Below are positions 1-64,000 of a stretch of DNA of 64,000 nt, piece by piece. Both the position numbers and the translations under genes were made by a program. The first letter of the stretch is position 1. Each line of letters starts with the position of its first letter. The stretch covers positions 2,480,001 through 2,544,000 of the forward strand of contig NZ_CP015732.1 of the NCBI RefSeq assembly GCF_001750145.1. The letters are read 5' to 3'. The notes beneath the pieces were generated by a model. It was not told where the DNA came from and searched no databases. It was given only the letters and a program-made list of their open reading frames with translations. This DNA is from Arthrobacter sp. U41. GTDB taxonomy: Bacteria; Actinomycetota; Actinomycetes; Actinomycetales; Micrococcaceae.

Positions 1-821
<821 letters not shown>

Positions 822-1028
822 CGGTAGCCTCTCAGCCCTGGTGGGTTCCCGACCTTCCGTTGTCCTGCAGCCGGTATTTATATCAGAGTACTAACACAAC
901 TGCCGGGCCTGACAGAGAGTTCCCGGGGAAATCTGTCTCGGGCCGCCGGCCGGGAGATAGCGCGGGCAGGTTAACTGCCTGCGCGGTTCCGGTTCATCCG
1001 GCCGCAGGACCGACGTTAAGGTTGAAGG

Positions 1029-1916
1029 ATGATCAATCCCCTGACTCCCGTCCCGTTCCGTGCGCCCGGCAGTGATGGCACCGGCAGGCAGGGATACCCG
1101 CCGGCCCCGGAACCGCTTCCGGTGCCGGTGATGGACAACCACACCCATCTCGATTTCCCGAACGAGGACCTTGCGGTCAGCATCGGTGACGCCCTCGATG
1201 CCGCCGAGGCCGTGGGGGTCCAGGGTGCCGTGCAGGTGGGATGCGACCTCGAATCGTCCAGATTCACTGTCCAGGCAGTGGACCTGGATCCGCGGCTGCT
1301 GGGCGCCGTTGCCCTCCACCCCAATGACGCGCCGGGATATGCCGCGCGCGGAGAACTGGACGAGGCCCTGGCCGAGATCGAGGCCCTCGCGGCGCACCCG
1401 AGGATCCGGGCCATCGGCGAAACCGGCCTGGATTTCTTCCGCACCCAGGGGGAGGGGTTGGCCCATCAGCGCTATTCCTTCCGGCGTCACATCGACATTG
1501 CCAAACGCCTCGGGCTGGCACTGCAAATCCACGACCGTGACGCGCATGACGACGTCGTCCAGGTGCTGCGGGAGGAGGGGGCCCCCGAACGCGTGGTGTT
1601 CCACTGTTTCTCGGGCGGGGCGGAGCTGGCCCGGATCTGCAACACCGAGGGCTGGTACATGTCCTTCGCCGGGACCCTGACCTTCAAAAATGCCGCGGAT
1701 CTCCGCGCCGCCGTGGCTATCGCGGAGCCGGAGCGGATCCTGGTCGAGACGGACGCGCCGTTCCTGACCCCGCATCCCCACCGGGGCCGGCCCAACGCAA
1801 GCTATATGGTCCCCTACACCGTCCGGGCGATGGCCGAATTGACTGGATGGGAGCTCTCGGAACTGTGTGCCCGGATCGCCGGAAATACCGTGCAGGCATA
1901 CGGATCCTGGGACTGA
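1029..1916 (+). CDS. tatD: TatD-family metal-dependent hydrolase
   Basis: The product is 295 aa, a TIM-barrel metallohydrolase of the TatD/YcfH DNase family. Visible family signatures are the metal-binding HTH at residues 38-40 (DNHTHLD), the GETGLDFFR strand with the metal-ligand Glu, HCFSG, and the C-terminal VETDAPFLTP with the catalytic Asp. The first 34 residues are a proline-rich extension, so translation might instead begin nearer M35. AAGG at 1018-1021 precedes the ATG at 1029 by seven bases. It lies upstream of rpfB-rsmA-ispE, the same order as Rv1008-Rv1011 in mycobacteria, so a housekeeping role in DNA or nucleotide repair is expected. Substrate preference cannot be read from sequence. 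Confidence 0.93.
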   Translation: MINPLTPVPFRAPGSDGTGRQGYPPAPEPLPVPVMDNHTHLDFPNEDLAVSIGDALDAAEAVGVQGAVQVGCDLESSRFTVQAVDLDPRLLGAVALHPNDAPGYAARGELDEALAEIEALAAHPRIRAIGETGLDFFRTQGEGLAHQRYSFRRHIDIAKRLGLALQIHDRDAHDDVVQVLREEGAPERVVFHCFSGGAELARICNTEGWYMSFAGTLTFKNAADLRAAVAIAEPERILVETDAPFLTPHPHRGRPNASYMVPYTVRAMAELTGWELSELCARIAGNTVQAYGSWD

Positions 1917-2050
1917 TGTGACGAAAGCGCACCCCGCCGGATAGATACCGCGTATGCGGATTTTGTTGGTGGCTTTATAACGCTCCGGTTACAGTGGACA
2001 ACTATTAGCCGGGGTCGGGGAAGGCCTTCGGACAATTTCACTCCTGCAGG

Positions 2051-2083
2051 GCGCGCATCGTGGCCAACGAACCATGTGCGCGC
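2051..2083 (+). other. Hairpin in the rpfB leader
   Basis: Arms GCGCGCA (2051-2057) and TGCGCGC (2077-2083) pair perfectly. Inside them TCGT (2058-2061) pairs with ACGA (2067-2070) around a five-base loop. The hairpin lies in the 281-nt gap between tatD and rpfB, about 115 nt before the rpfB start. The gap holds no credible gene. The rpfA and rpfB leaders of actinobacteria are often regulated, but no known riboswitch consensus was recognised here. Confidence 0.4.
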
Positions 2084-2197
2084 TCTCGTTTGTGAGTGTG
2101 GCAGTGCACACAGCTGCCGCGGACATCACGCGCCCTGCGGGTGCGGCCTCAGGGCTGTCGGCGGCGGGTGAAAGCGTGCACTTTTCCCCGTGCCCGG

Positions 2198-3382
2198 ATG
2201 GTCCAAAAGATACGGGCAATCGTGGTCAAGTTCTTCACATCGGATGGCAAAGTCAGCTTCGTCAAAGTCGGCACGCAGCTCGTGGTGCTGGTGGCACTCG
2301 TGCTGGGACTCGTTGCCTTCGTCGGCAACAACAAGACAGTCACCCTCAACGTCGACGGCAAAGTGAGTTCCGTCCAGACCTTCGGCGGCACCGTCGGCCA
2401 GGTCGTCAAGGGCGCCAACCTTGAACTCCAGTCCTCCGACCGGGTCACGCCCGCCGCGGACTCCCATGTACAGGACGGCTCCGTCATCAACGTCAACCTC
2501 GCCAAGGCCGTCAAGGTCAGCCTGGACGGCGCGGAGCGGACCATCAGCACCACCTCGCCCACTGTCGAGGGCCTCGTGACGGAACTCGGCGTGGCCGGCG
2601 CCTCGGAACTGTCCGTTCCGAAGGACGCGCAGCTCGCAGTCTCCGGCTCCTTCGTTACGATCTCGACGCCGAAGAGCGTGAGCATCGTTGCTGACGGCAA
2701 GGCCGACAAGACCACAACGACAGCGGCCAACGTCGGCCAGCTCCTCGCCGACGCCGGCATCTCGCTGGGCGCCACCGACCGCGTCTCGCAGCCGGACAAC
2801 GCCCCGGTGGTCAATGACATGGTCATTAAGGTTTCCCGCGTGGACGCCAGCCAGACGGCCGAAGCGACCGAGGCCGTGCCGTTCGAAACCTTCACCACCG
2901 AGGACGCCGGGCTGACCAAGGGCGAAAAGAAGGTGACCCAGGCGGGCGTGGCCGGCACCATCAGCAAGAGCTTCAAGCTGGTCCTCGTCGACGGCCGCGA
3001 AGCCTCCCGCACCCTGGTGTCCGAGTCCGTCAGCATCCAGCCAGTCACCGAAAAGATCACCGTCGGCACCAAGCCCAAGCCCAAGCCGGCAGCACAGACC
3101 GCCGGTGCCAACACCGGCGCCGGGGCCCCGGCCATGATGAACGAAGCCATGTGGGACAAGATCGCGCAGTGCGAGTCCACCGGCAACTGGTCCATCAACA
3201 ACGGCAACGGCTACTACGGCGGACTGCAGTTCGACATCCAGACCTGGCTCGGATCCGGCGGCGGCGCATACGCCCCGAACGCCAGCCTGGCCACCAAGGC
3301 CCAGCAGATCGACATCGCCAACCGGGTCTACGCACAGCGCGGCCTGCAGCCCTGGGGCTGCGGCTGGGCAGCCTCAAGCTAA
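2198..3382 (+). CDS. rpfB: Resuscitation-promoting factor RpfB (G5 and Rpf domains)
   Basis: The 394-aa product is a secreted or membrane-anchored peptidoglycan lytic transglycosylase that acts in growth and in exit from dormancy. A single N-terminal hydrophobic segment (VGTQLVVLVALVLGLVAFV, about residues 20-40) acts as signal or anchor. Three DUF348 ubiquitin-like repeats follow, then a G5 domain (about 230-305), a KPKPKP linker, and a C-terminal Rpf catalytic domain of about 75 residues with the catalytic Glu in CESTGNW and the family GYYGGLQF. The domain order matches mycobacterial RpfB. The frame extends upstream to 2096, but that part encodes unrelated Arg/Cys-rich sequence, so I chose ATG 2198. 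GTG 2222 (VVKFFTSDG) is also possible. A terminator hairpin follows immediately. Confidence 0.94.
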   Translation: MVQKIRAIVVKFFTSDGKVSFVKVGTQLVVLVALVLGLVAFVGNNKTVTLNVDGKVSSVQTFGGTVGQVVKGANLELQSSDRVTPAADSHVQDGSVINVNLAKAVKVSLDGAERTISTTSPTVEGLVTELGVAGASELSVPKDAQLAVSGSFVTISTPKSVSIVADGKADKTTTTAANVGQLLADAGISLGATDRVSQPDNAPVVNDMVIKVSRVDASQTAEATEAVPFETFTTEDAGLTKGEKKVTQAGVAGTISKSFKLVLVDGREASRTLVSESVSIQPVTEKITVGTKPKPKPAAQTAGANTGAGAPAMMNEAMWDKIAQCESTGNWSINNGNGYYGGLQFDIQTWLGSGGGAYAPNASLATKAQQIDIANRVYAQRGLQPWGCGWAASS

Positions 3383-3389
3383 GCGGAGA

Positions 3390-3415
3390 CCGGCCGGAGC
3401 CTCAGCTCCGGCCGG
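3390..3415 (+). terminator. Terminator hairpin after rpfB
   Basis: Two perfect 11-bp arms (3390-3400 and 3405-3415) enclose a CTCA loop, starting eight bases after the rpfB stop codon. There is no T-tract, which is common for actinobacterial terminators. Confidence 0.7.
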
Positions 3416-3484
3416 CGCCCAAATGCATTTAGCCAAATGTATCTGGACGGCGTCCGCAGCTGCTGACCACGGCAGCGGACACCA

Positions 3485-3523
3485 GGCAAAGGCCGGGTCC
3501 GGTTCCCGGACCCGGCCTTTGCC
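3485..3523 (+). terminator. Second strong hairpin between rpfB and rsmA
   Basis: Perfect 18-bp arms (3485-3502 and 3506-3523) enclose a three-base loop. With the preceding hairpin it makes a double stop between rpfB and rsmA, so rsmA is probably transcribed from its own promoter in 3524-3593. Confidence 0.75.
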
Positions 3524-3593
3524 ATGCCCGGGCTGTGGATACCCGGCGTTTGCCAGGCCATGCCCAACCTGGCCGGCGGGATAGGATACCTAG

Positions 3594-4517
3594 GTGACTG
3601 AACCGACCCCCTCCGCGCCAGGCAGTACGCCACTCTCTGCCCCGACCGGTACTCCGGCGACCGCGCCCCCACCCCTGATGGGCGCCTCGGACATCCGCAG
3701 GCTGGCCGAGGAGATCGGGGTCCGTCCCACCAAGTCCCTGGGCCAAAACTTCGTCATTGACGGCAACACCATCCGCAGGATCGTCGCCGCCGCGGACATC
3801 CACCCCGACGAGACAGTCCTTGAGGTGGGGCCCGGGCTGGGATCGCTCACCCTGGGGCTGCTGGACGCCGCCCGCTCCGTCGTCGCCGTCGAGATTGATC
3901 CGGTGCTTGCCGGCAAACTGCCTGCCACGGTCGCCCAGTGGCGACCGGCCGCCGTCGGGAATTTTCACCTTGTGCTCGCCGACGCCATGCGGGTCACCGA
4001 GCTGCCGGTGCAGCCGACCGCTCTCGTGGCGAACCTTCCCTACAACGTTGCCGTCCCGGTGGTCCTGCACCTGCTGCAGCACTTCCCGAGTCTCCGCCAT
4101 GGCCTGGTGATGGTCCAGGACGAGGTGGCCGACCGGCTCGCCGCCGGGCCCGGGTCCAAGACCTACGGCGTTCCCTCGGTCAAGGCAGCCTGGTACAGCA
4201 GCATGCGCAAAGCGGGGGTCATCGGCATGAACGTCTTCTGGCCCGCACCCAAGATCCACTCCGGCCTCGTGTCGTTTACCCGCCGGGAACCACCCGTCAC
4301 CACGGCCACCCGGGAACAGGTGTTCGCCGTTATCGATGCCGCCTTCGCCCAGCGGCGCAAGACGCTTCGCGCGGCACTGGCCGGATGGGCCGGCAGCGCC
4401 GCGGAGGCCGAACGCTGCCTGCGGGCCGCCGGCATCGACCCCACCGCGCGCGGCGAAGTGATCGACATCGCGGCCTTTTCCAGGATCGCGGAAGCCCGCG
4501 AGCAGCCGGTAAACTGA
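3594..4517 (+). CDS. rsmA: 16S rRNA dimethyladenosine transferase RsmA/KsgA
   Basis: The 307-aa enzyme makes N6,N6-dimethyladenosines at A1518 and A1519 of 16S rRNA with S-adenosylmethionine, a late step of small-subunit assembly. Visible motifs are [10 protein letters not shown] before the fold, the SAM-binding motif [13 protein letters not shown], and the catalytic motif IV NLPYN. The C-terminal helical domain is complete ([10 protein letters not shown]). An N-terminal Pro/Ser/Thr-rich extension of about 30 residues precedes the conserved start, which leaves the exact GTG start slightly uncertain. It sits between rpfB and ispE, the conserved actinobacterial context. Loss of this gene typically gives kasugamycin resistance. 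Confidence 0.97.
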
Positions 4518-4598
4518 CCCCGCCGGCAGCACCGGAAACGTGAACCCGGTCCTGCGCCGTGCTTGGAGCCTGACCCTGCCATGCCATAGCGTGGAGCC

Positions 4599-5561
4599 AT
4601 GAACGCAGTGAGAGGGCGCTTTGCCGCGAGGACTGTCCGGGTCAAGGCCCCCGGCAAGGTAAACGTCTCACTCGATGTTGGCCCCCTTCGCCCGGACGGC
4701 TACCACTCGGTGGCCAGCGTCTACCTCGCGGTGTCCCTCTACGAAGAAGTCGCCGCCACCAGCACGGACACCGGGGAAATAACAGTCAGCATCAGCCCGG
4801 CCAGCACCCTCGACCTCGACGGTGTGGACATCCCCCTGGATGAGCGCAACCTGGCCTACAAGGCCGCCGCGATCATGGCCGACGTCTCGGAGCACTCCAC
4901 CGGCGTCCATCTCGAGATCACGAAGCGGGTGCCCGTGGCCGGAGGCATGGGCGGCGGCTCGGCCGACGCGGCAGCCACGCTGCTTGCCTGCGACGCGCTG
5001 TGGAACAGCGGACTCTCGCGCGACGAACTCGCCCATCTGGCCGCAGAACTCGGCGCCGACGTTCCGTTCTCCCTGCTCGGCGGTACCGCCGTCGGGCTCG
5101 GCCTGGGCGACGAACTCTCGCCGGCCCTCGTCAAAGCCCAGACCGACTGGGTCCTGGTGACCGCGGATTTCGGCCTGCCCACCCCGGAGGTCTACCGGAC
5201 CCTGGACCGGCTGCGCGCCGCCGAGGGGGCCGCAGTCGAGGAACCCACCGCGGTGGACCCGATGATCCTCCAGGCCCTGCGCAGCGGGGACGCCGACGCT
5301 TTGAGCCGCGTGCTGGTCAACGATCTCCAGCGCGCCTCGATTGAGCTGGCCCCCGGCCTCCGGGACACCCTGGGTCTCGGTGAATCTTTGGGGGCGATCG
5401 CCGGCATCGTCTCCGGTTCCGGACCCACGGTCGCGCTGCTGGCCCACAGCCCGGCGGCGGCTGAGGGGCTGGCCGAAGACCTCCGGCACCACGGCCTCGA
5501 CGCCATGGCGGTGCACGGCCCGGTTCACGGGGCGCGCATCATCTCCGATACGCTCCTTTAA
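4599..5561 (+). CDS. ispE: 4-diphosphocytidyl-2-C-methyl-D-erythritol kinase IspE
   Basis: The 320-aa GHMP-superfamily kinase phosphorylates CDP-methylerythritol in the non-mevalonate (MEP) isoprenoid pathway. Residues 12-22 (VRVKAPGKVNV) form the substrate-binding N-terminus. The ATP-binding glycine loop is GGMGGGSADAA (about 112-122), and the C-terminal GHMP motif is GIVSGSGPTVALL. It lies 81 bp downstream of rsmA on the same strand. The length is normal for the family and no key residue is missing. Confidence 0.97.
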   Translation: MNAVRGRFAARTVRVKAPGKVNVSLDVGPLRPDGYHSVASVYLAVSLYEEVAATSTDTGEITVSISPASTLDLDGVDIPLDERNLAYKAAAIMADVSEHSTGVHLEITKRVPVAGGMGGGSADAAATLLACDALWNSGLSRDELAHLAAELGADVPFSLLGGTAVGLGLGDELSPALVKAQTDWVLVTADFGLPTPEVYRTLDRLRAAEGAAVEEPTAVDPMILQALRSGDADALSRVLVNDLQRASIELAPGLRDTLGLGESLGAIAGIVSGSGPTVALLAHSPAAAEGLAEDLRHHGLDAMAVHGPVHGARIISDTLL

Positions 5562-5654
5562 TAGGATTGTCGTCACCCGCACGACGTATGTGGCTTGGAT
5601 CGATCCGGCCTGACCTTTGCTTGACATTATTTTTCTCTAGGAAAGCAGTTCCCA

Positions 5655-7484
<1,830 letters not shown>

Positions 7485-7500
7485 TCCCTTGGACCCGGGG

Positions 7501-7640
7501 GGACATGCCCAGTATGTTGCGGCCCGGCTGGACATGTCCCCCGCTCGCGTCCGATCCCTCAGGACATGTCCCTCGGGGCAGGCAACGGTTGGACATGTTG
7601 GTGCTATGTCCATGCTTTGAGACCAGGGGAGGGCATGTCC
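7501..7640. repeat. Cluster of GGACATGTCC palindromes
   Basis: The 220-bp convergent gap between the ABC-F gene and the TetR gene carries repeated copies of the 10-bp palindrome GGACATGTCC. There are perfect copies at 7530-7539 and 7562-7571, a 9/10 copy at 7501-7510, an 8/10 copy at 7591-7600, a half copy ending at 7611, and a 9/10 copy at 7631-7640. Copies start 29, 32, 29, 11 and 29 bp apart, roughly whole helical turns. Two of them form a perfect TGGACAT-N9-ATGTCCA inverted repeat at 7590-7612. No gene is evident here; the function is unknown. Confidence 0.85.
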
Positions 7641-7704
7641 CGCGGGGACGCTCAGAGCCCCCAGCCCGCCCGCTGCCGCAGGAATGGGCCAGCCGCACCT
7701 GGGT

Positions 7705-8391
7705 CTAGTCGTCGCTGCGGAGTTCGGGGTCTTTCCGGAGGCCGGTGAGGCCGTTCCAGGCGAGGTTGACCAGGTGCGCGGCCACTTCGCGCTTGTCCGG
7801 CGTGCGGCACTCCTGCCACCACTGTCCCGTCATTGCCACCATTCCCACCAGCATCTGCGCGTACATGGCGCCGTCGGCCGACGTGAAGCCGCGGCGGGCG
7901 AACTCGTCGGCCAGGATGTACTCCACGCGGGCTGTGACGTGGGAGAGCAGGGTGGAGAAGGCTCCCTCGGGCTGCGCCGGCGGGGCGTCGCGCATCAGGA
8001 TGCGGAAGCCTTCGGTGCGGTCCTCGATATAGGTCAGCAGCGCCAGGGCGGCCCGCTCGACCAGCACGCGCGGTTTGGCTTCCTCGGAAAGCGCATCGTT
8101 GATGGAGCCCAGCAGGATCCGGAACTCGCATTCCACGACCTGCGTGTACAGGCCTTCCTTCGAGCCGAAGTGCTCATAGATCACCGGTTTGGACACCCCT
8201 GCCGCCGCGGCGATCTCCTCGATGGTGGTCCCGTCCAGTCCGCGCACTGCGAAGAGTCCCCGGCCGATGCCGATCAGCTGGCTGCGGCGCTGGGGCCCTG
8301 TCATCCGGACCCGGGGTATGTAGTCGGCGGACCGCACGGGCCTGCCGCTGCGGCCCTCCGCCGCTCCGGATACCCCTGCGCTGTTGCTCAC
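7705..8391 (-). CDS. TetR/AcrR-family transcriptional regulator
   Basis: The 228-aa product carries an N-terminal TetR helix-turn-helix: RSQLIGIGRGLFAVRG, then TTIEEIAAAAGVSKPVIYEHFGSKEGLY at about residues 44-84. The C-terminal ligand domain is not diagnostic. I chose GTG 8391 because GGAG lies six bases upstream; a longer in-frame start at 8457 would add 22 unrelated residues and has no better site. It converges with the ABC-F gene across the GGACATGTCC cluster and is read away from tRNA-Gln. Its target and ligand cannot be assigned. Confidence 0.92.
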   Translation of the reverse strand: MSNSAGVSGAAEGRSGRPVRSADYIPRVRMTGPQRRSQLIGIGRGLFAVRGLDGTTIEEIAAAAGVSKPVIYEHFGSKEGLYTQVVECEFRILLGSINDALSEEAKPRVLVERAALALLTYIEDRTEGFRILMRDAPPAQPEGAFSTLLSHVTARVEYILADEFARRGFTSADGAMYAQMLVGMVAMTGQWWQECRTPDKREVAAHLVNLAWNGLTGLRKDPELRSDD

Positions 8392-8519
8392 CGCTCCATC
8401 ATGCCCCAGATTCCCCCGCCGGGAGGGGAGCCGCCGCGCTCTGTCCGGGGTCAACACTGGGCGGCAACGCAGTATGGCAGAATTGACTCTCGTGCCACAG
8501 GCTCACAGCCTTGGCATGG

Positions 8520-8591
8520 TCCGCCCTGGTGTAATGGCAGCACCCCGGCCTTTGGAGCCGTGGAGTATAGGTTCGAGTCCTATGGGCGGAA
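8520..8591 (+). tRNA. tRNA-Gln (anticodon TTG)
   Basis: A full cloverleaf can be drawn. The acceptor stem TCCGCCC (8520-8526) pairs with GGGCGGA (8584-8590). The D stem is GTGT/GCAC, the anticodon loop CTTTGGA gives anticodon TTG, and the T arm is ATAGG-TTCGAGT-CCTAT. CCA is not encoded. The outermost anticodon-stem pair (27-43) is a C-T mismatch. It lies between the divergent tetR gene and glmU. Confidence 0.95.
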
Positions 8592-8803
8592 CTGCTGCGC
8601 GTTGAGGGGCCGGGAAGCGGCACCCGGCGGACGCGGCCCGGCGCGAGTCCAGTAGGATGAATCTGGCGCCGTGACCGGAATTTTCTCCGGCCAAGCCGCG
8701 CGGATCCGGCAACCGAGGTGCATCAACTGCCCTCAGCCGCCCGCCACCCAGATCCACCGAACAGCGGCAATGAGCTAAGCCACTGAGCAAGGAGAGCCCG
8801 TAC

Positions 8804-10285
8804 GTGAGCCCCGAGAAGACCGGCCCAGCCGCCGTAATCGTCCTAGCTGCAGGTGCCGGTACCCGGATGAAGTCCCGTACCCCCAAAATCCTCCACGAGA
8901 TCGGTGGCCGGTCCCTCGTCGGCCACGCCCTGCATGCCGCCCGCACGATCCGGCCGCAGGAACTGGCCCTCGTGGTCCGTCATGAACGCGACCTGGTGGC
9001 CGCCCACATCGCCGCCGTCGACCCGGGAGCCCTGATCGTTGACCAGGACGAGGTTCCCGGCACCGGCCGCGCCGTCGAAGCCGCCCTGGAGGCACTGGAC
9101 GCACGCGGACCGCTCAGCGGCACCGTCGTCGTGACCTACGGCGACGTCCCCCTGCTCACCGGTGAACTGCTTGGCCAACTCGTCGCCAGCCACGAGGCTG
9201 AGCACAACGCCGTCACAGTCCTCACGGCCGTTCTGGACGACGCCACCGGCTACGGCCGCATCCTCCGCGCGGCGGACGGGTCGGTCACCGGCATCCGGGA
9301 GCACAAGGACGCCACGGACACCGAACGCGACATCCGGGAGATCAACTCCGGCATTTACGCCTTCGACGCCGCAGTGCTCCGTGACTCGCTGGCCCACGTC
9401 ACGACCGACAACGCCCAGGGCGAGAAGTACCTCACCGACGTGCTGTCCCTGGCCCGTGCCGCCGGAGGCCGCGTCGCCGCCGTCGTCACGGAAGACCGCT
9501 GGCAGGTCGAAGGTGCCAATGACCGGGTCCAGCTTTCGGCCCTCGGCGCCGAACTCAACCGGCGCACCGTCGAGGCCTGGATGCGCGCCGGCGTCACTGT
9601 CCTCGACCCGGCCACCACCTGGATCGACGCCACCGTGACCCTCGACGAGGACGTGCGGCTGCTGCCCAACATCCAGCTGCACGGCACCACCACGGTGGCG
9701 CGCGACGCCGTCGTCGGCCCCGACACGACCCTCACCGATGTCCGCGTGGGGGAGGGCGCCAAGGTGGTCCGCACGCACGGTTCAGGTTCCACGATCGGAG
9801 CCAAAGCGAGCGTCGGGCCGTTCACCTACCTGCGCCCCGGCACCGTCCTCGGCGAGACCGGCAAGATCGGCGCGTTCTACGAGACCAAGAACGTCACCAT
9901 CGGCCGGGGTTCCAAGCTCTCCCACCTCGGCTACGCGGGCGACGCCGAGATCGGCGAAGACACGAACATCGGCTGCGGAAACATCACCGCGAACTACGAC
10001 GGCGAGAAGAAGCACCGCACGGTCATCGGCTCGGGTGTGCGCACCGGCTCCAACACCGTCTTCGTCGCACCCGTCCGGGTCGGTGACGGGGCCTACAGCG
10101 GAGCCGGCGCAGTGATCCGCCGCGACGTTCCGCCCGGCGCCCTGGTCCTGTCCCTGGCCAAGCAGCAGAACTCCGAGGGCTGGGTCCTCGCGAACCGCCC
10201 CGGCTCGGTTTCGGCGTCCCTGGCCGAGGCTGCCGGCGCCACCACAACTTCCTCCAGTACTCCGGCATCTACAGAAGAGGGCTAG
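8804..10285 (+). CDS. glmU: Bifunctional GlmU (GlcNAc-1-P uridylyltransferase/GlcN-1-P acetyltransferase)
   Basis: The 493-aa cytoplasmic enzyme acetylates glucosamine-1-phosphate and then couples it to UTP, giving UDP-GlcNAc for peptidoglycan. The N-terminal pyrophosphorylase domain has LAAGAGTRMKSRTPKILHEI (about residues 12-31), including the catalytic Arg and Lys, and GDVPLL. The C-terminal left-handed beta helix shows hexapeptide repeats and the acetyltransferase segment GNITANYDGEKKHRT. The last 25 residues are a disordered Ala/Ser/Thr tail. It is followed after five bases by prs, whose ribosome binding site overlaps the glmU stop, as in many actinobacteria. Confidence 0.98.
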   Translation: MSPEKTGPAAVIVLAAGAGTRMKSRTPKILHEIGGRSLVGHALHAARTIRPQELALVVRHERDLVAAHIAAVDPGALIVDQDEVPGTGRAVEAALEALDARGPLSGTVVVTYGDVPLLTGELLGQLVASHEAEHNAVTVLTAVLDDATGYGRILRAADGSVTGIREHKDATDTERDIREINSGIYAFDAAVLRDSLAHVTTDNAQGEKYLTDVLSLARAAGGRVAAVVTEDRWQVEGANDRVQLSALGAELNRRTVEAWMRAGVTVLDPATTWIDATVTLDEDVRLLPNIQLHGTTTVARDAVVGPDTTLTDVRVGEGAKVVRTHGSGSTIGAKASVGPFTYLRPGTVLGETGKIGAFYETKNVTIGRGSKLSHLGYAGDAEIGEDTNIGCGNITANYDGEKKHRTVIGSGVRTGSNTVFVAPVRVGDGAYSGAGAVIRRDVPPGALVLSLAKQQNSEGWVLANRPGSVSASLAEAAGATTTSSSTPASTEEG

Positions 10286-10290
10286 CAAAA

Positions 10291-11271
10291 ATGAGCGAAA
10301 TTACGGCACGCGGCGAGAAGAAGCTGGTGCTTGCCGCTGGGCGCGCGCATCCTGAGCTGGCGAAGGAAATCGCCAAGGAGCTCGGAACCGAGCTGCTGCC
10401 CCTGGATGCCTACGACTTCGCCAACGGCGAGATCTACGTCCGCGCCGGGGAGAGCGTGCGGGGCACCGACGCTTTCGTCATCCAGGCGCACCCGGCCCCG
10501 CTGAACAACTGGCTGATGGAACAGCTCATCATGATCGATTCGCTCAAGCGGGCCTCCGCCAAGCGCATCACCGTGGTGTCTCCGTTCTACCCGTACGCCC
10601 GGCAGGACAAGAAGGGCCGCGGCCGCGAGCCCATCTCCGCCCGCCTGATCGCGGACCTGTACAAAACCGCCGGCGCCGACCGCATCATGAGCGTTGACCT
10701 GCACACCTCGCAGATCCAGGGCTTCTTCGACGGTCCCGTGGACCACCTGATGGCCATCCCGCTGCTGGCGGAGTACATCCGCACCCGCGTCGCGGCAGAC
10801 AACATCACGGTCGTCTCCCCGGACACCGGCCGGGTCCGGGTCGCCGAACAGTGGGCCGAGCGCCTCGGCGGCGCGCCGCTGGCCTTCGTGCACAAGAGCC
10901 GGGACCTGACCGTTCCGAACCAGGCCATGTCCAAGACGGTCGTCGGCCAGATCGAGGGCCGCACCTGCGTCCTGATCGACGACATGATTGACACCGGCGG
11001 CACCATTTCCGGCGCGGTCCAGGTGCTCAAAAACGCCGGCGCCAAGGACGTTATCATCGCCGCAACACACGCCGTCTTCTCCGATCCCGCGGCCCAGCGG
11101 CTGGCGGAATCCGGCGCCCGCGAGGTCGTCGTCACCAACACCCTGCCGATTGACGCCAGCAAGCGCTTCCCGCAGCTCACCGTGCTGTCCATCGCGCCGC
11201 TGATCGCGCGCGCCATCCGCGAAGTGTTCGACGACGGCTCCGTCACCAGCCTGTTCGACGGCAACGCCTAA
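10291..11271 (+). CDS. prs: Ribose-phosphate pyrophosphokinase
   Basis: The 326-aa class I PRPP synthase transfers pyrophosphate from ATP to ribose-5-phosphate, feeding purine, pyrimidine, His, Trp and NAD synthesis. Visible are the ATP-binding RQDKKGRGREPISA flexible loop, the metal-binding DLHTSQIQGFF, and the PRPP-binding loop VLIDDMIDTGGT. GAGGG overlapping the glmU stop serves as ribosome binding site, so glmU-prs is an operon with coupled translation. Two hairpins follow the gene. Confidence 0.98.
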   Translation: MSEITARGEKKLVLAAGRAHPELAKEIAKELGTELLPLDAYDFANGEIYVRAGESVRGTDAFVIQAHPAPLNNWLMEQLIMIDSLKRASAKRITVVSPFYPYARQDKKGRGREPISARLIADLYKTAGADRIMSVDLHTSQIQGFFDGPVDHLMAIPLLAEYIRTRVAADNITVVSPDTGRVRVAEQWAERLGGAPLAFVHKSRDLTVPNQAMSKTVVGQIEGRTCVLIDDMIDTGGTISGAVQVLKNAGAKDVIIAATHAVFSDPAAQRLAESGAREVVVTNTLPIDASKRFPQLTVLSIAPLIARAIREVFDDGSVTSLFDGNA

Positions 11272-11277
11272 CACCTG

Positions 11278-11341
11278 CGGTTGAGCCTGCTCAACCGTCC
11301 GCCAGTGCGGGACCGTTTTAATGAATCCGGCCCCGCACTGG
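11278..11341 (+). terminator. Paired hairpins after prs
   Basis: The first hairpin has 8-bp arms around CCTG (11278-11297). The second has arms at 11302-11315 and 11328-11341, which pair over 14 positions with one A-C mismatch around a T-rich loop. They begin six bases after the prs stop and probably end the glmU-prs transcript. Confidence 0.6.
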
Positions 11342-11545
11342 TAGCCTAGACACGAAACCTTGGCGAGGGAGAGCGCCCGGTACTCCGTATTAATGGAAAA
11401 TTAATCGGTAACCGGACTGCTGGTCTCCGTTATCGACTGGGTCTGAATCTCCCTTCGGAAGGGCGGCCTCACGGCCACCCGGCGTTGAAGGTCGCAAACA
11501 GACCTCCGCCCTTGCCGAACACCGCAATCCCACGAGGAGATCCAC

Positions 11546-12148
11546 ATGGCTGAGCAGAAGCTCGCAGCAGAAGTACGCACCGAATTCGGCAAGGGCTTCG
11601 CCCGCCGCGCCCGCATGGAGGGCCTGATCCCGGCCGTCATCTACGGCCACGGCGCCGAGCCCATCCACATCACCCTGCCGGCCAAGTCCACCACCCTGGC
11701 CGTCCGCGTTGCCAACGCGCTCCTGACCCTGGACATCAACGGCGAACAGCACCTCGCCCTGGTCAAGGACATCCAGCGCAACCCGATCAAGCAGATCATC
11801 GAGCACCTCGACCTCCTGACCGTCCGCCTGGGCGAGAAGGTCACCGTGGACGTTCCCGTGCACGTGACCGGTGAGCTTGCCCCCGGCAACGTGTTCAACC
11901 AGGAAATGACCACCGTCTCCCTCGAGGCCGAGGCTACCCACCTGCCGACCGGCATCGAGGTCAGCATCGAGGGCCGCACGGCCGGCGAGCACATCCACGC
12001 TTCCGACCTTGTTCTGCCCAAGGGCGCCGTCCTGCTGGCCGACGCCGAGGCCCTCGTCGTGCACATCTCCGAGGCCACCGAGGTCTCCGAGGAAGAAGCA
12101 TCCTCCGACGTCACCGAAGGCTCTTCGGTCTCAGAAGCAACCGCGTAG
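11546..12148 (+). CDS. rplY: 50S ribosomal protein L25/general stress protein Ctc
   Basis: The 200-aa long-form L25 (Ctc/TL5 type) binds 5S rRNA. The N-terminal L25 domain (EVRTEFGKGFARRAR and IPAVIYGHG) spans about residues 1-95, and the C-terminal beta-rich Ctc domain follows to about 180. The end is an acidic Ser/Glu tail. GAGGAG six bases before the ATG is a strong ribosome binding site. A leader of roughly 200 nt after the prs hairpins contains a small CCCTTCGGAAGGG hairpin and no gene. It is next to pth, a very common bacterial pairing. Confidence 0.96.
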   Translation: MAEQKLAAEVRTEFGKGFARRARMEGLIPAVIYGHGAEPIHITLPAKSTTLAVRVANALLTLDINGEQHLALVKDIQRNPIKQIIEHLDLLTVRLGEKVTVDVPVHVTGELAPGNVFNQEMTTVSLEAEATHLPTGIEVSIEGRTAGEHIHASDLVLPKGAVLLADAEALVVHISEATEVSEEEASSDVTEGSSVSEATA

Positions 12149-12253
12149 TTCCGGCAAATTTCGGTGGCCGGGTCCCATTGGGGCCCGGCCGCCGTCGTCT
12201 GCCCCGCCTGCCATCCGACCCGGACTTCCCGAATTGCCCCAAAGGACTGATCC

Positions 12254-12841
12254 ATGACTGACACCTGGCTGATCGTAGGCCTCGGGAACCCCGGAGCCGA
12301 GTACGCCCACAACCGGCACAACGTCGGACAGATGGTCCTTGACGAACTCGCTTCCCGGATCGGGAGCGGCTTCAAGTCCCACAAGTCCCGGGCGCAGGTT
12401 CTGGAGGGCCGGCTTGGCATCGGCGGACCGCGGGTGGTGCTGGCCAAACCGATGAGCTACATGAATATTTCCGGCGGGCCGGTCTCTGCGCTGGCCAGGT
12501 TCTATGACATCGAGCCCGGCCATGTCATCGCCGTGCACGACGAAATCGACATTCCCTTTAATACAGTGAAGCTGAAGCTCGGTGGCGGCGAAGGTGGCCA
12601 CAACGGGCTGCGGGATATCTCCAAGGCCCTGGCCACCAAGGACTACCTGCGGGTGCGGGTCGGCGTGGGCCGTCCGCCGGGCCGGATGGACACGGCAGAC
12701 TATGTGCTGAAGGACTTTTCCGGCTCCGAGAAAAAGGAACTGCCGTTCCTCATCGACGCCGCGGCCGATGCTGTGGAGACTTTGGTCCGCGACGGCCTGC
12801 CTGCGGCCCAGCAGCAGTTCCACCCCGCCAAGGCACCCTAG
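12254..12841 (+). CDS. pth: Peptidyl-tRNA hydrolase
   Basis: The 195-aa enzyme releases tRNA from dropped-off peptidyl-tRNA. The signature [20 protein letters not shown] (about residues 10-29) contains the catalytic His; [10 protein letters not shown] and HDEIDIPF follow, and [13 protein letters not shown] completes the active site. The length is normal. It is co-directional with rplY, separated by 105 bp. Confidence 0.97.
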
Positions 12842-12907
12842 GCGGACGCGCACTGTACTTTAGCCCGCGCCGGTGGCGAAACGCGTCGTCACCGACCCCC
12901 TAATTGA

Positions 12908-12937
12908 TTTCCAAGCGTACTGAAATGCCGATATGAT
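12908..12937 (+). promoter_or_regulatory. Possible promoter of the first LuxR pair
   Basis: TTTCCA at 12908-12913 and TATGAT at 12932-12937 are separated by 18 bp, the only good sigma-70-like pair in the gap after pth. It would start a transcript about 85 nt before the 13030 start codon. Moderate match only. Confidence 0.35.
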
Positions 12938-13029
12938 CGCTCTACTCTCATGTCGGGGGATAGGGATACGCTACTTCTAGGCGGACGGTCTCGGTTTTGC
13001 TGTCCGCAAAGCGGTACGAAGGAAACTAG

Positions 13030-15774
13030 ATGTCGAGGGAATCGCTGGGCTGGGGAAATGTTTCCACTACATTGGCACCCGCCGAAGAAGAACCTGCAGC
13101 AGGTCCGCTGGACCGGCACCGGTGGACCGGTCTCGCGCGCAATGCCGACGCCGACCGGGTCCGTAGTGCCCTGCTCGCGGAGGACCGCATGGGCGTGGTC
13201 ATCACCGGTGACCGCGGGGTCGGCAAGACACAGGTAGGACGCACTGCGATCGCGGGCTTCGGCCCCGACGTCTATACCCTCCAGCTCCGCAGCTCGGGAC
13301 CGGGGTCGGCGACCCCTTACGGCTGCCTCGCCTTCACCCTCGCCCGCCTGCCGCAAAGCTCCCTTGGCTCGCCGACGGCCATCCTGCACGGCATCACCTC
13401 CCTGATCCGGGACGACGCCGCCGGGCGCAAATGCGTCATTATGCTGGACAACGCCGGAGCCCTGGACGAACTGAGCACCGGTGTCCTGCTCAACCTGCTC
13501 CAGACCCGGACCGCACGGCTCGTCGCCACTGCCCAGCGCACAACGGACCTTCCGCCGGACTTCTACTGGCTCATCACCTCCGGGCAGCTGGCCGAGGTCC
13601 GGCTCGCCAACCTCACGGAGGTCGAAACCCTCGAGGTGCTCAAGGCGGCACTCGGGCACAGGGTCTCCAGCGCACTGGCAAGCCAGCTGCACCAGCTGGT
13701 CGGCGGCAGCCCGACGCTGCTGCAGGCCGTAGTCTCCGAGCAGATCGAACGCGGCAACCTGGTGCTGTCCGGATCCGTCTGGACCCTGGTGGACGAGGTG
13801 GTCCTTGACGGGCGGACCGCACTGGAAGACATCGTCCGGGCACGGTATGCCCGGGAAACACCGGTGGCCCGGGAGCTCATCGAGGTGCTGTCCTGCGCCC
13901 GGACCCTGCCACTGGCCCGGCTCGCGCGGATGTACAGCCCCGGGGTGATCGCGGACATGGAGGACGCGGGCCAGATTGTGATCGAACGGACGGACCGGCA
14001 TCCCGTTTCACTCGGGGACCGCTATCTGGGCGACATCGTTCGGAACTGGCTCAGTGTGGAGCGCAGGCTGGAGCTGCGGGACAAGGTGCCGGGGCACCAG
14101 CAGGAGGAGCTCAATGAGCTCACCGTGGAGGACCTGATGGCCTACGCGGCCTGGACCCACGACTGTGATGCGCCGCTGGCACCCGCCCACGCCGTGGCGG
14201 CCGCCGGCGCCGCCGTCAAACTCTTTGACCCGAAGTTTGCGCTCAAATGCGCCGACAGCCTGACCCCGGAGGATCCGGAATGGACCGAAGGGCAGCTGCA
14301 GAAATCCGCCGCCTACCTTCAGCTGGGGCTCCCACTGCAGGCCATGGCTGCCCTGGACGACGTCTCCGAGGCCCAGCTCAGCACCCTCGGCGCGGAGGCA
14401 TACGCGGAGCTGATCGCCGCGAAGGCGGACTGCATGTCGTGGCTCGAGGACCGGACGGGACAGGTTCCTGAACTGATCCGCCGGGCCCGGCTGCGGCTCC
14501 ATGAACTCGGTGAGCTCCAGCCGGCGGCCTCAGCCGGGGAACTGGCGAGCGCCGGTTGGTGCCTGGACCTCTGCGAATTCAACTACCTCTCCTTCGTCGG
14601 TGACTACGCGCCCATGATGGAACGGCTCAACGCGGCGGCTTCGCCGGACGTGGATGACATCGATCCGGTGCACCGGCTGAGATCCGGGATCATCCTGATG
14701 GAAGCCCTCTGCATGACGGGCAAGGAAATCGATGCCCGCAAGCTGATGCGTGACATCGGCGGGCAGCTGGGGGAATGGTCCAACGTTCCGAGGATCCGCG
14801 AAAACTTCGCCTGGCGGTCCTTCAACGTGCTGCTGCTGTCCGGACAGTGGCGCCAGAGCATCGACATGCTCAAGGACGCCAGCGGCCGGGCCGGCCACGG
14901 GCTGCATTCGGGCAGCGCGGCCACTGATCTTGCGGTTGGACTTGCATACGTCTACGCGGGCCGCGGCTATATGGCGCTCGACCCGCTCCTGGCCGCGATC
15001 GCGCAGCTCGAAGTCCGGGCCAGCCTGCACTCCCTGCGGCAGGCCTACGCAGCGACCGCCTTCGCCTACGCCCAGACCGGCAATTCCGTGCAGGCCACCG
15101 TTTACCTGGACCGGGCACGCTCAGCGGACGGCCCCGCCCGCTTCACGGTCCGAAGCGCCGCGGACTTCTGCATGGACATGGCCTCACGCTGGCTGGGTGA
15201 TCCGGAGGCGAAGGACCGGCTGGTGCGCGCGGCCGAGGAACACTACCGGGCCGGCCGTTACACCCTGGCCGGCATCTTCATGCTCGGCGCGACGGTCAAC
15301 GGCACCACCCGGGACTTCCACTTTATGGAGGAGATCGCCGGGTTGCGGCAGGGTCCGCTGGCGGAGCTGTCCCGGACCGTAGCCGTGGGCAGCCGCAAGA
15401 AAGACGCCGCCATCATGCTGGAAGCCGCAGCCCAGGCCGCGGCCATGGAACTCGACGCAGTCCAGGCCAGATGCGCCGCCCTCGCCTTCGACTTCGCCAA
15501 GGCTGCTGGTCTGAGCGGAAAGGCCAGTGCCGCACACGCCATCCTTGAAAGCCTCGCGGATTCCCTGCCCGCCCTGCCGATCACGCCCAGGAACAAGGGG
15601 CCGCTCCTCACCGAGAGGGAGCGGCAGATAGCCACCCTTGCCGGAAACGGAGTCTCGAACAAGGATATAGCCCTGGCCATCGGCATCTCAGTGAGAACAG
15701 TGGAAGGGCACCTCTACCAGGTGTTCACCAAGCTGGGAGTTTCTTCGCGAAGTGATCTGCTTGGACTTATCTAG
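13030..15774 (+). CDS. Large ATPase-LuxR regulator, pair 1 first gene
   Basis: The 914-aa product is a LAL/MalT-type regulator. The P-loop ATPase has Walker A GDRGVGKT at residues 60-67 and Walker B IMLDN at 137-141. About 600 residues of helical, TPR-like repeats without clear motifs follow. The C-terminal LuxR helix-turn-helix begins near residue 858 (LTERERQI) and has recognition helix SVRTVEGHLYQVF. The Walker B second acidic residue is Asn (N141), unlike its downstream partner, so hydrolysis may be altered. AAGGAA seven bases before ATG 13030 supports the start. Its stop lies inside the next gene, so translation is probably coupled. It resembles the 19366 gene more than its direct neighbour. 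The ligand is unknown. Confidence 0.9.
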   Translation: MSRESLGWGNVSTTLAPAEEEPAAGPLDRHRWTGLARNADADRVRSALLAEDRMGVVITGDRGVGKTQVGRTAIAGFGPDVYTLQLRSSGPGSATPYGCLAFTLARLPQSSLGSPTAILHGITSLIRDDAAGRKCVIMLDNAGALDELSTGVLLNLLQTRTARLVATAQRTTDLPPDFYWLITSGQLAEVRLANLTEVETLEVLKAALGHRVSSALASQLHQLVGGSPTLLQAVVSEQIERGNLVLSGSVWTLVDEVVLDGRTALEDIVRARYARETPVARELIEVLSCARTLPLARLARMYSPGVIADMEDAGQIVIERTDRHPVSLGDRYLGDIVRNWLSVERRLELRDKVPGHQQEELNELTVEDLMAYAAWTHDCDAPLAPAHAVAAAGAAVKLFDPKFALKCADSLTPEDPEWTEGQLQKSAAYLQLGLPLQAMAALDDVSEAQLSTLGAEAYAELIAAKADCMSWLEDRTGQVPELIRRARLRLHELGELQPAASAGELASAGWCLDLCEFNYLSFVGDYAPMMERLNAAASPDVDDIDPVHRLRSGIILMEALCMTGKEIDARKLMRDIGGQLGEWSNVPRIRENFAWRSFNVLLLSGQWRQSIDMLKDASGRAGHGLHSGSAATDLAVGLAYVYAGRGYMALDPLLAAIAQLEVRASLHSLRQAYAATAFAYAQTGNSVQATVYLDRARSADGPARFTVRSAADFCMDMASRWLGDPEAKDRLVRAAEEHYRAGRYTLAGIFMLGATVNGTTRDFHFMEEIAGLRQGPLAELSRTVAVGSRKKDAAIMLEAAAQAAAMELDAVQARCAALAFDFAKAAGLSGKASAAHAILESLADSLPALPITPRNKGPLLTERERQIATLAGNGVSNKDIALAIGISVRTVEGHLYQVFTKLGVSSRSDLLGLI

Positions 15775-18475
15775 GAAGCGCGCAGCCGCCCCCGATGCGA
15801 CAGAAGTGTCCAGAGCCCTGACCGGGCGGACGGAGGACCTGCGCTCGGCGGTGGAGGCCATCCAAGGCAGCACCCACGTCGCGGTCCTGCTGCTCGGGGA
15901 CAGCGGGATCGGCAAATCCACGCTTCTGGAAGCCGTGGTGGAGGAACTGCAGACTACTGTGACCCCTGTGCTTATCCACGGCAGCCCTTCGCTGGCGAAT
16001 GTTCCGTACGGGGTGCTGGGTCCCTTCATTGTCGGCCTGCCCGTGCAGGATGCCACCTCGCAGCTCGCGGTGCTCAGAACCTTCTGGTCCCGGTTGGAGG
16101 AAGAGCGCGGCGTCACCCAGAAGCCCCTGCTGCTGATCGTGGACGACGCCCATGACCTGGATGAGTCGACCGCAGGGATCCTGGTGGAACTCGCCGCCGC
16201 GGGGTGGGCCAAGCTGCTGGTGGCCTCGGCCACCCGCCCGGGCCTGCCGGAGCCGCTGCTTCAGTTGTGGTTTGAAGGCATAGCGGAACGCCTCGACCTT
16301 CGTCCGCTAACCCAGCAACAGACGGCCGAAATCCTGCAACACGAACTCGGTCCCCAGATCCTGCCGAACGTCGCCGAGGTCCTCTGGGAAGCGTCCGAGG
16401 GCAACCCGCTCCTGCTCAACGGGTTGATCGAAGACGCGAAGAGTGACGGCTCACTGCTGCAACGCAACGGGGTGTGGCTGCTCGGGCGTCCCCTCAACAG
16501 CCACGGGGACCGCTTGACCGATGTGGTGCGGCGGCAGTTGCTGCGGCGCTCGCCGGAAGAACGCCAAGCCCTGAACCTGATCGCCCTGGCCGAGCCAGTG
16601 TCCCGCGAGCTCATTGAGTCGACGGTGGGTGAGGTCCCGGTTGCTGCCCTTATCGAACACGAGTTGATCCGCGTTACGCCATCGCCCCACCCTCAACTGC
16701 GGTTGTGGCACTCGATCTACGCGGACACGCTGCGCAACCTGATCTCGCCGGCGCGCAGCCTCCAGCTCCGGCAGAGCCTGCTGCGGCTGATGGACAGCGA
16801 GCTGACGTCGGCAGAAGGCCTGCTGCGCCAGGTGAGCTGGTCGCTGGAATGCGGAGCTGAAGTCGACGACCGTCAGCTGCTGCGTGCCGCGGTCCTCGCC
16901 AGCCGGCTCTATCAGGACGAACTGGCACGCAAGGCCGCCGCTTTGGTCAAGGACCCTGAACTGCAGGTGGCGGCCCGGACGGTGACGGCACGGACCTACT
17001 TCAATACCTCGGACTATGCTGCCGCGCGGGACATCCTGGAGGCCGACTTCGCCAAGGGACACAGTGTGGCTGTCCTCCTCACCGGAACCCTGATGTGGGC
17101 TTCGGTGCTGGCCGCTCTCGGCCACACGCCCACCGACATCATGGACCGCGCCGGCGCACTCCTGGAGGCAGGGGAGCGGCTGGCCAGGGAGAACCCGGAC
17201 GACGCCGAGGAAATCCTCGCGGCCACCAGGGAACGCTATGCCACCATGCACGCCATGGTGTTCGCGCTTGCAGGCGAAAACCCGGACGGTGCCGGCACGG
17301 GAACCGAAGCGGAGCCCGCCCTGCCGAATCCGCCGGCCAACTCCCCTGAAGCAGCCTTCAGGCTGGCGCTGAAATCGGAACTGCTCCTGGTGCAGGGCAA
17401 ATCGGAGCAGTCGTTCGCGGCGGTGTCCGAGGCTCTTGACGTCGCGGGCTCCGGGCACGACGACCTGTATTTTCTGGCCGAATTCCTTGTGGCGCGGGCA
17501 GCAGCGCCCGTGATCCACGGCGGCGACTGGGAAGCCGCAGAATCCCTGCTGGCACGCGTCGCCGCCGGACCGGGACCAAACCTCATCACATTCGGCGGGG
17601 GAGTCCACGCCGCGCGCGGGATCATCCTGCTGTACCAGGGCAAGGCCGCCCAGGCTCTGAACACCCTGAGCGCGGCCCTGGAATCACTGCGGCTCGCGGA
17701 TCCCCAGCAGCTCTTCGCCCTGGCCTCCTCGATGGCTTTCGCCGCCGCCGCGGAAGTCGGCGCCAAGGACAGGGCTGCGGCATTCCTCGCCGACTACGAA
17801 GCCGCACCGCGGGCGGTGTCACGCTACCTGCGCCTCCTCTCGCAGATGGCGGTCACCTACGGAAAAGCGCGCCTCGGCAACTACCCGGGCGCCGTCGAGG
17901 AGCTGCGGGCACTGGGCCGGCCCGATGGCGACGATTCCACCGCAGGCGTGGAGTTCGACTCGCTTGCCTTCTGCCTGGCCCTGGGGGACCGGGACGCAGC
18001 TCTCCGGCTGCTGGAACTGCAGCCAGGGCTGGAAGGCCCCAGGCCGGCCGCGATCTGTCGCTACGCGGCGGCGATCAGAACCGACCTGCCGGCGGACCAC
18101 CTGGACGCTGGCAAAAGCTGCGAGGATGCCGAGCTCTGGGGCTTCGCGGCTTTGGCCTATGACGCCGCTGCGAACGGGTACCGGGCAGCCGGCGACACCC
18201 TGAGGGAACGCATGGCAATGTCCCAGCGCAAGCGCTGCCTGGACAGGGCCGACAGCGCCAACGGCCTCGAACAGGAACCCGAGACCGACGCCTTGGGTCT
18301 GCTGACCCGCCGTGAGCGCGACATCGTGGCACTGGCCGTGCGGGGCCTCAGCGACCGCCAGATTGCCGCCGAACTGCAGGTGTCCATCCGGACAGTCGAG
18401 GGCCACCTGTACCGAAGCTATGCCAAGCTCAACGTCAAAGGCCGGGACCAGCTGCCCGGAGCGTCCCCCGCTTAG
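15752..18475 (+). CDS. Large ATPase-LuxR regulator, pair 1 second gene
   Basis: The 907-aa protein has the same plan as its neighbour. Walker A is GDSGIGKS at 49-56 and Walker B is LLIVDD with D131-D132, so here both acidic residues are present. A long helical region follows, then a LuxR helix-turn-helix from about residue 850 (LTRRERDI) with recognition helix SIRTVEGHLYRSY. The frame opens at GTG 15752, overlapping the previous gene by 23 bp. No clear ribosome binding site precedes it and an in-frame GTG at 15806 is an alternative, but the overlap argues for coupling. Its ATPase sequence and linker (LIEDAKSDGSLLQRNGVW) are closest to the 22168 gene. Confidence 0.9.
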   Translation: MICLDLSRKRAAAPDATEVSRALTGRTEDLRSAVEAIQGSTHVAVLLLGDSGIGKSTLLEAVVEELQTTVTPVLIHGSPSLANVPYGVLGPFIVGLPVQDATSQLAVLRTFWSRLEEERGVTQKPLLLIVDDAHDLDESTAGILVELAAAGWAKLLVASATRPGLPEPLLQLWFEGIAERLDLRPLTQQQTAEILQHELGPQILPNVAEVLWEASEGNPLLLNGLIEDAKSDGSLLQRNGVWLLGRPLNSHGDRLTDVVRRQLLRRSPEERQALNLIALAEPVSRELIESTVGEVPVAALIEHELIRVTPSPHPQLRLWHSIYADTLRNLISPARSLQLRQSLLRLMDSELTSAEGLLRQVSWSLECGAEVDDRQLLRAAVLASRLYQDELARKAAALVKDPELQVAARTVTARTYFNTSDYAAARDILEADFAKGHSVAVLLTGTLMWASVLAALGHTPTDIMDRAGALLEAGERLARENPDDAEEILAATRERYATMHAMVFALAGENPDGAGTGTEAEPALPNPPANSPEAAFRLALKSELLLVQGKSEQSFAAVSEALDVAGSGHDDLYFLAEFLVARAAAPVIHGGDWEAAESLLARVAAGPGPNLITFGGGVHAARGIILLYQGKAAQALNTLSAALESLRLADPQQLFALASSMAFAAAAEVGAKDRAAAFLADYEAAPRAVSRYLRLLSQMAVTYGKARLGNYPGAVEELRALGRPDGDDSTAGVEFDSLAFCLALGDRDAALRLLELQPGLEGPRPAAICRYAAAIRTDLPADHLDAGKSCEDAELWGFAALAYDAAANGYRAAGDTLRERMAMSQRKRCLDRADSANGLEQEPETDALGLLTRRERDIVALAVRGLSDRQIAAELQVSIRTVEGHLYRSYAKLNVKGRDQLPGASPA

Positions 18476-18802
18476 CCGACTGACGTTCTCCGGTCCCCCC
18501 GTTGCGCCATTGTGCCGCTGCGCTGCGGTCTCCCGGCGGCGCCCTGGCGGATCCACTCCATTTTCCGCACCGGGCGTGCGTAACTCGCGGGGTCCGGCAA
18601 GTAGGCTCCGGGCCGGACGGGTAAGCGGACCGCGTAGCCGGACCGAGCCAGCGTCGGAAGCCCGCCGTCGTGGCAAGTACCCTCGATCATGGTTCGTTCG
18701 CAACCCGTCACGAATTCGAGTACGGACTACCGGTGTGCCGCTGGCGTCCGGTTCGCTAGATTGTAGTCAGCACCAGGAACCACCCGACAAAGGACTTTGA
18801 AC
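18476..18802. other. Spacer upstream of the small ORF, no gene seen
   Basis: This is the first part of the 890-bp gap between the two LuxR pairs. Open frames through it look like read-through with no recognisable protein or ribosome binding site. It should hold the promoter for the small ORF at 18803; the A/T-rich TAGATT at 18757-18762 is a possible -10 element but lacks a good -35 partner. Confidence 0.4.
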
Positions 18803-18946
18803 GTGGAGCCATCAACGCGGATGCGGCCCAGGCCCTTCGATGAAGCTGCCAGGATCGCCGGCGTGGGGACGATGATCAGTTCTGGTGCCATAGATACTAA
18901 AATTCTTCCAAATTGGTCTCCCGAATGGTTCCCGCCCTGTGCGTGA
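18803..18946 (+). CDS. Small ORF between LuxR pairs, candidate 47-aa peptide
   Basis: GTG 18803 to TGA 18944-18946 encodes 47 residues. AAAGGA at 18789-18794 lies eight bases before the GTG, the best ribosome binding site in the whole spacer. The N-terminus is basic (RMRPRP), the middle is small and hydrophobic (IAGVGTMISSGA), and the end is PNWSPEWFPPCA, with two Trp, a Pro-Pro and a single Cys. There is no obvious signal peptide, membrane segment or known domain. A large hairpin begins 11 bases after the stop. It resembles nothing I can name. A signalling or modified peptide sensed by the flanking regulators is possible; a non-coding coincidence is the alternative. Confidence 0.45.
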   Translation: MEPSTRMRPRPFDEAARIAGVGTMISSGAIDTKILPNWSPEWFPPCA

Positions 18947-18957
18947 ACCCCTTTGAC

Positions 18958-19019
18958 GGAGCCGACGGCGTCGGAACCTTCTGAGACCGAGGTTCCTCCC
19001 CCCAGCCGCCGTCGGCTCC
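18958..19019. repeat. Long inverted repeat after the small ORF
   Basis: Perfect 13-bp arms at 18958-18970 and 19007-19019 enclose an inner pair GGAACC/GGTTCC (18973-18978 and 18991-18996). The structure begins 11 bases after the small ORF stop and may end its transcript. An open frame crossing it from TTG 18953 to 19276 has no ribosome binding site or recognisable content. Confidence 0.65.
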
Positions 19020-19043
19020 CTAAGATTTCAGTGGCCGCAGTCC

Positions 19044-19078
19044 TGGCTCGGCCGCCCGCAGGCCGGGCGGCCGTGCCA
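19044..19078. repeat. GC-rich hairpin in the LuxR spacer
   Basis: Ten-bp perfect arms at 19049-19058 and 19064-19073 surround a five-base loop. TGGC/GCCA extends them by four pairs across one T-T mismatch. It lies 25 bases after the previous inverted repeat. The remaining spacer to 19365 shows nothing further that I can assign. Confidence 0.6.
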
Positions 19079-19365
19079 AGACTGTGTCGGCACCGAGAAG
19101 CAGAATCTGGCCGGGACGGCAGCCCTCCCGAGCCTTCGCCCGCAGGGACACCCGCGTGGTCGGGCATCGCGTCTCCGGGCGGGCGTGACGGTTCGGACTA
19201 CTTGGTTTGGAACCCTTCGAGACCCGCAGATCCTGAGTACACCCACGTAGCCCAGGTCATGCCCCTACGCCTGTAATCGAGTAGCGCATACGCATCCCGA
19301 ATTTTCCTGCGGTCAATATGTTGGACCTATCGGTAGTCAATACTTTGATTGCGAAGGTCTCTCTC

Positions 19366-22101
19366 ATGTTTCAGCAAGAAGCCGGCCTGTCTGCGGGCAG
19401 CGGCAGAACAGATGCGATTTCAGCCGCCCAACGCCAGGGGAAGGTGTGGCACGAGAAGCACTTCACGCGACACAAAACCGTTACTGATGTAGTCGCGGCC
19501 CTGACCTCGGGATCGGGCTGCGGGGCAGTGATAGTGGGGGAACACGGGGCCGGCAAGTCCTTTATCGCCCAGCGCGCCCTCGAACAGCTCGGTGACGAGT
19601 TCCTGGTAGTCCAGATCAGGGGCAGCTCCATCTCCTCGAAGCTCCCGTACGGCGCCCTCAGCGTCCTGCTCAACGATCTCGATGCCTCCCACCTCGAGCA
19701 CCCGCTGATGGTCCTCCGGGGCTTGACCCAGTTGCTCCATACCCGTGCCCAGGGCCGCAGCGTCGTACTCTTCGTGGACAATGCCCATGACCTGGACGAG
19801 CTCTCCACCATGATGGTTGCCCAACTCTGCGCCGGCGGCCATGTCCTGCTGCTCGCGGCGTGCGTGGACCTGCCCAATCTGGGCAGCGACATCATGGGCC
19901 TCTGGAAGGACGACCTGCTGCGCCGGGTGGACCTTGGCCCCTTCGATTTCGTCGAGACGGCGGACAGCCTCGCCCAGGAGTACGGCGGGCACTTTTCCCA
20001 CGCCGCGGCACGTGCCCTCTGGAACGCCAGCGGCGGCAATGCGCTCTTCCTGCACTCCCTGGCCCGGGAACAGATCAAACTGGGAACGATTGTCCGCCAT
20101 GAGGATTCCTGGGTTTTGGGGGACCGCCCGGTGGCTCTGGCAGGTGAGATCCGGGATGTGCTGAAGGCCCGCCTCAACCGGCTCAGCCCGGGCCAGCGCG
20201 ACGTGTTTGAAATCCTGTCGCTCGCCGGAGCTTTGCCCCTGCAGACCCTGATGCACGTGTCCAAGGCGCAGGACATCGACACCCTCCAGGAGCGGGCGCT
20301 GATCCGCGTCAGCCATGAACATCCGCCCATGGTGAGCATCGCCAATCCGGTGACCGCCGGCATCGTTGCCAGCGTGGTTCCGCCCGGCCGCAGTGCCGAG
20401 CTTCGCCGCCGGCTGGGCGCCGTGCTCCAAGACCTGGACCTGGACGAATACACGGGTTCCACCGCCGTCGCATGGGCACTGGACTGCGGGGAGGAAGTCG
20501 ATCCCAAGCTCGCCCTGGCCGCGGCGCGCCTCGCGAACAAGGCGTCCGATCCGCAGTCCGCCCTGAGGTTCACCCGGGAAATCGACGGACGGGAAAAGCT
20601 GACGGACGTGGCCGTCGAATCTGCCCGGGCATTCATCACCCTGCACAACGACGAAGCAGCCCGCCGGATTCTGACCGACGTTGAACAGCGAGCCGGTGAG
20701 GGCCTGGCACTGGATGAATGGGCCTCACTGCAGCTGCTGTGGGCGGAACTGGACAGCCGCAGCCCCGCAGCGGCGGGCAGCGCACTGGCCCGGCTGCAGG
20801 AGATCGAACTGCGGGTCACGATGTCCGCGGACGCCGGCACGAAGCGTGGCTCCGTGGCGGAGCGGGTGCGCCTGGCATATGCCGAACTGGCCGTTTTTGA
20901 GGGCCGGTACCGTGATGTCCTGCAGATGTTCCCGCATGCGGATGCCACCGATCTGGGCAGCGAAGCCAAGATCATGGCGGCGAGCCTGTTGTCTGAGGCG
21001 CAGGCTGTCACCGGCGACATCCTCGGCGCCGTGGGGCTGGGCCGGCAGGTCATTGTCGCCGCTGCCGCCCTGGATCTGGCCGACGTCACCATCCGCGAAA
21101 TCAGGGGCAGGTTCCTGCTGCTCCTGCTGCTGTCGGCAAAGTTCCGGGAGGCCGGGGACTTCATCGCGGGCACCTCGGAGTCCTGGGACGAGCAGGCCAG
21201 GCTTGGCGGCATGTTCGAGATCGGTCAGGGGATTGTCGACCTCCATCATGGTCATCTCACCCGGGCCCTTCCGCGGCTGCAATCCGGAGTCTGGCAGCTC
21301 AGCGTGCACGATCCGGATGCTGTTGCCGGACTCGCAACGGCAGCCTGCGCCTACGCGCTTGCACTCCAGGGCGAGGAGGACAAAGCCGGGGCCCTGCTGC
21401 TGGATCTTGAGGAGCCAATGCCGCGGGCGTCGTGGCTGGTGAACCGGATCACGCGCTACTTCGAGCTGTCCGCAAAAGCGGAAATCGGTCAAAAGACCGA
21501 GGCGCTCCGCGCGCTGAAGCTTGAAGCCGACATCGACACTGAAGCCTCCGCGCTCGCCACCGGACTCCAGTTTCTCTCCGCTGTGGCCCGGCTGGGAGAC
21601 CGCCAGGCCAGCCAGAAGCTCAGTGACCTGGCGGGCCAGGTCACGGGCCACTTCGCCGGCCTTTGCTCCCGGCTCGCGGAAGGGCTGAAGGATGCCGACA
21701 GCGAGGAATTGCTGGCAACCTCCAAGGACGCCGATGCGGCCGGACACGCAGTCTTCGCCAGGGACGTGACAAGAAAAGCTGTCAGCTGCGCCAACGATGC
21801 CGGGAACCGTATCTCGCTCCGGATGGCCCAGCGCACCCAGCAGTCCCTGGAGGACCGGTTCGGCAACCCCAGGAACGGCGTGCTGTCCCTGCTGACCTCG
21901 ACGCTGACAGCCCGGGAATCCGAGGTGGCTGTCAGGGCCGCCGCGGGTACCTCCAACCGGAAGATCGCAGACGAGATGCACGTTTCCGTCCGCACGGTTG
22001 AGGGACACCTCTACCAGGTGTATGCGAAACTCCACGTCGCGAGCAGGTCGGAGCTCAAAGATGTCATCGCCGGACCAGCGGAACACGCCCGCCTCGGTTA
22101 G
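19366..22101 (+). CDS. Large ATPase-LuxR regulator, pair 2 first gene
   Basis: The 911-aa product has Walker A GEHGAGKS at residues 58-65 and Walker B VLFVDN with D138-N139. As in the 13030 gene, the second acidic residue is Asn. A long helical repeat region follows, and a C-terminal LuxR helix-turn-helix starts at about residue 847 (LTARESEV) with recognition helix SVRTVEGHLYQVY. The open frame begins at ATG 19318 without a ribosome binding site. I chose ATG 19366 because AAGG lies eight bases upstream and conserved sequence starts after it. A linker segment before the central region (EQIKLGTIV...SWVL) matches that of the 13030 protein (EQIERGNLV...VWTL). Sixty-six bases separate it from the next gene. 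Confidence 0.88.
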   Translation: MFQQEAGLSAGSGRTDAISAAQRQGKVWHEKHFTRHKTVTDVVAALTSGSGCGAVIVGEHGAGKSFIAQRALEQLGDEFLVVQIRGSSISSKLPYGALSVLLNDLDASHLEHPLMVLRGLTQLLHTRAQGRSVVLFVDNAHDLDELSTMMVAQLCAGGHVLLLAACVDLPNLGSDIMGLWKDDLLRRVDLGPFDFVETADSLAQEYGGHFSHAAARALWNASGGNALFLHSLAREQIKLGTIVRHEDSWVLGDRPVALAGEIRDVLKARLNRLSPGQRDVFEILSLAGALPLQTLMHVSKAQDIDTLQERALIRVSHEHPPMVSIANPVTAGIVASVVPPGRSAELRRRLGAVLQDLDLDEYTGSTAVAWALDCGEEVDPKLALAAARLANKASDPQSALRFTREIDGREKLTDVAVESARAFITLHNDEAARRILTDVEQRAGEGLALDEWASLQLLWAELDSRSPAAAGSALARLQEIELRVTMSADAGTKRGSVAERVRLAYAELAVFEGRYRDVLQMFPHADATDLGSEAKIMAASLLSEAQAVTGDILGAVGLGRQVIVAAAALDLADVTIREIRGRFLLLLLLSAKFREAGDFIAGTSESWDEQARLGGMFEIGQGIVDLHHGHLTRALPRLQSGVWQLSVHDPDAVAGLATAACAYALALQGEEDKAGALLLDLEEPMPRASWLVNRITRYFELSAKAEIGQKTEALRALKLEADIDTEASALATGLQFLSAVARLGDRQASQKLSDLAGQVTGHFAGLCSRLAEGLKDADSEELLATSKDADAAGHAVFARDVTRKAVSCANDAGNRISLRMAQRTQQSLEDRFGNPRNGVLSLLTSTLTARESEVAVRAAAGTSNRKIADEMHVSVRTVEGHLYQVYAKLHVASRSELKDVIAGPAEHARLG

Positions 22102-22167
22102 CGGAGCCGGCCCACCATCCTCCGGGCCCGTCCGTGAGCCGCCGCGCCGGCGCAGGGAGGGTCGCAG

Positions 22168-24849
22168 GTGGAAAGCCTGACTGAGTCAGCCACGCTGGTT
22201 GGACGGTCCGGCGTCGTCAAGGACATTGTCAGGTGCCTGCGGGACGGCGTGAAGTCCGGCGCCCTCATCGTCGGCAACCCGGGGACCGGGAAGACCGCCG
22301 TTTCCAGGGCGGTCATCCGGGAACTCCGGCCCAACACGGCGGTGATTCGACTCGCAGCAACCCCGGCCCTGTCGGCCGTGCCCTTCGGCGCGCTGTCGCC
22401 CTATCTCAGCCAGCTGCCCGCGCACGACCTGGATTCGTACTCCGCCGTCGTTAAGGCCGTGACGGACAGTATCAAATCCCAGCCCAGCAGGCCGCTCTTC
22501 GTGATCGACGACGCCCAGTGCCTGGACCGCGGGACGACGCAGCTTGTGGCCCAGGCCGTAGCCACCGGGGCTGCCAGCGTCCTGGCCACCTGCCGGCCGG
22601 GCCTGCTGATCCCCGAGGAATTCCTGGCCCTCTGGGATGACGGGATCCTGGCGAAATTTGATCTGGAGCCGCTCACCCGGGCCGAGGTGCACCAGCTCTG
22701 CGAGCAGGTACTCCGGGCCGATGTCTCGCCCTGGGCCAGCGCGGTGTTCGCGGACGCCTCCGCCGGAAACCCGTTTATGCTGCTCTCCCTGATCGAACAC
22801 GCCCGGAAGACCGGGGCGCTGGGACTGCGCCGTGGCATCTGGTTCCTGCTCTCACCTCCCGCCCTGGCCGATATCCCGGTCGCTGACCTGATCGGCCATG
22901 AACTGCGCTCGATGTCACCCGAGGAACGGACTGCTGCCGCCATCGTGGCGCTGGCTGGACCAATTTCGCTCGGCCAGTTGCTGGGATTCGGCGGCCCGAA
23001 GGCTGTCGACGCGCTGGAGAGGGCCGGCATTATCAGCGTGTCGCGGGGCGCCGACCGGACGGTGCGTCCGGCAAGCCCCCTGATCGGCGAGATCATCCGC
23101 CGCTGGGTTCCGGCGGGCAGAAGCGCGGGACTGCGTGCCAGCTTCGTGTCACTGCCGTCGGGAACGTTTGTGCCCCCGGACGCCTTCCTGAACCGGGTTC
23201 GGTGGGCCCTGGATTGCGGGGCCGTGGTCCCGGCGGACCAGCTCCTCAAGGCGGCGTCCACGGCCAATGCGGCCCTCGATGCCCCGGCGGCGCTCAGGAC
23301 CGCTGAGGCAATTTCCGACGCTGCGTTGGTTCCCGAGGCCCGGCTGCAGATGGCCTACGCGCGCTATCTGCTCGGCGACCGCGAGCAGTCCGCGAAATTC
23401 CTTCAGCTCTCCGAACCCGCCCCGAACGAGGAATCTCGCCTTCTGGCGGCGCTGCTGTCCGGCCGCCTGCGGGGACGGGCAAAGGCACCGGCACCTCCGG
23501 ACGCAGCACCCGCCGGCGCGGCACCCGGCGTCGGCCGGATCCGGAACGGAGGGCCGGCCTCGCCAGGGGAAGCCGCGGCGGGGCCGTCGTGGCTGGATCC
23601 GGCTCCGATTGCCGCGGCGGCGGGGATCGCCGGTAGCCAGCTGAACGCCGGCCAGGAGGACCGTGAGGGCAGACTGAGCCGGCTGGTCGTGGCCGCAGGG
23701 GAGCGGCCAGAAATCAAACTTCCGGCGGAGTCGCTGCTCGCCGAACTGCTCTGCGCCAAGGGCAGGGTCGTGGAGGGCATCGGGCTCGCCCGCGACGCCT
23801 GGCAGGGGGCGCAAAGCTGGGACATGGCGTTGCCGCTCGTTTACGAAGACCTGCTGGTGCGCTACAGCCTGAGCCTGAACTGGGCCGGGGAATGGGAGGC
23901 GCTCGGCACTGCCCTCGATGAGTACGAGGCCCTTTACCCGTCGAGGCTGTTGCTCAGCGGCGGCATCCTGCACTTGATGAGGGGCCTCGCCCGCGTCCGT
24001 CAAGGGCGCATGCCCGAGGGCATTGCCGAACTCGTTCTTGGCGTCGAGGAACTCACGATTGCCGATCCCTGGGAGTTGCTGCCGCTAGCCCATGCCGTGG
24101 CAGCCTATGCCGCCTCCGTGGTGGGCCAGGCGCAGGAGGCCGAGGAGCACGCGGCCGCTTTCCGGCTGTTCCGATACCGGGGGCCGGGGGCCGTCCCGCT
24201 GCTCGCCGAAGCCTATTCAACCGCGGCCAGCGGATCACCGGGCGGGGCCGGCGATGTCAGCAAGAGGCTCACCGGCCTGGCCGCGGAGGCCAAACGGCAG
24301 GGACTGCGGGGGGTCGAGACGGATATCAGACGGCTTGCCGTGCGCCGCGGAGATACCGAAGCGGCGGACGGTCTTGCCCTCAGCAGCCTCGCGGTCGAGG
24401 GGAGGGAAGCGGGGATGCTGCACGACTATGCGCTTGCAGTGCTGCAGGCTGACGACGCCGAACTCGTCCGGATCAGTGACAAGGCATTGCGTGCCGGCTA
24501 CGTGTTGCTGGCCCTCGAAGCGGCGCAGCAGGCGGAACGGTGCCTGGCCGAAACCACGGACAAGCGGAAGCTGCTGGCGGTCCAGCGGAAGATCCAGAAC
24601 CGGATGACTGCTGCCGGGATGGCTGCCCACATCGACCTGGTCCGTCCCGAGCAGGATGCGGAACTGACCGCCCGGGAAACCGAAATCCTGGATTTGGTGT
24701 CCGGCGGTGCCACCAACGCCGAGATCGCCAGCAGGCTCTGCGTTTCCCAGCGGACCGTGGAAGGACACCTCTACCGGGTCTTCGCCAAACTGGGCGTCAG
24801 CCGGCGGGTCGATCTTATCGACACGGGCGGCGATTCGCACCGGGCCTGA
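22168..24849 (+). CDS. Large ATPase-LuxR regulator, pair 2 second gene
   Basis: The 893-aa product has Walker A GNPGTGKT at 36-43 and Walker B LFVIDD with D114-D115, both acidic. The middle is helical and contains an Ala/Pro/Gly-rich low-complexity stretch at about residues 430-475. The LuxR helix-turn-helix starts near 833 (LTARETEI) with recognition helix SQRTVEGHLYRVF. AGGGAGG seven bases before GTG 22168 gives a strong start. The linker LIEHARKTGALGLRRGIW parallels that of the 15752 protein, marking it as the pair-2 counterpart. It is followed by sufS after 113 bp, apparently as a separate unit. Confidence 0.9.
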   Translation: MESLTESATLVGRSGVVKDIVRCLRDGVKSGALIVGNPGTGKTAVSRAVIRELRPNTAVIRLAATPALSAVPFGALSPYLSQLPAHDLDSYSAVVKAVTDSIKSQPSRPLFVIDDAQCLDRGTTQLVAQAVATGAASVLATCRPGLLIPEEFLALWDDGILAKFDLEPLTRAEVHQLCEQVLRADVSPWASAVFADASAGNPFMLLSLIEHARKTGALGLRRGIWFLLSPPALADIPVADLIGHELRSMSPEERTAAAIVALAGPISLGQLLGFGGPKAVDALERAGIISVSRGADRTVRPASPLIGEIIRRWVPAGRSAGLRASFVSLPSGTFVPPDAFLNRVRWALDCGAVVPADQLLKAASTANAALDAPAALRTAEAISDAALVPEARLQMAYARYLLGDREQSAKFLQLSEPAPNEESRLLAALLSGRLRGRAKAPAPPDAAPAGAAPGVGRIRNGGPASPGEAAAGPSWLDPAPIAAAAGIAGSQLNAGQEDREGRLSRLVVAAGERPEIKLPAESLLAELLCAKGRVVEGIGLARDAWQGAQSWDMALPLVYEDLLVRYSLSLNWAGEWEALGTALDEYEALYPSRLLLSGGILHLMRGLARVRQGRMPEGIAELVLGVEELTIADPWELLPLAHAVAAYAASVVGQAQEAEEHAAAFRLFRYRGPGAVPLLAEAYSTAASGSPGGAGDVSKRLTGLAAEAKRQGLRGVETDIRRLAVRRGDTEAADGLALSSLAVEGREAGMLHDYALAVLQADDAELVRISDKALRAGYVLLALEAAQQAERCLAETTDKRKLLAVQRKIQNRMTAAGMAAHIDLVRPEQDAELTARETEILDLVSGGATNAEIASRLCVSQRTVEGHLYRVFAKLGVSRRVDLIDTGGDSHRA

Positions 24850-24962
24850 GGGGCCCGGCGGGCACCCGCAGAAACACCTGCCAAATCGCCCGCAGAATCT
24901 GGCGTGCCGTTCCGTGGGATGATGGACAGTAGTCCTTTTAACCCCGATCTGAGGAGGCCAGC

Positions 24963-26276
24963 GTGGCTTTTGCGGCGACGTCAGAGTCCCAGGCCCTGCT
25001 CACGCCTGCACTGAGCGACGATGAAGTCTTGCGGATCCGCAACGACTTCCCCATCCTCTCCAGGTCCATGGGCGGGCACCCCCTGATCTACCTGGATTCC
25101 GGGGCAACCTCGCAGAACCCGGTGTCCGTCATTGAGGCCGAGCAGGAGTTCTATGAACAGCGGAACGCCGCCGTTCACCGCGGCGCCCACCTGCTGGCCG
25201 TCGAGGCCACGGAGTCCTTCGAGGACGCCCGCGACACTCTTGCCGCTTTCCTGGGCGCCCGGGCCGATGAGATCATCTGGACCGCGAACGCCACCGAGGG
25301 CCTGAACCTGCTCAGTTACGCGTTCCTGAACTCCTCCCTGCCGGGGGCCGGGGCGCAGGCGGCCCGGTTCGCCCTGGGGGCCGGCGACGAGATTGTCGTC
25401 ACCGAGATGGAGCACCACGCCAACCTCATCCCGTGGCAGCAGCTCGCGGTGCGGACCGGTGCGACCCTTCGGTTCATCCCCGTCGACGACGCGGGCGTGC
25501 TGGACCTCGAGGCGGCCGCCGGCATCATCACCGGGGCCACCCGGGTCCTCGCCTTCAGCCACGCCTCCAATGTCCTGGGCACCATCAACCCGGTCAAGAC
25601 GCTGGTGGCAATGGCCCGCCAGGTGGGGGCCCTGACCGTACTGGACGCCTGCCAGTCCGCGCCGCACCTGCCGCTGGATGTGAAGGACCTCGGCGTGGAC
25701 TTCGCGGTCCTGTCCGGGCACAAGATGCTGGGGCCCACCGGCGTCGGCGCGCTGTACGGCCGGTCCGAACTGCTGAACGCGCTGCCGCCGTTCCTCAGCG
25801 GGGGATCGATGATCACCACGGTAACGATGGAGCGCGCCGAATTCCTGCCTGCCCCGCAGCGCTTTGAAGCGGGAACCCAGAACGTCTCCCAGGCCATCGC
25901 CCTCGCCGCGGCGGCGAACTACCTCACCGAGACGGGGATGGGCCGCATCCACGCCTGGGAATCCTTGCTCGGGCAGCGCCTCGTCGAGGGTCTCGCGTCG
26001 ATCCCCGGCATCCGGGTCCTCGGACCGGCCCCGGGACAGGAGCGGATCGGCCTCGCCTCCTTCGACGTCGCCGGTGTGCACGCCCACGACGTCGGCCAGT
26101 ACCTGGACAGCAAGGGAATCGCGGTCCGGGTCGGCCACCACTGCGCGCAGCCGCTGCACCGCCGTCTCGGCCTGACGGCCACCACCCGGGCCAGCACCTA
26201 CCTGTACAACACAACGTCCGATGTGGACACTTTCCTCGCGGCTGTCGCCGAGGTCCGAGCCTACTTTGGAGCTTAA
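24963..26276 (+). CDS. sufS: Cysteine desulfurase SufS
   Basis: The 437-aa PLP enzyme removes sulfur from cysteine as a protein persulfide for Fe-S cluster assembly. The PLP-binding Lys lies in LSGHKMLGPTGVGALYG, and the catalytic Cys in VRVGHHCAQPLHRRLG, typical of group II (SufS) desulfurases. THEMEHHANLIPW-type substrate contacts are present as VTEMEHHANLIPWQQ. GAGGAGG precedes GTG 24963. It is 12 bp from sufU, its sulfur acceptor; sufBCD is not in this window. Confidence 0.96.
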   Translation: MAFAATSESQALLTPALSDDEVLRIRNDFPILSRSMGGHPLIYLDSGATSQNPVSVIEAEQEFYEQRNAAVHRGAHLLAVEATESFEDARDTLAAFLGARADEIIWTANATEGLNLLSYAFLNSSLPGAGAQAARFALGAGDEIVVTEMEHHANLIPWQQLAVRTGATLRFIPVDDAGVLDLEAAAGIITGATRVLAFSHASNVLGTINPVKTLVAMARQVGALTVLDACQSAPHLPLDVKDLGVDFAVLSGHKMLGPTGVGALYGRSELLNALPPFLSGGSMITTVTMERAEFLPAPQRFEAGTQNVSQAIALAAAANYLTETGMGRIHAWESLLGQRLVEGLASIPGIRVLGPAPGQERIGLASFDVAGVHAHDVGQYLDSKGIAVRVGHHCAQPLHRRLGLTATTRASTYLYNTTSDVDTFLAAVAEVRAYFGA

Positions 26277-26288
26277 GGATTTTCCCGC

Positions 26289-26762
26289 ATGAGCCTTGAA
26301 CAGCTGTACCAGCAGATCATTCTCGAACACGCGAAACTGCGTACCGGCAGCGGACTGGCGGAGACCCCGGTTCCGGCGGGGGCGTCGTCCGGGCAGTCCC
26401 ACCAGCTTAATCCTGTCTGCGGGGATGAGATCACCGTCCGCGTGGCGGTCTCTGACGGCAAGGTCGCCCAGCTGCGCTGGGACGGGGCAGGCTGTTCGAT
26501 TTCGATGGCCTCGGCCTCGGTGCTTGCCGACCTCGCCGAAGGAATGGACGTCGGCAGCTTCACGACGGTCATCGACAACTTCCGCGAAGTCCTGCGGTCC
26601 CGGGGGAAACTGGCCGCGGACCCCGAGATCCTCGGCGACGCATCAGCCTTTGAAGGCGTTTCGAAATACGCCGCCCGGGTCAAGTGCGCCATGATTTCCT
26701 GGGTGGCGGCAGAAGACGCCCTGGCCCAGGCCCTGGCACCGGAAACCACGGCACCCCACTAG
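26289..26762 (+). CDS. sufU: SufU sulfur-transfer/Fe-S assembly protein
   Basis: The 157-aa NifU/IscU-like protein of the SufU type accepts persulfide sulfur from SufS. The three conserved cysteines are in NPVCGDEI, GAGCSISMAS and KCAMISW. An insertion between the second and third Cys separates SufU from IscU, and the spacing seen here fits SufU. It probably binds zinc at these sites. The C-terminal 15 residues are variable. It forms a two-gene operon with sufS. Confidence 0.95.
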   Translation: MSLEQLYQQIILEHAKLRTGSGLAETPVPAGASSGQSHQLNPVCGDEITVRVAVSDGKVAQLRWDGAGCSISMASASVLADLAEGMDVGSFTTVIDNFREVLRSRGKLAADPEILGDASAFEGVSKYAARVKCAMISWVAAEDALAQALAPETTAPH

Positions 26763-26856
26763 CGGGGGGCCGCGCCGGACTCAGGCCCGGCCGGTACCCT
26801 TCCGGTACCCGGCAGGATCCGGCCCGGCTCCGTCCGGGCGAACCCGGCCTGCCCGT

Positions 26857-27078
26857 CTAGCCGAGCAGGCCGGCGATCCCGATGGCCGCCGTCGCCGCCC
26901 CGAGCAGCATGGAAATGCTGACCAGGACGACGTGGACCGTGAGGAAACGTGTGGCTTTGCCGTTCGCGTCCCGGGACCGTGCATCCTTCATGACCCGGCG
27001 CAGGAATTGCGGCCAGACGACCAGGGACCAGAGGCCGGCCACGATCAGGACGATGGCAAGGAATGCCGGCAGCTCCAC
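26857..27078 (-). CDS. Small membrane protein, SCO4848-like
   Basis: The 73-aa protein has two hydrophobic segments (ELPAFLAIVLIVAGLWSLVVW and VVLVSISMLLGAATAAIGIAGLL) joined by a charged loop, RRVMKDARSRDANGKATRF. The length and pattern fit the actinobacterial SCO4848-like family, of unknown function. It starts at GTG 27078, three bases after the DUF2505 gene stop, so the two are likely co-translated. It converges with sufU. Confidence 0.75.
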   Translation of the reverse strand: MELPAFLAIVLIVAGLWSLVVWPQFLRRVMKDARSRDANGKATRFLTVHVVLVSISMLLGAATAAIGIAGLLG

Positions 27079-27081
27079 GTG

Positions 27082-27579
27082 CTAGTGGCTTTCGAGCCAG
27101 GCCTGGGCCTGGGTGGACTGGATGTTCAGGGCCTTGCCGACCATCGGCTCGGCTGCTTCGGCGATCTTGCCGCCCAGGAACGGCACCGAGGACGTGACGG
27201 TGCCCTCCAGCTCGATCCGGGTGTGGCCGCCGACGGAGACCAGGCGCTGGACGGCGTTGACGTCCAGCGGCGCGCCGGAGACCTTCAGGGTGATATTGCT
27301 CAGCCGCGAGCCGTCGGCGCCGGGGGCGTCCCAGCTGTCCAGCTGCGTCACCGTCAGGCTCTCGCCAACAAACTTCCGCGCCATGTCAGGCATCCGGGTG
27401 GTCGGGATGGTCCGCACGGTCGTGGTGCTGAAGGCCCCGGCCGTGTCGCCGTCGACCGCGAAGGACTCAAGCGTCCCGCCAACGAGTTCACTGGTGTGGC
27501 GAAGGAAGTCCTCATTCACGAAGACTGCGGTCACGCGGTCAACGCTGTGCGGAAGGTTGGTGGATGCGCTCAAGGCCAT
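27082..27579 (-). CDS. DUF2505 domain protein
   Basis: The 165-aa protein fits the DUF2505 family, which has a START/SRPBCC-like fold and probably binds a lipid or other hydrophobic ligand. It begins ALSASTNLPHSVDRVTAVFVNEDFLRH and shows alternating beta strands typical of that family. There is no signal or membrane segment. GGAGG seven bases upstream supports ATG 27579. It is the first gene of a pair with the small membrane protein at 26857. Confidence 0.8.
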   Translation of the reverse strand: MALSASTNLPHSVDRVTAVFVNEDFLRHTSELVGGTLESFAVDGDTAGAFSTTTVRTIPTTRMPDMARKFVGESLTVTQLDSWDAPGADGSRLSNITLKVSGAPLDVNAVQRLVSVGGHTRIELEGTVTSSVPFLGGKIAEAAEPMVGKALNIQSTQAQAWLESH

Positions 27580-27627
27580 TGGGGGTCCTCCATGGGGTGG
27601 AACTGGTCGTTTCGGGCTCCAAACATC

Positions 27628-29163
27628 CTACGCGGTGCGCCGTGCCGGCTCCGATTCGAGGTCCTGGAGATCCTTCGCCGCGGCCGTGATATTCCGCGAC
27701 ATGGCAGGGAAAATCAGGCTGTGGAAGGGAAGCACGGCCAGCCAGTACAGGCGCCCGCCGAGACCCTTCGGGAAGAAGATCGCCCGCTGGCGGTAACGGC
27801 TGCCCGTCCCCTCCGGCTCCACCGACAACTCCAGCCAGGCCCGGCCCGGCGCCCGCATTTCGGCGCGCAGCCGGAGCAGCCGGCCGCGTTCGATTCGCTC
27901 GGCCCGCCACCAGTCCACGACTTCCCCTTCGGCCAGCAGGTGCGGGTGCCGCCGGCCGCGCAGCAGCCCGGCCCCGCCGGTGAGCTTGTCCAGCCAGCCG
28001 CGGATGCGCCAAGCCAGCGGGAGCGAATACCAGCCGTTGCGGCCGCCGATCCCTTCGATGATGGTCCAGACGTGCTTCGGGTCCACCTGGCTTGAATAGG
28101 TGCGTTCGTCGACGTACACCCGGTGCCCGGCCCAGTCCGGGTCGCTGGGGAGGGGATCGGCGTCGGCCCCGGCACTGGCCCAGGTCGTCTCGACCTGTCC
28201 GTCGCGCTCCTTGCCCAGGGCCAGCGCAACGGCCCGGCGGTAGGGGGCCAGCCCGCCCTCGGGCTGCGGAATGTAGGCATCGATGTCGTGCTCGCGGGAG
28301 ACGGCGTCGTGCTGGAGGGACTCCACCAGCGGCAGGGACATCGACAGCGGAATCGGGGTCACCAGCGCCACCCAGAGTCCGGCGAGTTTGGGGGCGGGGA
28401 CGGGCAGGGCAAGGACCCAGCGCCGGGGGAGACCGGCCTCGGCCGCGTATTCCTGCATCATCCCGGCGTAGCTGAGGACCTGGCGCGACCCGATGTCGAA
28501 GGTGCGGTTGATCGGGCCTTCCAGCGACGCTGCCCCGACGAGGTAGTGCAGCACATCGCGCACGGCAATCGCCTCGATCTTGTTGCGTACCCAACTCGGG
28601 GCGGGCATCACCGGAAGCGTCTCGGACAGGTGCCTGATCATCTCGAACGACGCCGAACCCGAGCCGATCACGACGCCGGCCTGGAAGACGACGGCGTCCA
28701 CCGGACTGTCCAGGAAGACCTTGCCCACGGCTTCCCGGGACCGCATGTGGGTGGAGAGTTCGGTGTTGCTGGGGTGCAGGCCGCCCAGGTAGACGATCCG
28801 GCCCACGCCGGCGCCGGCTGCCGCCTGCGCCGCGGTCTCCGCCATCGCCTTTTCCTTGGATTCGAAGCCGGCCCCGGCCGCCATCGAGTGGACCAGATAG
28901 TAGAGAACGTCGACGCCGTCCAGGGCCGCGCGCAGGGCCGCGCCGTCGTCGAGGCTGCTCTGGATGAGTTCGACGTCGTCAAGCCACGGCACCCCGGCGA
29001 TTTTCGCAGGGGTGCGGACCAGAACCTTGACGGTGTGCCCGGCCTCCAGCAGGCGGGGAACCAGCCGCCCGCCGATATAGCCGGTGGCGCCGGTGACGAG
29101 CACCGTCTTCGGCTGGCCGCTCGGTGCCGGGGTGGTCGGTGCTGATTCGGGGGTGCCGGTCAT
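27628..29163 (-). CDS. SDR-family NAD(P)-binding protein with DUF2867 domain
   Basis: The 511-aa protein has an N-terminal atypical short-chain dehydrogenase Rossmann domain with TGATGYIGGRLVPRLLEAGH near residues 25-44 and YLVHSM where the SDR Tyr region lies. From about residue 330 it has a C-terminal DUF2867 (SRPBCC-like) domain rich in Trp and Arg (WYSLPLAWRIRGWLDKL). AGGAGT four bases before ATG 29163 fixes the start; the frame extends nine codons upstream without support. It is divergent from mfd. The reaction is unknown; such proteins are usually called NAD(P)H-binding epimerase-like. Confidence 0.88.
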   Translation of the reverse strand: MTGTPESAPTTPAPSGQPKTVLVTGATGYIGGRLVPRLLEAGHTVKVLVRTPAKIAGVPWLDDVELIQSSLDDGAALRAALDGVDVLYYLVHSMAAGAGFESKEKAMAETAAQAAAGAGVGRIVYLGGLHPSNTELSTHMRSREAVGKVFLDSPVDAVVFQAGVVIGSGSASFEMIRHLSETLPVMPAPSWVRNKIEAIAVRDVLHYLVGAASLEGPINRTFDIGSRQVLSYAGMMQEYAAEAGLPRRWVLALPVPAPKLAGLWVALVTPIPLSMSLPLVESLQHDAVSREHDIDAYIPQPEGGLAPYRRAVALALGKERDGQVETTWASAGADADPLPSDPDWAGHRVYVDERTYSSQVDPKHVWTIIEGIGGRNGWYSLPLAWRIRGWLDKLTGGAGLLRGRRHPHLLAEGEVVDWWRAERIERGRLLRLRAEMRAPGRAWLELSVEPEGTGSRYRQRAIFFPKGLGGRLYWLAVLPFHSLIFPAMSRNITAAAKDLQDLESEPARRTA

Positions 29164-29255
29164 GGTGACTCCTTGTTGTCTATGAGGCATTCGGAGCGCC
29201 GGGTCGTTTGGACGGCCGTGTCTTCTGCCAGCTTAGCCCCGGCGCCGCCCGGGCC

Positions 29256-29315
29256 GGCAGGTCCGCGGGCCCGCGGGCCCGCCGGAGGATGGGACGGTCC
29301 GGGTGCGGACCTGCC
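29256..29315. repeat. Inverted repeat between SDR gene and mfd
   Basis: Perfect 11-bp arms lie at 29256-29266 and 29305-29315, with a GC-rich interior containing CCGCGGGCCCGCGGGCCC. It sits in the 249-bp divergent promoter region, about 100 nt from both start codons. It could be regulatory or simply a structured leader. Confidence 0.4.
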
Positions 29316-29412
29316 TCCGGGCTGCGCGGTAGGCTTGGGTTACCCGGGATTCTCGCGAATTCCGGCTATTCGTGTTGCCTGCATCCCCGTGACTCTGACA
29401 GGAGCTACAGCT

Positions 29413-32400
29413 ATGAGCCACTCCGGCCCCACTCTCACCGGTTTGCGCCGTGCCCTCTCCGAGGACCGGAATTACGCCCGGGTCCGGACCGAAGCCGCCC
29501 GCGGTTTCGACGCCCGCAGCGAGGATTACCAGATCAGCGCCCCCGCCGGACTGCGCCCGGCGCTGCTCGCGGAAATGGCCGACGGACTGGCCGCCTTGGC
29601 CGCGGACACAGCGAAGGACAGCACCGGTCTGGGCCCGGTCGTTCTGGCCGTCACCGCCACCGGCCGGGAGGCCGAGGACCTGACCGAAGCGCTGCGCGCT
29701 TTCCTGCCGGCCGACGCCGTCGCCGAGTTCCCCAGCTGGGAAACGCTCCCGCACGAACGGCTTTCACCCCGTTCGGACACGGTGGGCCGGCGGCTGTCCG
29801 TGCTGCGCCGGCTCGCGCACCCCGAAACATCCACCGGCGGCGCCCTGCGCGTCGTTGTCGCCCCGGTCCGGGCCGTTGTGCAGCCGCTCGTCGCGGGTCT
29901 TGGTGAGCTGGTGCCGGTGACGTTGACGGTCGGCCAGGAGGCCCCGTTCAGCAGCGTCGTGCGAAGCCTTGCCGACGCCGCCTACGCCCGTGTGGACATG
30001 GTCACGCGGCGCGGTGAATTTGCCGTCCGCGGCGGCATGCTGGATGTCTTCCCGCCCACCGAGGACCACCCCATCCGGGTGGAGTTTTTCGGCGACGAAG
30101 TGGACCAGATGCGCTGGTTCGCCGTCGCCGATCAGCGTTCGCTGAGCGCGCCGGGGGTGCACCACCCCACCGAACTGCACGCCCCGCCGTGCCGCGAAAT
30201 CCTGATCACACCCTCGGTGATGTCCCGCGCCGCGACGCTGAAATCACAGTTGCCGGCCGCCGCGGACATGCTGGAGAAGATCGCCGGCGGCATCGCCGTC
30301 GAGGGGATGGAGTCCCTGGCCCCGGTGCTGGTGGATGCCATGGTGCCGTTCCTGGACCAGTTCCCGGCCAGTTCGATGGCCGTGGTGATCGAACCGGAAA
30401 AGGTCCGGACCCGCGCCCACGACCTCGCCGCCACGAACGAGGAATTCCTTGAGGCGGCCTGGTCGACGGCGTCCGACGGCGGTACAGCACCCCTTGACCT
30501 CACGTCCCAGGCCTCCGAGGCCCTGCATTCGGCCAGCTTCCGTTCGCTCACCGAAACCCGCTCCGCGGCCCTCGCGCACGAGGTGTCCTGGTGGTCGATC
30601 ACCTCGCTGGCCACCGACGAGGAACTGCTGCCGGACGTCGATGTCCTTAACCTGCACGCCCGGGAACCCCGCGGCTACCAGGGCGACGTCGCCGAGATGA
30701 TGGACTTCATCGGCTCCCACGTGCGGGAGCAGTGGCGGGTTGTTGTCGTCACCGAAGGTCCCGGCCCGGCCCAGCGGCTCGCCGAGCTCTTCCATGACAA
30801 CGACATTCCGTGCGCCCGGGTCGGCTCCCTCGACGACGAGCCCCAGGCCGGGCTGATCGAGGTGACCACGGCCGCGCTCGGACGCGGTTTTGTGCTGGAA
30901 CCGCTCAAGCTCGCGCTGCTGACCGAGGCGGACCTGCTGGGACGGACCTCCGCCGGTTCCACCAAGGACATGCGCCGGATGCCGTCCAAGCGGCGGAACG
31001 CCGTGGACCCGCTGCAGCTCGTGGCCGGCGACTCCGTGGTGCACGAACAGCACGGCATCGGCCGGTTTGTGGAGCTGATCCAGCGAAAGATCACCGTCGG
31101 CGGCTCAAAAGACTCAGTCGGGGTGCGCGAATACCTCGTGCTGGAGTATGCGCCGTCCAAACGCGGCGCCCCGGGCGACCGGCTCTTTGTGCCCACCGAC
31201 CAGCTGGACCAGGTCACCCGCTATGTTGGCGGGGATACCCCCGCGCTGAGCAAGATGGGCGGCGCCGACTGGTCCAGCACCAAGTCCAAGGCGCGCAAGG
31301 CAGTCAAGGAAATCGCCGGCGAGCTGATCCGGCTCTACTCGGCCCGGATGGCCTCCCGCGGCTACGCCTTCGGCCCCGACACCCCGTGGCAGCGCGAACT
31401 CGAGGAAGCCTTCCCGTATGTGGAGACCCCGGACCAGCTGACCACCATCAACGAGGTCAAGGCGGACATGGAGCGGGAGATCCCGATGGACCGGCTGATC
31501 TCCGGCGACGTGGGCTACGGCAAGACCGAGATCGCGGTCCGGGCGGCCTTCAAAGCCGTCCAGGACGGCAAACAGGTCGCCGTGCTGGTGCCCACCACCC
31601 TGCTCGCCCAGCAGCACTATGAAACCTTCACCGAACGGTTCTCCGGCTTCCCGCTGGTGGTCAAGCCGCTGTCCCGCTTCCAGGCCGGAAAAGAGGCCAA
31701 GGAGACGGCCGAAGGGGTCAAAGCCGGCTCCGTGGACGTGGTGATCGGCACCCACCGGCTGCTGTCCAAGGACTTCGCGTTCAAGGACCTCGGCCTCGTG
31801 ATCGTGGACGAGGAGCAACGCTTCGGCGTCGAACACAAGGAAGCGCTGAAGAAGATGCGCACCAACGTGGACGTCCTGGCGATGAGCGCCACCCCGATTC
31901 CCCGGACCCTGGAAATGTCGCTGACCGGCATCCGCGAGACCTCCACGCTCGCCACCCCGCCGGAGGAACGCCACCCGGTGCTCACCTACGTGGGCCCGTA
32001 CACGGACAAGCAGACCTCCGCGGCGATCCGCCGGGAACTCATGCGCGAGGGCCAGGTGTTCTTCGTGCACAACCGGGTGTCCACGATCGACCGGACCGCG
32101 GCGAAGATCCGCGAACTCGTCCCGGAGTCCCGGGTGGAGGTGGCGCACGGACAGATGTCCGAAAGCCGGCTGGAGCAGATCATCGTGGATTTCTGGGAGA
32201 AACGCTTCGACGTGCTGGTCTGCACCACGATCATCGAGACCGGGCTGGACATCTCCAACGCGAACACCCTGATCGTGGACGGGGCGGAGAAATACGGGCT
32301 CTCCCAGCTGCACCAGCTGCGCGGGCGGGTGGGCCGTGGCCGCGAACGCGCCTACGCGTACTTCCTGTACCCGTCCGAGAAGCCGCTGGGCGAAGTGGCG

Positions 32401-33078
32401 CTGGAACGGCTCAAGGCCGTCGCCACCCACAACGAGCTCGGTGCCGGGATGCAGCTGGCCATGAAGGACCTCGAGATCCGCGGCGCCGGCAACCTGCTGG
32501 GCGGGGAGCAGTCCGGCCACATCCAGGGTGTGGGCTTCGACCTCTACATCCGCCTGGTCGGCGAGGCTGTGGCCGAGTACCGGGGCGAGGCCGAGGAGAA
32601 GGCCGCGGAGATGAAGATCGAGCTGCCGGTCAACGCGCACCTGCCGCACGACTATGTGCCGGGCGAACGGCTGCGCCTCGAGGCGTACCGCAAGCTCGCC
32701 GGGGCGATCACCTACGAGGCGATCGACGAAGTGCTCGCCGAGCTCGTGGACCGCTACGGCGAGCTGCCGCTGCCCGCGAAGAACCTGATCGACGTCGCCC
32801 GCTTCCGGGTCGGTGCCCGCGAGGCCGGGCTCAGCGATGTGGCCCTGCAGGGCAACTTCATCAAGTTCTCCCCGGCACAGCTGCCGGAGTCCAAGCTCAT
32901 GCGGCTGACCCGGATGTATCCGGGGTCGCAGTCCAAACCCGCCCTGGACGCGGTGCTCATCCCCAAGCCCAAGACCGCCCGGATCGGCGGCCGGGACCTG
33001 CAGGACGCCGAGATCCTGGAGTGGGCCAACGGCGTTATCCGCAACATCTTCTCCGATGCGCCGCTGGCGGTGAAATAG
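29413..33078 (+). CDS. mfd: Transcription-repair coupling factor Mfd
   Basis: The 1221-aa DNA translocase removes RNA polymerase stalled at lesions and recruits UvrA. The N-terminal UvrB-like damage-recognition region is followed by the RNA-polymerase-interacting domain (DSVVHEQHGIGRF). The RecG-like helicase has Walker A GDVGYGKTE at 698-706 and DEEQRFG at 799-805; motif III is MSATPIPRTLEMSL and motif VI is QLRGRVGRGRE. The C-terminal TRCF domain is complete. ATG 29413 has GGAG nine bases upstream. The frame stays open to 29173, but the extra 80 residues are Pro/Gly/Arg-rich and overlap the divergent promoter region. Confidence 0.98.
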   Translation: MSHSGPTLTGLRRALSEDRNYARVRTEAARGFDARSEDYQISAPAGLRPALLAEMADGLAALAADTAKDSTGLGPVVLAVTATGREAEDLTEALRAFLPADAVAEFPSWETLPHERLSPRSDTVGRRLSVLRRLAHPETSTGGALRVVVAPVRAVVQPLVAGLGELVPVTLTVGQEAPFSSVVRSLADAAYARVDMVTRRGEFAVRGGMLDVFPPTEDHPIRVEFFGDEVDQMRWFAVADQRSLSAPGVHHPTELHAPPCREILITPSVMSRAATLKSQLPAAADMLEKIAGGIAVEGMESLAPVLVDAMVPFLDQFPASSMAVVIEPEKVRTRAHDLAATNEEFLEAAWSTASDGGTAPLDLTSQASEALHSASFRSLTETRSAALAHEVSWWSITSLATDEELLPDVDVLNLHAREPRGYQGDVAEMMDFIGSHVREQWRVVVVTEGPGPAQRLAELFHDNDIPCARVGSLDDEPQAGLIEVTTAALGRGFVLEPLKLALLTEADLLGRTSAGSTKDMRRMPSKRRNAVDPLQLVAGDSVVHEQHGIGRFVELIQRKITVGGSKDSVGVREYLVLEYAPSKRGAPGDRLFVPTDQLDQVTRYVGGDTPALSKMGGADWSSTKSKARKAVKEIAGELIRLYSARMASRGYAFGPDTPWQRELEEAFPYVETPDQLTTINEVKADMEREIPMDRLISGDVGYGKTEIAVRAAFKAVQDGKQVAVLVPTTLLAQQHYETFTERFSGFPLVVKPLSRFQAGKEAKETAEGVKAGSVDVVIGTHRLLSKDFAFKDLGLVIVDEEQRFGVEHKEALKKMRTNVDVLAMSATPIPRTLEMSLTGIRETSTLATPPEERHPVLTYVGPYTDKQTSAAIRRELMREGQVFFVHNRVSTIDRTAAKIRELVPESRVEVAHGQMSESRLEQIIVDFWEKRFDVLVCTTIIETGLDISNANTLIVDGAEKYGLSQLHQLRGRVGRGRERAYAYFLYPSEKPLGEVALERLKAVATHNELGAGMQLAMKDLEIRGAGNLLGGEQSGHIQGVGFDLYIRLVGEAVAEYRGEAEEKAAEMKIELPVNAHLPHDYVPGERLRLEAYRKLAGAITYEAIDEVLAELVDRYGELPLPAKNLIDVARFRVGAREAGLSDVALQGNFIKFSPAQLPESKLMRLTRMYPGSQSKPALDAVLIPKPKTARIGGRDLQDAEILEWANGVIRNIFSDAPLAVK

Positions 33079-33081
33079 CGA

Positions 33082-33915
33082 ATGATGGGCGGACACCACG
33101 CCGCGTCGGGGGCCGCGGCGTGGGTGGCGATTGCCTCCACCGGCCCGTACACTCTCGGCTGGTTTCCGCTGGACGCGACCGGGATCCTGATCGGCGGGAT
33201 GGCGACGGCGGGAACGGCCCTGGTCTGCGACTGGGACCACCGCTCCAGCACGGTGGCGCACTCGCTGCCGCCGCTGTCGAACGTGATCGCGGTCGGCATC
33301 GAGAACGTCTCCGGCGGCCACCGGCAGGGCACACATTCCCTGCTCGGCGCCGCGTTTTTTGTCATGCTGGCGGCGCTGGCGGGGCAGCTTCAGCTGCAGA
33401 CCCACTGGGGCCTGCTGTCGGTGGGTGCCGGGCTGCTGTGCATGTTCATGATCAACATCGCCGCGAAAGCCCTGAAGCTCTTCCCGAAGTACGGCTGGAT
33501 CAGCAACTGGGTCTTCGCCCTCTGCATGGCCGGGCTGGTGACCTGGTTCGCGCCGCACCAGTGGACCTGGCTTCCGGTCTCGATGCTGACCGGCGTGCTG
33601 GTGCACATCGTCGGGGACATGATCACCACCGGGGGAGTGCCGCTGCTCTGGCCGCTGGTGATCAAGCCGCCGAAATTCCTGCGGAAGCTGCCGCTGGTGA
33701 AAAACGTCTGGAAGGCCAACGGGGCGTTCGCGGTTCCGCTGCTGGGCCGCGCCGGGTCACGGCGGGAATGGTTCGTGCTGATTCCGGTCAGTGCCTACGC
33801 CATGATCGGCATGTTCGGCGCGGTGCTGGCCCTGGCCGAGCTGCAGTGGCCCGCCGCGGTGGCGACCGGGACCGGTCTGCTGCAAAGCCTCTACGGGCTG
33901 CTCGCCGCGGCGTAA
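33082..33915 (+). CDS. YdjM-like membrane metal-dependent hydrolase
   Basis: The 277-aa integral membrane protein of the YdjM/DUF457 metal-dependent hydrolase family has about six or seven hydrophobic segments. Conserved polar motifs are an N-terminal GGHHAASG, DWDHRSSTVAHSLPP (about 53-67), SGGHRQGTHSLLG (about 74-86) and HIVGDMITTGGVP, a constellation of His and Asp likely to bind metal. It begins four bases after the mfd stop, so it is probably co-transcribed with mfd. E. coli YdjM is LexA-controlled; no LexA box is seen here. The substrate is unknown. Confidence 0.82.
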   Translation: MMGGHHAASGAAAWVAIASTGPYTLGWFPLDATGILIGGMATAGTALVCDWDHRSSTVAHSLPPLSNVIAVGIENVSGGHRQGTHSLLGAAFFVMLAALAGQLQLQTHWGLLSVGAGLLCMFMINIAAKALKLFPKYGWISNWVFALCMAGLVTWFAPHQWTWLPVSMLTGVLVHIVGDMITTGGVPLLWPLVIKPPKFLRKLPLVKNVWKANGAFAVPLLGRAGSRREWFVLIPVSAYAMIGMFGAVLALAELQWPAAVATGTGLLQSLYGLLAAA

Positions 33916-33995
33916 CGGCGCTAACCCGCAACGGCGGGCCGGTGACGCCGGCCGCCCCCGCCGGCCCGGGCCGCGGGTGAAATGGCCGGGGGTTA

Positions 33996-34033
33996 AACGA
34001 CCGAAGCCCCGGGGGTCCGGGGCTTCGGTCGTT
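33996..34033. terminator. Bidirectional terminator
   Basis: Perfect 17-bp arms at 33996-34012 and 34017-34033 enclose a GGGT loop. A short A-run lies on the left and T residues on the right. It sits between the convergent genes at 33082 and 34050 and can serve both. Confidence 0.85.
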
Positions 34034-34049
34034 CACGTACGGTGCGGCT

Positions 34050-34283
34050 TTAGAATTCGCCCGCGGAGTCCGAGCGGCCGGTGATGGTCTGCGGGATCCA
34101 GAAGGCCAGGGCGAACAGGCCGAGGCAGGCGGCCATCGGCCACGGGTTGCCCAGCGTCAGGAAGGTCAACGAATAGAGCGAAGCGAAGAACAGGACCATC
34201 ATGAGGACGAACAGGATGAGGCTGGAGGCCAGGCTGTTCTCGTTCTGCGGGGTCTGCTGGGTTTTCGCGGTGTTGCTGGACAT
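34050..34283 (-). CDS. Small two-helix membrane protein
   Basis: The 77-aa hypothetical protein has a polar Gln/Asn/Thr-rich N-terminus and two hydrophobic segments (SLILFVLMMVLFFASLYSLTFL and WPMAACLGLFALAFWIPQ). GAGGAGGA four bases before ATG 34283 is a very strong ribosome binding site. It lies 53 bp downstream of deoC on the same strand and may share its transcript. No function can be assigned. Confidence 0.8.
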   Translation of the reverse strand: MSSNTAKTQQTPQNENSLASSLILFVLMMVLFFASLYSLTFLTLGNPWPMAACLGLFALAFWIPQTITGRSDSAGEF

Positions 34284-34336
34284 TCGTTCCTCCTCGGCCC
34301 CGTGGGGCTCAAAACTGTGGCGGCTGCCGGAGCGGA

Positions 34337-35086
34337 TCAGTACGCGGAGGAACCCTGTTCACCCTTGACGATCGCGATCCCGGAGCTGGCGCCAATACGT
34401 GTTGCACCTGCAGCAATCATAGCCTGTGCGTCGGCGAGCGAACGCACGCCACCCGAGGCCTTGACACCGAGTTCCGGGCCCACCGTCCGGCGCATCAGCG
34501 CGACGTCCGCGGCGGTGGCCCCGCCGCCGTTGAAGCCCGTGGAGGTCTTCACGAAATCGGCTCCCGCCGCCACGGCAGCCTCACAGGCCAGCACCTTCTG
34601 GGCATCGTCCAGCAGCGCCGTTTCGATGATGACCTTCAGGATGGCGCCGCCGTCGTGGACAGCGTCCGCGACGGCGGTGATGTCATCGATCAGGGCGCCC
34701 TTGTCGCTGGCCCGGGCCGCGGCGATGTTGATCACCATGTCGACTTCCTCGGCGCCGTCCAGCACGGCACCGCGGGCCTCGAAGGCCTTGACGTCGCTCG
34801 GGGTGGCGCCCAGCGGGAAGCCGACGACCGAGCAGGTCAGCACGCCGGTGCCCCTCAGGGCCTTCTTGACCGTCTTGACCCAGACCGGGTTGACGCACAC
34901 GGACTTGAACCGGTATTCGGCGGCTTCGGCACAGACCCTGAGGATCTCGGCCTCGCTTGCCTCCGGCTTGAGCAGCGTGTGGTCGATGTAGGAGGCAATG
35001 TTCCCCGAAGTTTCGGGGTTTCCCGCGGTTCCGGATTCCGGGGCAGCGGCGGTGGCGTTCCCGGCAGTCGCGGCTTCGTTGCTCAT
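34337..35086 (-). CDS. deoC: Deoxyribose-phosphate aldolase
   Basis: The 249-aa class I aldolase cleaves 2-deoxyribose-5-phosphate to acetaldehyde and glyceraldehyde-3-phosphate in deoxynucleoside catabolism. The TIM-barrel signatures are [19 protein letters not shown], and the Schiff-base Lys in [15 protein letters not shown]. The first 30 residues are a low-complexity Ala/Gly/Asn/Thr extension absent from E. coli DeoC. AAAGGGA six bases before ATG 35086 supports the start. The other nucleoside-salvage genes here (pnp, phosphohexomutase) lie 7-10 kb away. Confidence 0.95.
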
Positions 35087-35187
35087 GGTGGTCCCTTTCC
35101 TGGCTTCTCAGGTGTCCATCTTGCCATAACAGGCCATGCCACCGGAGGGCCTGCACGCAGGGGCCGGGCAACACTTCAGGCAACGGT

Positions 35188-36048
35188 TCAGGCGGCTTCC
35201 GCAAGGGGCTCCGCCATGCCGGCCCGGAGCAGCTGGGAGGCGCACACGGACGCCGAGGAGGAGGCGGCCACCAGCAGTCCCAGCCGGACGCCGTCGAACA
35301 CCGCGGCGTCCCCGATCGCCCAGATCCCCGGAACGGAGGTGCGGAAGTCGCGCCCGATGACGATCCCGCCCTGGCGTGCCGTCTGCAGCCCGGCGCTGAC
35401 CGCGAGGGCGTCGCGGGCAATCGGTTCCTCGGCCAGGACCACAAGGTCCCCGGCCATGCTGGAGCCATCCTCGAACACAATCCCGGCGGCCGTGAGCGCC
35501 GAGCCGGCAAGGGTGGGTACGACGGCGGCCGGCCGCTGCGTCGTGCGGATGGGGCGGACACCGCGGGAGCGCAGCACAGCCTCGGCCTGGCCCGCGGCCG
35601 TTCCGGTGCCGACCAGGATGCCCAGCGGCCGCCGCCCCAGCACCCGAGTGACGTCCTTGACGGCCTCGCCCAGCCCGGCGGCGTCGTCGATCGTGGAGTA
35701 GTTCAGGCAGCGGCCTTCCCCGGCAAGCGGTGCGCCGGCGGGGGAGGACCCGGTCGCGATGACCAGCTGGTCGTAGCTGAATTCCAGGCCGTCCGCCGTC
35801 GTGACATGGCGGCTGTCGGGGTCGACGTAGCTGGCCGGCTGGCCGAAGCGGACCGAGACCTGCGGGAGGGCGGCCAGTTCCAGGAGCTCGGCGGGTGCGT
35901 CATCCCGGTTGCTGAGCACCGTGATGCCGCCCGCGAACGGCGTCCGGGTGAGCTGGCGGACGAGGGCCTGCGCGGCCGGGCCGGCCCCGGCGATGACGAT
36001 GCGGGGCCGGGTCTGGGAATCGGCGGGAACGGTGGAGGTGGCGGACAT
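35188..36048 (-). CDS. Short FAD-dependent oxidoreductase, NirB N-domain-like
   Basis: The 286-aa protein has an FAD-binding GAGPAAQALV near residues 20-29, LVIATGSSP, a second nucleotide-binding GILVGTGTAAGQAEA near 143-157, and the C-terminal FAD motif VPGIWAIGDAAVFDG. It looks like the pyridine-nucleotide/disulfide reductase module found at the N-terminus of NirB, but is about 100 residues shorter than usual and has no Fe-S or siroheme domain. AAAGGG seven bases before ATG 36048 supports the start. A 25-bp inverted repeat separates it from nnaR upstream. A reductase feeding electrons to NirB or a ferredoxin is possible; no redox-active Cys pair is seen. Confidence 0.8.
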   Translation of the reverse strand: MSATSTVPADSQTRPRIVIAGAGPAAQALVRQLTRTPFAGGITVLSNRDDAPAELLELAALPQVSVRFGQPASYVDPDSRHVTTADGLEFSYDQLVIATGSSPAGAPLAGEGRCLNYSTIDDAAGLGEAVKDVTRVLGRRPLGILVGTGTAAGQAEAVLRSRGVRPIRTTQRPAAVVPTLAGSALTAAGIVFEDGSSMAGDLVVLAEEPIARDALAVSAGLQTARQGGIVIGRDFRTSVPGIWAIGDAAVFDGVRLGLLVAASSSASVCASQLLRAGMAEPLAEAA

Positions 36049-36204
36049 GGTGAGGCCCTTTCGCTGGTGGCCTTTGGTGCGGCCTGACTGCTTGTTGGTC
36101 CCCAGCGTAGGCGGCCGATTTTTCCGGCAGGTTTCCCCGGTGTTGCGGAATTTTCGCCGCCCGTTCGCCAGTATTTACTCACCGGTAATGTCGTGCGTCA
36201 CACA

Positions 36205-36267
36205 CAACGCGGGGTCACTTCGCGCCCATAAAACACCTTGGGATGGGCGCGAAGTGACCCCGCGTTG
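36205..36267. repeat. Perfect 25-bp inverted repeat after nnaR
   Basis: Arms at 36205-36229 and 36243-36267 are perfect 25-bp complements around a 13-base loop. It begins seven bases beyond the nnaR stop (minus strand), so it can act as terminator for nirB-cobA-nnaR. The exceptional length and perfection suggest a repetitive extragenic element rather than a simple terminator. Confidence 0.85.
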
Positions 36268-36273
36268 CTGTTG

Positions 36274-37467
36274 TTAAACGCGGATCCGGTAGCCGCGCTT
36301 CACCACGGTTTCCACCAGCCGGCCGTCCGGCAGGGCCGAGCGCAGCCGGCTGACCGTCATGTCCAGGGCATGGACGGAGCCGCGGAGTTCCAGCAGCTCG
36401 GACAACGCCTCACGGGACAGCACGGCGCCGCCGGCGCCCAGCAGCGCCCGCAGCAGCAGCAGCGGCGCGGGGGCCAGTTCCACGGCCCCGCCATCGATCC
36501 GCAGCGAGCGGCCGCGGAGTTCCACGCGGCCTGACACGGTGTCCAGGCGGCGGACGTGGTTGAGGGCAAGGTGCTCCACGACGAGCCGGATCAGGGCGCC
36601 CATCCGGAACCGCTCCGGAACCAGCGGCTGCAGTCCGGCGTCGATGAGCGGCTGCGCCGTGACCGGGCCGACGACGGCGGTGGCCACGGTGGTCTTCAGG
36701 CTCTCCACGAGCTGCCGGTACAGGCCCATCTCGTGCGCGGTGCTCCACATCGCATCCACCGCGGGGGCGCTGGTGAACGTCAGCACGTCCAGGTTGCCGC
36801 TGCAGGCGGCCTCGATCAGCCGCGGCAGCCGGTCCGCGCCGTCGGGCTTGACCCAGCGGTACGGGGTGACCGTCAGGACCGTGGCGCCGGACATCCGGAG
36901 GCGTTCGAGCTGGCGGACGTCGGTGTAGCCGTGCAGCTGCACCGCGACGGTCTTGCCGCGCACCCCCTCGGCCAGGAGCATGTCCACCAGGGTGGCGGTG
37001 GTTTCGTCGCTGCTGATCCCGACGTCGGCCAGCCCGGCCGCGCGGACGGCGCCCCGGGCCTTGGGCCCGCGGACGAACATCCGGGTGGCGCCGAGCGTTT
37101 CCAGCAGCTGCTCGCCGATGCCGAAGGTGTCCGCGGCCTCGCACCAGCGCCGCATGCCGTAGGCGGTGGTGGCGATGCACAGCTCAGGGCGTGCGGCGAT
37201 GATGGCGCGGGTGTCCTCGATCAGGTTCAGGTCCTCCTGCACCGGGGCGATCTTCAGCGCCGGCGCGTGCAGCACCTCCGCGCCGCGCCGCTCCAGGGCC
37301 TCGATCAGGTCCTGGGAGCGGCGGTGCGAGGTGACGCCGATCCGGAAGCCCTCCAGCGGCAGCTCCACCGTCCCCGCCGCAGGCCCGGCCACCGTCTCCG
37401 GCCCGGTGTCCGGTCCCGGATCGGCGCCCGGCAGCCCGGCGGGGGCGATGGCGTTGAGCGCGCTCAC
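36274..37467 (-). CDS. nnaR: NnaR-type regulator (HemD-like plus winged helix)
   Basis: The 397-aa protein joins a uroporphyrinogen-III synthase-like domain (about 40-280; GVTSHRRSQDLIEALERRGAEV and LTFTSAPAVDAMW) to a C-terminal OmpR/PhoB-type winged helix (about 300-397; LSREALSELL, ALDMTVSRLRSAL and VKRGYRIRV). This architecture is that of NnaR, which works with GlnR to control nitrite and nitrate reduction genes in Streptomyces and mycobacteria. It lies directly behind cobA and nirB. Translation starts at GTG 37467 (GGGGG ten bases before) or at GTG 37476, whose overlap with the cobA stop is GTGA. Whether the HemD domain is still catalytic is not clear from sequence. Confidence 0.88.
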   Translation of the reverse strand: MSALNAIAPAGLPGADPGPDTGPETVAGPAAGTVELPLEGFRIGVTSHRRSQDLIEALERRGAEVLHAPALKIAPVQEDLNLIEDTRAIIAARPELCIATTAYGMRRWCEAADTFGIGEQLLETLGATRMFVRGPKARGAVRAAGLADVGISSDETTATLVDMLLAEGVRGKTVAVQLHGYTDVRQLERLRMSGATVLTVTPYRWVKPDGADRLPRLIEAACSGNLDVLTFTSAPAVDAMWSTAHEMGLYRQLVESLKTTVATAVVGPVTAQPLIDAGLQPLVPERFRMGALIRLVVEHLALNHVRRLDTVSGRVELRGRSLRIDGGAVELAPAPLLLLRALLGAGGAVLSREALSELLELRGSVHALDMTVSRLRSALPDGRLVETVVKRGYRIRV

Positions 37468-37472
37468 GGTTC

Positions 37473-38507
37473 TCACGCCCCCATCAGGGACGCGGCCAGG
37501 CGGCCTAGTTCGGCTTCCGCCTCCGCGCAGCCCCGGTTGGCCTCGGCCACCCGGACGACGTCGCCGATCACCAGCACGGCCGGGTTGCTGCACTCCGCCG
37601 CCGCCGTTGTGATGGTGCCCAGCTCGGCGATGGTGGTCCGCTGGCCGGGCCGGTAGCCGCGTTCGACGACGGCCATCGGCATGTCCGCGCGCATCCCCGC
37701 CCGGCGCAGCCCCGCGGCGAGCTGGTGCAGCGTGCCGATGCCCATCAGCACCACGATGGTGCCGCCGAGTCCGGCAAGGTGCAGGTGTTCCTTCTCGGTC
37801 AGCGGGGCGTGGCCGGAGACGACGGTGAACATGTGGCTGACCTCGCGGTGCGTGACCGGGATCCCGGCCGCGGCGGGGACGGAGATGGCACTCGTAACAC
37901 CGGAGATCACGCGGACGGGCACGCCGGCCTTCACGCAGGCGGCCACCTCCTCGCCGCCGCGGCCGAACACGTACGGGTCGCCGCCCTTGAGCCGGACCAC
38001 GTTCCTCCCGGCCAGCGCGGCCTCCACCATGAGCTCCTCGATGCCGGCCTGGCTGACCGGGTGGTGGCCGGGGCGCTTGCCCACATCCACCAGCTCGGCC
38101 GTGCTCAGTGCGGGCAGTTCCTGGTAGGGGGCCAGCCGGTCGTAGAAGACGACGTCGGCGTCCCGCAGGGCCTGGACGGCGGCGACGGTCAGCAGTTCGA
38201 TGGTTCCCGGTCCGCCGCCGACCAGGGTGACGCGGCCGGCGGTGCCGGCGGCGGGTTCCACCGCGACCGGGATGCCGGTGTCACGGCAGCGGTCCAGCAG
38301 CGCCTCCCAGCCGGGCTGGCCGTCGTCGACGGCGGCGACCAGGAAGGGGCGCTCCGGCAGGGGCCCGTCGTGGCGGGCGCCGCCCGGGCTGCTCAGCCGG
38401 GAGACGACGGCGCCGGCGGCCCGGTAGCGGCGGACCGCCTGGCGCGCGGCGGTGTCCGAACCGGTGACGAGGACTTCGCGTCCGCTGAGATCGATGCTGA
38501 GCTGCAT
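37473..38507 (-). CDS. cobA: Uroporphyrinogen-III C-methyltransferase (SUMT) with N-terminal extension
   Basis: The 344-aa SUMT makes precorrin-2, the siroheme precursor that NirB needs. The methyltransferase begins near residue 93 (VTLVGGGPGTIELLTV) and shows VFYDRL, VRLKGGDPYVFGRGGEE and the SAM-binding GVTSAISVPAAAGIPVTHR. The first 90 residues (REVLVTGSDTAARQAVRRYR) look like a shortened, degenerate form of the Rossmann fold of CysG precorrin-2 dehydrogenase, GxGxxA being changed to GSDTAA. It is two bases downstream of nirB and overlaps or abuts nnaR, so the three form an operon. Confidence 0.93.
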   Translation of the reverse strand: MQLSIDLSGREVLVTGSDTAARQAVRRYRAAGAVVSRLSSPGGARHDGPLPERPFLVAAVDDGQPGWEALLDRCRDTGIPVAVEPAAGTAGRVTLVGGGPGTIELLTVAAVQALRDADVVFYDRLAPYQELPALSTAELVDVGKRPGHHPVSQAGIEELMVEAALAGRNVVRLKGGDPYVFGRGGEEVAACVKAGVPVRVISGVTSAISVPAAAGIPVTHREVSHMFTVVSGHAPLTEKEHLHLAGLGGTIVVLMGIGTLHQLAAGLRRAGMRADMPMAVVERGYRPGQRTTIAELGTITTAAAECSNPAVLVIGDVVRVAEANRGCAEAEAELGRLAASLMGA

Positions 38508-38509
38508 GG

Positions 38510-41218
38510 TCAGACCTGGCTTTCGGTGGCGGTGGCTGGGGCGTCGGAGGGCCGGACCGGGATGCTGGAGGCGATCAGCACGGGCTGCTGAAGGGCAAGG
38601 GACTTCTCCTCGGCGGTGGCGGGGCGGATCTGGCCGCGCTCCGGGACGAAGGAGATCGAGTCGTCCTTCTGGTCCGGGGCGTTCACGAAGGAACGGAAGC
38701 GGCGCAGGCGTTCCGGGTCCTTGAGGGTCTCGGCCCATTCGTCCTGGTAGGTGTCCACGTGCCTGGCCATGGCCGCTTCGAGTTCCGCGGCGATGCCGAG
38801 TGAATCCTGCACCACCACCTCCTCGACGTGCTTCAGGCCGCCGTCGAGCTCCTCCTGCCAGCGCGCGGTGCGCTGCAGCCGGTCGGCCGTGCGGATGTAG
38901 TACATCAGGTAGCGGTCGATGTACCTGAGCAGGGTCTCGTCGTCGAGGTCCTGGGCCAGGAGCTGGGCGTGGGCCGGCTGGAAGCCGCCGTTGCCGCCGA
39001 CGTAGAGGTTCCAGCCCTTGTCCGTGGCGATTACGCCGACATCCTTGCCGCGGGCCTCGGCGCATTCACGGGCGCAGCCGGAGACGCCCATCTTGAGTTT
39101 GTGCGGGCTGCGGAGGCCCCGGTAGCGCAGCTCCAGGTTGATGGCCATGGCGACGGCGTCCTGGACCCCGAAGCGGCACCAGGTGGAGCCGACGCAGGAC
39201 TTCACGGTGCGCAGGGACTTGCCGTAGGCCTGGCCGGATTCGAAGCCGGCGTCCACGAGTTCCTTCCAGATTTCGGGCAACTGCTCCAGCCGGGCGCCGA
39301 ACATGTCGATCCGCTGGCCGCCGGTGATCTTGGTGTAGAGGCTGTATTTCTCGGCGACGGCGGCAATCACACCGAGCTTCTTCGGGGTGATCTCGCCGCC
39401 CGCGATCCGCGGGACCACGGAGTAGGTGCCGTCCTTCTGCATGTTGGCCAGGGCGCGGTCGTTGGTGTCCTGCAGGGTGCCGCGGCCGGCGTCGAGCACG
39501 TAGGCGCTGTTCTGGCTGGCCAGGATGTTCGCGATGGTGGGCTTGCAGATGTCGCAGCCGGTGCCGGTGCCGTATTTGGCCAGGATCTCCTCGAAGGAGG
39601 CCAGTTCCAGGACCCGGATGGCGTCGAAGAGTTCCTGGCGGGAGAGCTCGAAGTGCTCGCAGAGGGCCTTGGAGACCGCGACGCCGGACTTGGTCAGTTC
39701 GCTTTCCATCAGCTTTTTCAGCATCGGGACGCAGGAGCCGCACTGGGTGCCGGCGCGGGTGCAGCCCTTGAGCTCGCCGAGCTCCTGGACCGGGGCGTTG
39801 CCCTCGCAGGCACCGCAGCCATTGATGGCGTCGCGGATGCTGCCGGCGGCCACGTTGTTGCAGGAGCACAGGATGGCATCGTCCGGGAGTTCGGTTTCCG
39901 GGGCGTCGCCGCCGCCGGCTGCGGTGAGGTAGGCGCCGGGTTCGGCGGCGAGTTCGCGGCCCAGCATGGGGCGCAGGGACGTGTACGGTGCCGCGTCCCC
40001 GACGAAGATGCCGCCGAGCAGGGTCTTGGCGTCGTCGGTGGTGACGATCTTCTGGTAGACGCCGCGGGCCGGGTCGGCGTAGACGATTTCCAGCGCGTGC
40101 TCGGTCCTGGCGAAGGCGTCACCGAAGCTGGCGACGTCGACGCCGGAGAGCTTGAGTTTGGTGGCGGTGTCGAAGCCCGGGAAAGTAGCATTGCCGCCGT
40201 ACAGCCGGTCCGCGACGATCTCCGCCATGGTGTTGGCGGGGGCCACGAGGCCCAGGCACATGCCGCCGAAGTTGGCGACCTCCCCGATCGCCCAGATGCC
40301 GGGGACCTGTGTTTCGCAGCCGTCGGAGATCACGACGCCGCCGCGCGGGCCCAGGTCGAACAGCGGCGCGGTGCCTTCCGGGCCCTCCGCCGCCGGGCCG
40401 TTGGCGGCGCGGAACAGCTCGTCGCGGGGCTTAACGCCGATCGCGACGATCACGAGGTCCGCGTCGATGATGCGTCCGTCGGCCATCAGCACGCCGGTGA
40501 CCTGGCCGTCGTCGTCGGAGAGGACTTCGGAGGGGAACACGCCGCCGTGGACGGTGAAGCCCTTGGCTTCGATCAGGCGGCCGAGGGCCTGCCCGGCGCC
40601 CTGGTCCAGCTGGGTGTTCATCAGCCAGGGGGAGCCGTTGATGACGATCGGGGTGGCGCCGAGCTGCTCGGTGCCGGCCGCGGACTCCAGGCCCAGCAGG
40701 CCGCCGCCGATGGTGACGGCGTTGACCTTGCGGCCGAGCTTCTCCGTCAGTTCGGCAATCGCCTTGTTGATGGCCCAGACGTCCTCCAGTGTGCGGTAGA
40801 CGTGGGTGAGCCCGGATCCCGGGATCGGCAGGCGGGCGGCGTCGGAACCGGTGGCGACGACCAGCTCGTCGTACGGGTAGACGGTGCCGGCCGCGGTGGA
40901 CACCGTCTTGCCGGCGATGTCGATGCCGGTGACGCGCTCGCCGGTCTGCAGCGTGAGCGCCTCGTGCTCCCACATCGCGGCGGTACCCAGGGTGAGGTCG
41001 ACGTCGGCGTCGGTGAGGGCCCTGCTCAGCGCGACGCGGTCGTAGGGGAGGTGTGCTTCCTCGGTGAGGACGGTGACGTTCCAGCCGTCCAGGCCCCGGG
41101 CGTGCATTGCGTCGGCGAAGCGGTGGGCGGCAGGGCCGCCGCCGGCAACCACGATGCGGCGCGGTGCTGTGGTGCGCTCTGCGTCCTGGTTCTGGGGGCT
41201 TGAAGTCTGTCCGGTCAC
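38510..41218 (-). CDS. nirB: Assimilatory nitrite reductase large subunit NirB
   Basis: The 902-aa cytoplasmic NAD(P)H-nitrite reductase takes nitrite to ammonium. From the N-terminus there is an FAD domain (VVAGGGPAAHRFADAM), an NAD(P) domain (VTIGGGLLGLESA), Bfd-like [2Fe-2S] motifs (CSCNN, CGAC, CTRAGTQCGSC), and a sulfite/nitrite-reductase domain. Its siroheme/[4Fe-4S] cysteines are in CVGSTWC and GVSGCAREC. GTG 41218 with AAAGG upstream is preferred; the frame opens 16 codons earlier. It leads nirB-cobA-nnaR. A GlnR-like site lies 80-117 nt upstream. Unusually, nirD is on the opposite strand. Confidence 0.97.
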   Translation of the reverse strand: MTGQTSSPQNQDAERTTAPRRIVVAGGGPAAHRFADAMHARGLDGWNVTVLTEEAHLPYDRVALSRALTDADVDLTLGTAAMWEHEALTLQTGERVTGIDIAGKTVSTAAGTVYPYDELVVATGSDAARLPIPGSGLTHVYRTLEDVWAINKAIAELTEKLGRKVNAVTIGGGLLGLESAAGTEQLGATPIVINGSPWLMNTQLDQGAGQALGRLIEAKGFTVHGGVFPSEVLSDDDGQVTGVLMADGRIIDADLVIVAIGVKPRDELFRAANGPAAEGPEGTAPLFDLGPRGGVVISDGCETQVPGIWAIGEVANFGGMCLGLVAPANTMAEIVADRLYGGNATFPGFDTATKLKLSGVDVASFGDAFARTEHALEIVYADPARGVYQKIVTTDDAKTLLGGIFVGDAAPYTSLRPMLGRELAAEPGAYLTAAGGGDAPETELPDDAILCSCNNVAAGSIRDAINGCGACEGNAPVQELGELKGCTRAGTQCGSCVPMLKKLMESELTKSGVAVSKALCEHFELSRQELFDAIRVLELASFEEILAKYGTGTGCDICKPTIANILASQNSAYVLDAGRGTLQDTNDRALANMQKDGTYSVVPRIAGGEITPKKLGVIAAVAEKYSLYTKITGGQRIDMFGARLEQLPEIWKELVDAGFESGQAYGKSLRTVKSCVGSTWCRFGVQDAVAMAINLELRYRGLRSPHKLKMGVSGCARECAEARGKDVGVIATDKGWNLYVGGNGGFQPAHAQLLAQDLDDETLLRYIDRYLMYYIRTADRLQRTARWQEELDGGLKHVEEVVVQDSLGIAAELEAAMARHVDTYQDEWAETLKDPERLRRFRSFVNAPDQKDDSISFVPERGQIRPATAEEKSLALQQPVLIASSIPVRPSDAPATATESQV

Positions 41219-41297
41219 GGTGGGCCTTTCGCATGGGCCGCAGTCGGTGCTCTGCGGCCTTCTCAATCGAGGTGTCCATCCAGACTAGGCAAGCGCA

Positions 41298-41335
41298 GTT
41301 TCGCTTCAGTTTCCCTTATGTTTCGTGATCTTAAC
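41298..41335 (-). promoter_or_regulatory. GlnR-like binding array upstream of nirB
   Basis: Read on the minus strand the pattern is GTTAA-N6-GAAAC-N6-GAAAC-N6-GAAAC: four pentamers at exact 11-bp spacing. It fits the actinobacterial GlnR consensus (gTnAC-N6-GaAAC; the AC-N9-AC rule). The nearest edge is 80 nt from the nirB start. It also lies in the divergent region of nirD. Confidence 0.75.
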
Positions 41336-41488
41336 TTCTGCATCACGAACGCATTTCCGGCGGCGTGAGGTCTCTTTTACCCGCCGGACACATTCACTGC
41401 ACGCCGATGAAACACCGCGGACCTAGCTTGGGTATATGGCCGCAGGAGCGGCTGAGCCCGGGAGAGATGTATCAGAGAGGGGCCCGAA

Positions 41489-41866
41489 ATGACTGCCGTA
41501 CTTGAGAGCGCAGCACGGAGCTTTGTAGAACACCCCAGCTATGGGACCGGCTGGCACCGCGTGTGCGCGGTGGAGGACCTGGAACCGGCCTGGGGCGAGG
41601 CGGCGCTGATCGCGGGGCGCCAGGTGGCGTTGTTCCGCACGGGCTCCGGTGAGGTTTTTGCCGTCGCCCAGGAGGACCCGGCGACCGGGGCGCACGTGAT
41701 GGCCCGGGGCATCACCGGGTCCCGCGGCTCGCGCCCGACGCTCGCCTCGCCGCTGCACAAGGAGGTCTATGACCTCGGAACGGGGGAGTGCCTGGGCGCG
41801 CCGGAACTCCGGCTCCCGACCTTCGGTACCCGGATTGTGGGCGGGTACATTGAGGTCGAGCTGTAG
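41489..41866 (+). CDS. nirD: Nitrite reductase small subunit NirD
   Basis: The 125-aa NirD protein has a Rieske-like fold without the Cys/His cluster ligands, as is normal for NirD. Recognisable are GWHRVCAVEDLEP, RQVALFRTGSGEVFAV, and PLHKEVYDLGTGECLG. GGGG eight bases before ATG 41489 is the likely ribosome binding site. NirD partners NirB in nitrite reduction, but here it is read divergently from nirB across 270 bp instead of following it. The two must therefore be co-regulated from the shared region. It converges with the phosphomutase gene. Confidence 0.93.
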   Translation: MTAVLESAARSFVEHPSYGTGWHRVCAVEDLEPAWGEAALIAGRQVALFRTGSGEVFAVAQEDPATGAHVMARGITGSRGSRPTLASPLHKEVYDLGTGECLGAPELRLPTFGTRIVGGYIEVEL

Positions 41867-41895
41867 GCGCTGACGCCCCGGAAGCTGCGCCCCGG

Positions 41896-43653
41896 CTACA
41901 GCCCCAGCGCCTCACGGACGTCCGCCAGGACCGCGTCAAGCGCGGCGCGTGCCTCCTGCCGGGCCCCGGGCAGTTCGGCGGCCGAGCCGACGCTGCGGAT
42001 GACCTCCAGGTAGCACTTGAGCTTGGGTTCGGTCCCGCTGGGGCGGATGATGATGCGGCTGAGGTCCTTCGTCAGGTACAGCAGGCCGTCGGTGGGCGGC
42101 AGCTGTGCGCTGCCCTCGGCGAGGTCCGTGACGCATTCGACGGCCGAGCCGCCGAAGGATTCCGGCGGGCTGACGCGCAGCCGGTTCATCATGGCATCCA
42201 GCAGGCCCAGGTCCGCGACCCGGATGCTGAGCTGGTCACTCGCGTGCAGGCCGTGCACCAGGTACAGCTCGTCGAGCGTGTCGAAGATGGTCCGGCCCCC
42301 GGCCTTGGCCGCCGCCGCGAGTTCCGCGATCAGCACTGCCGCGGAGATCCCGTCCTTGTCCCGGACCAGTGAGGGCGCGACGCAGTAACCCAGTGCCTCC
42401 TCGTAGCCGTAGAGCAGGCCGGGAACGCGGGCGATCCATTTGAAACCGGTGAGGGTTTCCGCGTGGGCGTAGCCCGCCGTCGCGGCGATCCTGGCCAGCA
42501 GCCGCGAGGACACGATCGAATTCGCGAACACCCCCGCCGTGGTCTCTCCACTGCCTCCGCTGCCGCCGCCGGCGGCCCGCCGCGCCACGACGTGCGCGCC
42601 AAGCAGGGCGCCCACCTCGTCGCCGCGCAGCATGCGCCAGGCGCCGGTGTCCGGATCCTTCGCCGCAACAGCGGCGCGGTCCGCGTCGGGATCGTTCGCG
42701 ATCACAAGGTCCGCATCCACCCGGGCCGCGGTTTCCAGGGCCAGATCCAGGGCGCCGGGCTCCTCGGGGTTCGGGAAGTTCACGGTGGGGAAGTCGGGGT
42801 CCGGCTCGGCCTGCTCGCTCACCACGGTGACGTCGTCGAAGCCGGCTGCGTGCAACACCGCCACTGCGGTCCCGCCGCCCACGCCGTGCATCGGGGTCAG
42901 GACAATCTTGAGGCCGCGGGCCGGGAAGTGCTCCGGGACGGCCAGGGCCGCGACGGCGGCCTCGTAGCCGGCGGCGATCGAGGGGTCCAGGACGGTCCAG
43001 CCCTCCGTGGCCAGGGCGACGCCGGAGAGCTCGCCGACGGCGGCGATCTTCGCCGCGATCAGCCCGTCGTAGGGCGCCACGATCTGCGCGCCGCGTCCGC
43101 TCTCCTCGACGGCGTGCCGGCCCAGGTAGACCTTGTAGCCGTTGTCCTGCCGCGGGTTGTGGCTGGCGGTGACCATGACGCCGCCGTCGCACTCCAGCGC
43201 CCGGACCGCGTAGGCGAGCAGCGGGGTGGGCAGGGCGGACGGCATCAGGAAAGTCTCGACGCCGGCGGCGGTGAGGACCGCAGCGGTCTCTTCCGCGAAG
43301 ATGGCGGAGTTGTGGCGGGCATCGTAGCCGACGACGGCGCGTGGCCGGGTGCCGGGGGCTGCCTGGGCGACGGCTTCGGTCAGGAAGGCCGCGAAGCCGG
43401 CGGCGGCGCGGCGCACCACGACGCGGTTCATCCGGTTCGGGCCGGGGCCGAGGGCTGCCCGCAGGCCCGCGGTGCCGAACTGCAGGGTCCCGCTGAAGCT
43501 GTCCGCGAGCTCCTGGCGGGCCGCAGGGGTGCCATCGCCGGCGAGCCGGACCAGTTCGGTCAGGGCGGCGGCCGTGGCGGGATCCGGGTCCTGGGCGGCC
43601 CAGGTGCGGGCGTCGTCCAGCAGGCGGGTGAGTTCGGCATCAGAAGACGTCAT
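41896..43653 (-). CDS. Phosphohexomutase (PGM/PMM family)
   Basis: The 585-aa alpha-D-phosphohexomutase has the catalytic phosphoserine loop VMVTASHNPRQDNGYKVYLG, metal-binding NDPDADR, the sugar-binding region GFKWIAR and the C-terminal phosphate-binding loop RPSGTEPKLKCYLE. The length of about 585 residues matches the PgcA/Pgm2-like branch, which uses glucose-1-phosphate or pentose-1-phosphates. A nearby purine nucleoside phosphorylase on the same strand suggests phosphopentomutase activity, which is inference. I chose ATG 43653 (TSSDAELTRLL); 23 upstream codons lack support. Confidence 0.92.
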   Translation of the reverse strand: MTSSDAELTRLLDDARTWAAQDPDPATAAALTELVRLAGDGTPAARQELADSFSGTLQFGTAGLRAALGPGPNRMNRVVVRRAAAGFAAFLTEAVAQAAPGTRPRAVVGYDARHNSAIFAEETAAVLTAAGVETFLMPSALPTPLLAYAVRALECDGGVMVTASHNPRQDNGYKVYLGRHAVEESGRGAQIVAPYDGLIAAKIAAVGELSGVALATEGWTVLDPSIAAGYEAAVAALAVPEHFPARGLKIVLTPMHGVGGGTAVAVLHAAGFDDVTVVSEQAEPDPDFPTVNFPNPEEPGALDLALETAARVDADLVIANDPDADRAAVAAKDPDTGAWRMLRGDEVGALLGAHVVARRAAGGGSGGSGETTAGVFANSIVSSRLLARIAATAGYAHAETLTGFKWIARVPGLLYGYEEALGYCVAPSLVRDKDGISAAVLIAELAAAAKAGGRTIFDTLDELYLVHGLHASDQLSIRVADLGLLDAMMNRLRVSPPESFGGSAVECVTDLAEGSAQLPPTDGLLYLTKDLSRIIIRPSGTEPKLKCYLEVIRSVGSAAELPGARQEARAALDAVLADVREALGL

Positions 43654-43747
43654 AGGAACCAAACTAGCGCCAATCGCCGCGGATGCCTTCCCCGACCAGC
43701 GGGAGTCCGACTTACAGACCACTCAGGGCTGTCCTGCACACCAGCCC

Positions 43748-43777
43748 TTGACAGGCAATTTTCCGGACACGTAGCGT
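43748..43777 (+). promoter_or_regulatory. Promoter of rrf2-type gene, leaderless
   Basis: TTGACA (43748-43753), an 18-bp spacer and TAGCGT (43772-43777) precede ATG 43785 by seven bases. Transcription would start at about the A of the start codon. No ribosome binding site exists there, consistent with a leaderless mRNA. Confidence 0.6.
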
Positions 43778-43784
43778 CTGGAAT

Positions 43785-44267
43785 ATGAAGATGGGCCGTG
43801 GGGTGGAATGGGCCGTTCACAGCTGCGTCAATATGGCGTGGACGCCGGCCGGTGAAGCGGTCAACAGCGCCCGGCTGGCGGAGTACTACAAGCTCCCGGG
43901 CTCCTATCTGAACAAGCAGCTCCAGGCCCTGGTCCATGCCGGGATCCTGGGTTCCGTGTCGGGTCCGCGCGGCGGTTTCCATCTGGCGCGCCGGCCGGAA
44001 AACGTCACCGTCCTGGACATTGTCCTGGCCCTGGAGGGCCCCGACCCGGTGTTCCGCTGCGAAGGCATCATGTCCAACGTCCCGGATGCCGACACGGAGC
44101 AGAACTTCGTCCGGACCTGCCTGATCTCCCAGACCATGCGCCAGGCCGAACTCGCCTGGCGGCAGGCACTGGCCCGGCAGACCATTGCCGGGATCGCCGA
44201 CTCGATGGAGCGTCGTTTTCCGCAGGACAAGGTCAAGGCTGTGCGCTACCTCGCCTCGGGGAGCTGA
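43785..44267 (+). CDS. Rrf2-family transcriptional regulator
   Basis: The 160-aa regulator has an N-terminal winged helix: RGVEWAVHSCVNMAW, then LAEYYKLPGSYLNKQLQALVHAGIL and SGPRGGFHLARRPENVTVLDIVLALEG, the Rrf2 signature. IscR and NsrR carry three closely spaced Cys for an Fe-S cluster. Here only C92 and C112 remain in the C-terminal half, plus C14, so cluster binding is doubtful. It sits between the phosphohexomutase and purine nucleoside phosphorylase genes, both on the other strand. Its targets are unknown. Confidence 0.92.
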   Translation: MKMGRGVEWAVHSCVNMAWTPAGEAVNSARLAEYYKLPGSYLNKQLQALVHAGILGSVSGPRGGFHLARRPENVTVLDIVLALEGPDPVFRCEGIMSNVPDADTEQNFVRTCLISQTMRQAELAWRQALARQTIAGIADSMERRFPQDKVKAVRYLASGS

Positions 44268-44269
44268 GC

Positions 44270-45088
44270 TCAGAGCTTTGCGATGATCTCCGCGAGCAGC
44301 TTGGAGATGCGCGGGCCCGCGGCCTGGCCGGCTTCGAGGACTTCCTCATGGCTCAGCGGAACCGGGCTGATTCCGGCGGCGAGGTTGGTCACGAGCGAGA
44401 TGCCGAAGACCTCCATGCCGGCGTGGCGGCCGGCGATCGCCTCGAGCGCGGTGGACATGCCCACCAGGCTTGCCCCGATGCGCTTGGCGTACTGCACCTC
44501 CGCGGGGGTTTCGTAGTGCGGGCCGGTGAACTGGGCGTAGATGCCTTCGTCCAGCGAGGGGTCGACTTCGCGGGCGAGGCCGCGGATCCGCGGGGAGTAC
44601 AGGTCGGTGAGGTCCACGAAGGTGGCGCCTTCAAGCGGTGAGGTCGCGGTGAGGTTAATGTGGTCGCTGATCAGCACCGGGGTGCCGGGTGTCCAGTCCT
44701 CGTTGAGGCCCCCGCAGCCGTTGGTCAGGACCAGGGTCCTGCAGCCGGCCGCCGCGGCGGTGCGCACGCCGTGGACAACAGCGCGGACGCCTTTGCCCTC
44801 GTAGTAGTGCGTCCGTGCGCCCAGGACCAGGGCGCGCTTGCCCTCCCGGGTCAGCACGGAGCGGATGGTGCGGACATGGCCCACGACGGAGGGGGAGGAG
44901 AAGCCGGGGACCTCGTCCGCGGAGAGGGTGGCCGTGGTCTCGCCGATCAGTTCGGCGGCGTCGGCCCAGCCCGAGCCGAGCACCAGGGCGACGTCGTGCG
45001 CGTCGACGCCGGTCTCCTCGGCGATGTAGTCGGCGGCGGCGCGGGCGGCGTCGAAGGGGTCCGTGGTCAGGAATTCTGTTGTACTCAC
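44270..45088 (-). CDS. Purine-nucleoside phosphorylase
   Basis: The 272-aa trimeric (class II, PunA/DeoD2-like) purine nucleoside phosphorylase splits purine nucleosides with phosphate. Motifs are VALVLGSGWADAAELI, the phosphate-binding RTHYYEGKG, LTNGCGGLNEDW, and MSTALEAIAGRHAGMEVFGISLVTNLAAG. It converges with the Rrf2 gene with only two bases between the stops and is divergent from lpdA. It gives deoxyribose-1-phosphate that DeoC and a phosphopentomutase could use. Confidence 0.95.
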   Translation of the reverse strand: MSTTEFLTTDPFDAARAAADYIAEETGVDAHDVALVLGSGWADAAELIGETTATLSADEVPGFSSPSVVGHVRTIRSVLTREGKRALVLGARTHYYEGKGVRAVVHGVRTAAAAGCRTLVLTNGCGGLNEDWTPGTPVLISDHINLTATSPLEGATFVDLTDLYSPRIRGLAREVDPSLDEGIYAQFTGPHYETPAEVQYAKRIGASLVGMSTALEAIAGRHAGMEVFGISLVTNLAAGISPVPLSHEEVLEAGQAAGPRISKLLAEIIAKL

Positions 45089-45194
45089 CGGTACAAGTTA
45101 TCGTGCCGGCACCGTGCTGCCCAGCACCGCACACTGTGCCGTGCCGGCCCGGATTCTTGGTGGTGCCGGTCCAAATGGTGGACAATGGCTGATT

Positions 45195-46610
45195 GTGACT
45201 ACGCATCCCGATTTCAGCTCGCCCCGCATCGCAATCCTGGGCGGAGGGCCCGGCGGCTACGAAGCCGCCATGGTCGCCGCCTCCCTGGGAGCGACGGTCA
45301 CCATCATCGAACGGGCGGGGCTCGGCGGCTCCGCGGTGCTGACCGACGTTGTGCCCTCCAAGACCCTGATTGCCACGGCGGACCTGATGACCCGCGTCGG
45401 CGAGGCCGGTGAGCTCGGCGTCAAGTTCGACCTCGACGGCGGCGACTGCACCCCGACGATGCGCGCGGACCTCAAACACATCAACGACCGCCTGCTGCGG
45501 CTGGCCCGGCAGCAGTCCTCGGACATCCAGAAGGGCCTCGAGAACCAGGGCGTCCGGATCATGCTCGGCTCCGGCAGGATGCTGGACAGCCACACCATTG
45601 AGGTCCTCACCGCTGACGGCACCGAAATCGTCGAGGCGGACGCGATCCTGCTGGCCGTCGGCGCCCACCCGCGCGAGCTCCCCACCGCCCGCCCGGACGG
45701 CGTCCGGATCCTGAACTGGGCCCAGATCTACAACATGGACGAGCTCCCCGCGGACCTGATCGTGGTGGGATCCGGGGTGACCGGCGCCGAGTTCGCCTCC
45801 GCCTACAACGGCCTCGGTTCCAGGGTCACCCTGATTTCCAGCCGCGACCGCGTGCTGCCCGGTTCGGACGCCGACGCCGCAGAGGTTCTTGAGGGCGTCT
45901 TCGAGCGCCGCGGCGTCAAGGTGCTGTCCCGTGCCCGTGCCGAGACCGTCGAGCGCACCGAGGACGGTGTGATCGTGACGCTTGGCGACGGCTCCAAGGT
46001 CACCGGCAGCCACTGCCTGGTGGCCGTCGGGTCCATCCCGAACACCGCCGGGATCGGCCTCGAGGAGGCCGGCGTTGCGCTCACCGAGAGCGGCCACGTC
46101 AAGGTCGACGGCGTCTCCCGCACCAGCGCACCGAACATCTACGCCGCCGGCGACTGCACCGGTGTGCTGGCGCTGGCGTCCGTGGCCGCGATGCAGGGCC
46201 GGATCGCGATTGCCCACTTCCTGGGCGACAGTGTTACCCCGCTCAAGCTGCACCAGGTCGCGTCCAACATCTTCACCTCGCCCGAGATCGCGAACGTCGG
46301 CGTCTCCGAGGCCGAGATCGAATCCGGCAAGTACCAGGCCGACGTCGTGAAGCTCTCGCTGCGCAGCAACGCCCGCGCCAAGATGCGCAACCACCGGGAC
46401 GGCTTCGTCAAGATCTTCGCCCGCAAGGGCTCCGGAACCGTGATTGGCGGTGTGGTGGTGGGCCCGAACGCCTCGGAGCTGATCTTCGCGATCTCCCTTG
46501 CGGTCACCCAGAAACTGCACGTCGACGACGTCGCCAGCACCTTCACCGTGTACCCGTCACTGAGCGGCTCGATCTCCGAAGCGGCCCGGCGCCTGCACGT
46601 CCACATGTAG
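45195..46610 (+). CDS. lpdA: NAD(P)H-quinone dehydrogenase LpdA-like flavoprotein
   Basis: The 471-aa two-dinucleotide-binding flavoprotein has FAD motif AILGGGPGGYEAAMVAA at about residues 12-28, NAD(P) motif LIVVGSGVTGAEFASAY and FAD motif NIYAAGDCTG. The lipoamide-dehydrogenase dimerisation domain is complete (SPEIANVGVSEAEI). The redox Cys-x4-Cys is missing: the segment reads GGSAVLTDVVPSK. This matches the LpdA (Rv3303c) branch, which reduces quinones and not lipoamide. GTG 45195 is chosen because upstream codons run into the promoter region shared with pnp. The next gene follows 19 bases later. Confidence 0.93.
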   Translation: MTTHPDFSSPRIAILGGGPGGYEAAMVAASLGATVTIIERAGLGGSAVLTDVVPSKTLIATADLMTRVGEAGELGVKFDLDGGDCTPTMRADLKHINDRLLRLARQQSSDIQKGLENQGVRIMLGSGRMLDSHTIEVLTADGTEIVEADAILLAVGAHPRELPTARPDGVRILNWAQIYNMDELPADLIVVGSGVTGAEFASAYNGLGSRVTLISSRDRVLPGSDADAAEVLEGVFERRGVKVLSRARAETVERTEDGVIVTLGDGSKVTGSHCLVAVGSIPNTAGIGLEEAGVALTESGHVKVDGVSRTSAPNIYAAGDCTGVLALASVAAMQGRIAIAHFLGDSVTPLKLHQVASNIFTSPEIANVGVSEAEIESGKYQADVVKLSLRSNARAKMRNHRDGFVKIFARKGSGTVIGGVVVGPNASELIFAISLAVTQKLHVDDVASTFTVYPSLSGSISEAARRLHVHM

Positions 46611-46629
46611 CACAACGGAGGCCGTCACC

Positions 46630-47355
46630 ATGCAAAGTCCCCGCGACCTTGTTGAGTCCGTGGAACAGAACCCCGCGCTGCCCTCCGGCCCGGAAGAACG
46701 CTTTGCCGGCTACGGCGTGATGGGCGTTCCGTTCAGCTCCGGCCACGTCCTGGCCCTGCGGCATTTTGCGGCCTCCTCGGTCGGCCCGGGCTATTCCTCG
46801 GTCTGGATCCGTGACCCTGCCGGCGTCTGGACGATGCACAGCACCACCGACCCCGGGTCCTCCTGTCCGCGGTACTTCGGCAGTGCGCTCGGATCGGCGT
46901 CGACGGGCCGGATCTCCATCCGGTGGCACGACGGTTACTCCTTGAGTGTGGCGGTCGGAGACGGGATGGACCTGAGCTGGGACCTGACGCTGGCCGCCAC
47001 GCCGGTCACCCGGTTCATGTCCGCGGTTGCCGGCGCGGTTCCCGAGCGGCTCTGGCGCAGCCGGACGTTCCTTCGCGCCATGGGGGCTGTCGCCGGCCCC
47101 GTACTGGGGGCCGGACACATCGGGCTGACGGGCCGGGTTCCCAACGGTCAGGGATTCGGGGCCCGCCCGCGGCAGATGTGGTTTATCCGCGACAGCAAGG
47201 CGCGCCTGTCGGGGCAGAGCCTCGGACAACCTTCGGCGCTGCCCGTCCAGGACAGGCTCGGGGACTTCTGGATTCCGCAGCGCGGCATCTTCATGATCGG
47301 CTCGTCCGTGTTCGAGCCCTTCGACCCCGCCACACACCACGCAGCGGAACACTGA
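46630..47355 (+). CDS. Hypothetical protein, probably co-transcribed with lpdA
   Basis: The 241-aa protein has no recognised domain. It is soluble-looking, beta-rich and Trp-containing (YSSVWIRDPAGVWTMHS, ISIRWHDGYSLSVAV), without a signal peptide or Cys pairs. GGAGG seven bases before ATG 46630 and the 19-bp gap after lpdA indicate real translation and one transcript. A terminator follows. It reads like a conserved actinobacterial protein of unknown role, perhaps a lipocalin-like or binding fold, but that is a guess. Confidence 0.75.
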   Translation: MQSPRDLVESVEQNPALPSGPEERFAGYGVMGVPFSSGHVLALRHFAASSVGPGYSSVWIRDPAGVWTMHSTTDPGSSCPRYFGSALGSASTGRISIRWHDGYSLSVAVGDGMDLSWDLTLAATPVTRFMSAVAGAVPERLWRSRTFLRAMGAVAGPVLGAGHIGLTGRVPNGQGFGARPRQMWFIRDSKARLSGQSLGQPSALPVQDRLGDFWIPQRGIFMIGSSVFEPFDPATHHAAEH

Positions 47356-47405
47356 CCCGCGGAACTGACCCGCGGAGTACCCGATCAGCGGGCACCGGCC
47401 CGCGT

Positions 47406-47442
47406 AAGGAAGGACCCGGCGGCAGCCGGGTCCTTCCTTTTT
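47406..47442. terminator. Intrinsic terminator
   Basis: Perfect 15-bp arms (47406-47420 and 47425-47439) enclose a GGCA loop, with a run of five T on the plus strand. It lies between the convergent lpdA unit and the aldehyde dehydrogenase gene, and is the clearest classical terminator in the window. Confidence 0.92.
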
Positions 47443-47467
47443 CGTTCTCCGTCGGAAAGGGCAGAGG

Positions 47468-48925
47468 CTAGAACGGGTACGGGGCGATGTCCGGCCGGAC
47501 CGTGAGCCACTGGATTTCGGTGAAGGACTCCATATTGGCGTGGTGCCCGCCGATCCGTGAGCCGTTGCCCGAGCTCTTCATCCCGCCGAACGGTGAGTTC
47601 GCCTCGTCGGACACCGTCTGTTCGTTGATGTGGACCTTGCCGGAGTCCAGCTGGTCCGCGATGGTCATTGCCAGGCCCACATCGCCCAAGATGCCGATCG
47701 AGAGGCCGTATTCGTTGCCGTTGGCCAGGGCCACGGCTTCCTCCACGGTGGAGAACTTCATCACCGGTGCCACCGGGCCGAAGATCTCATCCCGCCACGC
47801 CGGGCTTTTCACGTCCAGGTCGGCGAGGACGGTGGGCCGGTAGAACCTGCCGTCGTGTGTGCCGCCGGCGGCCAGCCGGGCGCCGCCCTGCACCGCGTCC
47901 TGGACGATCGTGTCGATCCGGTGCAGCTGCTTGTCGTCGATGATCGGGCCCAGCGCCACGGTCCCGCTCGCCGGATCACCGACAGGCAGATGCGTGGCCT
48001 TTTCCGTGAGGGCGCTGACATAGTCGTCGTAGATGTCCTCGTGGACGATGTGGCGCCCGGCGGCCATGCAGACCTGGCCCTGGTGCATAAAGGAGCCGAA
48101 CGCCGCCGCGGAGGCGGCCTTGGGCAGGTCCGCGCCCGGCAGCACAATGAGCGCGTTGTTCCCGCCGAGTTCCAGGTGGGCGCGCTTGAGCAGCCGGCCG
48201 GCGGTCTCGCCGATCTTCCGCCCGGCCGCCGTCGAGCCGGTGAAGGCGATGACGCCGACCTCCGGTGCCTCGACGACGGCGGCGCCGATGTCGGCCCCGC
48301 CCGGCAGCAGCGCCAGGAGCCCGGACGGCAGCCCGGCTTCCTCGAAGATCCGCACCAGCGTGACCCCTCCGCAGACCGCGGTGCGCGGATCCGGCTTGAG
48401 CAGCACCGCGTTGCCGAGGGCCAGGGCCGGGGCGACGGCGCGGATGGAGAGGATCAGCGGGAAGTTGAAGGGTGCAATCACGGACACCACACCGACCGGA
48501 CGCCGGCGGGCGAAGGACCAGCGGTTCTCGTTGGACGTGAGCACATCCCCGGCCGGGAGGGAGGGCAGCGCCGAAGCGTCGTAGCATTCGTTGGCGGCGA
48601 TATGCGTTTCCAGGCCTGCCTTGGCCGGAATGCCGCCGGACTCGCGCACGATCCAGTCCTGGATCTCGGCAGCGTGTTCCTCCCACAGCATCCCGGCGCG
48701 GCGCAGCACGGCGGCACGGTCCTCGGGGTTGAGTTTCGCCCAGCCCTTCTGGGCCGCCGCCGCTGCCGTGGCGGCTTCACGGACATCGTCCACGGAAGCA
48801 AGGCCATAGCTGCCCAGCGTCCCGCCGGTGGCGGGCTCGACGGCGTCGGCTGTCCCGCCGCCGCCCGGGCGCCAGCCGTTGAGGTAGATCTTGCCCTCCC
48901 AGAGGGAGGCATCGAGCAGGGACAT
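47468..48925 (-). CDS. Aldehyde dehydrogenase (benzaldehyde dehydrogenase-like)
   Basis: The 485-aa NAD(P)-dependent aldehyde dehydrogenase has VIAPFNFPLILSIRAVAPALALGNAVLLKP, the NAD-loop FTGSTAAGRKIGE, the general-base Glu in LELGGNN and the nucleophile Cys in GQVCMAAGR. The C-terminal EIFGPV and FGGMKSSGNG motifs are intact. The overall sequence looks like the benzaldehyde/vanillin dehydrogenase branch, so an aromatic aldehyde substrate is likely but unproven. AAAGGA six bases before ATG 48925 fixes the start; a palindrome covers the start codon. No partner catabolic genes adjoin it. Confidence 0.9.
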   Translation of the reverse strand: MSLLDASLWEGKIYLNGWRPGGGGTADAVEPATGGTLGSYGLASVDDVREAATAAAAAQKGWAKLNPEDRAAVLRRAGMLWEEHAAEIQDWIVRESGGIPAKAGLETHIAANECYDASALPSLPAGDVLTSNENRWSFARRRPVGVVSVIAPFNFPLILSIRAVAPALALGNAVLLKPDPRTAVCGGVTLVRIFEEAGLPSGLLALLPGGADIGAAVVEAPEVGVIAFTGSTAAGRKIGETAGRLLKRAHLELGGNNALIVLPGADLPKAASAAAFGSFMHQGQVCMAAGRHIVHEDIYDDYVSALTEKATHLPVGDPASGTVALGPIIDDKQLHRIDTIVQDAVQGGARLAAGGTHDGRFYRPTVLADLDVKSPAWRDEIFGPVAPVMKFSTVEEAVALANGNEYGLSIGILGDVGLAMTIADQLDSGKVHINEQTVSDEANSPFGGMKSSGNGSRIGGHHANMESFTEIQWLTVRPDIAPYPF

Positions 48926-48929
48926 GTCC
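48920..48929. promoter_or_regulatory. GGACATGTCC palindrome on the ALDH start codon
   Basis: A perfect GGACATGTCC, the same 10-bp palindrome that is repeated at 7501-7640, spans the aldehyde dehydrogenase ATG. The last four bases belong to the start and second codon, so part of it is constrained by coding. A coincidence or an operator are both possible. Confidence 0.35.
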
Positions 48930-49103
48930 TGTCCTTTCGTGGGGATACGGTGTTCCGCACCGGCCGGTCGACTGTGAACCGGGCCGGGGCCTTCGTACAT
49001 CACATGCCGCCGGGGGCGCAGCCGTCAAGGGTGCGGTGCGCTTTCGGGACGGCGGGGACGTTCGGCCCTACTTCGTCAGTGCACCGCTCGGACACAGTGG
49101 ACC

Positions 49104-49643
49104 ATGGCCAAGATCTATATCCCTTACGGGAGCGTTGAAGGACAGACAGCCCAGATCGCGGAGTACATCGCCGAGGTGATCCGGGCCCACGGGCACGAGG
49201 CGGATACGGGGGATCTCAAGCGTTCCGGCGACACCCTTCCGGGCGGCTACGACGGTGTCATTGTGGCGGCGTCCGTGCACATGGGCAAACACGAGGGGTT
49301 TGTTGCCGACTTTGTCCGGAAGAACCGCGGAGAGCTCGAACGTCTCCCGTCCGCCCTGGTTTCGGTCAGCCTGGCCGCCCACGGGGACGAGGAAAGCGCC
49401 GAGGGCTATGTGGCGAAGTTCGAGGAGGAGACCGGCTGGCGGCCGGCCCATGTCGGGATTTTCGGCGGCGCGCTGCTGTACACCCACTACAACTTCATCA
49501 AACGCCAGCTCATGAAGAAGATCACCAGGGACAAGGGGTCCCCGGACCTGGATACCTCCCGCGACTACGTCTATACCGAGTGGGACGGGGTCAAGCATTT
49601 CACGGAGGATTTCCTGGCCGGACTGGCTGCCCCGGCGGGTTAG
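49104..49643 (+). CDS. Flavodoxin-domain protein (HemG-like)
   Basis: The 179-aa FMN-binding protein of the flavodoxin_5 (protoporphyrinogen IX dehydrogenase HemG/menaquinone-dependent) type has an N-terminal phosphate loop YGSVEGQTAQIAEYIAEVI (about residues 7-25). GYDGVIVAASVHMGKHEGFVADFV follows, then the flavin-contacting VGIFGGALLYTHYNFIKRQLMKKI. The length fits HemG. In actinobacteria haem synthesis usually goes by the coproporphyrin route, so its role may be general redox protection. No clear ribosome binding site precedes ATG 49104. Confidence 0.85.
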   Translation: MAKIYIPYGSVEGQTAQIAEYIAEVIRAHGHEADTGDLKRSGDTLPGGYDGVIVAASVHMGKHEGFVADFVRKNRGELERLPSALVSVSLAAHGDEESAEGYVAKFEEETGWRPAHVGIFGGALLYTHYNFIKRQLMKKITRDKGSPDLDTSRDYVYTEWDGVKHFTEDFLAGLAAPAG

Positions 49644-49679
49644 GAACAGATGTGTGCGGCTCAGGAGCAGCCGCAGGAC

Positions 49680-50372
49680 TCAGGATCGGGCGTAGGGCGG
49701 AACCGCGTGCCAGGGGGCGTAGGGCGTGAACCAGTGCTCGAAGCCCAGCCTGTCGGCGTCGTCCTCGAGAACGTCGAGCCTGTCCGAATAGAGCGCCTCA
49801 CTGTCCGCGTCCCCCAGCAGGACTTCCTCGACCTCTGCCCGCCAGTCCGGGGGGAGGTCGAGCTCGTAGATATCCTCGGTGATTTCCGCCTGGTCGAGCA
49901 GGCAGCGCACGGCGAGTTCGGCCGCGAGGCATCCGGGGGCGGCCCACCCGCGGACCAGGCACGCGGTGACGTCGGCGGCGACAACGATGAGCTTCTGGGT
50001 GAATTTCGCGTCGTAGCTGGACGCGAACTGGGGCGGCAGCGAGGACAGTACCGAGGTCCCGGCGATGTCGGGCGGGGTGACGGTCTCCGGTGTGCCGAGA
50101 GTGCCCAGATCGCGGAAGAGCTGGTCGATCAGGATGCTCGATGAGTTCCACAGCAGGCCTGCCAGCAGGCGCGTCTGGCTCACGGCTTTCCGGCGGCCCT
50201 CCGGGGAGACGGCGGCCATTTCCTCCAGGTCCTCCGGATCGAACTGGAGCCGCTGCTCCGGGGTCATGTCATCCGGGTGGGGGTCAAGGCCCAGCAGTTC
50301 GAGGCTCAGCCCCGTCAGCTTCTCGGCGTCGGCCAGCAGTTCTTCGGTGATGTCGTCGTCGTCGGCGCTCAT
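49680..50372 (-). CDS. Hypothetical acidic protein
   Basis: The 230-aa, strongly acidic protein begins SADDDDITEELLADAEKLTGLSLELLGLDP. It has no signal peptide or membrane segment and a helical pattern throughout. Two Cys (ACLVRGWAAPGCLAAELAVRCLL region) lie in a hydrophobic helix. I chose the second ATG (50372), seven residues inside the open frame. No family is recognised. It ends close to the flavodoxin gene (convergent). Confidence 0.7.
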   Translation of the reverse strand: MSADDDDITEELLADAEKLTGLSLELLGLDPHPDDMTPEQRLQFDPEDLEEMAAVSPEGRRKAVSQTRLLAGLLWNSSSILIDQLFRDLGTLGTPETVTPPDIAGTSVLSSLPPQFASSYDAKFTQKLIVVAADVTACLVRGWAAPGCLAAELAVRCLLDQAEITEDIYELDLPPDWRAEVEEVLLGDADSEALYSDRLDVLEDDADRLGFEHWFTPYAPWHAVPPYARS

Positions 50373-50437
50373 GGCCCCGATGCTACCCGCCATCGGGCCG
50401 CCGCCCGATTCGCGTTACGCGGAGGGTTGCGGCCGGA

Positions 50438-50671
50438 TCAGGCCGCAGCTGCCCGGACGGTTCCCGGCGCAGAACTGCCCCGCTCCATCCGGGCGGACAG
50501 GAGATAGACGATCCCCGCGATCAACGGGACCCCGCTTGCCGCGGCGAGCGACACGACCGGGCCCGACCTTCCGATGACCGTAATCAGGAGCGGCAGCACG
50601 CCCAGGGCCACCAGCAGCCAGCCGGCTCCGGCCGCGAGGACCAGCATCGGCAGCACCCAGGCGAGGGTCAT
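50438..50671 (-). CDS. Small hydrophobic hypothetical protein
   Basis: The 77-aa product has two hydrophobic stretches (WVLPMLVLAAGAGWLLVALGVLPLLITVI and VVSLAAASGVPLIAGIVYLLSA) and a charged Ala-rich end. It lies between the acidic protein gene and a divergent Pr6Pr gene. It probably sits in the membrane. The coding call rests on length, hydrophobic pattern and absence of an alternative. Confidence 0.55.
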   Translation of the reverse strand: MTLAWVLPMLVLAAGAGWLLVALGVLPLLITVIGRSGPVVSLAAASGVPLIAGIVYLLSARMERGSSAPGTVRAAAA

Positions 50672-50810
50672 CAGGAGTCCGCTGTTTCCCCCGGGATCCT
50701 GGCTTCAGTACACGCCGGCAGGGGCGGGCTGGCCAGGGGGAGAAAGGCCCTGAGCGAACCCGGTCCTTTTGGCTCTGGGTCCCGGCACGGCGAAGCGCAA
50801 CACTGATGCC

Positions 50811-51527
50811 ATGAGTGATGTGCTGACGCTGAATCCCGCGGTCGAACGCAACGCGGGCGCCAACCGGGCGCTGCATCCGGACTGCCTCTGGATCCGTCTG
50901 GTGCGCGGCGGGGCCGGACTTGCCATCCTCGCCGCCCTCGGCCAGGAGGTCTACGACGCGACGCAACCGGGCAATTCCGTCGACATCCCCCAGCTCATCT
51001 CCCAGTTCACGTTCCACTCGAACCTTGTCCTCGCGCTCGTACTCCTGGTGTCCGCCGCGCGGCCGCGGGCGCGGCTGCCCCAGTGGTGGGATCACCTGTT
51101 CGGGGCCCTCGCCTTCTACCTGGTGATGACGGGCATTATCTATGCGGTGCTTGTGGCCCCTCCTGATGAGCCGTGGTGGACGCTGGACATGTACTGGCCG
51201 TGGATGATCACGCACCGCATCGCACCGCTGGTCGCGGGGCTCGACTGGCTTTTCGTCACCCGCACCGTCCGCGGCCCGTGGCGGCGGCCCCTCATCTGGC
51301 TGTGCTACCCGGCCGCATTCCTGATCTTCTCGTGGGTGCGCGGTGCCCTTGACGGCTGGTATCCCTACGACTTCCTGGATCCGAGGCTCGATGGAGGCTG
51401 GCCAGCGGTGACCGCCACAAGCGCCCAGGTGCTCGGCGCGTTCCTTGTGGTCGGGGTGCTCGTGCATCTCGCCGGCAATGCCCGGGTGGGCCTCGCCCGC
51501 GGACCCGGAAAGCAGTTCCGTGCCTAG
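50811..51527 (+). CDS. Pr6Pr-family membrane protein
   Basis: The 238-aa polytopic membrane protein has about six membrane helices (GGAGLAILAALGQEVY; FHSNLVLALVLLVSAARP; LFGALAFYLVMTGIIYAVLVAP; the WPWMITHRIAPLVAGLDWLF region; PLIWLCYPAAFLIFSWVRG; AQVLGAFLVVGVLVHLAG). The His and Asp/Trp residues (LDMYWPWMITHRIAP and GWYPYDFLDP) match the Pr6Pr/FAR-17a/AIG1-like family of fatty-acid-ester hydrolases, which use Thr and His in membranes. The stop overlaps the start of the lipoprotein gene by eight bases, so the two are translationally coupled. Confidence 0.82.
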   Translation: MSDVLTLNPAVERNAGANRALHPDCLWIRLVRGGAGLAILAALGQEVYDATQPGNSVDIPQLISQFTFHSNLVLALVLLVSAARPRARLPQWWDHLFGALAFYLVMTGIIYAVLVAPPDEPWWTLDMYWPWMITHRIAPLVAGLDWLFVTRTVRGPWRRPLIWLCYPAAFLIFSWVRGALDGWYPYDFLDPRLDGGWPAVTATSAQVLGAFLVVGVLVHLAGNARVGLARGPGKQFRA

Positions 51528-52596
51528 GCGCCAGTCCTGGCCGGCGCGACTCGGCATCACGCTCGTGGCAGGGCTCGCCCTGTTCCTCACCGCGTGCTCC
51601 CAGCCCGCAGGCCAAAGCGGGCCGACGTCGTCAACCGCACCCTCATCCAGCACCGGCAACCCGGCCTGTGATCTCATCACCCCGGAGATTGCGGCGAAGA
51701 CCGAACCCGGGCTCGTGCCCGTGGGCCAGATCAGCCAGGCCAGGCCGCCGGGAAGCGAGGCCTACCTGTGCACCTATTCCAGCAAGTCCGATACAGGGAT
51801 GACGGCCCTGTCTGTGGCTCTCATATCTCCCGCATCGGCCGCCGACATCTCCAAAGCGAAGTCGACACCCGACTGCTCACCCGTCACGGGCATCGGCGAC
51901 TTCGCCTGCCTGCAGTGGACCGGCTACTTCCGCGGTGAGCCCGGCAACGTGTCCGCGAATGTCGTCCTGACGGCTGTCCGGGGCAACGAGACCCTTGAGA
52001 TGCCCTATGTAACCGGACCGCCCATGGCCGGGTCCGGCGTCCCGGATGGCGACGCGATGGCCCGCGCGCTCTCGCAGGCTGCCGTGGACGCCGGCTGGGG
52101 CAACGGCACAGCACTCAACGTCCCCGCCGCTCCGCCCGTGGGTCCTGCGGCCACGACGAACAACCCGGTCTGCGCCCTGATCAGTCCCGATGAGGCTAAA
52201 CAGGCATTCGGGGCGAAGACCCAACCGCAGATCCTCCCGGGCGAGTCCAACTGCCGATACAGGTTCGGCGACTTGGGCACACCGGGCCCGGATTCTCTGG
52301 TCTTCTCAATCGAAGTCCTCGAGGGTGCAGCCCCGGGGCTGGCCGCCCGCGGCCTGCCCGGCGAGCCGCTCGACGGCGTCGGCGACAAGGCGGCCTTCAA
52401 CATGGGAACCGAACCGGCTGGCCCGAAATCCCTTCGCCCGGCCGGCGACGTGCCGATCACGATCCTGTCCGTGATGGTGGTCAGGGGCCAGAACCTCGCG
52501 ACATTCACCGCCCAGGTCCTGATCTCCCCGACGGGGCCCACGGCCGAGCAGACGAAGGAACAACTCATCACCCTGGTGCGCGGCGTCGAGTTCTGA
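51520..52596 (+). CDS. Lipoprotein with duplicated domain (DUF3558-like)
   Basis: The 358-aa secreted lipoprotein begins with a signal peptide (RRQSWPARLGITLVAGLALFLTAC) ending in the lipobox LTAC, so Cys is lipidated in the membrane. A Ser/Thr-rich linker leads to two similar halves, each starting NPxCxLIxPxEA (PACDLITPEIAA and PVCALISPDEAK) and each with a second Cys (LCTYSS and NCRYRF), the pattern of a duplicated DUF3558-like domain. GTG 51520 overlaps the Pr6Pr gene and has GGAA nearby. The open frame starts earlier but those codons lie inside the upstream gene. Confidence 0.8.
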   Translation: MPRRQSWPARLGITLVAGLALFLTACSQPAGQSGPTSSTAPSSSTGNPACDLITPEIAAKTEPGLVPVGQISQARPPGSEAYLCTYSSKSDTGMTALSVALISPASAADISKAKSTPDCSPVTGIGDFACLQWTGYFRGEPGNVSANVVLTAVRGNETLEMPYVTGPPMAGSGVPDGDAMARALSQAAVDAGWGNGTALNVPAAPPVGPAATTNNPVCALISPDEAKQAFGAKTQPQILPGESNCRYRFGDLGTPGPDSLVFSIEVLEGAAPGLAARGLPGEPLDGVGDKAAFNMGTEPAGPKSLRPAGDVPITILSVMVVRGQNLATFTAQVLISPTGPTAEQTKEQLITLVRGVEF

Positions 52597-52781
52597 CGGC
52601 GCGCGAGGGCTCCGAATAACTCTCCGGGCCTGCGTCAGCCGGTGCAGTTTCTGATCAGCAGTTCCGCAGGATCAACCCACCCGCCCGCACAGACCCGTTT
52701 CTCTGCAGTAACGTGACGCCCGGCTGGCTCTTTAGGGCGGCCTCCGGATAAACGCACGTCCCCTTTCCCGAAAGGCCTCTC

Positions 52782-53270
52782 ATGGCAGGAATCTTCTCCC
52801 TTTTCGGTGCCCTGGGCACTACCACCAAAGCTATCGCGGTAGCCTCAGTCGTCGCAGCCGGCGGCGGCGCAGCGTTGGCTGCCACTGCCGAAACCACCGG
52901 GCCCGTCTCCGTGGTGTCCGAGGCCCCGGCAGAGACGGCCGATCCGGTCGAGCCTGCACCCGTGGAGCCTGCACCCGTGGAGCCTGCCCCGGAAGAGCCC
53001 GAACCAGTGGAGCCTGCCCCGGAAGAGCCCGAACCAGTGGAGCCCGCGCCCGTCGACCCGGCTCAGGTTGTTCCAGTTCCAGCGGGTAACTCCGCGTGGG
53101 CGCACGAGAACGCCGCGGCCAAGCGCGCAGCCGGACAGGAAAATGCGGCAGAGCACCGCAGCCCCAATGCCGCTACACCGGCAACGCCGTCCTACGGCGC
53201 GGGTCCGGCCGTCAATGCCTCCCCGGCCTCGAAGGCTGAGAACCCGGGCAAGGCCAACACGAACAAGTAG
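52782..53270 (+). CDS. Secreted proline-rich repeat protein
   Basis: The 162-aa protein has an N-terminal hydrophobic segment (LGTTTKAIAVASVVAAGGGAALAATAE, about 10-36) that serves as signal or anchor. A low-complexity Glu-Pro region (VEPAP and EEPEP repeats, about 50-95) and a Ser/Ala/Asn-rich tail follow. Such repeats usually span the cell wall. The DNA has exact tandem repeats. GAAAGG six bases before ATG 52782 supports the start. No catalytic domain is visible. Confidence 0.78.
   Translation: MAGIFSLFGALGTTTKAIAVASVVAAGGGAALAATAETTGPVSVVSEAPAETADPVEPAPVEPAPVEPAPEEPEPVEPAPEEPEPVEPAPVDPAQVVPVPAGNSAWAHENAAAKRAAGQENAAEHRSPNAATPATPSYGAGPAVNASPASKAENPGKANTNK
52951..53040 (+). repeat. In-frame tandem repeats in the proline-rich protein gene
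   Basis: A 15-bp unit occurs twice (52951-52965 and 52966-52980), followed by two identical 30-bp units (52981-53010 and 53011-53040). Both unit lengths are multiples of three, so copy number can change without breaking the frame. They encode the PAPVE and PEEPEPVEPA-type repeats. Confidence 0.95.
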
Positions 53271-53343
53271 CCCTATGCCGGGCCCTGAATCGCAGAGGAT
53301 TTCGATCAGGGCCAGCACGGTCTTACTTCTTGGGGGGAAGCGC

Positions 53344-53781
53344 TTGGACTTTTCAGATCACCGCGCCGCCGGCGCCGGCCTGCCCGCCGAAACCCTGGCC
53401 ACAACGAAGCTCCCCGTTCCCGTGTCACGTCTCCGCTGGGCGCTGGTGCGCAGGCTGGTCTTTGCCATTCCGTTGGGGCTGCTGTTTGGCGTGATGCTGA
53501 TCAACGGCTTCAGGGTCAACGAGCCCGGGACGACGGCTGCGATGGCCGGCGGGGTGGGGTTGTCCTTCTCCCTGTTCCTGGGAATCATCTGGCTCGTTGG
53601 CCGCCGGCGTCGGGCTCTTTTGGCCGCATCCGGCGGTGACCCGGACGCAGCCGGAGTGCTGCTGTTCGGCGCCATGGCACCGAAGATCGGGCGCCTCGGT
53701 CCCAACCGCGACACCACCTACTACCGGTGGATCGGCGGCTTCGGCCCGGGCGGCGATGGAGGTAAAGGCGACTGGGGCTGA
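53344..53781 (+). CDS. Two-helix membrane protein, TTG start
   Basis: The 145-aa hypothetical protein has two hydrophobic segments (LVFAIPLGLLFGVMLINGF and GGVGLSFSLFLGIIWLVG) followed by an Arg-rich stretch, then a Gly-rich tail. The open frame runs from 53068 inside the previous gene. I put the start at TTG 53344 because GGGGGGAA ends four bases before it. Function unknown. Its end meets the nasB end 18 bp away. Confidence 0.65.
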   Translation: MDFSDHRAAGAGLPAETLATTKLPVPVSRLRWALVRRLVFAIPLGLLFGVMLINGFRVNEPGTTAAMAGGVGLSFSLFLGIIWLVGRRRRALLAASGGDPDAAGVLLFGAMAPKIGRLGPNRDTTYYRWIGGFGPGGDGGKGDWG

Positions 53782-53798
53782 TGGAAGCCCGCCCGGTG

Positions 53799-55355
53799 TC
53801 AGGCTACGGCCCCCTGAAAGTGTTTTTCGATGATCCCTTTGATGTCGTCATGGCAGCCGCCGCACCCTGTCCCGGCGCGGGTGGCGCCTGAAACTTCGGC
53901 CACCGTCCCGCAGCCGTCGGTCACCGCAGCAGCGATCCTGATCCCGCTCACACCGGCACACCGGCATACGGTCCGTTCGGGGTCAGTAGCCCCGGCAGAT
54001 GCCGCCTGGTCCGGTCCGTCGAGGCGCAGCAGCAGTGACCGGTCCGCCGGGAGTTCGGCGCCGCGCTCGAAGAGCTGCACCAGCTCGGCCGCGGTGCGGG
54101 GCATTCCCACGGCCACCAGGCCTTCAAGCACCCCGGCGCGGGTGGTCATCTTCACGTAGCGGCCGTGCTCGGGATCGGCCCACTGTGCGATCTGCAGCCT
54201 GGCCCGGCCATTCACGGCGCCGGCGGTCAGGGCTTCCTCGTCCCACGGCTCCGCGTCGTTGTCCCCGGCCACCGCCATGTTCATGCCGCGCGCCTTGAGC
54301 ACCACCACGGCCGGCAGTTCGGCCGGCAAGGGAAGCAGTGCCTCGGCATCCGGAGCCCCGGAAGCCAGCAGCGTCAGGTACCCGGCGAGCCATTCGGCCT
54401 GCCGCCAGCCCGGCCCGACCAGCCCGGCCGGACCACGCGCGGTCCGGCACTGAAGGCATTCCGGATCGGGGCAGCGGACTTCGGCGCAGTCGCCGATCGC
54501 GAAGATGTGCGGCTCGTGGTGGGCCCGGAGCTTGTGGTCCACCAGGATCCCGGCGCCGGTGGAAAGCCCGCAGCCCTCTGCCAGTTCGGTCCGGGGACGG
54601 ACGCCGCAGGAGAGCACCAGCAGGTCACCGTCGATCGCGGAACCGTCATCGAGCAGCAGCGCCGAGAAGCCGCCGTCGGGCCCGTTGTGTTCCACGCCGG
54701 TGGAGCGGGCATTGCCGGCCACCCGCACGCCGCAGTTCCGCAGCGAAGCCGCGAGGACGGCGCCGCCGCCACGGTCGATGTTGCGGCCCAGCGGATGCGG
54801 GCCGTTGTGCACCACGGTGACGGTGGCGCCTTCCTCGGCCGCGGCGAGGGCCGTCTCCAGGCCCAGCACGCCGCCGCCCAGCACCACCACGCGCTTGCCG
54901 CCGGCCACCGCCGCCTGCAGCACCGACGCGTCGCGCAGGTCCCGAAGCGCGGTCACGCCTGGCGGCAGGACAGGCGCGGCAGGGTCCGGGTTGAGCCCGG
55001 TGAGGTTGGGGATCACCGGGCGGGAGCCGGTGGCGAAGACCAGCCGGTCGTAGCCGGGGGAGGTGCCGTCGCTGAGGATCAGCTGTTGCCGGGCGCGGTC
55101 CACCCGGCGGACCCGGACGCCGAGCCGGACGTCGACGCCGCCGTCAATCAGCGCCGCGGCGTCGGACAGTGCCAGGGCCGACGCCGTGGTCCGGCCGACG
55201 CCGAGGTCCGCCACGAGCACGCGGTTGTAGGCGGCCTCGGCCTCCTCACCGATCACCGTCAGGTGGGCGAGCCCGCCGCGGACTGCAGGCAGCAGCTCGT
55301 CGACCAGCCGTGCGGCCACCGGCCCGAAGCCCACAACAACAATGCGCTCTGTCAT
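53799..55355 (-). CDS. nasB: NasB-like electron-transfer flavoprotein
   Basis: The 518-aa FAD/NAD(P)-dependent oxidoreductase has FAD motif VVVGFGPVAARLVDEL (about 5-20), NAD motif VVVLGGGVLGLETALAAAEE and FAD motif HIFAIGDCAEV. A C-terminal Bfd-like [2Fe-2S] domain carries CRCAGVSG and GTGCGGCHDD. It has no siroheme module. The architecture fits the electron-transfer subunit of assimilatory nitrate reductase (NasB), passing electrons from NAD(P)H to NasA. The start overlaps the nasA stop as ATGA, so the pair is coupled. Confidence 0.9.
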   Translation of the reverse strand: MTERIVVVGFGPVAARLVDELLPAVRGGLAHLTVIGEEAEAAYNRVLVADLGVGRTTASALALSDAAALIDGGVDVRLGVRVRRVDRARQQLILSDGTSPGYDRLVFATGSRPVIPNLTGLNPDPAAPVLPPGVTALRDLRDASVLQAAVAGGKRVVVLGGGVLGLETALAAAEEGATVTVVHNGPHPLGRNIDRGGGAVLAASLRNCGVRVAGNARSTGVEHNGPDGGFSALLLDDGSAIDGDLLVLSCGVRPRTELAEGCGLSTGAGILVDHKLRAHHEPHIFAIGDCAEVRCPDPECLQCRTARGPAGLVGPGWRQAEWLAGYLTLLASGAPDAEALLPLPAELPAVVVLKARGMNMAVAGDNDAEPWDEEALTAGAVNGRARLQIAQWADPEHGRYVKMTTRAGVLEGLVAVGMPRTAAELVQLFERGAELPADRSLLLRLDGPDQAASAGATDPERTVCRCAGVSGIRIAAAVTDGCGTVAEVSGATRAGTGCGGCHDDIKGIIEKHFQGAVA

Positions 55356-57565
55356 GACGCACCTTCTTTCTGCAGTTCAATGGCGTGGAGAGTGGCAGCG
55401 CCGGGCCGGACCCAGACGTGGCTGAACTTGAATTCCGGCATCCCGGAGATCGGATCCGTGGCCGCCTCCGTGAGCCGGTTGGCGCTCTCCAGCTCCGGGA
55501 AGTGGAACGGCAGGAACACCGTTTCGGGCCGGATGTCCGTGCTCAACTCGGCGCGGCAGGATACCTCGCCGCGCCCGTTGGAGATCGAGACGACGTCGCC
55601 CTCGGCGATGCCCTGCGCGGCGGCGGCCGCCGGATGGATCTGCAGCCGCGCTTCGGGCTGGGCCGCGGCCAGGGCGGCAACCCGGCGGGTCTGGGCGCCG
55701 GACTGGTAGTGCTCCATCAGCCGCCCGGTGATCAGGGTCATCGGCCTGCCGGCCCGGTCCGCCGCGGCTGCCGCGCCGGCGGAAACCGAAGAAGCAGCAC
55801 GACGGCGGGGCGTCACCGGAGTGAACACGGCCCGCCCGTCCGGGTGGGCGAAGGAGTCCAGGAAGAGCCGCGGGGTCCCGGTGCTGCCGGCGGGATAGGG
55901 CCAGTAGGCGGCCTCGCCGCGGTCCAGCATGGCGTAGTCGATCCCGGCATAGTCGGCCAGGCCGCCGGAGGAGGCGAGCCGGAGTTCCTCGAAGACGGTC
56001 TCCGGGTCCTCGCTGAACGTCGAGGGGGCGTCCAGCAATTCGGCCAGCCGGGTCATGATCCACAGCTCGCTGCGTACCCCGGGCGGGGGAGCGATCGCGC
56101 GGCGGCGGCGGAGCACCCGGCCCTCGAGATTGGTCAGGGTGCCTTCCTCCTCGGCCCATTGGGTGACCGGCAGGATCAGGTCAGCCTCGGCGGCAGTCTC
56201 GGAGAGGAAGAAGTCGCAGACCACCAGGAAGTCCAGGCTCCGCAGTCCGGCGATCACGGCGTTGGCGTCCGGCGCGGAGACCGCCACGTTGGCGCCGTGC
56301 ACAAAGAGGCAGCGGACGCCGTCGGGCTGTCCCAGGGACTTCAGGAGCTGGACGGCGGGGAGGCCGGGTCCGGGGATGAGCGCCTCGGGAACGCCCCACA
56401 CCGCGGCCATGTGGGCGCGGGCGGCGGGGTCGGTGATCTTGCGGTAGCCGGGGAGCTGGTCCGCTTTCTGGCCGTGTTCGCGGCCGCCCTGGCCGTTGCC
56501 CTGGCCGGTGAGGGTGCCGTAGCCGCTGCGGGCGGAGCCGGGCAGGCCCAGCAGCAGGGCGAGGTTGATGGCGGCGGTGGCGGTGTCCGTGCCGTCGACG
56601 TGCTGTTCCACGCCGCGGCCGGTGAGGATGTAGCTGCCGCCCCGGCGGGAGCCGTCGGCGAGCCGGCGGGCGGTGTCCCGGATCAGTCCGGCCGGGACGC
56701 CGGTGAGGGACTGCACTCGTTCGGGCCAGTAGGAGGCGACGCTGCGGGCCAGGGCGTCGTAGCCGGCGGTGCGGGCGCCGATGTAGCCGGCGTCGGTGAG
56801 GCCCTCGTGGATCACGACGTGGGAGAGGCCCAGCAGCAGCGCGAGGTCGGTGCCGGGCAGCGGCTGCAGGTGCAGGCCGCCGCCGTCGGAGGTGAACGCG
56901 GCGGTGGCAGAGCGGCGGGGGTCCACCACGATCAGGCCGCCGGCGTCGCGGGCGCCCTGCAGGTGCTGCACAAACGGCGGCATGGTCTCGGCAACGTTGG
57001 AGCCGAGCATCAGGATGGTGCTGGCGGTATCGAGGTCCGCCAGCGGGAACGGCAGGCCGCGGTCCAGGCCGAAGGCGCGCATTCCGGCGGCCGCGGCTGA
57101 GGACATGCAGAACCGGCCGTTGTAGTCGATCCGTGAGGTGCCCAGGGCCAGCCGGGCGAACTTGCCCAGCTGGTAGGCCTTCTCGTTGGTCAGCCCGCCG
57201 CCGCCGAAGACTCCGACGGCGTCCGCCCCGTAGCTGGCCTGGGTGGACTTCACCGCTTCGGTGACTGAGGCCAGGGCCTCCTCCCAGCTGACCGGGCGGT
57301 GGACGCCGTCGGCGCCCCTGAGCAGCGGTTCGGTGACGCGGCCGGGGTGGTTCAGCAGCGACGCGGAGGTCCAGCCCTTGCGGCAGAGTCCGCCGCGGTT
57401 GGTGGGGAAGTCGCGGCCGGCCACGTCGAGGAGGGCTGCGGCCGGCTGCTCCGGCACGGGGTCTGACCCCGGCTGTGGAGCCGGGGTCAGAGCCGCTGGT
57501 GTGGTGAGCGTCATGGCGCACTGCAGGGCGCAGTAGGGGCAGTGCGTGGCGGCGCCGTTGGTCAT
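55352..57565 (-). CDS. nasA: Assimilatory nitrate reductase catalytic subunit
   Basis: The 737-aa Mo-bis-MGD oxidoreductase reduces nitrate to nitrite in the cytoplasm. The N-terminal [4Fe-4S] ligands are C9, C12, C16 and C61. The Mo-ligand Cys lies in NGRFCMSSA, and the pterin-binding regions (VGVFGGGGLTNEKAY, ILMLGSNVAETMP, LTGRGVEQHVDG) and the C-terminal molydopterin-dinucleotide domain follow. The gap of 44 residues between C16 and C61 is longer than usual. It contains a Pro/Ala-rich insert whose DNA is a perfect palindrome. It starts one base after narK ends. Confidence 0.95.
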   Translation of the reverse strand: MTNGAATHCPYCALQCAMTLTTPAALTPAPQPGSDPVPEQPAAALLDVAGRDFPTNRGGLCRKGWTSASLLNHPGRVTEPLLRGADGVHRPVSWEEALASVTEAVKSTQASYGADAVGVFGGGGLTNEKAYQLGKFARLALGTSRIDYNGRFCMSSAAAAGMRAFGLDRGLPFPLADLDTASTILMLGSNVAETMPPFVQHLQGARDAGGLIVVDPRRSATAAFTSDGGGLHLQPLPGTDLALLLGLSHVVIHEGLTDAGYIGARTAGYDALARSVASYWPERVQSLTGVPAGLIRDTARRLADGSRRGGSYILTGRGVEQHVDGTDTATAAINLALLLGLPGSARSGYGTLTGQGNGQGGREHGQKADQLPGYRKITDPAARAHMAAVWGVPEALIPGPGLPAVQLLKSLGQPDGVRCLFVHGANVAVSAPDANAVIAGLRSLDFLVVCDFFLSETAAEADLILPVTQWAEEEGTLTNLEGRVLRRRRAIAPPPGVRSELWIMTRLAELLDAPSTFSEDPETVFEELRLASSGGLADYAGIDYAMLDRGEAAYWPYPAGSTGTPRLFLDSFAHPDGRAVFTPVTPRRRAASSVSAGAAAAADRAGRPMTLITGRLMEHYQSGAQTRRVAALAAAQPEARLQIHPAAAAAQGIAEGDVVSISNGRGEVSCRAELSTDIRPETVFLPFHFPELESANRLTEAATDPISGMPEFKFSHVWVRPGAATLHAIELQKEGAS
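57462..57491. repeat. Perfect palindrome inside nasA
   Basis: Two 13-bp perfect arms (57462-57474 and 57479-57491) with a GTGG loop make a 30-bp hairpin, exactly ten codons, within the nasA Fe-S loop insert (residues about 25-35). In-frame palindromes of this sort are normally seen between genes. Confidence 0.85.
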
Positions 57566-57566
57566 G

Positions 57567-59003
57567 TTAGACGTGTCCCATCGCGTTTCGGTTGGCGTTG
57601 CGGATGTAGCAGAACCAGCACACGGCCAGCATCAGGACGTAGGCCCCGACGAAGCCGTAGAACGCGGGGGTGTAGGAGCCGCTGGCGCTGTTGGAGGCGT
57701 TGAGCACCTGCGGGATGACGAAGCCGCCGTAGGCGCCGATGGCCGAGATCAGGCCGAGGGCCGAGGAGGCGAGGCGCTGGGTGGTGACGGTGCTGGCGCC
57801 GGACTTGGCTGCCCGGCTGGAGGTGGCGAAGATGATCGGGATCATCCGGTACGTGGCACCGTTGCCGAAGCCGCTGGCGGTGAAGAGCAGCAGGAACAGG
57901 CCAAGGAAGAGCCAGAAGTTCTTCAGCGGCAGGGTCCAGACCATGGTCAGGGTGATGACGGCCATCGCGGCGAACGCGGCGACGGTCATCCGGGCGCCTC
58001 CCATGCGGTCGGCCATGCGTCCGCCGTAGGGGCGGGCCAGCGAGCCGACCAGCGGGCCCAGGAACGCGAGGGACAGGGCCACGGTGCCGACGCCGATCGA
58101 GGAGAATGCCGGGAAGTAGTCCTTGATGAGCTTGGGGAACACGCCGGCGAAGCCGATGAACGAGCCGAAGGTGCCGATGTACAGCAGCGCCATGATCCAC
58201 AGGTGGGGTTCCTTGAGCGCGGCGAGCGAGCCGGCGACGTCGCCCTTGGCGCTGGTGAGGTTGTCCATGTACTTCCATGCGCCGAAGGCGGCGAGCAGGA
58301 TCAGCGGGACCCACATCCAGCCGGCCATGGGCAGGTTCACGGTGCCGGCAGCCAGGAGGGTGATGGCGATCGGAACGGCAAGCTGTGCGACGGCGGCGCC
58401 GAGGTTTCCGCCGGCGGCGTTCAGGCCCAGCGCCCAGCCCTTTTCGCGGGCCGGGTAGAAGAAGGTGATGTTGGCCATCGAGCTGGCGAAGTTGCCGCCG
58501 CCAAAGCCCGCCAGGGCCGCCACGAACAGCATGGTGCCGAACGGGGTCTCCGGGTTGGAGACGCACATGGCGAGTCCGATCGAGGGGATCAGCAGCAGCA
58601 GGGCCGAGACGATGGTCCAGTTGCGGCCGCCGAAGCGGGGGACCATGAAGGTGTAGGGGATGCGGAGGGTGGCGCCGACCAGGCTGGGCATCGAGATCAG
58701 CCAGAAGATTTCTGAGGTGGTGAAGGTGAAGCCGGCGGCGGGCAGCTGGACGACCACAATCGACCACAGCTGCCAGACCACAAAACCCAGGAACTCGGCG
58801 AAGATGGACCAGTTCAGGTTCCGCTTGGCGATGGAGCGGCCCTGGGACTCCCACTGTTCCTTGTTCTCGGCGTCCCAGTTGGCGATCCAGCGGCCGGGAC
58901 GGTATTCAAGGGCGGGGCCGCCGAGGGTGGTGCCGGCGTCGAGTCGGGGGGAAACGCCGGGGGAGACGCCGGTATCGGCGCTCGCAGTTCGTTCAGCAGT
59001 CAC
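57567..59003 (-). CDS. narK: Nitrate/nitrite transporter NarK
   Basis: The 478-aa major facilitator of the nitrate-nitrite porter family has about 12 membrane helices. The two family signatures are present: AGFGGGNFASSMANITFFYP (helix 5) and GLNAAGGNLGAAVAQ nearby. The first 65 residues form a hydrophilic N-terminal extension. It leads the operon narK-nasA-nasB, with one base and a four-base overlap between successive genes. A GlnR-like site lies 69 nt upstream of ATG 59003. Confidence 0.95.
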   Translation of the reverse strand: MTAERTASADTGVSPGVSPRLDAGTTLGGPALEYRPGRWIANWDAENKEQWESQGRSIAKRNLNWSIFAEFLGFVVWQLWSIVVVQLPAAGFTFTTSEIFWLISMPSLVGATLRIPYTFMVPRFGGRNWTIVSALLLLIPSIGLAMCVSNPETPFGTMLFVAALAGFGGGNFASSMANITFFYPAREKGWALGLNAAGGNLGAAVAQLAVPIAITLLAAGTVNLPMAGWMWVPLILLAAFGAWKYMDNLTSAKGDVAGSLAALKEPHLWIMALLYIGTFGSFIGFAGVFPKLIKDYFPAFSSIGVGTVALSLAFLGPLVGSLARPYGGRMADRMGGARMTVAAFAAMAVITLTMVWTLPLKNFWLFLGLFLLLFTASGFGNGATYRMIPIIFATSSRAAKSGASTVTTQRLASSALGLISAIGAYGGFVIPQVLNASNSASGSYTPAFYGFVGAYVLMLAVCWFCYIRNANRNAMGHV

Positions 59004-59071
59004 GGGGACCTCCTTTGGGGATGTTGTCCTTCCAAAGTAGGGAATCCGCGTTTCCGGGACCCTCGCCGTTT

Positions 59072-59087
59072 GTTAACGTGCTGTGAC
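59072..59087 (-). promoter_or_regulatory. GlnR-like site upstream of narK
   Basis: On the minus strand GTCAC-N6-TTAAC matches the AC-N9-AC rule for actinobacterial GlnR sites, 69 nt from the narK start. The second half-site is imperfect (TTAAC instead of GAAAC), so the match is weaker than at nirB. Confidence 0.55.
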
Positions 59088-59170
59088 GTTTGCCTATCGG
59101 CGCGCTTGTGGCGGCGTGAGGGGCGCTTCGGGGCGTAGTGTGATGACCACCACGTGAGACGAAATCAAAC

Positions 59171-59205
59171 GTCCAAATAGTGGACTGCTTGTCCATCGAA
59201 TGGAC
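59171..59205. promoter_or_regulatory. Four-half-site operator array before MHS transporter
   Basis: GTCCA-N5-TGGAC-N5-GTCCA-N5-TGGAC starts at 59171, 59181, 59191 and 59201, with alternating orientation at exact 10-bp steps. It lies 83-118 nt upstream of the transporter ATG and just upstream of a TATTAT at 59215-59220. It looks like a cooperative site for a dimeric repressor or activator, possibly IclR-type. Confidence 0.75.
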
Positions 59206-59288
59206 TGCGGGAACTATTATGTAATCCTACTTATCCCCATCTGGACGGCTTTTCAGCCGCGGTCCGGTCTTCATGAAAGCGCTACTAC

Positions 59289-60701
59289 ATGTCATCCACT
59301 GCCATTTCCGCAGAGCAGGGGTCCGCCCAACCGGTGAACTCGCGCGGCCGCGTCATCGTCGCCAGCCTGGTCGGCACCACCGTTGAGTTCTACGACTTCT
59401 ACGTGTACGCCACTGCGGCTGTGCTCGTGTTCCCCCGGCTGTTCTTCCCCGGCCAGAACGAGACCACCCAGCTGCTGAGCTCCTTCGCCGTTTTCGGCGT
59501 CGCGTTCATTGCACGGCCGCTCGGCTCCATCGTCTTCGGCCACTTCGGTGACAAGTTCGGCCGCAAGGGCACCCTGGTGGCATCGCTGCTGACCATGGGT
59601 ATTGCCACGTTCCTCATCGGCTGCCTGCCCACGGCCCTCGTGCCGGGCTGGGAATTCTGGGCTCCGGCCCTGCTGGTTGTCATGCGCTTTGCCCAGGGCC
59701 TTGCCCTCGGCGGCGAATGGAGCGGCGCGGCCCTGCTGGCCACCGAGAACGCCCCGGCGAACAAGCGTGCCATCTACGGCACGTTCCCGCAGCTGGGTGC
59801 ACCGATCGGCTTCATCATTGCCAACGTGATCTTCCTGGTCTTCAGCTACGCACTGTCCCCGGCGGCCTTCATGGAGTGGGGCTGGCGTGTGCCGTTCCTG
59901 CTCAGCGCGGTCATGGTTATCATCGGCCTTTACGTCCGGCTCAAGCTGATCGAAACCCCGGCCTTCACCAAGGTTCTGGAATCCAAAGAAGTTGCCAAGC
60001 TGCCGCTGGCCCGCGTCTTCAAGACCAGCTGGAACCAGCTGATCCTCGGCACGTTCATCATGCTCGCCACCTACGTGCTATTCTACCTGATGACAACGTT
60101 CACGCTGACCTACGGCACCCGCCCCGCCACCCTGGACGCAGCCAAGGCTGCAGCCGAGAAGGCAGGCAAGCCGATGACCGAGGCCGCAGCTGCCGCGTTC
60201 GTCCCCGGCCTGGGCTACACCCGCAACGACTTCCTCTGGATGCTGATTGCCGGCGTCGTGTTCTTCGGTATCTTCACCCTGGTCTCCGGCCCGCTGGCTG
60301 AGAAGTACGGCCGCCGCAAGATGCTGATCGCCGTGACCCTCGGCATCTTCGCGTTCGGCCTGCTCTTCATCCCGCTGTTCAGCGCCGGTTTCTGGGGCAC
60401 GATGTCCCTGCTGATCATCGGCTTCTCCCTGATGGGCCTGACCTTCGGGCCGATGGGTGCGCTGCTACCGGAGCTCTTCCCGACGAACGTCCGGTACACC
60501 GGCTCGGCCATCAGCTACAACGTCTCCAGCATCCTCGGTGCCGCCGTGGCACCGTTCATCGCGGTCTGGCTTTGGGAAATGGGCAAGGGCAGCCCCGGGC
60601 TGGTCGGCGTCTACCTCGCCTCCATGTCCGTGCTGACGCTGATCGCACTGTTCGTGAGCAAGGAAACCCGCGACCTGGAGTACACCAACAACGTGGCCTG
60701 A
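59289..60701 (+). CDS. MHS-family MFS transporter
   Basis: The 470-aa metabolite:H+ symporter subfamily member has 12 membrane helices. Signatures are VGTTVEFYDFYVYATAA at helix 1 (MHS hallmark), GHFGDKFGRKGTLVASL after helix 2 (MFS loop), and RFAQGLALGGEWSGAALLATENAP. A charged loop lies near residues 280-305. MHS carriers move carboxylates such as shikimate, proline/betaine, citrate, alpha-ketoglutarate or aromatic acids; the substrate is not readable here. An operator array sits upstream and a nested inverted repeat downstream. No catabolic partners adjoin. Confidence 0.92.
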   Translation: MSSTAISAEQGSAQPVNSRGRVIVASLVGTTVEFYDFYVYATAAVLVFPRLFFPGQNETTQLLSSFAVFGVAFIARPLGSIVFGHFGDKFGRKGTLVASLLTMGIATFLIGCLPTALVPGWEFWAPALLVVMRFAQGLALGGEWSGAALLATENAPANKRAIYGTFPQLGAPIGFIIANVIFLVFSYALSPAAFMEWGWRVPFLLSAVMVIIGLYVRLKLIETPAFTKVLESKEVAKLPLARVFKTSWNQLILGTFIMLATYVLFYLMTTFTLTYGTRPATLDAAKAAAEKAGKPMTEAAAAAFVPGLGYTRNDFLWMLIAGVVFFGIFTLVSGPLAEKYGRRKMLIAVTLGIFAFGLLFIPLFSAGFWGTMSLLIIGFSLMGLTFGPMGALLPELFPTNVRYTGSAISYNVSSILGAAVAPFIAVWLWEMGKGSPGLVGVYLASMSVLTLIALFVSKETRDLEYTNNVA

Positions 60702-60720
60702 CGCTTTTCCCACGGCTTCG

Positions 60721-60833
60721 GCTGACGCTCCAGCCCGGTTACTGAAGGAAATGCCCGGCGTGTTCACTGAACACGCCGGGCATTTCCGTGTCGGCAGCGG
60801 AATGCGGGAAAGTAACCGGGCAGGAGCGTCAGC
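60721..60833. repeat. Nested inverted-repeat element
   Basis: Outer arms at 60721-60743 and 60811-60833 match over 22 of 23 positions. Nested inside is a perfect hairpin with 18-bp arms (60747-60764 and 60770-60787). The whole 113-bp unit lies between the convergent transporter and amidotransferase genes. It is more elaborate than a terminator and looks like a repetitive extragenic element. Confidence 0.85.
60747..60787. terminator. Inner hairpin acting as terminator
   Basis: Eighteen-bp perfect arms with a CACTG loop lie 45 bp after the transporter stop, with convergent genes on either side. It contains ATTTCC on the right arm but no long T-run. Confidence 0.7.
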
Positions 60834-60863
60834 GCCCGGACCGGGCAGTGCCAGCGGTCAGAG

Positions 60864-61595
60864 TTAGCGGGCGTAGCGCTCCACGAAGTTGCGCAGGATC
60901 TTCATCGGTTCCGTGGCAGTGAAGCGCCGGGCGTCCTCCATCAGAATTTCGGCGGATTCCGGCGGGAAGTATCCGGCGTGGCGGTAGATATCGATCCTGG
61001 TGACCAGACCCTGAGCATCGAGCTCGGGGTGGAACTGGGTGGCATACAGGTTGGTCTTGATCCGGAACATGTGCACCGGGCAGGCAGCGGAGCTGGCCAG
61101 GAGGACCGCGTGGGCGGGGAGGAGGGTGCAGGCTTCCTTGTGGCCGGTGAAGGCCGTGAAGCTCTCCGGCAGCCCCCGCAGGAGGGGATCGAGCAGCCCT
61201 TCTTCCGTCAGCTTGATGGTCACGCCGCCAAGCCCCTCGCCGTAGGTCCGGTCGATCACCGCGCCCTGGTGCCGGCCCAGCGTGCCGACCCCGTAGCAGG
61301 CGCCGAAAAACGGGAAATCCTCCGGCACGATCCGGTCGAGCAGGGCCGCGAGCTCATGCTCCACCCGGTGCTGGACGTCGCTTTTTTGCTCGGCGGGGTC
61401 GCTGGAGGTGAACGGGCTCCCGCCCACAATCACACCGGAGTAGTCGGAGAGTTCCAGCCGGGGCAGCGGGGCGGCCTCCATCCGGATGCGCTTCAGCTGC
61501 GAGGGTTCGAGCCCGCCGTAGCGCAGGTAGGCTTCGTATTCGTTCTCGGCGGCGGCGTCCTCGGCCCGGGAGGCGAGGAGCAGAAATGGCTTCAC
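60864..61595 (-). CDS. Class I glutamine amidotransferase
   Basis: The 243-aa protein resembles GMP-synthase glutaminase domains. The nucleophile Cys is in FFGACYGVGTLG, the catalytic His in YATQFHPELD with a downstream Glu. SGVIVGGSPFTSSDPAEQKS precedes the active site. It stands alone without a synthase domain, as in the GuaA-like amidotransferases of unknown acceptor. I chose GTG 61595 (KPFLLLASRAED); 30 upstream codons are Pro/Arg-rich and unlikely. The gene is on the same strand as the carboxylase, 67 bp downstream of it. Confidence 0.88.
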   Translation of the reverse strand: MKPFLLLASRAEDAAAENEYEAYLRYGGLEPSQLKRIRMEAAPLPRLELSDYSGVIVGGSPFTSSDPAEQKSDVQHRVEHELAALLDRIVPEDFPFFGACYGVGTLGRHQGAVIDRTYGEGLGGVTIKLTEEGLLDPLLRGLPESFTAFTGHKEACTLLPAHAVLLASSAACPVHMFRIKTNLYATQFHPELDAQGLVTRIDIYRHAGYFPPESAEILMEDARRFTATEPMKILRNFVERYAR

Positions 61596-61662
61596 AGACC
61601 CAGTCTGCACGGGCGGAACGCAGGGGCGCCAGAGGCGCGCCTGTGTCCCGGGACTCGTGCGG

Positions 61663-63516
61663 CTACTCTGCGGCCTCGTCCTCAATGAGGGCGATGATGG
61701 CGCCCGCGGAGACGGTCTCGCCGGCGGAGGCGGACAGCCCGATCACGATTCCGGCGCGGTGCGCGGTGAGCGGCTGCTCCATCTTCATCGCTTCCAGGAC
61801 CACCACAAGATCGCCCTCGGCAACGAGGTCGCCCTCGCCCACTGCCACCTTCACGATGGTTCCCTGCATGGGGGAGGTCAGGGCGTTGCCGCTGGCTGCG
61901 ACCACGGCGCCGCCGCTGCGGGAGCGCTTCTTGGCTTTGGCCGGTTTGACGGCGCCGGCGCCGCCACCGGTGCCCAGCGACGCCGGCAGGACGACCTCCA
62001 GGCGCTTGCCGCCGACCTCGACGACGACGCGCTGGCGTTCGCCGGCGTCGGGCGCTTCAGCGTCGGTGCCGGTCGGCGTCCAGGCGGGGATGTCGTTGAC
62101 AAAGGCCGTCTCGATCCAGCGGGTGTGGACCTTGAACGGACCCTCGGCGGGGGCGAAGTCCGGGTCGGTGACGACGGCGAGGTCGAACGGGATGACGGTG
62201 GGGATGCCCTCGACCACCATCTCCTCGAGGGCGCGGCGGGCGCGCTGCAGGGCCTGCGGGCGGGTGGCGCCGGTGACGATCAGTTTGGAGAGCATCGAGT
62301 CGAAGTTGCCGCTGATGACGTCGCCCTGCTCCACGCCGGAGTCGATCCGGACACCGGGGCCGGTGGGGTTCAACAGCCGCGTGATGGTGCCCGGGGCAGG
62401 CATGAAGTTCCGGCCCGGGTCCTCGCCGGTGATGCGGAACTCGATCGAGTGGCCGCGGACCTCGGGGTCCCCGTAGCCCAGTTCCTCGCCGCGGGCCAGC
62501 CGGAACTGCTCGCGGACGAGGTCGATTCCGGTGACTTCCTCGGAGACGCAGTGCTCCACCTGGAGACGGGTGTTGACCTCAAGGAAGGAGATGGTGCCGT
62601 CCTGGCCCACGAGGAACTCGCAGGTGCCGGCGCCGAGGTAGCCGGCCTCCTTGAGGATGGCCTTGGAGGATTCGTAGAGCCGGCGGTTCTGCTCCTCGGT
62701 GAGGAACGGCGCCGGCGCTTCTTCGACGAGCTTCTGGTTGCGGCGCTGCAGCGAGCAGTCGCGGGTGGAGACGACCACGACGTTGCCGTACGCGTCGGCG
62801 AGGCACTGGGTCTCGACGTGACGCGGGGCGTCCAGAAAGCGCTCGATGAAGCACTCGCCGCGGCCGAAGGCGGCGACCGCTTCGCGCACGGCGGATTCGA
62901 ACAGTTCGGGGATTTCCTCGCGGGTGCGGGCCACCTTGATGCCGCGTCCGCCGCCGCCGAAGGCTGCCTTGATGGCGACCGGCAGGCCGAACTTGTCGAC
63001 GAACTCGAGGATTTCCTCGGCGGTCTCCACCGGGTCTGCGGTGCCGGGAACCTGGGGTGCGCCGACTTTTTCGGCGATGTGGCGGGCCTGGACCTTATCG
63101 CCCAGGGCGGAGATCGCGGCGGGGGAAGGGCCGATCCAGGTGATGCCGGCGTCGATCACCTTGGCGGCGAATTCGGCGTTCTCGGCCAGGAAGCCGTAGC
63201 CGGGGTGGATGGCATCGGCGCCGGAGCGCTGGGCCACCTCGATCAGCTTGTCCATCACGAGGTAGGACTCGGCGGCGGTGTTGCCGCCCAGGGCGTAGGC
63301 CTCATCGGCGAGCTTGACGTGCAGCGCGTCACGGTCCGGGTCCGCGTAGACCGCCACGGAGGCGAGGCCTTCATCGCGTGCGGCGCGGATGATGCGCACT
63401 GCGATTTCGCCGCGGTTGGCGATCAGCACCTTGCTCATCCGGCGGGTTGCTACGGCAGTGCCTTCTTGGGCTGATCGCTGCACGGGATTTGCGGACTGCT
63501 CCGAATTTGCTGACAA
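61663..63516 (-). CDS. Acyl-CoA carboxylase alpha chain (biotin carboxylase plus BCCP)
   Basis: The 617-aa protein joins biotin carboxylase (about 27-480; [45 protein letters not shown]) to a C-terminal biotinyl domain with the acceptor Lys in [12 protein letters not shown] Lys/Ser-rich linker lies between. It is the alpha chain of acetyl- or propionyl-CoA carboxylase (AccA3/AccBC type); the beta chain is not here. AAGGAG five bases before TTG 63516 fixes an uncommon TTG start, 26 codons upstream of the conserved [11 protein letters not shown] 9-bp palindrome lies about 90 nt upstream. Confidence 0.95.
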
Positions 63517-63604
63517 GGCGTCTCCTTCTTTCCTTCAGGGAGCCTAGCGCGGTTTTGTGGGTTCCGCCGATATTACTTGCGGATTCCGCGCGTAAAGCGC
63601 CCAG

Positions 63605-63627
63605 CCTTTGTAGGGTTGCTACAAAGG
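63605..63627. promoter_or_regulatory. A/T-rich palindrome between maf and carboxylase
   Basis: CCTTTGTAG (63605-63613), a five-base spacer and CTACAAAGG (63619-63627) form a perfect 9-bp inverted repeat 89 bp upstream of the carboxylase start. The low GC content makes a terminator unlikely, so it may be an operator for the carboxylase. Confidence 0.6.
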
Positions 63628-63640
63628 TCTGCGAATTAGC

Positions 63641-64000
63641 TCACTCCGCCCGGAGCAGGGCGGGATCCGCGGCACCGGTGGTCCAGAGTTCGGTGATGCC
63701 CACCTGCGCCTGGCCCAGCAGCCCGCGGAGGGTGGAAATGGACAGCCCGACGACGGCGTGCGGGTCGCCGTCGACCTTGCGGATGAAGGCCCCGCCGTAG
63801 CCGTCGATGGTGAAGGAGCCGGCGCACTGCAGCGGCTCCCCGGTGGCGATGTAGGCGTCGATCTCCTCGGCGCTCATCTCCATGAAGTGGACCTCGGCGG
63901 AGGTGACGTGCCCGAGGGTCGCGCCGGAACCGGCCGTCCCGGTTTCGTCGGTGTCCTCGGTGTCGCGGCAGTCGACCAGCCAGTGGCCGGTGTGCAGCAC
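63641..64000 (-). CDS. maf: Maf-like nucleotide pyrophosphatase (5' end cut off)
   Basis: The open frame runs to the right edge of the window and covers about 119 C-terminal codons. EIDAYIATGEPLQCAGSFTIDGYGGAFIRKVDGD and GLSISTLRGLLGQ are typical of Maf/YhdE house-cleaning pyrophosphatases, which hydrolyse non-canonical dTTP/UTP-like nucleotides. The N-terminal SxSPRR motif would lie outside. Its linkage to an acyl-CoA carboxylase gene is common in actinobacteria. Confidence 0.9.
   Translation of the reverse strand: MLHTGHWLVDCRDTEDTDETGTAGSGATLGHVTSAEVHFMEMSAEEIDAYIATGEPLQCAGSFTIDGYGGAFIRKVDGDPHAVVGLSISTLRGLLGQAQVGITELWTTGAADPALLRAE

Follow-up and report, generated by a model that had tools for sequence, protein, structure and literature searches.

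Four large regulator genes lying between pth and a sufS-type gene of Arthrobacter sp. U41 form two tandem units, each consisting of a class A gene followed by a class B gene. Trees and gene order show A and B to be sister paralogues that go back to one old duplication, stand in the order A then B, and are inherited as a unit. As far as residues can show, usually exactly one of the two partners retains the P-loop together with both Walker-B acids. We propose, with a probability that we put at about 45%, that the A-B unit would encode two subunits of one MalT-type STAND regulator, one a live and the other a dead ATPase, with surface structures as its targets. If that is true, soil bacteria related to Arthrobacter would possess one mixed gene switch, half of it live and half dead.

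The window is the whole stretch analyzed, 64,000 nucleotides of contig NZ_CP015732.1 (positions 2,480,001 to 2,544,000, forward strand), and its pth–sufS interval (13030-24849) holds the four MalT-type STAND/LuxR genes, all on the + strand. The features referred to below are as follows.

12254..12841, + strand: pth, the upstream flank of the array and a reference point in relatives
12925..12985, + strand: conserved block that precedes gene 1 and contains two CTACT cores, TCTACTCTC and GCTACTTCT
13030..15774, + strand: gene 1, class A, pair I, 914 aa; P-loop GDRGVGKT, Walker B LDN (N in place of the second acid), HTH RTVEGHLYQ
15752..18475, + strand: gene 2, class B, pair I, 907 aa, GTG start; P-loop GDSGIGKS, Walker B VDD, HTH RTVEGHLYR
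18598..18723, + strand: three YRAGTAS heptamers, at 18598, 18674, and 18717, in the gene 2–gene 3 gap
19198..19284: three YRAGTAS heptamers 5' of gene 3, at 19198 on the - strand and at 19234 and 19278 on the + strand
19318..22101, + strand: gene 3, class A, pair II, 927 aa counted from the first ATG; P-loop GEHGAGKS, Walker B VDN, HTH RTVEGHLYQ
22168..24849, + strand: gene 4, class B, pair II, 893 aa, GTG start; P-loop GNPGTGKT, Walker B IDD, HTH RTVEGHLYR
24963..26276, + strand: sufS-type gene, the downstream flank of the array, its name assigned from sequence alone

Genes 1 and 2 overlap by 23 bases and genes 3 and 4 are separated by 66 bases, the gap between genes 2 and 3 being 842 bases. 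Gene 3 more likely starts at the in-frame ATG of position 19366, giving 911 aa, than at 19318, since in nine relatives the first ATG is unconserved, while GAAGG is conserved and the second ATG is present in eight of the nine. In the block 5' of gene 1, TATGATC, TCTACTCTCATGTCGGGGGATA, and GGGATACGCTACTTC are highly conserved in most of nine relatives. A long inverted repeat in the gene 2–gene 3 gap (18950-19025, GGAGCCGACGGCG ... CGCCGTCGGCTCC), spotted by eye, is perhaps a terminator.

By the features tested, the four proteins are members of the LAL/MalT STAND kind, and the architecture of ATPase, helical repeats, and LuxR-type HTH ascribed to them in the earlier note was recovered. The C-terminal GerE/LuxR HTH scored above the Pfam cut-off and Walker A and B motifs were present in all four, so that the ATP-binding domain expected of a LAL protein was found in each; AAA_16 was above its cut-off in genes 2 to 4 and below it in gene 1. 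As modelled by AlphaFold (mean pLDDT, 87.4 and 90.7), the products of genes 1 and 2 comprise an NTPase, long helical repeats, and an HTH, which together with the ORF lengths gives the long helical-repeat middle and the roughly 900 residues typical of LAL/MalT proteins. The best Foldseek match of the gene 1 model was the MalT chain 8bob (E 7.5e-6, with a low TM-score), and the class B profile (profiles of both classes were built from ten rows each) matched the MalT repeat domain 1hz4 (E 3.1e-6). Across residues 13-369, the gene 2 model matched CED-4 and plant NLRs, that is, the NBD-HD-winged-helix fold of CED-4, Apaf-1, and the NLRs by which STAND proteins are recognized. AbsR2 (NCBIfam NF050132) was the top NCBIfam match of all four, spanning the NTPase part; membership in it was rejected at 75.7, 106.7, 102.8, and 96.7 bits against a curated cut-off of 850. 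What is unusual for this kind of protein, judging from the comparisons below, is that they come as an old, co-inherited, catalytically unequal pair.

Pairwise identity among the four proteins is only about 22-30%, and at that level the alternation of classes is invisible from percent identity alone, so a tree was needed. Pairwise scores were discarded as grouping evidence, since gene 3 had its highest score with gene 2 and its lowest with gene 1. A tree of 49 proteins under a mixture model, in which 17 single LAL proteins of other families served as the outgroup, placed gene 1 with gene 3 (class A, 100/99) and gene 2 with gene 4 (class B, 100/100), so that the classes alternate A-B-A-B along the locus, as had been claimed earlier. 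Sixteen of the outgroup proteins were separated from A + B at 100/99; the remaining one, L159 (4447-7296, family f11), a solo A-like protein of another family, fell within class A, and no B partner was found on its stretch. The sister relation of A and B presumes that the root lies among the LAL outgroup proteins. The opposite grouping (1 with 2 and 3 with 4), which would have told against the two classes, did not arise, and a constraint uniting gene 1-type with gene 2-type proteins was rejected (AU p 2.15e-5). In a wider quick tree of 134 rows, one branch split 70 A from 64 B proteins (SH-aLRT 99), and the A and B subtrees mirrored one another, with pair I and pair II units on both sides. A first quick tree, which had long branches and gave the A/B split at 80 only, was superseded by these trees.

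The class-specific motifs on which the division had first been based were likewise all found: Walker B ending in D-N in genes 1 and 3 and in D-D in genes 2 and 4, the final Q or R of the recognition helix in the order Q, R, Q, R, and the linkers EQIERGNLV and EQIKLGTIV in class A versus LIEDAKSDGSL and LIEHARKTGAL in class B. The idea of a duplicated two-gene unit stands, with one correction. Trees and gene order bear out the unit, but a recent event in Arthrobacter sp. U41 is contradicted, since both the A/B split and that between genes 1-2 and 3-4 are old and common to other genera.

We collected 107 A-B pairs from 87 loci of 78 genomes (40 from the genus of Arthrobacter sp. U41, 33 from the rest of the family, and 5 from family f6); these genomes are no random sample, as they were fetched on account of their matches, and the ORF length floor was 600, 700, or 800 aa, depending on the script. 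In general A is transcribed first and is followed by B, with the two overlapping or a few bases apart. The A-to-B gaps (n=108) had a median of 0.5 bases, with 54 overlaps and 94 gaps of at most 60 bases, the large negative values being an effect of using the first start codon of each ORF. The B-to-A gaps (n=33) had a median of 371, and one was 60 bases or shorter. Like-class neighbors were few in the 87 loci (five B-B and five A-A), and 24 genes lay outside tight pairs, some having lost their partner to the edge of the fetched region. A scan of 77 loci by named classes, cut ends included, gave A-B 42 times, A-B-A 18, B-A 4, B-A-B 4, A-B-B 3, A-A-B 2, and four other patterns once each. In 26 multi-pair genomes, the distances of partners were correlated at r 0.960, against values that averaged 0.338 and reached at most 0.650 when partners were shuffled within genomes 500 times. 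The nearest A and the nearest B were partners in 39 of 55 cases (mean 16.5 and maximum 32 in 200 shuffles). A and B are thus a conserved adjacent heterotypic pair, the arrangement required for an analogy with paired NLRs. The A-B order is maintained across the Micrococcaceae, as the earlier note had anticipated, and the wide separate spread of the classes that would have spoken against it was not seen, a minority of solo genes apart.

Several loci depart from the plain pattern. Both pair I genes of genome G030 are broken into pieces (L087, 3799-9317); they were left unmended and excluded from the pair count. A B-like third gene adjoins pair I in L063 (9378-11918), L068 (9424-12258), L073 (458-3076), L084 (9595-12024), and L155 (9366-11930). 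The LuxR recognition helix was searched for in these five genes and not found, and they are perhaps regulators that have shed the DNA-binding end.

With gene 3 as the query, the only full-length matches in its own genome were these four genes, six others matching at the HTH end. In the same-genus draw, gene 3 matched two or more times in all 36 genomes and four or more times in 10; in the 36 fetched loci of the genus, the first pair adjoins pth and/or sufS wherever these are on the stretch. Of 149 genomes in the family draw, 80 matched at 1e-40, and they represent 20 of the 32 genera; among twelve family genomes with a weak or no match, six had at least two neighboring matches at 1e-30 and the other six had none at that threshold. 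Matches were found in 24 of 198 genomes of the order draw (11 from this family, 5 from family f6 with A-B pairs, and 8 with single genes). In the class draw, class B matched in 55 of 296 at 1e-70, and 19 of the 20 regions fetched from it held a single gene and one held two neighboring genes. Among the best 80 matches, the carriers belonged mainly to Arthrobacter, Pseudarthrobacter, Paenarthrobacter, and Sinomonas, and one to Glutamicibacter. Arthrobacter-like A-B genes also turned up in records filed under Sporosarcina, Acidobacteria, and Vibrio cholerae (L323, L339, and L359), probably through contamination of those assemblies.

We then compared the catalytic residues of the two classes. The second Walker-B position is D or E in 28 of 29 outgroup proteins and 100 of 105 readable B proteins versus 19 of 107 A proteins, where it is mostly N (59) or T (22) and changed state about eight times on the tree. 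The P-loop lysine is present in 105 of 106 readable A, all 28 readable outgroup, and 88 of 105 readable B proteins. These losses are complementary: among 105 pairs (two with gaps at key positions excluded), 82 combine a non-acid A with a lysine-bearing B and 13 an acid-bearing A with a B lacking the lysine, the other combinations being A acid with B lysine (6) and neither (4). For the table [[13,6],[4,82]], Fisher's test gave 4e-9 on the full set and 0.004 when each cluster was represented by a single pair, the rows being related. Under a strict rule requiring the K, the S/T, and both Walker-B acids (104 pairs, three with gaps excluded), B alone was intact in 78 pairs, A alone in 11, both in 4, and neither in 11. 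Hence exactly one partner has the full set in 89 of the 104 pairs, and 15 break this rule. The inverted pairs, with no P-loop lysine in B and an acid in A, form essentially one clade, in which the catalytic roles of A and B look swapped; the swap therefore counts as about one switch and gives no replicated correlation, and a test on independent pairs has no power. Both pairs of the window are of the common kind, A with DN and B with DD. The D-N/D-D division had been taken to separate a hydrolyzing from an altered partner; it holds class-wide, but with the 19 acid-bearing A proteins as exceptions and with one clade inverted. The role of the second Walker-B acid is known from other P-loop NTPases, and extrapolation from these suggests what its replacement may do in class A. 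Genome G024 has a second pair II-type unit elsewhere (L065, 4114-9536) with DD in A and ED in B, both of which look intact.

The same data can be read as two separate homo-oligomeric LAL regulators that share an operon, each with its own inducers and targets, and that are co-inherited solely through co-transcription. Tight spacing and co-inheritance require no contact between the proteins, solo A genes exist, both partners look intact in 4 of the 104 pairs, and A and B are far apart in their helical repeats, with 22-30% identity overall. This reading fits poorly, however, with an A-then-B order that is fixed and paralogue trees that are mirrored in many lineages, with a full catalytic set found mostly in one partner only, and with the RTVEGHLY common to all four recognition helices, and we regard it as the main rival, somewhat less probable than the heteromer. 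We consider it unlikely that A is a modulator that binds the same operators as B, does not hydrolyze ATP, and antagonizes or locks B by competition for sites, without a mixed oligomer. The identical recognition helix of the two classes, the lack of the acid in most A proteins, and the matched amounts that gene overlap would yield agree with such a role, but the switched clade has lost the P-loop lysine in B, so one fixed modulator misfits some pairs. That A and B are ordinary LAL duplicates in which the residue after the first Walker-B acid varies freely and is uninformative on catalysis is more unlikely still, for although this acid changes state repeatedly in class A, it is kept in the outgroup and in B and is associated in A with the state of the lysine in B (by the Fisher values above, rows related).

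The note had suggested shared or related operators. Among the 19 LuxR-type genes of the genome, 15 are others than these four, and the recognition helix is different in all nine of the 15 that were read. In the fetched proteins, the residue after RTVEGHLY is Q in 91, R in 12, and K in 7 of 110 readable A proteins and R in 99 of 100 readable B proteins. Motifs were counted in 68 of the 107 pairs, left after removal of near-duplicates. The top enriched words 5' of the A genes of these 68 loci were mostly variants of YRAGTAS, some others being pth coding sequence. ACTACTTG occurred upstream of A genes in 12 loci versus 0.3 expected, and CTACTT was found in none of the 68 stretches upstream of B genes. 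YRAGTAS had 71 sites versus 6.6 upstream of type II A genes (n=42) and was weakly enriched, 11 versus 3.1, upstream of those of type I (n=26). The spacing of like-oriented sites peaked at 21 and 43-44 bases, approximate multiples of the helical turn, with scatter. The NarL heptamer is TACYYMT, which we take STACTYR, the reverse complement of YRAGTAS, to resemble. Six of the 16 YRAGTAS sites of the window lie within the gene 2–gene 3 gap, and the heptamers at 19198-19284, conserved in nine relatives, are a candidate autoregulatory operator of pair II.

Direct site pairs in this genome include ones upstream of a Flp pilin, a glycosyltransferase, and a BTAD/SARP regulator gene, the others being in coding sequence or by unrelated genes. 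In the genus, 21 of 30 loci have at least two sites upstream of Flp; the sites, 92 in total where 5.0 were expected, mostly recur in direct orientation at distances of 20-22, 32-33, and 53-54 bases. In most of the 30 genomes (L208-L237), these conserved direct YRAGTAS repeats begin some 140-230 bases ahead of the Flp/Tad pilin gene. In a family-wide draw, a site was present in 14 of 34 pair-bearing Flp loci, four of these 14 in the genus. Outside the genus, 10 of 30 pair-bearing loci had a site and 4 of 30 at least two. Six pair-less Flp loci had none (1.2 expected), a weak comparison. The Flp arrays thus appear, from these counts, to be a trait mainly of the genus. They did not track pair II, the mean number of sites being 1.75 in 8 loci with it, 3.3 in 15 without it, and 4.1 in 7 whose state is unknown; because genomes without pair II keep their Flp sites, pair I or another regulator must read them there.

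Several controls bear on these counts. Genome-wide, the spaced heptamer pattern was not enriched (31 matches versus 75 for the reversed control); a 22-base spacing made up 6 of the 31 (p about 0.02 after 27 spacings, assuming even spacing). Of the control promoters, rplY had 0 sites versus 5.6 expected (56 loci), pth 16 versus 4.1 (61 loci), and prs 17 versus 4.3 (55 loci), with no pth or prs locus having two or more, while sufS had 22 versus 2.8 (40 loci), nine with at least two. An excess above shuffles is therefore not unique to the candidate operators, as pth, prs, and sufS exceed them too. The sufS excess comes from several genomes in which YRAGTAS sites cluster between pair I and sufS, where others hold pair II. 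Such clusters, about 150-440 bases ahead of the start of the sufS ORF, occur in L048 (9240), L050 (9142), L079 (9462), L119 (7513), L149 (8867), and others. Taken together, the candidate heptamer array lends indirect support to the suggestion that the four regulators would share related operators.

The MalT/NLR-type STAND class is one whose ATP form oligomerises. Since one partner usually lacks a catalytic residue, we propose that A and B in the ATP state would co-oligomerize, with one subunit retaining ATP unsplit and the other hydrolyzing it and so resetting the switch. The inducer would probably be sensed by the helical repeats, and the shared RTVEGHLY helices would position the oligomer on helically phased TACTYR heptamers. 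Its targets may be the Flp/Tad pilin genes, the glycosyltransferase locus, and the SARP regulator, as genes for surface structures, and pair II may also act on its own promoter. Counting against a heteromer are the co-inheritance that co-transcription by itself would yield, the solo genes, the 15 of 104 pairs that break the rule, and the confinement of the swap to about one clade. Counting against the proposed operators are the weak type I enrichment, the few Flp sites outside the genus, the genome-wide count of spaced heptamers, and the control promoters. Our probabilities were set slightly lower on account of the Flp arrays being mainly a trait of the genus and of three of the four control promoters exceeding shuffles. 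A bolder version, which we put forward tentatively, would make the unit a family-wide bacterial counterpart of the paired NLRs: an obligate A-B heteromer with one hydrolyzing subunit, a role that in one lineage would have passed from B to A, turning on surface-attachment genes from phased NarL-like heptamers.

STAND switches are usually viewed as homo-oligomers in which a single protein determines the ATP cycle. The unevenly split and once apparently swapped catalytic residues of A and B are a natural experiment on ATP hydrolysis in such switches, and the heptamer arrays suggest candidate targets (pili, the glycosyltransferase locus, and the SARP regulator) in abundant soil bacteria. A limited search of literature available in part yielded no function for the A and B genes. 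In Arthrobacter UMCV2, airR3 and airR5, which cluster with the LAL protein RevU, are induced 25- and 55-fold by the volatile dimethylhexadecylamine, with swarming, according to the portion of the report available (PMC9659744). The UMCV2 chromosome carries an A-B pair (L357). The airR genes are possibly others than this pair, as the available text (PMC9659744) allows no matching, and a pairing of the airR genes is not mentioned in that portion. The dimethylhexadecylamine response may be a lead to the signal of the pairs.

Among known systems, the SARP-LAL regulators offer a parallel in their operator arrays, where heptamers recur in direct orientation at intervals of one or more helical turns. 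In the portion of that report available, PimR binds by its SARP domain to CGGCAAG heptamers 11 bases apart (PMC5930380), whereas the heptamer here is NarL-like and the spacing about two to four turns. From AbsR2 (NF050132), the A and B proteins differ in scoring 76-107 bits against its cut-off of 850. MalT acts from a single gene; like MalT and the LAL proteins, A and B combine a STAND NTPase, helical repeats, and a LuxR HTH at the C-terminus within some 900 residues, but they form two sister classes encoded as a tandem pair with unequal catalytic residues. The plant paired NLRs (RGA4/RGA5 and RRS1/RPS4) are products of adjacent sister STAND genes, of which only one partner requires an intact P-loop. 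The resemblance, an analogy only, lies in adjacent genes for two sister STAND proteins and in the match of the class B model to NLR structures. A working nucleotide site may likewise be needed in one partner only, as the residues hint in 89 of 104 A-B pairs. The A-B unit differs in being bacterial, in having both genes on the same strand, and in a LuxR HTH output directed to transcription rather than cell death.
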